From NCBI GenBank assembly GCA_016195125.1, contig JACQAD010000194.1:1-32885 (forward strand): a stretch of DNA of 32,885 nucleotides. Direction: 5' to 3'. A program made the translations under genes and the position numbers. Each line of letters opens with the position of its first letter. The stretch's first letter is position 1. Below are positions 1 through 32,885 of this stretch, one piece after another. Source of the stretch: Magnetospirillum sp. (GTDB taxonomy: Bacteria; Pseudomonadota; Alphaproteobacteria; Rhodospirillales; Magnetospirillaceae). A model generated the notes under the pieces. The model searched no databases. It was not told the origin of the DNA and saw nothing but the letters and a program-made list of their open reading frames with translations.

Positions 1-9
1 GTCAAGCGT

Positions 10-2700
10 ATGTTGATCGACGCCACCCACCCGGAGGAGACCCGGGTCGTGGTGGTCAATGGAACCCGCCTGGAAGAACTGGATGTTGAGACATCCACCA
101 AGCGGCAACTGAAGGGTAATATTTATCTGGCCAAGGTGGTGCGCGTGGAGCCCTCGCTCCAGGCGGCTTTCGTCGAGTACGGCGGCAACCGCCACGGTTT
201 CCTGGCCTTCAGCGAAATCCACCCCGACTATTTCCAGATTCCGGTGGCGGACCGTCAGGCGCTGCTGGCGGCCCAGCGCGCAGAGGTGATGCGCGAGGCC
301 ACCAACGACCGCGACGAGGCCGAGCCCATCGGCGAGGGCCATCTGGCCGCCGAGGCCGTGGCCGAGCAGACCGACGGCACCACTGTCGAGGATGCCCCCT
401 CCGAGCCCGGTGAAGGCTCTTCCGAGGAAAGCCATGGCTCGCGCAAGCGCCATGTGGAGACCGTGGGCGGTGACGACGACGCCGAGAACGAGCGCCGCCG
501 CGCCCGGTTGCTGCGCAATTACAAGATTCAGGAAGTGATCAAGCGCCGCCAGATCATGCTGGTGCAGGTGGTCAAGGAAGAGCGCGGCAACAAGGGAGCC
601 GCTCTCACCACCTATCTCTCCCTGGCCGGCCGCTATTGCGTGCTGATGCCCAACACCGCCCGGGGCGGCGGGGTGTCGCGCAAGATCGTTTCCGCCACCG
701 ATCGCCGCCGTCTCAAATCCATCGCCAACGAGATGGACATTACCGATGGCATGGCGGTGATCATCCGCACCGCCGGTTCCGAGCGTTCCAAGACCGAGAT
801 CAAGCGCGATTACGAATACCTGCTGCGCATGTGGGACAGCGTGCGCGAACTGACCCTCAAGTCCAGCGCCCCGGCGCTGACCTACGAGGAAGCCAGCCTG
901 ATCAAGCGCTCGATCCGCGACCTGTATTCGCGCGATATCGACGAGGTGCTGGTGGACGGTGACGAGGGTTACCGTCTGGCCAAGGATTACATGCGCATGC
1001 TGACTCCGTCGCATGCCAAGAAGGTCCAGCCCTACAAAGACCCGATCATGCCCATGTTCCACCGCTATCAAGTGGAAGCCCAGTTGGACGCCATGCACTC
1101 CCCGGTGGTCCAACTGAAGTCGGGCGGCTACATCGTCATCAGCCAGACCGAGGCCCTGGTGGCCATCGACGTCAATTCCGGCCGCTCCACCAAGGAACGC
1201 CACATCGAGGAGACGGCGCTCAAGACCAATATGGAGGCCGCCGACGAGGTGGCCCGCCAGTTGCGCCTGCGCGACCTGGCCGGTCTGATCGTCATCGATT
1301 TCATCGACATGGAAGAGAACCGCAATAACCATGCGGTCGAGCGTCGCCTCAAGGAAGCCCTGAAGAACGATCGCGCCCGCATCCAGGTGGGTAAGATCAG
1401 CGCTTTCGGCCTGTTGGAGCTATCACGCCAGCGTCTGCGCCCCTCGCTCCAGGAAACCACCTTCAGCCCCTGCCCCCATTGCGGCGGCACCGGTCTGGTG
1501 CGTTCGGTGGAATCGGCGGCAGTGCACGTGCTGCGCGCCATCGAGGAAGAGGGCATCCGCCGCCGCTCCTCCGAGGTCACGGTCTATGTGCCCACCGCCA
1601 TCGCGCTCTACATCCTCAACCAGAAGCGCTCGGCCCTGGCCGCCATCGAGGAACGCTATGAGTTCAGCGTCTTCCTGTCCGGTGACGATTCCCTGATCCC
1701 GCCGGCCTACCGCATGGACAAGGTCAAGGCCGAACCCCGCCCCGACGAGCCGACCCGCACCGCCATCTCCATGGATGATGCCGCCCACCGTCCGCCCGTC
1801 GTGGTGGACGAGGAAGAGATCGAGGACGAGGAAGAGGAAGAGGAGGCTCCGGCCGAACGGACCAATCGCTCGTCCGAGAGCCGTGGTGCCGAGGCGGAAG
1901 GCGATTCCGAAGGCGAGGGCGAGGCCGGACGCAAGCGCCGTCGCCGTCGTCGCCGGCGGCGCAAGCCCGGTGATGACCGCCCCGAACAGGGCGAGCAGGC
2001 CGCTGGCGGCGAAGACCTCGCTGCCGAGGGTGACACCGAGGGTGAGTCCGAGGAGGACGACGAAGCCGAAGGCGAGAACGAGGAAAATCGCACCGAGGGC
2101 GGTGATGACGACCAGCCCCGCAAGCGCCGTCGTGGCCGTCGCGGCGGTCGCCGCCGGCGTCGGCGCGAGGGTGAGGGTGAGGGTGAGGGAGAAGGCGAGG
2201 CCGGTGTCGAGGGCGCTTCCCCCGATGCAGACGAGGCCGAGGCCGTGATCGCCCCCGCCGAAACCGCAATCCCGTCGGAAGCTGCCGCCGAAGCCGCACC
2301 CCTGCCCCTGGAAGGGGAGAGCGAGGCTGCCACGGAGGAAAAGCCCAAGCGCAAGCGGGCGCCGCGCAAGAAGGCGGAAGCCACCGTGACCGAAGTCGAG
2401 GCCGCTCCCGCCGCCGAGGAAAAGCCCAAGCGCAAGCGGGCCGCTCCGCGCAAGAAAGCCGAAATCGCCGCCGAGGATGCCGCCCCCGTGGCGACCGTCA
2501 CCGACGCCCCAATCGTAGAATTGGAAGCGCCGGCCTCGGCCCCCGAAACCGTCGCCGAGCCCGAAGCTCCGGCCGTCACCGAAGCGGAATCGGCCCCGGT
2601 CGCGCCCGAGCCGGTGCCCGCCGAGCCGATCGCGGAACCGACCCCTCCCGCTCCGGCCAAGCCGCCGCGCAAGGGGTGGTGGAACAAGCTGCTGTCCTGA
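10..2700 (+). CDS. rne: Ribonuclease E/G family protein (RNase E) with acidic S1-domain insertion and low-complexity R/E/A/P-rich C-terminus
   Basis: N-term MLIDATHPEETRVVVVNGTRLEELDVE..., KGNIYLAKVVRVEPSLQAAFVEYGGNRHGFLAFSEIHPDYF, catalytic region VAIDVNSGRST, CPHCGGTG zinc-link motif. Confidence 0.96.
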   Translation: MLIDATHPEETRVVVVNGTRLEELDVETSTKRQLKGNIYLAKVVRVEPSLQAAFVEYGGNRHGFLAFSEIHPDYFQIPVADRQALLAAQRAEVMREATNDRDEAEPIGEGHLAAEAVAEQTDGTTVEDAPSEPGEGSSEESHGSRKRHVETVGGDDDAENERRRARLLRNYKIQEVIKRRQIMLVQVVKEERGNKGAALTTYLSLAGRYCVLMPNTARGGGVSRKIVSATDRRRLKSIANEMDITDGMAVIIRTAGSERSKTEIKRDYEYLLRMWDSVRELTLKSSAPALTYEEASLIKRSIRDLYSRDIDEVLVDGDEGYRLAKDYMRMLTPSHAKKVQPYKDPIMPMFHRYQVEAQLDAMHSPVVQLKSGGYIVISQTEALVAIDVNSGRSTKERHIEETALKTNMEAADEVARQLRLRDLAGLIVIDFIDMEENRNNHAVERRLKEALKNDRARIQVGKISAFGLLELSRQRLRPSLQETTFSPCPHCGGTGLVRSVESAAVHVLRAIEEEGIRRRSSEVTVYVPTAIALYILNQKRSALAAIEERYEFSVFLSGDDSLIPPAYRMDKVKAEPRPDEPTRTAISMDDAAHRPPVVVDEEEIEDEEEEEEAPAERTNRSSESRGAEAEGDSEGEGEAGRKRRRRRRRRRKPGDDRPEQGEQAAGGEDLAAEGDTEGESEEDDEAEGENEENRTEGGDDDQPRKRRRGRRGGRRRRRREGEGEGEGEGEAGVEGASPDADEAEAVIAPAETAIPSEAAAEAAPLPLEGESEAATEEKPKRKRAPRKKAEATVTEVEAAPAAEEKPKRKRAAPRKKAEIAAEDAAPVATVTDAPIVELEAPASAPETVAEPEAPAVTEAESAPVAPEPVPAEPIAEPTPPAPAKPPRKGWWNKLLS
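2167..2200 (+). repeat. Short GAGGGT hexamer repeat in the rne low-complexity region
   Basis: gagggtgagggtgagggtgaggga read directly; encodes EGEGEGEGE. Confidence 0.8.
2335..2463 (+). repeat. Direct repeat in the rne C-terminus encoding EEKPKRKRAPRKKAE / EEKPKRKRAAPRKKAE
   Basis: gaggaaaagcccaagcgcaagcggg at 2335 and again at 2416. Confidence 0.85.
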
Positions 2701-2713
2701 TCGACACGAGTCG

Positions 2714-2745
2714 CCCCCGGGATTCGTCCCGGGGGTACTTTCGTT
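2714..2745 (+). terminator. Probable rho-independent terminator after rne
   Basis: CCCCCGGGA-ttcg-TCCCGGGGG perfect 9-bp stem with TTCG tetraloop; imperfect T-rich tail. Confidence 0.7.
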
Positions 2746-2768
2746 CTCGTCGTGGGTGAAAGACACAA

Positions 2769-3428
2769 ATGCGCATCGTCTGTCGCCTGACTGCCGCCCT
2801 CGTCATGCTGCTTCCGGCATTGCCCGCGGCGGCCATGCCAGCCTTTCTGTCCGCCAGAGCCGATCAGACACTGACTTATTCGGTGGTTCGCAATGGCGAA
2901 ACCATCGGCAGCCATTCCTACACCTTCCGCACCCGTCCCGATGGCGGCACCGTCGTCACCATTCACGCCACCATCCGGGTGAGCATTCTGATGGTGACCG
3001 CCTATTCCTTCGAGCAGCACGGCACCGAATTGTGGGAAAACGACCACCTCAAGGCCATGGACTTCTTCACCGACGATGACGGCCTGCGCCACAAGGTCGA
3101 GGCGGAGGTGTCGCGGAGCCGCATGACGGTATCGGTGGATGGCAAGCCGCCGGTCTATCACCCGGAAATGCTGCCCGCCACCTTGTGGCATATCCCTTCT
3201 CCTCAGACCAATATCGTCCTGGACCCCGCCGATGGCGACGCGACTCCCATCAAGACCTCCTATGCCGGGGAGGACACCATTACGGTGCGCGGCAGACCAT
3301 TGAAGGCTCAGCACTGGGTCTGGGACGGCGGCTTGAAGCGCGACCTGTGGTATGATGGCAATCAGGCCCTGGTTCAGGTGCGGATCAAGGGCGACGACGA
3401 TTCGGACGTCTTTTACGTCCTGAAATAG
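2769..3428 (+). CDS. Exported protein of unknown function (DUF6134/DUF3108-like)
   Basis: Signal peptide MRIVCRLTAALVMLLPALPAAAMP; LTYSVVRNGETIGSHSYTFR...; family by recall. Confidence 0.65.
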   Translation: MRIVCRLTAALVMLLPALPAAAMPAFLSARADQTLTYSVVRNGETIGSHSYTFRTRPDGGTVVTIHATIRVSILMVTAYSFEQHGTELWENDHLKAMDFFTDDDGLRHKVEAEVSRSRMTVSVDGKPPVYHPEMLPATLWHIPSPQTNIVLDPADGDATPIKTSYAGEDTITVRGRPLKAQHWVWDGGLKRDLWYDGNQALVQVRIKGDDDSDVFYVLK

Positions 3429-3434
3429 GGTTCC

Positions 3435-4112
3435 ATGCGGATTCTTCTGGTTGAAGACAACGAACGCCTGGCGGAATTCATCGCTGCTGGCCTGAAAAGC
3501 GCCGGTTTCGTACCCGATGTTTTCGGTACCGCCGCCGATGCCTCCGCCGCCTTCGAATCCGCCCCGTATCAGGCGGCCATCCTCGATCTTGGACTGCCGG
3601 ACGGCGATGGACTGGAGTTGATCAAGACCCAGCGCGCCCGTGGCACCACCTGTCCCATGATGGTGTTGACCGCAAGAGACGGTATCAACGACCGGGTAAC
3701 CGGGTTGAATGCCGGTGCCGATGATTATCTGCTCAAGCCCTTCGCCATGGAAGAATTGGTGGCGCGGCTGCGAGCCATTCTGCGCCGCCCCGGTGCCGCC
3801 CTATCGGTGGAATTGGGCCTGGGCAATCTGGTTTTCGATACGGCCGGACGCGAAGTCCGGGTGGATGGCGCCCTGGTTCCCATGCCCCGGCGTGAGATGG
3901 AGATGCTCGAGCATCTGCTGCGCCGGGCCGGCAAGGTGGTGCCCAAGCGCTCCTTGGAGGAAGGGCTTTACGGCTTCGACGACGAGGTCTCGTCCAACTC
4001 GGTCGAGGTGCTCATTTCCCGCCTGCGCAAGCGCCTGCAGCAGAGCAAGGCCGGGGTCGCGGTGCATACCTGGCGCGGCATCGGCTACATGCTGGCGGAT
4101 GGCGGTCCTTGA
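3435..4112 (+). CDS. OmpR-family response regulator
   Basis: MRILLVEDNERLAEFIAAGL, AILDLGLPDGDGLELI, GADDYLLKPF, C-terminal winged helix ...RLRKRLQ...RGIGYML. Confidence 0.95.
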   Translation: MRILLVEDNERLAEFIAAGLKSAGFVPDVFGTAADASAAFESAPYQAAILDLGLPDGDGLELIKTQRARGTTCPMMVLTARDGINDRVTGLNAGADDYLLKPFAMEELVARLRAILRRPGAALSVELGLGNLVFDTAGREVRVDGALVPMPRREMEMLEHLLRRAGKVVPKRSLEEGLYGFDDEVSSNSVEVLISRLRKRLQQSKAGVAVHTWRGIGYMLADGGP

Positions 4113-5485
4113 CCCGGCAACCGCCCGCCATTTTGTGGCGGATCGTGATCCGCCTGTCCACCACCACCCTGCTCGCCATCCTCCTGGCCTATTCCTGGCT
4201 CTGGTGGAAATACCATTCGGCGGCGGAAATCCAGCGCGACCACTTCCTGATGGAAGAAGCGGTCGCCGTCGCCAGATCTCTCGGACGCAGCGCTGACGGC
4301 ACTTTCGCCGTCAGTCTTCCGCCATCCACCCTCGCCTCCTATGCCAGCCCCAGCAACGGCTTTCGCTTTGCGGTCAGGGACAGGGCCACCGGGCAGATTC
4401 TGACCCAGGAGGGCGAAGGCGTCGGCCCCCTGCCCGCCCTGGATTCCAGCCCCAGCCTGTATCGCTATAACCCTGACGGCCCGGGTCCGATCCTGATGTT
4501 CGGCGCCGCCGCGGCGATGACCGTCGATGGCCGGCCCCTGGTGGTGCAGGTCGAAGAGAGCGGCCGCGATTTCGACGCCCTCACCCAGGCGCTATTGGAG
4601 AAATTCGCCGAGGAAGGCGGATGGCTGGGGGCTCCTTTTCTCGTCGCCATGCTGCTGGTCAGCCTGGTGACCATCCGCAATTCCCTGGCGCCGCTCCGTC
4701 AATTGTCGGAGAAGGCCGCCGCCATCGGCCCCGACACCACCGACCTCCGCCTGCCCGAGGCCGATGTGCCCCGGGAAATCCTGCCTCTGGTCCATGCGGT
4801 CAACAGCGCTCTCGACCGTATCGAGGCCGGGTTTCGTATCCAGCGCGACTTCACCGCCGATGCCGCCCATGAATTGCGTACGCCGCTGGCGGTTCTGCGG
4901 GCCCATATCGACAGCCTCGACGATGCCGCCACCCGCAATGCCCTGGCCCACGATCTTGATTCCATGACCCGGCTGATCAATCAGCTGCTGGCGGTGGCCC
5001 GCGCCGAGGCCCTGACCATCGCCATGGACGAGCAGGCCGACCTCAACGCCATCGCCGTGGATGTGGGGGTCTTCCTGGCACCCATGGCGCTGCAGCAGGG
5101 CCGCATGATCGAGGTCATCGAAGGGGCCGCCATCCCGGTGGCCGGCAACGCCGAATCCATCTTCAACGCCGCCCGCAATCTGGTCGAGAACGCCCTGACC
5201 CATACGCCGGCCGGCGGCACAATCACCCTTCAGGTGGATGCTCCCGCCATTCTGAGGGTGATCGATCAGGGACCGGGGGTGCCCGATGAATTGCGGGACC
5301 GCATCTTCCAGCGCTTCTGGCGGGCCGAGCGGCGCAAGAGCGGCTCTGGCCTGGGATTGGCCATCGTCCGTCAGATCATGGACGCTCATGGAGGACAGGT
5401 CGTCGTGGAAAATGCCAAGGACGGTGGGGCCGTCTTTTCCCTGATCTTCCCAGCCAAAGCCGATCAGGGTGCCCAGCGCCGGTAG
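4109..5485 (+). CDS. Sensor histidine kinase
   Basis: DFTADAAHELRTPLAVLRAHID H-box, NLVENALTHTP N-box, GSGLGLAIVRQIMDAHGG G-box; TTG start overlaps the regulator stop (TTGA). Confidence 0.93.
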   Translation: MTRQPPAILWRIVIRLSTTTLLAILLAYSWLWWKYHSAAEIQRDHFLMEEAVAVARSLGRSADGTFAVSLPPSTLASYASPSNGFRFAVRDRATGQILTQEGEGVGPLPALDSSPSLYRYNPDGPGPILMFGAAAAMTVDGRPLVVQVEESGRDFDALTQALLEKFAEEGGWLGAPFLVAMLLVSLVTIRNSLAPLRQLSEKAAAIGPDTTDLRLPEADVPREILPLVHAVNSALDRIEAGFRIQRDFTADAAHELRTPLAVLRAHIDSLDDAATRNALAHDLDSMTRLINQLLAVARAEALTIAMDEQADLNAIAVDVGVFLAPMALQQGRMIEVIEGAAIPVAGNAESIFNAARNLVENALTHTPAGGTITLQVDAPAILRVIDQGPGVPDELRDRIFQRFWRAERRKSGSGLGLAIVRQIMDAHGGQVVVENAKDGGAVFSLIFPAKADQGAQRR

Positions 5486-6693
5486 GCCAGGCCGCCCAGG
5501 ACGCAGGCAAGCCCACCCAGCGCCACGGTCGGCTGCGGCCCCATTCGCTCTGCGAGAAATCCCGCCAGAAGTGATCCGGTGGGCGTCGCCGCCATGAAGG
5601 TCATGGAATACAGCGCCATCACCCGACCCCGATAGGCATCGGCCACCAGAATCTGGACCAAGGTCTGCGAGGCGGTGTTATGGGCGACCAGAGCCATCCC
5701 GGCCAGGGCCAGCAAGCCCGCCGACAGCCATAGCGACGGTGACAGGGCAAAGGCGATCAGGGCCAGTCCGAATCCCGACAGCCCCCAGGCCAGCCGGGAG
5801 CGGGCCGTTCCCACCCCCAGGACCGCCACCGCCACGGACGCCAGCAACGCCCCCGCCCCCGCCGCGCTCATCAACAGCCCCAAGGCCTCGGGGCCGCCGC
5901 CCAGCACCCGGGAGGCGAAAACCGGCATCAGCACGCTGAACGACATCCCCATCAGGCCGGACAATCCCAAGAGCGCGATCAACGCCAGGATGGACGGCTT
6001 TCCCGCCACATGGGCGAGACCACCCCTGATCCTTTCCAGCATGCCCTCGCCCGCCCCGCCGGCTCCGGTCGCCGGAACGGCGCTCATCAGCAGCAGGGAC
6101 GCCAGGACGGCCAGAAAACTGACGGCGTTGACGGCGAAGCACCAGCCCTCGCCCAAGGACGCCACCACGCCACCGGCCATGGCCGGTCCCACCAGCCGGG
6201 CCGCGTTGAAGATGGTGGCGTCCAAGGCGACGGCATTGCCCAGATCCTCCTTGCCCACCAGATCGACGGTGAATGCCTGCCGGGCGGGAATGTCGATGGC
6301 GTTGATCATGCCGAACAGCACGGCCGCCACCAGGACGTGCCAGACGGCGATCAGCCCGGACAGGGTCAGCGAGGCCAGCAGCGCCGCTTGCAGCAGAAAG
6401 GCGCTCTGGGTGACCAGAATCACTTTACGACGGGGAAAGTGATCGGAGGCTGCTCCTCCCAACAGGCCGAAAACGAAGACCGGAATTTGGCTGACGAAGG
6501 CCACCAGGCCCAGCATTTCCGCCGAGCCGGTCAAGCGGTAGACCAGCCAGGACTGGGCCACCATCTGCATCCACGACCCCAGAAGCGACACGGCCTGGCC
6601 GCAGAAGAACAAGCGGTAGTTCCGATGCCGCAAAGCCCGGTTCCAGGTCGCGCCGTTTGACGGGGTTTCCAGGGTCGACATGACCACCATCAT
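5464..6693 (-). CDS. MFS transporter (enterobactin exporter/EntS-like type)
   Basis: RNYRLFFCGQAVSLLGSWMQMVAQSWLVYRLTGSAEMLGLV and about 12 hydrophobic segments. Confidence 0.9.
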   Translation of the reverse strand: MMVVMSTLETPSNGATWNRALRHRNYRLFFCGQAVSLLGSWMQMVAQSWLVYRLTGSAEMLGLVAFVSQIPVFVFGLLGGAASDHFPRRKVILVTQSAFLLQAALLASLTLSGLIAVWHVLVAAVLFGMINAIDIPARQAFTVDLVGKEDLGNAVALDATIFNAARLVGPAMAGGVVASLGEGWCFAVNAVSFLAVLASLLLMSAVPATGAGGAGEGMLERIRGGLAHVAGKPSILALIALLGLSGLMGMSFSVLMPVFASRVLGGGPEALGLLMSAAGAGALLASVAVAVLGVGTARSRLAWGLSGFGLALIAFALSPSLWLSAGLLALAGMALVAHNTASQTLVQILVADAYRGRVMALYSMTFMAATPTGSLLAGFLAERMGPQPTVALGGLACVLGGLAYRRWAP

Positions 6694-6745
6694 GGCATCA
6701 CCGCGGAGACGGAGCTATCCTGTAAGGTGAAATAGGGAGGTGGAC

Positions 6746-7642
6746 ATGGCCAGAATCGTGGTCCTGGGCAGTGTCGCCCGCGACGAGATCGTCCATCTCG
6801 ACCAGCGTCTGCGGGAAGGCACCCATATCCAAGGCCGTCCACCGGTGAGCCGTCTGGGCGGTGGCGGCGCCAATACCGCCATCGCCCTGGCCCATGCCGG
6901 GCACGATGTCGCCCTGGTGGCGGCGGTGGGCAGCGATGCCCTGGCCGATGACCTGCTGGCCGAACTGTCTCGCCACGGCATCGATATCGGCCCGGTCACC
7001 AGGATGGCGGGGCCCAGCACCCGCTCCCTGGTCCTGCTCGACCCCGAGGGCGAGCGCACCATCGTCAATCTGACCCGGGCCACAGAGAACCGGGCACCCC
7101 GGCGCCTGCTCGACCTAGCCGCCGATTGCGTCTATGTGCGCTCCCACGGCCAAAAACTGGCCGAGCTGTTGCGGGCCAAGGCGCAATTGTGCCCGATCAT
7201 CGCCCAGATGCGCCCCCGCGAGGATGGCGCCTTGCCCGCTCAGATCCTGGTGGCCTCACGCTCTGACCTGGACGAGACGGTTCTGAACGATCCCCTGGCC
7301 GCCGGAACGGCCCTGGCCGGCGAGGTGTTGCGCTGGGTGATCATCACCCACGGGGCGGAGGGCGCCGAGGCCTTCGGCATTAACGGCGAGCATCTGCGGG
7401 CGACCGCCCCCGACGTCCCGGTGGTCGATACGACCGGCGCCGGTGATGCCTTCGCCGCCGGCCTGACCCAGGCCGTGACCCTGGGCCTGGACATGGAACA
7501 AGCCTTACCCCTGGCGGTCGCCTGGGGTTCGGCCAAGGTCAGCCATCGTGGCTCGTACCTTGGCCGCGACGCCCTGCATCAGGTTCTGCGGCCCTTGAGA
7601 CCTAAAGGATCGACTGGCCCGTCTTGGCCCAATCGGACATGA
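6746..7642 (+). CDS. PfkB-family carbohydrate kinase
   Basis: [51 protein letters not shown] gggagg before ATG 6746. Confidence 0.92.
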
Positions 7643-8258
7643 ACGCCGCCAGCCCCTTATCGGTCAGGGGGTGGCTGTACATCTGGCGCAACACCGACGG
7701 CGGCATGGTCACCACATGGGCACCCAGGCGCGCCGCCTCGGTCACATGCATGGGATGACGGATGGAGGCGGCCAGAACCTCGGTACGGAAGGCCGGATAT
7801 TCGCGATAGATGCCGACGATGTCGGCGATCAGCTCCATGCCGTCCTGACCGATATCATCCAGTCGCCCGACGAAGGGCGAGATGAAGGAGGCGCCGGCCT
7901 TGGCCGCAAGAATCGCCTGATTGGCCGAGAAGCAAAGGGTGACGTTGACCTTGACACCGTCGTCGGACAGCACCTTGCACACCTTGAGACCAGCCGGAGT
8001 GAGCGGCACCTTCACGGCGACGTTAGGCCGCAGCCTGGCCAGCTTGCGGCCCTCTTCCAGCATGGTGTCGAAGTCGGTGGCGGCCACTTCTGCCGAAATG
8101 GGGCCGGGAACGATGTCGCAGATCTCGGCGATGACGTCGAGAATCTTGCGGCCGCTCTTGGCGATCAGGGTCGGATTGGTGGTGACGCCGTCCACCAGAC
8201 CGGTGGCGGCAAGCTCACGGATTTCCGGGACTTCGGCGGTATCGATAAAGAATTTCAT
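7602..8258 (-). CDS. Transaldolase / fructose-6-phosphate aldolase-like protein
   Basis: [47 protein letters not shown]; start trimmed to MKFF. Confidence 0.92.
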
Positions 8259-8315
8259 GATCTGGCCCCAACTTTGGCAATGCAGGGGCACAGACTAGCA
8301 GGGCAAGGGCTGCCG

Positions 8316-8603
8316 TCAATCGGCGGCGCGCTTCAGCACCTCGGTGATGGTCACGGCCAGATGATCCTCGACCACCACCACCTCGGCGCGGCAGACCCGC
8401 TTGCGGTTGACGTAAAGATCCACCGGATCATTGACCTTGCGGTCCAGTTCCACCACGGCGCCGCGACCCAGCTTCAGCAACTGGGCGATGGGCAGGTTGG
8501 CGGTTCCCAGCACCGCCGATAATTCCACCGAAACGTCGTAGACCGCCTCGCGGTTATCACCCAGCCCAAGAGCCTGATTGATCGCGTCGTCCTTGTCGGC
8601 CAT
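8316..8603 (-). CDS. fliN: FliN/SpoA-domain flagellar motor switch protein
   Basis: VYDVSVELSAVLGTANLPIAQLLKLGRGAVVELDRKVNDPVDLYVNRKRVCRAEVVVVEDHLAVTITEV. Confidence 0.88.
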   Translation of the reverse strand: MADKDDAINQALGLGDNREAVYDVSVELSAVLGTANLPIAQLLKLGRGAVVELDRKVNDPVDLYVNRKRVCRAEVVVVEDHLAVTITEVLKRAAD

Positions 8604-8744
8604 GTCGCTTCATCCTTTTGCCCCCGCCAGCGCGGGGATTCACAATATATAGCATAGATCGCGAATCTGAACATCCGGTTACCCTTGACGGGGCCGATGC
8701 ACATTGGAGACGGTTGCGATTTCGCCACGCTCACCGCTATGATC

Positions 8745-8774
8745 GCGCCGGTCATAAGGGCGCCGGTCATAAGG
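8745..8774. repeat. Two perfect tandem copies of a 15-bp unit GCGCCGGTCATAAGG
   Basis: Read directly immediately 5' of ATG 8783. Confidence 0.9.
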
Positions 8775-8782
8775 GCGATGGC

Positions 8783-9118
8783 ATGAGCACCGAAATCTAT
8801 AGCTGCCGGGAAGGGCAGGAACTCAAGCAGGGCAGACTGGACTATTCCGACATCGACGATCGCGAGAGCGCGGAAATCGATGCGAAGCGCCGCTGCAAGC
8901 TCGACCCCTTCCTGAAGAAGGTGGCCTATTATAAAGTCGCCGCCGACGGCGAATTCCGCATGTTCTTTTCCTACACCAATCCCAATTGCAAGCCGGTCCC
9001 CAAGGCCAAGCCCATCCGATCTTCCACATCGGCGGCCAAACCCACCGCGCCCAAGACGAAACCGGCCCCCAAGCCGGGCCTCCTCGCCCGGCTGAAAAAA
9101 TCGATCGGCCTCTCGTGA
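8783..9118 (+). CDS. Hypothetical protein with basic A/P/K-rich C-terminus
   Basis: MSTEIYSCREGQELKQGRLDYSDIDDRESAEIDAKRRCKLDPFLKKVAYYKV...; stop overlaps the GTG of the next gene. Confidence 0.65.
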   Translation: MSTEIYSCREGQELKQGRLDYSDIDDRESAEIDAKRRCKLDPFLKKVAYYKVAADGEFRMFFSYTNPNCKPVPKAKPIRSSTSAAKPTAPKTKPAPKPGLLARLKKSIGLS

Positions 9119-9915
9119 AACTCGAACTCCTGCACTGCCATCCCGCCGAAGGCGCCCCCGCCGAGCGGCCGTCCCTGCTCTTCATTCACGGATCTTATTG
9201 CGGCGCCTGGGTCTGGGCCGAGCGGTTCATGCCCTTCTTCGCCCGTGCCGGCTTTGCCACCCATGCGGTGTCCCTGCGCGGCCATGGCGAGAGCGAGGGC
9301 GGCTTCAATTACGCCTCCCTCGGCGATTATGTCACCGACATCCACACCGCCATGGATCATATCGGCGGCGAGGTCATCCTGATCGGCCATTCCCTGGGGG
9401 GGTTGCTGGTTCAGCATTGTCTGGCCGACGACGACCGCATCAAGGGGGCCGTGCTGATGTCCAGCGTGCCGCCCTCGGGCCTGATGTCCTCGGCCCTGCA
9501 TCTTTCCATGTTCTCGCCGGAGGTCTGCCTGCAATTCGGGCTGCTGCAAAGCCTGGGGCCGACCATGATCAAGGGCGACGTCATCCGCCGCGCCTTCTTC
9601 TCCGATTCGACGCCGACGGAATCCGTGGCCCATCTGTTGCCTCGCCTGCAAAAGGAATCCCATCGCATCTGCGTCGAGTTGCTGAACCCGGCCAGGCCGC
9701 GCCTGCCCCTGGGGCGCCGGCGTCCGGCGGTGCTGGTTCTGGGCGGCGACCGCGACGTCCTGGTTCCCTCATCCGCCCTGATGGAGACGGCCACTTATTT
9801 CGGAGCCGATCTCTCCATTCTCACCGGCGCTCCCCATGGATTGATGCTCGACGATTGCTGGTGGGAGCCGACCGCCGAACGGACTCTGTCCTGGCTGTCC
9901 GGCAAGGGTTTTTGA
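9115..9915 (+). CDS. Alpha/beta hydrolase
   Basis: LLFIHGSYCGAWVW oxyanion region, GHSLGGLLVQH nucleophile elbow; GTG start in a GTGA overlap. Confidence 0.88.
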   Translation: MKLELLHCHPAEGAPAERPSLLFIHGSYCGAWVWAERFMPFFARAGFATHAVSLRGHGESEGGFNYASLGDYVTDIHTAMDHIGGEVILIGHSLGGLLVQHCLADDDRIKGAVLMSSVPPSGLMSSALHLSMFSPEVCLQFGLLQSLGPTMIKGDVIRRAFFSDSTPTESVAHLLPRLQKESHRICVELLNPARPRLPLGRRRPAVLVLGGDRDVLVPSSALMETATYFGADLSILTGAPHGLMLDDCWWEPTAERTLSWLSGKGF

Positions 9916-10198
9916 AGCATCTCCAAGTGCGTCCTGATTTCAGAGACCACTCTTCACCAGCAAAATAGCACCCGATAAAAAATACGGTGAATCTGGCATT
10001 TCGATCCCATAGATAAGTCCGAGAGATATTCTGTCATCCCGGCGCAATACTATGGGAAGCCGGCCGGATTTATAGAGCACTTGCCTCTGCGCGACTCTGC
10101 GCCATCCACCGCAACTTATTAATAACGCTTCCAATTCGGACCCGGTAGCGGTATGCTTAACGCTGGATTAATTTAGGCTTAGTGTATCCGAGTCCATC

Positions 10199-10615
10199 AT
10201 GGCATTGAGCACCAAACAGGTCGGCGCAGCAGCAGCGACCGGAGTAGCGGCGGCAACAGCCCGCATCGGCTCCGGTGGGCGCAATGTTGCGTCCTCGACC
10301 CGGCCCGATGTGGAACGGACGGATTACGCCCATCAGGTTGGCCTCAATGAAGAGAATATGCTGCGCTTCCAGCAGGATGGGCAGCTTAATCCCGATGGTC
10401 GCCGCCAGCAGCGCGAAGACCGCGGCTTCACCCCCCTGCTGGCGCGGACCATGTTCGGCTTCGGTGCCGCCAGCCTGGATGAGAACAACGACAATTCCCA
10501 GGACACGCCGTTCCTCAACGAGGTCATGCGCGGTGTCGGCAGCTACGAGCAGAATATCCGCGTCACCTCGCCGTCGACGGTGAAGCCGGGCAGCGTCATG
10601 AACTATCTGTTCTGA
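10199..10615 (+). CDS. Hypothetical protein, 138 aa
   Basis: ATG ORF with no convincing competing ORF; MALSTKQVGAAAATGVAAATARIGSGGRNV...; no family recognised. Confidence 0.55.
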   Translation: MALSTKQVGAAAATGVAAATARIGSGGRNVASSTRPDVERTDYAHQVGLNEENMLRFQQDGQLNPDGRRQQREDRGFTPLLARTMFGFGAASLDENNDNSQDTPFLNEVMRGVGSYEQNIRVTSPSTVKPGSVMNYLF

Positions 10616-10655
10616 CGATAGGATGCCGACAGCTTGGTGTGGCAGGGTGGCGACC

Positions 10656-11357
10656 ATGAGTTTCCACCCTTTTTCATGCGTATTGGCCTTGCTCCTGGCC
10701 CTGCTGGCGCCCCTGCCCGGCGTCGCGGCCAGCGGCCTCGTCATCTATACAATCGCCGAGGACGCGCCCGCGGGGTTGCCGCCGCTTTTGCGGCTGTTCG
10801 AGGCCGATGGCTGGCGAATCGCCGTCAACCGCGTCGCGCCGGATTTCGTCCACGAGCACGAGTTGGGAGGAGCGCTGTTCCGCTTGACCCAACAGGCCCA
10901 TGCCGACGGGTATGACAAGGTCGTCCTCGCCGGACGCTCCTTCGGCGCCTGGATCTCGCTGATCGCCAATTCATCCTGGTCGACGCCGGTGGAGGGCGGC
11001 CGGGTCCATGCCTTGATCGCCCTGGATGCCAGCGTCAGCGCCGAAAACGCCAGGATCGGGCGGCGCTGGCATGATTACAAGTTCATGGACGTGATCAAGA
11101 CCCAAGACCCCACCCGCCTGGCCATCATCTTGTTCGACGACGATGCCGAGGCCGGGCAGATGCGTGAAGATGAAATCCGCAGCACCATCCGCCGCCCCGC
11201 CATCCCCCATCTGGTGGCCCGCGACGCATCCGCCCTGGCCGGGCCGGGGGGGCCGGACGGCGAAGACTTCGCCCGGCGCTGGGGCGAGTGCCTGCGGCGA
11301 TTGGTGGCCGACGCGCCACCCAGCCCGCCAAGCGGCTGGTGTCGGCCGTCTCCTTAG
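10656..11357 (+). CDS. Exported alpha/beta-hydrolase-like protein
   Basis: Signal peptide MSFHPFSCVLALLLALLAPLPGVAA; VVLAGRSFGAWISL nucleophile-elbow-like motif. Confidence 0.65.
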   Translation: MSFHPFSCVLALLLALLAPLPGVAASGLVIYTIAEDAPAGLPPLLRLFEADGWRIAVNRVAPDFVHEHELGGALFRLTQQAHADGYDKVVLAGRSFGAWISLIANSSWSTPVEGGRVHALIALDASVSAENARIGRRWHDYKFMDVIKTQDPTRLAIILFDDDAEAGQMREDEIRSTIRRPAIPHLVARDASALAGPGGPDGEDFARRWGECLRRLVADAPPSPPSGWCRPSP

Positions 11358-11375
11358 CTTAGCGTCTTTGCACAG

Positions 11376-11864
11376 TCAGGATGGCGGAAAGCCGGCGATC
11401 TGCTGCGACAGGGCAAAAGCCTTCCGTTTGCGTTTCTCGGCTTCGGCCCGGGCCTCGCGGTGCTTGAGCACATAGGGCTTCATCCGCAAATCCGACTGGA
11501 TGATGTGGTCCACCAGCCATTCCCGCAGGAACTTCCCCAAACCGCGCACCATCTCGTCGCGTTTTACGCCTGTGGCCATGGTGTAGGCCTGGACGATTTC
11601 CACCAGCTGCTTCAAGACGTCCCGATGGGAGCGGCAATGGCAATCATGGTAGGGATAGCCCACCCGGCGCTGGATATCCTCCTCACGCTTGAAATGCTCT
11701 CCCGTATACTCGACCAGCCCCAGCAGCACCTGGGCGATCCGCTTGTGATCGATGCTGCCGCTGATGGCGGCCTCGAAGACGTTGATCATGTCCACCAGAT
11801 GCCGATGATCCGCGTCTATGACCGGATCGCCCACATTCATCGCATCGCGCCATGCCAGGGACAT
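11376..11864 (-). CDS. Bacteriohemerythrin
   Basis: MSLAWRDAMNVGDPVIDADHRHLVDMINVFE...HFKREE...HDCHCRSH...WLVDHIIQSDLRMKPY: hemerythrin iron-ligand pattern. Confidence 0.95.
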   Translation of the reverse strand: MSLAWRDAMNVGDPVIDADHRHLVDMINVFEAAISGSIDHKRIAQVLLGLVEYTGEHFKREEDIQRRVGYPYHDCHCRSHRDVLKQLVEIVQAYTMATGVKRDEMVRGLGKFLREWLVDHIIQSDLRMKPYVLKHREARAEAEKRKRKAFALSQQIAGFPPS

Positions 11865-11925
11865 AAGCCCACCTCACCATCGCGCCCATCCGATTTAACG
11901 TTATTAGCGAGTGATGCGGGAAGCC

Positions 11926-11960
11926 ATACCCCTTAGGGTATACTTCGACCAATAGGGGTA
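11926..11960. promoter_or_regulatory. Inverted-repeat candidate regulatory site upstream of bacteriohemerythrin (NarL-heptamer-like)
   Basis: ATACCC-CTTA-GGGTAT at 11926-11941; TACCCCT (11927-11933) and AGGGGTA (11954-11960) inverted. Confidence 0.35.
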
Positions 11961-11988
11961 ATGCTTTCAGATAGGGCCTGCTCCCGCC

Positions 11989-13542
11989 CTAATGGCTGGT
12001 GCCGCCCGAATAGTGGATTTTATTGAAGACGTTATATTTGCCCACCGGCCGCTTCATGGGGAGCCGCGCCTTGATCTCGAAACTGGCGGCATCGAAGGCG
12101 ATCAGTTCGCCCTCGGCCTCCATCACCGAGATCAGCACGGTCTTGCCCCAGCGGTCGAACTCGGCATGGGCGGTGGTGCGCCCCTGTGCCGGCCGCAGGG
12201 TCTTGACGATCTCCATGGCGGTGAGGTCGATGATCTGGATGGCGTCCTTGTCCTTGCCCATGGACACGTCGATCCAGGCATAGGGGCTGGTCTCGTGCCC
12301 ACGCATGAAGAAGCCCGGCCCCAGGGTGGGAATGCGCTTGACCGTCTTCCAGGTACTCATGTCGATGATGCTGATCACCGCTTCCTTGAGGTGGGGCGTG
12401 GCCATGAAGTCGCGGCCATCCTTCCTGAAGATGATCCCCGAACCGAGATGGGGCATTCCCGGCAGGTCGATCTCGGCGACCTTGCGCTTGATGTCCAGAT
12501 CCACCACCAGGCCCTTCATGCCATCGCGCGAGGCACCCATGGCGCGCTCGTAGGTGGCGTCGAAGAAGAAGTCGTCCAGGTAATCGGGGATGGTGATGCG
12601 CAGGGCCTTGAAGCGGCCGTCCGGCCCGATGCCCTCCTCGTGGCCCTTTTCATAGGAATGGACGAAGCCGTTAAGAACCGGCCCGGCATCATCGGCGTAG
12701 GGGATCTCCCAAAGCTCGGTCAGATCCTTCAGTGCCACGATGAAACTGGCCCGAGGCGGCGCGGTATAGACCGCCGACACCCGCGAGCTGGCGCCCTTGT
12801 CGCCCACCACCGGAATGACCTGGATGGGCGACAGATCGCGGGCGTCCAGGGCCACCAGGGTATGGGGCAGCATGTTGCCGACCATCAGGAAGCGGCCATC
12901 GTGGGAGACCGCCACATTGCGGGTATTCACCCCGGCCCTGATCTCGGCGACGATCTGCAGGGTGTAGAGGTCGTATTTGGTGATCCAGCCATCGCGCGAT
13001 GCCAGATAGACGAAGCGGCCGTCGGGGGAATACTTGGCGCCGCCATGCAGGGCGAAGCGGCTTTGAAAGCGGGCCAGCGGCGTCAGGGAATCACCGTCAA
13101 GGATGGTGACATGGTGATCGCCGGTCTCCACCACGGTAAACAGGTTGAGCGGATCGGCCTCCCATTGCGGCTTGGCCGGCAGGCTGGCGGGATCGACGTT
13201 GACGATGCGCGACGCCTTGATCTCCTCCATGCCCCAGCGCGGCACCGCCGCCAGCGGCGTGAAGACGTATTCGGCCAAAGCCTTGATTTGCTCGGGCGAC
13301 AGCTTCTGCCCATGAGCCGGCATCTGGGTGGCGACCCGGCCCTCGGCGATGACCTTTTCCGCCTCGGCCTTCTTCAGGCGGCCGAGATTTTCCGGCAGCA
13401 GGGCCGGGCCGATGGCGCCCAGCCGGTCACCGCCATGGCAGGCGGCACAATGCTCGGCATACAGACGCGGCGCGTCCTCGGAAGCGGCCAGGGCGGGACA
13501 AGCAAGCGCCAGCAGCGCCAATGCCATCAACGAGGCCTTCAT
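11989..13542 (-). CDS. nirN: NirN, cytochrome cd1-like protein (c-heme plus d1-binding propeller)
   Basis: Signal peptide, CAACHGGDRLGAIGPALLPENL, NirS-like 8-bladed propeller, position after nirJ in a coupled nir operon. Confidence 0.9.
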   Translation of the reverse strand: MKASLMALALLALACPALAASEDAPRLYAEHCAACHGGDRLGAIGPALLPENLGRLKKAEAEKVIAEGRVATQMPAHGQKLSPEQIKALAEYVFTPLAAVPRWGMEEIKASRIVNVDPASLPAKPQWEADPLNLFTVVETGDHHVTILDGDSLTPLARFQSRFALHGGAKYSPDGRFVYLASRDGWITKYDLYTLQIVAEIRAGVNTRNVAVSHDGRFLMVGNMLPHTLVALDARDLSPIQVIPVVGDKGASSRVSAVYTAPPRASFIVALKDLTELWEIPYADDAGPVLNGFVHSYEKGHEEGIGPDGRFKALRITIPDYLDDFFFDATYERAMGASRDGMKGLVVDLDIKRKVAEIDLPGMPHLGSGIIFRKDGRDFMATPHLKEAVISIIDMSTWKTVKRIPTLGPGFFMRGHETSPYAWIDVSMGKDKDAIQIIDLTAMEIVKTLRPAQGRTTAHAEFDRWGKTVLISVMEAEGELIAFDAASFEIKARLPMKRPVGKYNVFNKIHYSGGTSH

Positions 13543-14636
13543 GTCCGTCCGATCTCCTCGTCGCTCAGGTAACAGCCGGGATCCTCGGCCCAGGCATTGC
13601 CGGTGACCCGTTCGGCCCGCACACGCGTATTGCCGTTACAGATGGCCAGATGGGCGCAGGCGGCGCAGCGTCCCTCCACCGGCCGGGGCCGCGTCTTCAG
13701 ACCCGCCATCAGCGCATCCGAGGTATCGGGCCAGATGGCGGAGAACGGGCGGTTACGCACATTGCCCAGCTTATGGTGCCACCACATGGTATCGGGGTGG
13801 ACCTCGCCCAGATTGTCGATATTGGCGACGTTGATGCCCGAGGCGTTGCCACCCCATTGCCCCAGCTTGGCCTTGATGTGATCGGCCTTGGCCGGGTGGT
13901 GGCGCTGGACCCAGCCCAGGAAATAGGGGCCGTCGGCATCGTTGTTGCCGGTGACGAATTCACGCTCGCGCCCGGCCTCGGCATGGCTCCAGGCGATGTC
14001 GAACAGACTGTCCATGGCATTGCGGGTGATCTGGATTGTGGCATCGTCGAGGCGGTTCTTGTTGCCGCGCCCGGCATAGTTCAGATGCGAGAAGTAGAAC
14101 TTGGCCACCCCCTCGCTTTCCATCAGTTCCACCACCTGAGGCATCTCGGCGGCATTGTCCATGGTCATGGTGAAGCGCAGGCCGACCTTGACGTCCCGCT
14201 TGACGCAATGACGGATGCCCGAGATGGATTCGGCGAAGGCGCCCTGACGCGCCCGGAAGCGGTCATGGGTGGGGCCGATGCCGTCGATGCTGATGCCCAC
14301 GTAATCAAAGCCGATCTCGGCGATCCGGTCGGCGATGGCGGCATCGATCAGGGTGCCGTTGGACGACAGCGCCGTATAGAACCCCATCTCCTTGGCGCGG
14401 ATGGCGATGTCGAAAATATCGGGACGCAGCAGCGGCTCGCCGCCCGACAGGATCAGCACCGGCACCCGGAACGCCTTGAGATCCTTCATGACCTCGAACA
14501 CTTCGGGCGTCGACAATTCGCCGGCAAAATCCTTGTCGGCAGAAATGGAATAGCAATGCTTGCTGGTGAGGTTGCAGCACCAGATGCCCCCGTTGCAGGC
14601 CGCCCAGCGTCGCGGCGACCCGCGCCACCAGGGCAT
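13539..14636 (-). CDS. nirJ: NirJ-type radical SAM protein of heme d1 biosynthesis; 5' end appears truncated and CX3CX2C motif not intact
   Basis: HCYSISADKDFAGELSTPEVFEVMKDLKAFRVPVLILSGGEPLLRPDIFDI; C-terminal CAACAHLAIC cluster; N-term reads MPWWRGSPRRWAACNGGIWCCNLTSKHCYS. Confidence 0.85.
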   Translation of the reverse strand: MPWWRGSPRRWAACNGGIWCCNLTSKHCYSISADKDFAGELSTPEVFEVMKDLKAFRVPVLILSGGEPLLRPDIFDIAIRAKEMGFYTALSSNGTLIDAAIADRIAEIGFDYVGISIDGIGPTHDRFRARQGAFAESISGIRHCVKRDVKVGLRFTMTMDNAAEMPQVVELMESEGVAKFYFSHLNYAGRGNKNRLDDATIQITRNAMDSLFDIAWSHAEAGREREFVTGNNDADGPYFLGWVQRHHPAKADHIKAKLGQWGGNASGINVANIDNLGEVHPDTMWWHHKLGNVRNRPFSAIWPDTSDALMAGLKTRPRPVEGRCAACAHLAICNGNTRVRAERVTGNAWAEDPGCYLSDEEIGRT

Positions 14637-15012
14637 CGGCGCCGTCGCGATCCTTGGCGTGGATCATGGCGAACAGGCTATAGGGCCAATCGGGCAGATG
14701 GCGCGGCCGGTGATAGCAATGGCTGACGAAATCCAGCTCCCCCACCCGCCGGCCGGCCTCGGAGATATCCTCGTCCGCCACATCCCAGACGGTCATGCCG
14801 TTGAAGCGATAGCCCAGGGCGTAATGGTTGGGCACCACCCCGATGCGGCGGATGGCGCCCAGGGCCAGCAAGCGCTCCATGCGGGTCATGACCTCGTCGC
14901 CGGAGATGCCCACCTGCTTGCCGACCTCGTGATAGGGCCGGTCCACCAGGGGCAGGCCTTCCTGGGTGGCAACGACGATGGCGCGGTCGATACTGTCCAA
15001 TGGGGAGGTCAT
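14305..15012 (-). CDS. nirH: NirH-like (AsnC/Lrp-type siroheme decarboxylase) ORF, C-terminus lost and running out of frame into nirJ
   Basis: MTSPLDSIDRAIVVATQEGLPLVDRPYHEVGKQVGISGDEVMTRMERLL...RPRHLPDWPYSLFAMIH; homology ends near VARVAATLGG. Confidence 0.8.
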   Translation of the reverse strand: MTSPLDSIDRAIVVATQEGLPLVDRPYHEVGKQVGISGDEVMTRMERLLALGAIRRIGVVPNHYALGYRFNGMTVWDVADEDISEAGRRVGELDFVSHCYHRPRHLPDWPYSLFAMIHAKDRDGADALVARVAATLGGLQRGHLVLQPHQQALLFHFCRQGFCRRIVDARSVRGHEGSQGVPGAGADPVGRRAAAASRYFRHRHPRQGDGVLYGAVVQRHPDRCRHRRPDRRDRL

Positions 15013-15452
15013 GCTTCGAACCTCAGACCCACATAGAATTCCTCGATCTTGGGCATGTCGTGGGTCGGAAGACCAGTCCGGGCCTCGATCTCGGCCAGCA
15101 CCTCGCCGATGCGTTCGGGACTCTCGGTCGCCAGCACGAACCACATGTTGAGCGCGTGCTCGCGGGCGTAATTATGGGCCACTTCGGGGAAGGAATTGAC
15201 GATCTCGGCCACCTCGTCGAAGCGGTCCTCGGGCACCTTCATCGCGGTCAGCGTCAGGCCGCCGCCCATCTTCTCCGCATGCCACAGGGGGCCGAACCGC
15301 GTAAGGATGCCGTCCTCGCGCAGGCGCTTGATGCGGGCCAGCAATTGGGTGCCGGTCAGCCCCAGGGGCTCGGCGATGGCGGCGAAGGGCTGGTCACAGA
15401 TGGGAAAGCCGCCCTGAAGGGTATTGATGATGGCGCGGTCGATATCATCCAT
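15009..15452 (-). CDS. nirG: NirG siroheme decarboxylase subunit (AsnC/Lrp-like)
   Basis: MDDIDRAIINTLQGGFPICDQPFAAIAEPLGLTGTQLLARIKRL...HNYAREHALNMWFVLA; ATGA overlap with nirH; assigned by length and order. Confidence 0.82.
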   Translation of the reverse strand: MDDIDRAIINTLQGGFPICDQPFAAIAEPLGLTGTQLLARIKRLREDGILTRFGPLWHAEKMGGGLTLTAMKVPEDRFDEVAEIVNSFPEVAHNYAREHALNMWFVLATESPERIGEVLAEIEARTGLPTHDMPKIEEFYVGLRFEA

Positions 15453-15456
15453 TCCC

Positions 15457-15957
15457 CTACTCCGCCGCCAACTTGGCCGGCCGTCCATAGCGGGCGCCGG
15501 TCTGCTTGAACCGCCTGGTGGAAAACAGCACCGCATGGGCATAGGAACCGAGCCCCAGGCGCTGGACCAGGCCGGCGATCAAGGCTTCGACGCTTTCCCG
15601 GTCGCGGCCGTGGATCATGCAGAACAGATTATAGGGCCAGTCGGGCAGGCGCCGGGGACGGCGATAGCACAGGGTCACCTCGGGCGAGTCGCCCAGGCGG
15701 CGCCCCAGGTCGGAGACCATCTCGTCGGGAATGTCCCACACCGACATGGCATTGGCGCGAAAGCCCAATTCGTGATGGCGCACGATGATGCCGAAACGGC
15801 GGATGATGCCGGAATCGCGCATGGCGGCGATCCGGCCGATGACCTCGTCCTCGCCCAGGCCGATCCCGGCGCCCAAGGCCCGGTAGGGATGGGAAACCAG
15901 GGGCAGTCCATCGGCCAGGGCGGCGATCAGGGCCAGGTCGAGATCACTCAGCTCCAT
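15457..15957 (-). CDS. nirL: NirL siroheme decarboxylase subunit (AsnC/Lrp-like)
   Basis: MELSDLDLALIAALADGLPLVSHPYRALGAGIGLGEDEVIGRI...RRPRRLPDWPYNLFCMIHG...VLFSTRRFKQTGARY. Confidence 0.82.
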   Translation of the reverse strand: MELSDLDLALIAALADGLPLVSHPYRALGAGIGLGEDEVIGRIAAMRDSGIIRRFGIIVRHHELGFRANAMSVWDIPDEMVSDLGRRLGDSPEVTLCYRRPRRLPDWPYNLFCMIHGRDRESVEALIAGLVQRLGLGSYAHAVLFSTRRFKQTGARYGRPAKLAAE

Positions 15958-16397
15958 TTCAGATCGAACCCCAGATCGATGTGAAAATGCTCGAGCAGCG
16001 GCAGGTCGAGAACCGCCAGGCCGGTCCGGGACTCGATGTCGCCCAGGACGTCCTTGACCCGTTCGGCCGAGGCCGCCGTCACCACGAACCACAGGTTCAG
16101 ACGGTGCTGGCGCTGATAATTGTGGTTGACCTCGCCATAGGCGCTGACCAGTTCCGCCACCCGGTCCAGATCGGCCTCGGGCACCGCCATGGCCGCCAGC
16201 GTGCTGCCGCCGACGGTGTGGGGCCTGAACACCGCGCCGATCCGGCTGATGGTGCCGCCCCGGGCCAGCCGCGCCAGCCGCTCCATGACCTCATCCTCGT
16301 CCACGCCCAAGCGCTCGGCCAACGCCGCGTAGGGGCGGGCGCTCAGGGGAAAGTCCTGCTGGAACTCGTTGAGGAGGCGCCGGTCGATTCCGTCCAT
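15948..16397 (-). CDS. nirD: NirD siroheme decarboxylase subunit (AsnC/Lrp-like)
   Basis: MDGIDRRLLNEFQQDFPLSARPYAALAERLGVDEDEVMERLARL...NHNYQRQHRLNLWFVV; overlaps nirL. Confidence 0.82.
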   Translation of the reverse strand: MDGIDRRLLNEFQQDFPLSARPYAALAERLGVDEDEVMERLARLARGGTISRIGAVFRPHTVGGSTLAAMAVPEADLDRVAELVSAYGEVNHNYQRQHRLNLWFVVTAASAERVKDVLGDIESRTGLAVLDLPLLEHFHIDLGFDLKWS

Positions 16398-16398
16398 G

Positions 16399-17556
16399 TC
16401 ACAGCCCCGTCTTATGGGCGCGGTTGGTGAAGAAGATGCCGCTGGGCTTGACCGCCGGCATCTCGGCGACCTGTTCCAGGGTCTCGGTATCGTAGACCAC
16501 CACCTTGTCGGAATCTCTGGCCGACAGCCACACCCGCTCGCCCCTGGGGGTGAATTCCATGTGCAGGATGGCCAGGCCGGGCTCCAGGGTCTTGATCACC
16601 CGCTTGGTCTGGGTGTCGATGACCTGGACCTTGGAATAATCGGGCAGGGCGAAATTGACCCAGACCTGACGCCCGTCGGGACGGGCCATGGCGAAGACCG
16701 GCTGACCGGCCACGTCGATGCGGGTCTTTTCCGTCCACTTGCCCTTGTCCACCACCAGCACCTGATGATGGCCGATGGCGGGCAGCCAGACCTCGTCGCC
16801 GGCCGCCGCCCAGCCGCGCAGATGGGGCATCTTGTAGACCGGCAGCGCCTCCTGGCCCTTGCCGTAATGGTCGAGGATGCGGCGCACGCCCTGATCGGTG
16901 TTCCACAGATCCAGCAGAGCGATGCCGTCCTCGCCGAACAGCCCGGCCAGATACCAGCGCCCGTCGCCGGTGACCAGGGCGTCATAGGGCAGCTTGCCGA
17001 TATTGGTGAATTTGGTGAGCCTGGGGGCCTGGAGATCGGCCAGATCGGCGATCCATATCTCGCCGGCGTCATAAAGGGTGTAGATGAAGCGCTTGCCCGG
17101 CAGATCGGCGATGCCGATGACCTTGCTGGCCTTGCCGTCGGCGCCCAGGGCGGGGATATCGGCCACCTGGGCCAGGGTCCGGCTGTCGAAGACCTTGATG
17201 CCGCCCGGCGTGTAATTGGCCACCGCCACCAGCGAGCCGTCCTGGGAAATGGCGCCGCCGATGGAATTGCCCGATTGCATCACCCGGCCGACGATGGACG
17301 CGGAAAGCAGATCCACCTTGGTCAGGCCGCCATCGCGGCCGAAGACGAAGGCGTAGCGCTCGTCACGGGAATAAACCAGGGCGGCATGGGAAAGATCGCC
17401 CAGACCGTCGATACCGGCCAGCCGGGTCGACCCGGAGGTCTCCACCACCATCAGCCGGCCGTCGGCGCGCTCGACCACCAGACCGAGATCACCGGTGCCA
17501 CGCTGGGCGCAGGCGGTCATCAGCAGGGCCAGGGCGGCGGCCAGCAGAATTCTCAT
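16399..17556 (-). CDS. nirF: NirF, heme d1 biosynthesis beta-propeller protein (putative lipoprotein)
   Basis: Lipobox-like LMTAC at the N-term, NirS-like d1-domain propeller without c-heme, ATGA overlap with nirC. Confidence 0.9.
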   Translation of the reverse strand: MRILLAAALALLMTACAQRGTGDLGLVVERADGRLMVVETSGSTRLAGIDGLGDLSHAALVYSRDERYAFVFGRDGGLTKVDLLSASIVGRVMQSGNSIGGAISQDGSLVAVANYTPGGIKVFDSRTLAQVADIPALGADGKASKVIGIADLPGKRFIYTLYDAGEIWIADLADLQAPRLTKFTNIGKLPYDALVTGDGRWYLAGLFGEDGIALLDLWNTDQGVRRILDHYGKGQEALPVYKMPHLRGWAAAGDEVWLPAIGHHQVLVVDKGKWTEKTRIDVAGQPVFAMARPDGRQVWVNFALPDYSKVQVIDTQTKRVIKTLEPGLAILHMEFTPRGERVWLSARDSDKVVVYDTETLEQVAEMPAVKPSGIFFTNRAHKTGL

Positions 17557-17873
17557 TTCAGCTCCCCCATCAGATAGGCGGTGATCCAGGCGGCGTCGTC
17601 GCGGCTGAGCATGGTCTTCCAGGGCGGCATGGGCGTGCCGGGGCGGCCCTCAAGGATGGTCTCGATGACCGCCTCGGAAGACAGCCGGGCCATGTCCTCG
17701 GCCAGTAGGGGCGAGCCGAGCCCACCCTTGCGGGTCATGCCGTGGCACGAGCCGCAATCCTGGGCCACCATCTCCCTCAGCCGGTCCTGGCGGGCGGGCG
17801 AGACTTGCGCAACCGCCGGCCACGCCAGCAGCAGGGACGCCCCCAGACCCACGAAACCTGCGATCAACCGCAT
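17553..17873 (-). CDS. nirC: NirC/c55X-type monoheme cytochrome c
   Basis: MRLIAGFVGLGASLLLAWPAVAQ signal, CGSCHGMTRKGGLGSPLLAEDM, first gene of the coupled nirCFDLGHJN set. Confidence 0.85.
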   Translation of the reverse strand: MRLIAGFVGLGASLLLAWPAVAQVSPARQDRLREMVAQDCGSCHGMTRKGGLGSPLLAEDMARLSSEAVIETILEGRPGTPMPPWKTMLSRDDAAWITAYLMGELK

Positions 17874-17926
17874 CCTCACCCCTCCCAGAGGTGAATTATC
17901 CATACCATCCGACGCAAACCAGCGGC

Positions 17927-17940
17927 TTGACGTTGAGCAA
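17927..17940. promoter_or_regulatory. Candidate FNR/DNR/NNR-type box upstream of nirC
   Basis: TTGACGTTGAGCAA, centre about 60 nt upstream of nirC ATG, between nirE stop and nirC. Confidence 0.5.
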
Positions 17941-17956
17941 GTGTTTGGAAGAGTTC

Positions 17957-18748
17957 TCAGCGGCCCTGGCGCTGGCAAGGAGGCTCTTCCGCCAGTGCCA
18001 GCAAGGCGGCGGTCTCCTCCGCCAGTTCCACCACCTTGCCGATGATGATCAGGGCGGGGGGGCGCACTTGGCCGCGCAAAACCTCGGCCTCCAGCCCCGC
18101 CAGATCGCAAGTCAGGGTTCGCTGCGCCCCGGTGGTCCCGCGCTCGACCAGCGCCACCGGCGTCAACGGCGACAAGCCGGCGCCGATCAGTCCCTCGGAA
18201 ATCCGCCTGGCCGCGCCAAGGCCCATATAAATCACCAGGGTGCAGGCGGGATCGGCCAGCCTGACCCAGTCCAGATCCAATTCGTTGTCGTCGCGCAGAT
18301 GACCGGTGACCAGCCGCACGCTTTGCGCCGCGTCGCGATGGGTCAGGGGAATGCCGGCCCCGGCGGCGCAACCCAGGGCGGCGGTGATACCGGGCACCAC
18401 CTCCACGGCGATGCCATGATGGGCCAGTTCCCGCGCTTCCTCGCCGCCCCGCCCGAACACGAAGGGGTCGCCGCCCTTAAGACGGATCACCCGGCGCGAC
18501 GACAGGGCCAGACGCACCAGCAATTGATTGATTTCGTCCTGGGGCATCAGATGATGCCCGCTTTCCTTGCCCACACAAATACGGGTCACGCCGACGGGAA
18601 TAAGATCGAGGATGCCCTCGCCGACCAGACGGTCGAACACCACCACATCTGCCGACTGGATCAGCCTCAATGCCTTGACCGTCAGCAGATCGGGGTCACC
18701 CGGACCGGCACCGACCAGATAGACCACGGGAGCCTGGCTCATGGTCAC
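17957..18748 (-). CDS. nirE: Uroporphyrinogen-III C-methyltransferase (NirE/CobA)
   Basis: VYLVGAGPGDPDLLTVKALRLIQSADVVVFDRLV, RLKGGDPFVFGRGGEEA, VVPGITAALGCAAGAGIPLTHRD. Confidence 0.93.
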   Translation of the reverse strand: MTMSQAPVVYLVGAGPGDPDLLTVKALRLIQSADVVVFDRLVGEGILDLIPVGVTRICVGKESGHHLMPQDEINQLLVRLALSSRRVIRLKGGDPFVFGRGGEEARELAHHGIAVEVVPGITAALGCAAGAGIPLTHRDAAQSVRLVTGHLRDDNELDLDWVRLADPACTLVIYMGLGAARRISEGLIGAGLSPLTPVALVERGTTGAQRTLTCDLAGLEAEVLRGQVRPPALIIIGKVVELAEETAALLALAEEPPCQRQGR

Positions 18749-19068
18749 GGCGCCACGTCGATGATGCCGGTCATCTCGGGATGAGGACCGCAGCGATAAG
18801 GGTACTTGCCGGGCTTGTCAAAGCTGCGGCTCCAGGTCTCGCCCGGAAACAGGCGATCGGATTCGGCCAGCCCCTCGGCCTCGAAGAAGACGCTGTGGCT
18901 GGTGCGCTTCTCATCGTTGACCCACTGGACTGTGGTGCCGGGCTTGATCTTGAGGTGCTGGGGAGTGAACAGATTGCGGTCCATGGAGACCTTGGCGGTC
19001 TCTCCCGCCGCGACCGGCAGGCCGGCCAGAGCGAGGAGGGCGGCTATCATCAACGTCCGACGATTCAT
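18745..19068 (-). CDS. Cupredoxin / plastocyanin-like periplasmic blue copper protein
   Basis: MNRRTLMIAALLALAGLPVAAG signal; HSVFFEA...YRCGPHPEMTGIIDV gives H-C-H-M type 1 copper ligand order. Confidence 0.88.
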   Translation of the reverse strand: MNRRTLMIAALLALAGLPVAAGETAKVSMDRNLFTPQHLKIKPGTTVQWVNDEKRTSHSVFFEAEGLAESDRLFPGETWSRSFDKPGKYPYRCGPHPEMTGIIDVAP

Positions 19069-20558
19069 GGTGAGAGCCTCCCATTGAGGCGGCGGATCAT
19101 GGTCACGACCCACTTGTCGCCTTCCTTCTTGCCGCTATAGGCCACGTCGTTGCCGGGCTTGAGCACGCGCTCGGCCAGGACGTAGCCCTGCTCTGAGGCG
19201 CCCGAGGATTTGTAGCGGGTCAGGTCCAGGAAGGTTCCGGCGGCCAGCAGGGCATCCAGCTCGGCCTGGGGCTTGACCTTGTCCCAATTGTCGCGCTTGG
19301 AGGTATCGAACTGGGTCCGGCTTTCCGGGACGTATTTGGTGACGTAACCGGCCTTGGTGTCGATGCCCTTGGCGGCGGCAAGCGCACCGGCCGCCGGAGC
19401 GGTCGGCATGTCGCGGGCGTCGGAATGGCAGGAGGTCCAGCAGCCGGAACGGGCCGCCATGTCCACCTTGCCGCCATCGATCATCATGGCCAGCTTGATC
19501 TCGTTCTCCGGGTCCATGTTGCCGCCCTTGGCGAAGGGAACATCATTATGGCCGCCGGCCGGGAACTCGAAGCGCATGTACAGGTTGTCGCTGTCATAGG
19601 CCGCCTTGATGGACAGCGGAATGGCGGCGCGCTTGCCGGGAATGGGCGTCGCTTCGGCCTTGGAGCCGGAGACCATCTTGGCGCCCATGTCGGCGGTTTC
19701 GTTGCTGTGGCACTCGAAGCAGCGGTCGCCCTTCTTGAAGGCGCGGGTGCCGCCATGATCGGTGCCGGTCAGAACCCATTCGATGGCGGTCTGGCCGGGA
19801 TAGAACAGCACGGTCTTGGCCTCGGCCACCTTGGCCCAGTCCACGGCCTTGCCGGTGACCGGCGGCAGCGCGGCGCCACCGGCGGCCGGAGCCTGAGCCG
19901 GAGCCGGAGCAGGAGCCGAAGCGGCGGCCGGAGCCGGAGCGGCGGCCGCCTTCTTGGCGGCCTCGGCGGCGGCCTTCTGCTCTTCTTCTTGTTCCAGCAA
20001 GTGGTGAACCGGCTTGTGGGCGATGCCCTTATGGCAATCGATGCAGGTGCCGCCCTCGGCCTGAGCATTCTCGTGCTGCTTCTTGGCCCGCTGCTTCTGC
20101 ATGGCCGGGTTCATCTGGTCGAAGGCATGGCAGTTGCGGCATTCCCGCGAATCCGTGCTCTTCATGGTTTCCCAGACGCGCTTGGCCAGTTGGAAGCGCT
20201 TGGCGTCGAATTTCTCGGGAGTATTGACGGTCCCCATCAGCCAGTGGAAGACCTCGCCGCTGGCCTGGATCTTGCGCACGAATTTGTGGACCCAATCCTT
20301 GGGGACATGGCAATCGGAACACGCCGCCCGCACACCGGATCGATTGGTGTAGTGGATGGTCTTGACGTATTCCTGGTACACGTTGTCCTTCATCTCATGG
20401 CAATTGATGCAGAAACCAAGCGTGTTGGTCGCTTCCATCGCCGTGTTGAAGGCACCCCAGAACATGATACCGCCGATGAAGATAGCCGCGGCGCCGAAGA
20501 TGGACGCCCCCAGGATTTTCATCCTCAGCAGCTTATTCAGCAAGGATTCAGTAGCCAT
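19065..20558 (-). CDS. NapC/NirT-family multiheme cytochrome c fused to a C-terminal ethylbenzene-dehydrogenase-like heme-binding domain
   Basis: N-terminal TM anchor, CINCH, CSDCH, CRNCH, CIDCH, A/P-rich linker, CFECH, then IPLSIKAAYDSDNLYMRFEF...GCWTSCHSDARDMP. Confidence 0.85.
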   Translation of the reverse strand: MATESLLNKLLRMKILGASIFGAAAIFIGGIMFWGAFNTAMEATNTLGFCINCHEMKDNVYQEYVKTIHYTNRSGVRAACSDCHVPKDWVHKFVRKIQASGEVFHWLMGTVNTPEKFDAKRFQLAKRVWETMKSTDSRECRNCHAFDQMNPAMQKQRAKKQHENAQAEGGTCIDCHKGIAHKPVHHLLEQEEEQKAAAEAAKKAAAAPAPAAASAPAPAPAQAPAAGGAALPPVTGKAVDWAKVAEAKTVLFYPGQTAIEWVLTGTDHGGTRAFKKGDRCFECHSNETADMGAKMVSGSKAEATPIPGKRAAIPLSIKAAYDSDNLYMRFEFPAGGHNDVPFAKGGNMDPENEIKLAMMIDGGKVDMAARSGCWTSCHSDARDMPTAPAAGALAAAKGIDTKAGYVTKYVPESRTQFDTSKRDNWDKVKPQAELDALLAAGTFLDLTRYKSSGASEQGYVLAERVLKPGNDVAYSGKKEGDKWVVTMIRRLNGRLSP

Positions 20559-20627
20559 TGCGCTCCCCAGCATAGCGTGTGCCCATCGGCCAAGGACAAC
20601 CGATACCACCAACCATCGGCCGCCGAC

Positions 20628-20641
20628 TTGACGTCGGACAA
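20628..20641. promoter_or_regulatory. Candidate FNR/DNR/NNR-type box upstream of the nirT-like gene
   Basis: TTGACGTCGGACAA, centre about 76 nt upstream of the ATG at 20558. Confidence 0.4.
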
Positions 20642-20905
20642 TATTGATCGGAACGCGGCGGCCCTCGCCGCTCACATTCCCGAACCTCGATCTGGCCCGC
20701 GAAACTCCCGCCAGCCCGCACGTGCGAGCGCCCTCCGGGAAAGGCTGCGGACCCCCGAATGTTCCAAACACTAACGGCCGGAACGCCGTCCATGGAGTGA
20801 CCTTGATCAATTTGCCAAGGATTTCCCTGCCAATCCTCAATATTAGCCATACATCATAGATCATCCGCCAAGTTGACGAGCCCGCCGCACCCCCACCGCC
20901 CTCTC

Positions 20906-20919
20906 TTAACCAAGATCAA
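20906..20919. promoter_or_regulatory. Candidate FNR-like box upstream of the Crp/Fnr gene pair
   Basis: TTAACCAAGATCAA; one half-site exact ATCAA, the other TTAAC. Confidence 0.4.
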
Positions 20920-20999
20920 GTCGCCCCCCTCATTTTAGAGACATGATAATAACTGTTCAGGGTTTTGATCACGACCGACCCTGACCGCGGGAGGGGTGC

Positions 21000-21686
21000 A
21001 TGAGTTCCGAGGTCCAGGGGGCAATGAAGCGCAGCCGGCTGTTCGCCGTTCTTCCTGGCGCGGATTCGCATATCCTGCTCGATGGCCACCGCCTGCTCCG
21101 GCTGGCCGAAAACGCGGAGGTCTTCACCGAGGGCGCGCCGGCCGAGGCTCTGTACCTGATCGTCAGCGGCGAACTTGTGCTGATCCCCACCGGATCGGCC
21201 ACTCCCCTGCCCTTGCGCCTGCAACCGGGCGACACCGCCGGCGAGGAAGCCGTCCTGACCCGAAGCCCGCACGGCGCCACCGCCCGGACCATCGGCCCGG
21301 CCACGTTGCTGGAGATCCGGGCCGATACCCTGCTGGCTTATCTGGAGAGCCATTTCGAGGTCGCCATCGCCATGATCTCGTATCTGGCGGCCAATCTGCG
21401 CGATCAGGTCAAGGAAATCACCGAACTCAAGATGCAGTCCACCGCCGAGCGTCTGGCCAGCTACCTGCTGAGCCTGGCCGGCGATACGGACGGCGCCGCC
21501 ATCGTGCGGCTGCCCTATGAGAAACGATTGCTGGCCGACCACCTGGGCATGGACCCGGCGACCTTGTCGCGCGCCTTTGCCAAGCTCCGCGACAAGGGCG
21601 TCGTGGCCAGCCGGACCGACAAGGTTGAAATCGCCAACGTGGCGGAGTTGAGAATCTATGGCGACTGCGCTGCGTTCCCCGCCTAG
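21000..21686 (+). CDS. Crp/Fnr-family transcriptional regulator (NNR/DNR-like candidate)
   Basis: cNMP-type beta-roll; HTH RLLADHLGMDPATLSRAFAKLRDKGVV. Confidence 0.9.
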   Translation: MSSEVQGAMKRSRLFAVLPGADSHILLDGHRLLRLAENAEVFTEGAPAEALYLIVSGELVLIPTGSATPLPLRLQPGDTAGEEAVLTRSPHGATARTIGPATLLEIRADTLLAYLESHFEVAIAMISYLAANLRDQVKEITELKMQSTAERLASYLLSLAGDTDGAAIVRLPYEKRLLADHLGMDPATLSRAFAKLRDKGVVASRTDKVEIANVAELRIYGDCAAFPA

Positions 21687-22500
21687 CGGAGCCCAAGAGG
21701 TCAAGGCCGGCGGCGTCGGTCCGGCCTCGTGCCCCTGCCGCCCATCCTGCGAAGGCCCCACCGCCGATTGCGACCGGACGCTGTCGACGCCGCAGCGCGT
21801 CTTCAAGGATTCGCGCTCGGCACAGGAGATCGTCTGCGCCCTGCCGCTGTTCGACGGCATCCAGCCCGAGGTTCTGAACCGGCTGCTGGCCGATTCGAAT
21901 ACCATCAGCCGGCGGCGCAGCACCTTGCTGTTCGGCGCCGGAGATGAAGCCGATTGCTTCTACATCGTGCTGGACGGGGCGGTGAAGCTGTTCGCCCTGA
22001 CCCAGGACGGCCGCGAAAGCATTGTCGAGATTTTCGGTCCCGGCACCTCCTTCGCCGAGGCCGCCATGCTGTCGACCGGCCGCTTCCCCCTCCATGCGGA
22101 AGTGATCGAGGACGCCACCCTGATCCGGGTCGGCCGCCGCGCCTTCCTTTACACCCTTCATTCCGACCATGCCCTGGCCTACCGGATGCTGGCGGCCCTG
22201 GTGAAGTGGAACCGTCGCCTGGCGTCCGAGATTCTTGACCTCAAGGAACTGACGCCCTGGCAGCGGGTCGCGGAATTCCTGCTGGCCCAGACTCCCACCA
22301 CCGAGGGCGAAGCCCAGATCTCGCTGCCTTTCAACAAGGAAGTGCTGGCCAGCCGCGTCGGCATCCGCCGCGAAAGCCTGTCGCGGGTGCTGGGGCGGCT
22401 GCGGGTGCTGGGAGTGCATACTTCCGGCAATGCCATCCGCATCGACGACGTGACCTTGCTGCGCCGCGCCTGCCTCGAGGCCGGCAGCAGCCGCAACTGA
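21658..22500 (+). CDS. Crp/Fnr-family transcriptional regulator with Cys-rich N-terminus
   Basis: N-term SCPCRPSCEGPTADC; LPLFDGIQPEVLNRLL, HTH VLASRVGIRRESLSRVLGRLRVLGV; overlaps the upstream regulator by 29 nt. Confidence 0.9.
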   Translation: MATALRSPPSGAQEVKAGGVGPASCPCRPSCEGPTADCDRTLSTPQRVFKDSRSAQEIVCALPLFDGIQPEVLNRLLADSNTISRRRSTLLFGAGDEADCFYIVLDGAVKLFALTQDGRESIVEIFGPGTSFAEAAMLSTGRFPLHAEVIEDATLIRVGRRAFLYTLHSDHALAYRMLAALVKWNRRLASEILDLKELTPWQRVAEFLLAQTPTTEGEAQISLPFNKEVLASRVGIRRESLSRVLGRLRVLGVHTSGNAIRIDDVTLLRRACLEAGSSRN

Positions 22501-22541
22501 CCTATGCCCATCAGGTTGTTCAGGCATTTCCATGACGGAAT

Positions 22542-22555
22542 TTGACGATAGTCAC
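22542..22555. promoter_or_regulatory. Candidate FNR/DNR/NNR-type box upstream of nirS
   Basis: TTGAC-GATA-GTCAC; TGAC/GTCA dyad perfect; about 113 nt upstream of nirS ATG. Confidence 0.5.
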
Positions 22556-22595
22556 ATCGTCGGAAGCGCCATACGGCCATTGTGCTTTCACTTAG

Positions 22596-24284
<1,689 letters not shown>

Positions 24285-24305
24285 GCACGACCCTGTACCC
24301 TACGA

Positions 24306-24339
24306 CCCCGGGGATCAACCGATCCCCGGGGCTTTTTTT
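24306..24339 (+). terminator. Rho-independent terminator of nirS
   Basis: CCCCGGGGATC-aacc-GATCCCCGGGG followed by cTTTTTTT. Confidence 0.93.
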
Positions 24340-24383
24340 ATGGCGATGGGGCTGTTGCCGGCCGACCTTTGAATGAAATGACG

Positions 24384-24415
24384 TGTCACCCTGAGCGCAA
24401 GCGAAGGGACTTTCA
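24384..24415. repeat. REP-like intergenic element fragment
   Basis: gtcaccctgagcgcaagcgaagggactttcac resembles the neighbouring gtcatcccgagcc...gcgagggatctc arm. Confidence 0.45.
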
Positions 24416-24464
24416 CCCAAGACCGGCCACCGCTTCTGGCTGAATGATACCATACTGACCATTT

Positions 24465-24563
24465 GTCATCCCGAGCCTTGGCGAGGGATCTCCGTCTGCT
24501 CCGTCAGTCCCGTTTCTGAAAAGCCTCGTCAGGATGAGATCCCTCGCCAAGGCTCGGGGTGAC
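24465..24563. repeat. Long imperfect inverted repeat (28-nt arms, 43-nt spacer), REP/BIME-like
   Basis: GTCATCCCGAGCCTTGGCGAGGGATCTC at 24465-24492 and GAGATCCCTCGCCAAGGCTCGGGGTGAC at 24536-24563, one mismatch. Confidence 0.85.
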
Positions 24564-24603
24564 CAAGAAGCTCGGATCAATGCCGGCCCATATCCACCCA
24601 ACG

Positions 24604-24636
24604 AAAAAGCCCCCGACCTTTCGGCCGGGGGCTTTC
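24604..24636 (-). terminator. Rho-independent terminator of the DsbA-like gene
   Basis: Minus strand reads AAAGCCCCCGGCCGAAAGGTCGGGGGCTTTTT. Confidence 0.85.
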
Positions 24637-24658
24637 GTCAGGTGCGATCGGGGTCGGA

Positions 24659-25429
24659 TCAGCCGGGCTGCTTGGCGATGCCGCGCCGGGCGGCGTCCAT
24701 CAGCTGCTTCATGGTCTGCTGGTCGAGAGCGCTGGAGACGATGCGGTCGCCGACGATGAAGGTGGGGGTGCCGCCGATATCCAGCGACCGGGCCAGATCG
24801 AGAGTCTTCTTCAGCTGGCGCTCGATATCGGGATTGTTGACATCCTTCTTGAGCTGCTCGACGTTGAGACCGGCCTCGCCGGCGAGGCGGTAGATGGTCT
24901 TCTCGTCCAAGCGGCCGCGGAACTTCATCAGCGCCTTGTGGACCTCGTCATACTTGGCCTGGCTCTGGGCCTTGGCCACCAGGGCGACACGGGACGCCAG
25001 CACTGAATCCGGCCCCAGGATCGGGTATTCCTTGAGGACCACGCGAACCTTGCCGTCGCTCTTGACCGCTTCCCACAGGGAATCGAAGGTCTGCTTGCAG
25101 AAGCCGCAATTGTAGTCGAAGAACTCGACCACGGTCAGGTCGCCCTTGAGATTACCCCCCTGGGGGTCGTCGGGATTCTTGTAGATGTCGTCCTTGCGGG
25201 CTTCGAGCATCTTGTGGGCATCGGCCTCGGCCTGGGCGCGCATCTTTTCGCGCAGAGCCTCGAGGGCCTCGCCCAGCACCTCGGGATGTTCCATCAGATA
25301 GTCGCGCACGACCTTCTTGACGGCCTCGGCCTGCTTGGGGGTCAAGGGGGCTTCCTGGGCCTGGGCCGGCAGGGCGGTAAGAGCAAGGCCGGACACCATC
25401 AGGGCGGCGGCAAAAGTCTTGGCGATCAT
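24659..25429 (-). CDS. DsbA-family / Com1-like periplasmic thiol oxidoreductase
   Basis: Signal peptide, VVEFFDYNCGFCKQTF (CGFC active site), DIGGTPTFIVGD cis-Pro loop. Confidence 0.92.
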   Translation of the reverse strand: MIAKTFAAALMVSGLALTALPAQAQEAPLTPKQAEAVKKVVRDYLMEHPEVLGEALEALREKMRAQAEADAHKMLEARKDDIYKNPDDPQGGNLKGDLTVVEFFDYNCGFCKQTFDSLWEAVKSDGKVRVVLKEYPILGPDSVLASRVALVAKAQSQAKYDEVHKALMKFRGRLDEKTIYRLAGEAGLNVEQLKKDVNNPDIERQLKKTLDLARSLDIGGTPTFIVGDRIVSSALDQQTMKQLMDAARRGIAKQPG

Positions 25430-25498
25430 CGGTGAGGCACCCTCAAGCGGCGGAATGGTGGCGGGCATATTGGCGGAAGCGAAACGGCGGAGCAAGGC

Positions 25499-26869
25499 CT
25501 ACCACCACTTCCGGTCCCGATCGCGGGCGGCTCGGACCTGGGATGCCTGCTCCTTGATATCTTGGATGCGCAGCCAGATGGGGCCTTGCTTGCCCAGCAA
25601 TTGCTCCGCCTTGTTGGCGTGGAAATTGGCCTCGGACAGCTTGCCCTTGAGCAGGTAATGCTCGGCCAGGGCGTAGGAGGCCATGCCCTCCTTGCCGTCG
25701 CGGCCGAAGGCGATGGCCAGTTGCTGCCAGGCGAAGACGTCCTCGGGCTCGCGATTGACGGCCACGGTCAGATTGGTCTGGGCATCGGCCAATAGGGCCG
25801 GATCCTCGGACTCGATCTCCACCTGCCCCAGGGAGAGGCGCAGCAGGGCGCTGTCGGGAAGCAGGGAAACCGCCTTCTTGTAGGGCTCCAGGGCCTCCTT
25901 GCCACGGGCGTTCTCGAACAGCATCTGGCCCTTCAATTCCCAGAAATAGGGGTCGTTGGGCCGCTCCTTGATCAATCCCTCGATCAGCGGCAAGGCCATG
26001 GCGAGGTCGGGCTTGCGATAGGCGGCGACGGCCCGGGCGTAGCGAGCCTCCATGCTGGTGTCGGTTTCCTTGTAGCGCATGAAGGTCTTGACCGGCGGTT
26101 CAATGAAGGCGAACAGCTTGGCCTTCATGCGCCGGTGCATCTCCACCCATTCCGGCGGCCAGGGAACATTGCTGTAAGGCGAGGCCGCCACATGCTCGCG
26201 CACGAAGGAAACGCGGTCGCGGGTCAGCGGATGGGTCCGCACATAGGGATCCTGACGCGACGAGACCAGCGCCTCCTGGTCGCCGAGGATTTCGAAGAAC
26301 TCCAACAGCCCCTTGCCGGATTCGTGGGTGTCGTCGAGAAAACGCATGGCCATCTGGTCGGCCTGGGATTCCTGACTGCGCGAGAACGCCAGCAGGTTGC
26401 GCATGGCCATTTCGTTGCTGCCCAGCATCATGGCGGCGGCGGCATCGCCGCGCCCGGTGGCGGCGCCGGCGGCGCCGGCCAGCAGCATCCCCAGAATGGC
26501 CTCGGTGGAGGCGTTGCTCATGGCGTCGGTGTTGCGGATCAGGTGGCCGCCGGCGATATGCCCCGTCTCATGCGCCATCACGCCGATCAGCTGTCCCGGA
26601 TTCTCGGAACGCACCAGCAGGCCGGTATGAAAAAAGATATTCTGACCGCCGGCCACAAAGGCGTTAAGAGTGGGGTCGATAATCAGGTTGATGCGAATGG
26701 CGGCCGGATCGAGACCCGCCGCCCGAAAAATTGGCGTCCCAAATGCGCGGATGGTATTTTCCACCTCCGCGTCACGGATAAACTGCCGCCGCGGCTGCGA
26801 TTGCGCCAAGGCCGGCGGCATGGAAGCGACCAACAGGACTGTCACCAGAAGGATAATGCGCGTGAGCAA
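25499..26869 (-). CDS. M48 family metalloprotease with TPR region (BepA/YfgC-like)
   Basis: Signal peptide, GVMAHETGHIAGGHLIR (HExxH), ESQADQMAMRFL, C-terminal TPR-like repeats. Confidence 0.92.
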   Translation of the reverse strand: MLTRIILLVTVLLVASMPPALAQSQPRRQFIRDAEVENTIRAFGTPIFRAAGLDPAAIRINLIIDPTLNAFVAGGQNIFFHTGLLVRSENPGQLIGVMAHETGHIAGGHLIRNTDAMSNASTEAILGMLLAGAAGAATGRGDAAAAMMLGSNEMAMRNLLAFSRSQESQADQMAMRFLDDTHESGKGLLEFFEILGDQEALVSSRQDPYVRTHPLTRDRVSFVREHVAASPYSNVPWPPEWVEMHRRMKAKLFAFIEPPVKTFMRYKETDTSMEARYARAVAAYRKPDLAMALPLIEGLIKERPNDPYFWELKGQMLFENARGKEALEPYKKAVSLLPDSALLRLSLGQVEIESEDPALLADAQTNLTVAVNREPEDVFAWQQLAIAFGRDGKEGMASYALAEHYLLKGKLSEANFHANKAEQLLGKQGPIWLRIQDIKEQASQVRAARDRDRKWW

Positions 26870-28487
26870 GGATCATTCCTCATCGGTCAATTCGTTGCGC
26901 GGCCGCCTTGCGACTGCGTTGGGCACCGTCCTGACCGCAACCCTGGCCCTCGGCGCTTGCGGCGATCCCGCCCGCCCGGTGGGCACGGTCGGCCACATCA
27001 CCGGCTTTGGCGGCATGGTGGCGGCCGACGAGCCCCGAGCGACCATTGTCGGCCGTGACGTCCTGTCCGCCGGCGGCACCGCCGCCGACGCGGCCACCGC
27101 CATCTACTTTACCCTGGCGGTCACCTACCCCTCCACCGCCTCGCTGGGTGGAGGTGGAACCTGCATAATACACGATAGCGGCAAAAAGAAGACGGAAGTC
27201 ATCGATTTCCCGGCGATCGCCTCCACCACTTCCGGCCCCGCCCCTTCGGCGGTGCCCGCCAATCCGCGCGGCTTTTTCGCGCTACACGCCAAGTACGGCA
27301 AGCTGCGCTGGGAAAGCCTGCTGGTGGAGCCCGAGCGGCTGGCCCGTTTCGGTGCACCGGTCTCGCGCGCGCTGGCCAATGATCTGAACCGCGGCCTGGG
27401 CATCGTCGGCCGCGATCCCGCCGCCCGCGCCATCTTCATGCGCGCCGATGGCGGTGTCCTGCGCGAGGGTGATCTGCTGGTTCAGCCGCATCTGGCGGCG
27501 ACCATCGCCAATCTGCGGCGCGCCACCGGCGATTTCTACGTGGGCAACAATGCCCGCGATCTGGTCAAGGCGGTCCAGGCCACCGGCGGCACCCTCAGTC
27601 TGGAAGACCTTCGCGACCTGCGCCCCATTTGGCGCGACGCCATGGTGGTCCAGGTCGGCGCCGATTCCGCCTTTTTCCCGCCGCCCCCCTCGGTGGGCAG
27701 CGCCATGGCGGCCCAATTGCTCGGCGCCTTGTGGCCGCGCTGGGAAGGGGCCTCCGCGTCCGAGCGCCCGCATCTGCTGGCCGAGGCCTCGGCCCGCGCC
27801 TTCGGTGAACGCGCCCGCTGGATGCGCTCCAATGGCTGGACCAACGAAGAACCCGCCAGTCTGGTCTCCGAGGCCCAGTTGAACACCATGATGGCCGGCT
27901 ACTCGCCCGACCGGCACCTTGCGGTGACCAATGTGGCCGGACCGCCGACCGATTCCCAGTCGGGCACCGCCTTCACCGTGCTGGATGGCAATGGTTCAGC
28001 CGTGGCCTGCAGCGTGACCTCCCACGGCCTGTTCGGCAATGGACGGGTGGCTCCGGGTACCGGCATCGTCCTGTCCGGCGTTCCCGGCCCCAATGGCCCG
28101 CCATCGACCACTGCCATGCTGACCATCAACCGGCACAATTCCGAAGTTCACTTCATCGGCGCCGCGTCCGGGGGCGGCACCGCCGCCGCCGCCATGGTCC
28201 AGACCTATCTGAGCGTCGTCACCGAAGGAAAGTCGCCCGCCGACGCCCTGGGACAGCCCCGCGTGGTCCATGCGGGCAAGCCTGACGCCGCCTTCGTGGA
28301 AACCGGTGTCTATTCCCTGGACCCGGCGCCGCTGCAAAGCCGCGGCCACCAGACCAGCGCCACGCCCATGCCCAGCCGGGTCGAGGTTCTGAATTGCCCG
28401 CTCGGCAACAAGAATTCCGAGGGCTGCGACATGGGCACCGACCCGCGCGGCTTTGGCCTGGCCGCCGTCGCCGGCAAGAAGGAATGA
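26856..28487 (+). CDS. Gamma-glutamyltransferase-family putative lipoprotein
   Basis: Lipobox-like TLALGAC; SAGGTAADAATAIYFTLAVTYPSTASLGGGG; SQSGTAFTVLDGNGSAVACSVTSHGLFGNG. Confidence 0.8.
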   Translation: MRVSKDHSSSVNSLRGRLATALGTVLTATLALGACGDPARPVGTVGHITGFGGMVAADEPRATIVGRDVLSAGGTAADAATAIYFTLAVTYPSTASLGGGGTCIIHDSGKKKTEVIDFPAIASTTSGPAPSAVPANPRGFFALHAKYGKLRWESLLVEPERLARFGAPVSRALANDLNRGLGIVGRDPAARAIFMRADGGVLREGDLLVQPHLAATIANLRRATGDFYVGNNARDLVKAVQATGGTLSLEDLRDLRPIWRDAMVVQVGADSAFFPPPPSVGSAMAAQLLGALWPRWEGASASERPHLLAEASARAFGERARWMRSNGWTNEEPASLVSEAQLNTMMAGYSPDRHLAVTNVAGPPTDSQSGTAFTVLDGNGSAVACSVTSHGLFGNGRVAPGTGIVLSGVPGPNGPPSTTAMLTINRHNSEVHFIGAASGGGTAAAAMVQTYLSVVTEGKSPADALGQPRVVHAGKPDAAFVETGVYSLDPAPLQSRGHQTSATPMPSRVEVLNCPLGNKNSEGCDMGTDPRGFGLAAVAGKKE

Positions 28488-29505
28488 GGTTCAAGGTCGC
28501 CGCCAGGGGAGCCATCGCGCCCTTTATCGTCATGGACGTGATGCGGGCGGCAGCCCGGCGTCAGGCCGAAGGTGCCGACATCATCCATCTCGAGGTGGGC
28601 CAGCCCTCGGGCCAGGCCCCCGCCGGAGTCCGGGACGCGGCGCCGGATCGTCGGCGGGCTTCCTGCTGGCCTTCCTGGCCGCCTTCGACCCCGGCGACCG
28701 GGTGGCGGTGGCGGCACCGGGCTATCCCGCCTACCGCAACATCCTCCAGGCGCTCGGCATCGAGTGCGTATCGGTGCCGGTCGGCCCCGCCAGCCATTGG
28801 CAATTGACCGTCGAGACCCTGAGCGCCGTCGACGGCCACCTGGACGGCGTGGTGGTGGCCAGCCCGTCCAATCCCACCGGCTCCATGCTGGTGGACGGCC
28901 AGGTGCCGGAATTGGCCCGATGGTGCGAGACTCAAGGCATCCGTCTGGTCTCGGATGAGATCTATCACGGCATCACCTTCGGGCATCCGGCCGCCACCGC
29001 CGCCGGGCTGGACGTGGCGCCCCACGCCATCATCATCAACAGCTTTTCGAAATACTACGCCATGACCGGCTGGCGGCTGGGCTGGATGGTGATGCCCGAC
29101 GATCTGGCCCGTTCGGTGGAATGCCTGGCCCAGAACCTCTTCATCTCGCCGCCCACCCTGTCGCAGGTCGCCGCCGAGGCGGCGTTCGACTGCACCCATG
29201 AGCTGGAGGCCAGGGTTGCCGGCTACAAGGCCAATCGCGATATCCTGGTGGCGGAACTGCCGCGGGCCGGCTTTACCAAGCTGGCGCCGTCGGACGGCGC
29301 CTTCTATCTGTATGCCGACGTGTCGGAGCTGACCGACGACAGCCCCCAATTCTGTGCCCGCATGCTGGCCGAGATCGGGGTGGCCTGTACTCCGGGCGTG
29401 GATTTCGACCCTTTCGAGGGAAAGCGCACGCTCCGCTTCTCCTTTGCCGGCTCGGCCGCCCACATGATCGAGGCGGCGAAGCGGCTGAAGGCGTGGCGGC
29501 GCTAG
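28484..29505 (+). pseudogene. PLP-dependent aminotransferase (AspC/class I-II), disrupted by internal deletion/frameshift near 28645
   Basis: Frame 2: MRFKVAARGAIAPFIVMDVMRAAARRQAEGADIIHLEVGQPSGQAPAGVRDAA; frame 1 resumes GSSAGFLLAFLAAFDPGDRVAVAAPGYPAYRN...SFSKYYAMTGWRLGW. Confidence 0.8.
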
Positions 29506-29548
29506 CCGGCGCTCTCTCCGCCCGCCAGGGAGCGGGAGTTAAACCGGC

Positions 29549-31255
29549 CTAGGTGATCAGGTCGCGCACCGACTGGGTCATCTCGTCGGCGGTCTTGAAG
29601 ACGTTGGCGTTCACCGAATAGGCCTTCTGGGTCACGATCATCTTGGTGAACTGGTCGGCCAGATCCACGTTGGAGGATTCCACCGCGGCCGATTGAATCG
29701 CCGCGCCGCTGCCCTGCTTGGTGATGGAATCGATGCTCATGGTGCCCGCCTGCTCGGTGGCCCGGAACATGGTTCCCGAAATGGGATCGAGCTGGTCGGC
29801 GGACACGAAGGTCGCCACCGGAATCATGTACAGGGTGCGGGTTCGCCCATTGTTGAAATGAGCGATGACCTCACCGGTATTGGCGATATCGACGCCGTCC
29901 ATGACACCACCGGCATAGCCGTCCTGGTCGATCACCTTGATATCCAGCTTTTTACCGCTGGTCGAGGCGAATTGGGTCAGCTTCTTGGTATCGATGGTGA
30001 CGCTGTTGCTCCCCGCCCCCGCCGCCGTCCAGGTGGCCTTGAAGGCGATGCTGTCGGGACTGGAGAGGCTGCCGTCGCCGTTGAAGGTAATCGGAATCGA
30101 ATTGCCGTAAGCGGTGGTGACCCCGGCCGTGGTGGCGGTCAGGCCCGACATGGTGGCATCGGCGGCATTGGGCTGGAAACGCATAAACCACTGGCCGTTG
30201 CCCGAATGCTCGAAGGAAACCGGCAGGGTGTGGGCGTTGTAGGCCGTGTCGTAGATGGTCAGCGATTCGGCGATGGTGTTGAAAGTGGGCTGATTGGCGT
30301 TCAGGTTGATGCTGGGCGTGGTCTGCAGGGTGGGGCCCGCCGACCAGTCGATGGTCAGATCCTGATAGCCGATTCCCGAGGCCGAGGTGCTGGGCGAGGT
30401 GATCTTGCCGTTGGCATCCATGGTCACCGTCAGCGGCGTGCCGGTGATGGTGCCGACGCTGCCATCGGCCGGATTGGGAGGCAGCGAGAAATCAACCGTC
30501 CAGGTGTCCCCGCTGGCCCGTGTCCACTGCATGGTCAGCGTCTGCGCCGTCCCGAATCCGTCGGTCACCGTCGAGGTATCGGTGAAGGATTGAGGCGATA
30601 CCGTCTGGGTGGCGTTGGACGGCAGATTGGCCACCATCTGCATGGCGGTGGTGGCAACGCCGGTGATGCTCTGGCCGATATTGGCATAGACCGGGGTAAG
30701 CGCCGGAGTGGCGGTGGTCGCCGTGCTGGTGGCACTAGAGACCGGCGAACCGGCGGTGGTGTGGACACCGCCGATATTGCCCTGGGCATCGGCCTTCCAA
30801 CCCATCAGATACTGCCCACCGGCCGTGACGAAGTAGTTGTTCCCGTTCAGGGCCTTCTGCTGAAAATTACCGGCACGGGTATACAGATTCCCCGATGACC
30901 CGGTGGACGGCGCCCCGGAACTGTCGGCGGGAGCGACCACGAAGAAGCCCCGGCCGTTGATGGCCAGATCGCTCCACACCGTCGAGGTGGTGATGGTGCC
31001 CGACTTGGTGATCAGGTTGCGATCGACGGCACGCACGCCGAAAATATCCAGGCCGGAGGTTGCCGTGGCCTGGGTGGGCGAGTTGTTGGACTGGGCCGGA
31101 GCCGCATGGGATTCGGACAGCACCGTCTTGAACTGGGTGTCCTTTTCCTTGTACCCGGTCGTGTTGACGTTGGCGATGTTCTGCGAGATCGAGCCCATGG
31201 CCCAATCCATGCTTTGCATCGCCTGACTGGCGTTGGTGAAAGCCCCATAAATCAT
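29549..31255 (-). CDS. flgE: Flagellar hook protein FlgE-like
   Basis: MIYGAFTNASQAMQSMDWAMGSISQNIANVNTTGYKEKDTQFKTVL; C-term QSAAVESSNVDLADQFTKMIVTQKAYSVNANVFKTADEMTQSVRDLIT. Confidence 0.9.
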   Translation of the reverse strand: MIYGAFTNASQAMQSMDWAMGSISQNIANVNTTGYKEKDTQFKTVLSESHAAPAQSNNSPTQATATSGLDIFGVRAVDRNLITKSGTITTSTVWSDLAINGRGFFVVAPADSSGAPSTGSSGNLYTRAGNFQQKALNGNNYFVTAGGQYLMGWKADAQGNIGGVHTTAGSPVSSATSTATTATPALTPVYANIGQSITGVATTAMQMVANLPSNATQTVSPQSFTDTSTVTDGFGTAQTLTMQWTRASGDTWTVDFSLPPNPADGSVGTITGTPLTVTMDANGKITSPSTSASGIGYQDLTIDWSAGPTLQTTPSINLNANQPTFNTIAESLTIYDTAYNAHTLPVSFEHSGNGQWFMRFQPNAADATMSGLTATTAGVTTAYGNSIPITFNGDGSLSSPDSIAFKATWTAAGAGSNSVTIDTKKLTQFASTSGKKLDIKVIDQDGYAGGVMDGVDIANTGEVIAHFNNGRTRTLYMIPVATFVSADQLDPISGTMFRATEQAGTMSIDSITKQGSGAAIQSAAVESSNVDLADQFTKMIVTQKAYSVNANVFKTADEMTQSVRDLIT

Positions 31256-31385
31256 CATCGCCTCCAAACACGACGGGGATTAATCCGCCCTGGGCTATCT
31301 GCAAAGCCGAGGCCAAATGACGTTATGTTCAAAATCAATCAGTTAGACAGATGATGGGCGGCAGGACTTGCCGAACCCGACCCAC

Positions 31386-31420
31386 AAAAAAGCCCGCCCG
31401 GCAGATGTTGCCGGGCGGGC
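31386..31420 (-). terminator. Rho-independent terminator of the decarboxylase gene
   Basis: GCCCGCCCGGCA-gatgt-TGCCGGGCGGGC, 12-bp perfect stem; T6 tail on minus strand. Confidence 0.92.
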
Positions 31421-31440
31421 CTTGCAGGCTTGGCGGTCCG

Positions 31441-32586
31441 CTAGATGAAATAGGCCTTCAAGGGTTCGAAGCCGTTGAAGTTCACCGCCGAATACGAGGT
31501 GGTATAGGCGCCGGTGGACAGAATGCGCAGCTTGTCGCCGACCTTGAGGGTGACCGGCATTTCGTATCCGGCCTTCTCGTAGAGGATGTCGGCGGAATCG
31601 CAGGTGGGGCCGGCCAGAACCACCGCCGAGGTCTCGTCGCCGTCGCGCGGCGTGACGATGCGGTACTTGATGGCCTCGTCCATGGTCTCGGCCAGGCCGC
31701 CGAACTTGCCCACGTCCAGATAGACCCAGCGGGTGTCGTCGTCATAGCCCTTGCGGCTGATCAGCACCACTTCGGTCTCCAAGATCCCGGCATCGCCCAC
31801 CAGGGAGCGGCCGGGCTCGATGATCATGGCGGGAATGTTGTTGCCGAAATGGTTGGTCATGGCATCCATGACGGCGTCGGCATAGCGCTCGATGCCGTCC
31901 ACTTCCTTGCGATAGCGGGCCGGGAAGCCGCCACCCAGGTTGACCATGCGCAGTTCGATGCCGGCGGCATCCAGGGCGGAGAACAGCATGGCGGCCTTGC
32001 CCACGGCGATGTCCCATTGCCTGAGGTCGGTCTGCTGGCTGCCCACATGGAAGGACACGCCATAGGGATCGAGGCCCAGTTCGCGGGCCTTGACCAGCAG
32101 ATCCTTGGCCATGTCGATCTCGCAGCCGAACTTGCGCGACAGCGGCCACTCGGCGCCGTCGCAGGTCATCAGGATACGGCAGAACACCTTGGAGCCCGGC
32201 GCCGCCTCGGCCAGCTTGTCCAGCTCGGCCTCGGAATCGAAGGCATAGAGCCGCACGCCCTTGGCATAGGCATAGGCGATGTCCGATTGCTTCTTGATGG
32301 TGTTGCCGAAGGAGATCCGCTCGGCGGGAGCCCCGTTGGCCAGGCACAGATCGATCTCGCCCCGCGAGGCGACATCGAAGCAGGAACCCTCGCCGGTCAG
32401 CATGCGGATGATCTCGGGCGCCGGGTTGGCCTTGACCGCGTAGAACACCTGGGCCAGGGGCAGCCAGTGGCGCAGGCCCTGGTAATTGTCTCGCACCACA
32501 TCCAGGTCAACCACCACGCAGGGGGTGACCGGACGGACTTCTTCGAAAAAACGAGCGATCTTCGCGGTCATCGCGAATTCCTTCAC
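31441..32586 (-). CDS. Type III PLP-dependent ornithine/lysine decarboxylase
   Basis: VFYAVKANPAPEIIRMLTGEGSCFDVASRGEI; VNLGGGFPARY; GPTCDSADILYE. Confidence 0.93.
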   Translation of the reverse strand: MKEFAMTAKIARFFEEVRPVTPCVVVDLDVVRDNYQGLRHWLPLAQVFYAVKANPAPEIIRMLTGEGSCFDVASRGEIDLCLANGAPAERISFGNTIKKQSDIAYAYAKGVRLYAFDSEAELDKLAEAAPGSKVFCRILMTCDGAEWPLSRKFGCEIDMAKDLLVKARELGLDPYGVSFHVGSQQTDLRQWDIAVGKAAMLFSALDAAGIELRMVNLGGGFPARYRKEVDGIERYADAVMDAMTNHFGNNIPAMIIEPGRSLVGDAGILETEVVLISRKGYDDDTRWVYLDVGKFGGLAETMDEAIKYRIVTPRDGDETSAVVLAGPTCDSADILYEKAGYEMPVTLKVGDKLRILSTGAYTTSYSAVNFNGFEPLKAYFI

Positions 32587-32885
32587 GAACAGTCCGGGCC
32601 ATCAGGCAGCCGGTAAAACGACATCTGTCCGGCCCATGACACTCAAGTCACGGGACGACGGTACCTTGACGGCAATTCGGGAAGCCGTCAGATCCGCCGG
32701 GAGGTACTTCGCGTGTCGCTCCACAGCAGGGCCCATGCCTGCCCGAGCCGGAAACCGGTGTTCGCGAAGAGAGGATGGGAGTCCATCGACAGCGAGTGCC
32801 GAGTCACCACGTTCATAGCTACTTCCTCCAAGCACCGGGGGCTTTCACCCCGCTTGCACCCAGAAGACGCCTTGGACGTCGTTAC
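32587..32885 (-). promoter_or_regulatory. Structured 5' leader of the ornithine/lysine decarboxylase gene (candidate speF-type leader RNA)
   Basis: About 300 nt with several hairpins (32829-32856, 32668-32689, 32633-32654) and an SD-preceded uORF; alphaproteobacterial odc leaders are known to carry the speF motif. Confidence 0.45.
32688..32816 (-). CDS. Candidate 42-aa leader peptide/uORF upstream of the decarboxylase
   Basis: GGAGGAAGTAGCT-ATG; MNVVTRHSLSMDSHPLFANTGFRLGQAWALLWSDTRSTSRRI*. Confidence 0.45.
   Translation of the reverse strand: MNVVTRHSLSMDSHPLFANTGFRLGQAWALLWSDTRSTSRRI

Follow-up and report, generated by a model that had tools for sequence, protein, structure and literature searches.

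We propose that expression of ornithine decarboxylase (ODC) in the genome studied here and its relatives is probably governed by two gates in series: an RNA switch that would gate a short upstream open reading frame (uORF), and ribosomes at the end of this uORF that would unmask the Shine-Dalgarno sequence (SD) of the ODC gene. Judged from its sequence, the leader looks like a device by which alphaproteobacteria control polyamine synthesis through translation. Control of ODC by a leader ORF is well supported by conservation, by an in-frame codon constraint and by pairing with the ODC SD, and sensing may take place in an RNA element of the speF type instead of in the nascent peptide. All results are computational and the structures are predicted.

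The window, that is the whole stretch of 32885 bp that was analysed (contig G000:C235), carries these features at its very end on the minus strand (Table 1). As the window ends at the contig end (32885), it does not contain the leader's 5' half, which was taken from the sequences of relatives, whose leaders were gathered by DNA and protein searches. The best matches of the ODC are lysine/ornithine decarboxylases of known structure, and relatives use the same start ATG. Counted to this conserved ATG at 32571, the gap between uORF and ODC is 116 nt; the 102 nt given in the initial annotation, which was made from the sequence alone, presuppose an upstream GTG start. The 42-codon, SD-led ORF that it described was confirmed, with the peptide exactly as quoted, on the minus strand and with the strong SD TTGGAGGAAGTAGCT in front of it, as were the hairpins that it placed on both sides, namely the SD-containing stem upstream and a hairpin beginning in the stop codon downstream. 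Downstream of ODC, a 572-aa ORF (29549-31267, minus strand) appears by eye to be of the flagellar hook type (SISQNIANVNTTGYK motif).

Table 1. Features of the leader and the decarboxylase gene in the window.
Feature	Position	Strand	Remark
3' strand of the core helix of the element, GTAACGACG	32877..32885	-	partner CGCACGUGCC beyond contig end
GACGTC CAA GGCGTC	32866..32880	-	alone folds as local hairpin
Anti-SD strand, UCUUCUGGGUGC	32856..32867	-	12/12 pairs (with wobbles) with uORF SD strand
Inner stem-loop, GCGGGGUGAAAGCCCCC	32837..32853	-	between anti-SD and SD strands
uORF SD strand, GUGCUUGGAGGA	32824..32835	-	buried in 3' stem of the element (predicted)
uORF, 42 codons, MNVVTRHSLSMDSHPLFANTGFRLGQAWALLWSDTRSTSRRI	32688..32816	-	ATG at 32816, TGA ending at 32688
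Invariant CGA-AGT (Arg-Ser; both rare)	32706..32711	-	AGT in frame near uORF end across families
Last five uORF codons	32691..32705	-	complementary to ODC SD in most relatives; weak in window genome
Hairpin UGACGGC..GCCGUCA	32667..32690	-	begins inside stop codon, covarying
ODC SD, GAAGGA	32579..32584	-	
Ornithine/lysine decarboxylase (ODC; type III PLP fold)	31441..32571	-	376 aa from conserved ATG

The leaders share, below a TATATAG box, the consensus AGACG(U/C)AC..CGCACGUGCC..UGGCC...GGUU..GCAACGACG..GCGUC, followed by a variable stem, an SD and an ATG; the box adjoins the conserved block on its upstream side and ODC lies downstream of the block. RNAalifold predicted that CGCACGUGC and GCAACGACG form the core helix, in which two sequences carry a compensatory change from U-A to C-G, and in the family consensus the GGCGUC of 32866..32880 pairs with the 5' AGACG strand, which is absent from the window. 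The Rfam model of speF (RF00518) left these leaders unmatched at gathering and permissive thresholds, the window being without its 5' half, and on single leaders it gave no speF match up to E 10. A covariance model, R1, was built from 44 leaders with no RF00518 loci among them; it matches the window at 32814-32885 (E 2.7e-12, 5' end cut off) and recovers 10 of 11 RF00518 loci at E<0.01 (E 2e-5 to 7e-3; 101-kb search), at the expected positions. Since these loci lie outside its training set, the leader element is, by this homology search, a divergent relative of the speF type. The available text of Corbino et al. 2005 (PMC1273637) describes speF as an element that lies before COG0019 ODC genes and is conserved from the start site, one stem having a large insertion and another being long and bulged, and reports that no ligand was found; homospermidine is absent from the ligands listed there as tested. 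At several RF00518 loci (L113-L116) the position of the uORF ATG reads ATC, e.g. AAGAGGCACACC ATC CTT GCC, so that these loci may have a weak start or may have lost the uORF. At locus L133 a speF-type element stands directly before a fused ORF that includes a class-I glutamine amidotransferase domain; such a target gene was not expected.

The 3' stem of the element is predicted to bury the uORF SD, as UCUUCUGGGUGC pairs with GUGCUUGGAGGA in the window and UCCUUUUUGG with CCGAGAGGGA in other families. As RNAalifold on a sequence-only alignment missed this stem, a swap test was used, in which the native duplexes averaged -11.6 kcal/mol and the swapped ones -9.8 kcal/mol, and 0 of 10000 permutations reached the observed mean; this permutation test, like the one below, corrects only partly for relatedness. 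Nearly every element ends with an SD and an ATG. The ORF that follows is usually a uORF in Rhodospirillales, and in Ferrovibrio, Parvibaculum, Magnetovibrio and others the ATG of the element starts ODC itself, with an N-terminal extension of 30-70 residues. Where ODC directly follows the element in this way, an open element should mean that ODC is on, and as the uORF and fused designs should agree, we infer that uORF translation favours ODC expression. The extensions of the fused type (L068, L075, L101, L107, L102, L127, L140, L147, L150, L159, L167) are without AGT codons.

Downstream of the uORF, the hairpin that begins in the stop codon occurs in several compensated variants, including UAA..GCCGUU. 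No U-run follows it, and an intrinsic terminator between uORF and ODC was rejected for this reason. The pairing between the uORF end and the ODC SD points to a second masked ribosome-binding site: over 31 divergent leaders the final 36 nt of the uORF paired with the ODC SD at -14.1 kcal/mol when native and -11.8 kcal/mol when swapped (0/4000 permutations), and in the same swap test the stretch -60..-36 gave p 0.07 and the stretch after the stop p 0.79. Many Magnetospirillaceae leaders can form 9-15 bp directly after AGT, with both sides changing between clades, and modelled ribosome footprints clearly opened the ODC SD only for P-site positions from 30 to 0 nt ahead of the stop. A downstream SD that is masked and could be displaced by a leader ribosome, as in a translational attenuator, is thus found across the family and is weak in the window, where the pairing (-10.5) ranks 20 of 66 windows and no gain of ODC SD accessibility is predicted. 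The nearest relatives of the window pair likewise weakly, so that the downstream step is least certain there. The complementarity between uORF end and ODC SD region is exceptionally strong in three leaders (L103, L066, L080; -28 to -39 kcal/mol).

It is possible, if unlikely, that control is instead exerted on transcription, with Rho terminating the untranslated leader and uORF translation protecting it, on the model of Salmonella orf34. More than 100 nt of the long leader stay untranslated after the uORF, and the known gammaproteobacterial case joins Rho and masking of the ribosome-binding site (PMC6386406); yet the stop-codon hairpin, being without a U-run, makes intrinsic termination unlikely, and the SD pairing signal already offers a translational route.

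The uORF is kept at the same site, in the same frame and with a strong SD in about 30 Magnetospirillaceae genomes (ODCs 73-94% identical), in which it has 37-49 codons and lies 76-127 nt before ODC; this exceeds what chance would give. Indels in the aligned uORFs preserve the reading frame. A frameshift from uORF into ODC was excluded, as the distance between them varies modulo 3 among close relatives. The C-terminus QAWALLWxDVRSTS(R/K)R is common to Magnetospirillaceae and the middle of the peptide varies freely. Within the close clade the in-frame pN/pS of 0.60 compares with 0.90 and 1.47 in the shifted frames. Over all 29 uORF sequences pN/pS is only 0.83 (0.70-1.09), and 0.55 in their C-terminal third; beyond the C-terminus and the close clade, amino-acid constraint is therefore limited. 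These comparisons indicate that the uORF frame is maintained and that the peptide overall is under mild constraint.

One codon near the uORF end is tied to the frame. CGA-AGT was found in 32/32 Magnetospirillaceae uORFs, and within the last 12 uORF codons AGT is in frame in 66 of 82 sequences and out of frame in 2 and 3, AGT making up 3.2% of the serine codons in the genes of the window. With one representative per ODC cluster (18 clusters, <76% identity), AGT stands near the uORF end in 15 of them, compared with a mean of 2.1 and a maximum of 8 in 5000 shuffles; it is absent there in clusters L088, L144 and L169. As AGT is bound to the frame, which an untranslated RNA motif would not need, it is the best evidence that the uORF is probably read. 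Why AGU should be preferred over other serine codons is a guess, slow wobble decoding being our candidate. The peptide is poorly conserved outside Magnetospirillaceae; conserved across families are the element upstream, the SD, the pairing with the ODC SD and this single AGT codon, always counted in frame. The leader control of the decarboxylase suggested by the initial annotation is well supported by frame conservation, codon constraint and SD pairing.

A nascent-peptide sensor of the SpeFL/TnaC type, in which the peptide and a ligand in the exit tunnel (ornithine or a polyamine) would together arrest the ribosome near AGU or the stop and so switch ODC on, appears rather doubtful to us. The Magnetospirillaceae C-terminus QAWALLWxDVRSTS is kept with synonymous changes (its Asp position is Asp in 32/32, GAC 16 and GAT 16) and at the low C-terminal pN/pS given above, some other families end their uORFs in a common (L)GRxNPLSS, and the uORFs of the homospermidine synthase copies described below share IPE..SM. 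However, a Magnetospirillaceae peptide HMM gave no match among the uORFs of other families above shuffled decoys, so that peptide homology beyond Magnetospirillaceae was rejected, and what is kept is no amino-acid motif but a codon, AGT and not any serine codon. That the leader is an RNA structure only, an extended speF riboswitch in which the frame is a little-translated by-product, is improbable: the 5' element is strongly conserved in its nucleotides, the hairpins covary and the N-terminal uORF codons show no surplus of synonymous change, but 15/18 clusters have AGT in frame and it hardly ever occurs in the other two frames, aligned indels keep to the reading frame, and an SD with an ATG, which starts ODC in other taxa, follows nearly every element.

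The element is repeated before other polyamine genes. The window genome has three elements, before ODC in the window, before a homospermidine synthase (HSS; PDB match E 6e-154) on contig C105 and before a second type III PLP decarboxylase, ~31% identical to ODC, on contig C191. The HSS copies of this genome (L137/L153; G000:C105:2048-2156) and of relatives (L173-L191) combine the element with a 17-codon uORF, e.g. MFVTHKMGFIPEISTSM, that nearly always ends in AGT ATG TGA, and in relatives a hairpin lies again at the stop. For the HSS leaders a pairing between AGUAUGUG and CACAUAC of the 5' element was considered and rejected, as it is lost where the element reads CACACGC. The second-decarboxylase copies (L152 at G000:C191:23677-23789, L123, L155, L172, L175, L177) have a short uORF, mostly of 14-21 codons in relatives and often with the AGT ATG TGA ending; that of the window genome has AGT early only and none near its end. 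A further search in the genus and family of the window found one to four elements in each of 24/24 genomes, and 76 of 386 alphaproteobacterial genomes have an element match at E<=0.1. A weak R1 match before a spermidine synthase (L168) lies ~0.8 kb from the gene and was not counted.

Based on these data we propose that the speF-type element at the 5' end would form the first gate by hiding the uORF SD in its 3' stem, and that the signal opening it is most likely a polyamine or a polyamine precursor. Ribosomes would then enter the uORF through the opened stem. At the second gate the last codons of the uORF are able to pair with the ODC SD; on reaching or pausing at the segment from AGU to the stop, a ribosome would cover both this pairing stretch and the hairpin at the stop codon and leave the ODC SD free, so that uORF translation would turn ODC on. 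The sequences themselves show the homology of the element, the burial of the uORF SD, the kept frame, the AGU codon, the hairpin, the pairing signal across clades and the genes of the regulon; the direction of regulation, the pause at AGU and the identity of the signal are what we infer from this arrangement. The same composite leader before HSS and, in several relatives, before the second decarboxylase would make up a small polyamine regulon. More tentatively, and with low confidence, we suggest that throughout this regulon of ODC, HSS and second decarboxylase a speF-type gate acts on the uORF, that AGU decoding is a regulatory pause and that the orphan element is possibly read by homospermidine.

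For speF, an orphan candidate ever since 2005, the leader findings supply a testable mechanism, which rests on the relatives that hide the SD of the leader ORF or of ODC, on the conserved in-frame AGU and on the HSS copy. The HSS copies widen the speF regulon and suggest homospermidine as a candidate ligand. If this is true, polyamine synthesis in bacteria would have come under leader-ORF control a second time, by independent evolution. What appears novel is that a speF-type RNA is coupled to a leader ORF, that this ORF carries AGU in frame and that the arrangement extends to HSS; our literature search found no report of the uORF, and Greenlee et al. 2018, cited in PMC7266159 as updating the speF motif, may describe parts.

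The design proposed here recalls, as translation-based feedback on polyamine enzymes, the antizyme frameshift of fungi and animals (e.g. PMC4505036), which is eukaryotic and involves a frameshift of the kind excluded here. The closer likeness is to SpeFL/orf34 of gammaproteobacteria, in which a short SD-led uORF likewise precedes the ornithine decarboxylase gene. In Salmonella, translation of orf34 unfolds a structure masking the speF ribosome-binding site and blocks Rho (PMC6386406), and here too uORF translation should open the ODC ribosome-binding site, as in Salmonella and E. coli. The uORF peptide matched no Pfam family up to E 5, PF10940 (DUF2618) included, and the HIRRT core was looked for in the uORF sequences and not found, in agreement with the earlier impression that the peptide is unrelated to SpeFL; by these searches the analogy is functional, not familial. 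Unlike SpeFL/orf34, the leader precedes an ODC of a different type, has in addition an RNA element farther upstream in which the uORF SD is hidden, carries the AGU codon in place of the HIRRT core and has copies before other polyamine genes.

With RF00518 the leaders share the position upstream of COG0019 ODC in alphaproteobacteria, the start near the promoter, the core GCACGUGCC ... GCAACGACG ... followed by a long bulged stem, and recovery by R1. They differ in that Rfam's model leaves them unrecognised and in having a uORF as well as HSS and second-decarboxylase targets, which the available text of Corbino et al. 2005 (PMC1273637) does not describe. The RF00518 loci examined are also without an ATG right after the SD-like stretch.

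In translational attenuators of the ermC/cat type the downstream SD is hidden by pairing, which a ribosome on the leader ORF displaces. A leader-ORF ribosome would displace pairing over the downstream SD here too, whereas no antibiotic is involved and the SD of the leader ORF would itself be gated by a conserved RNA element.
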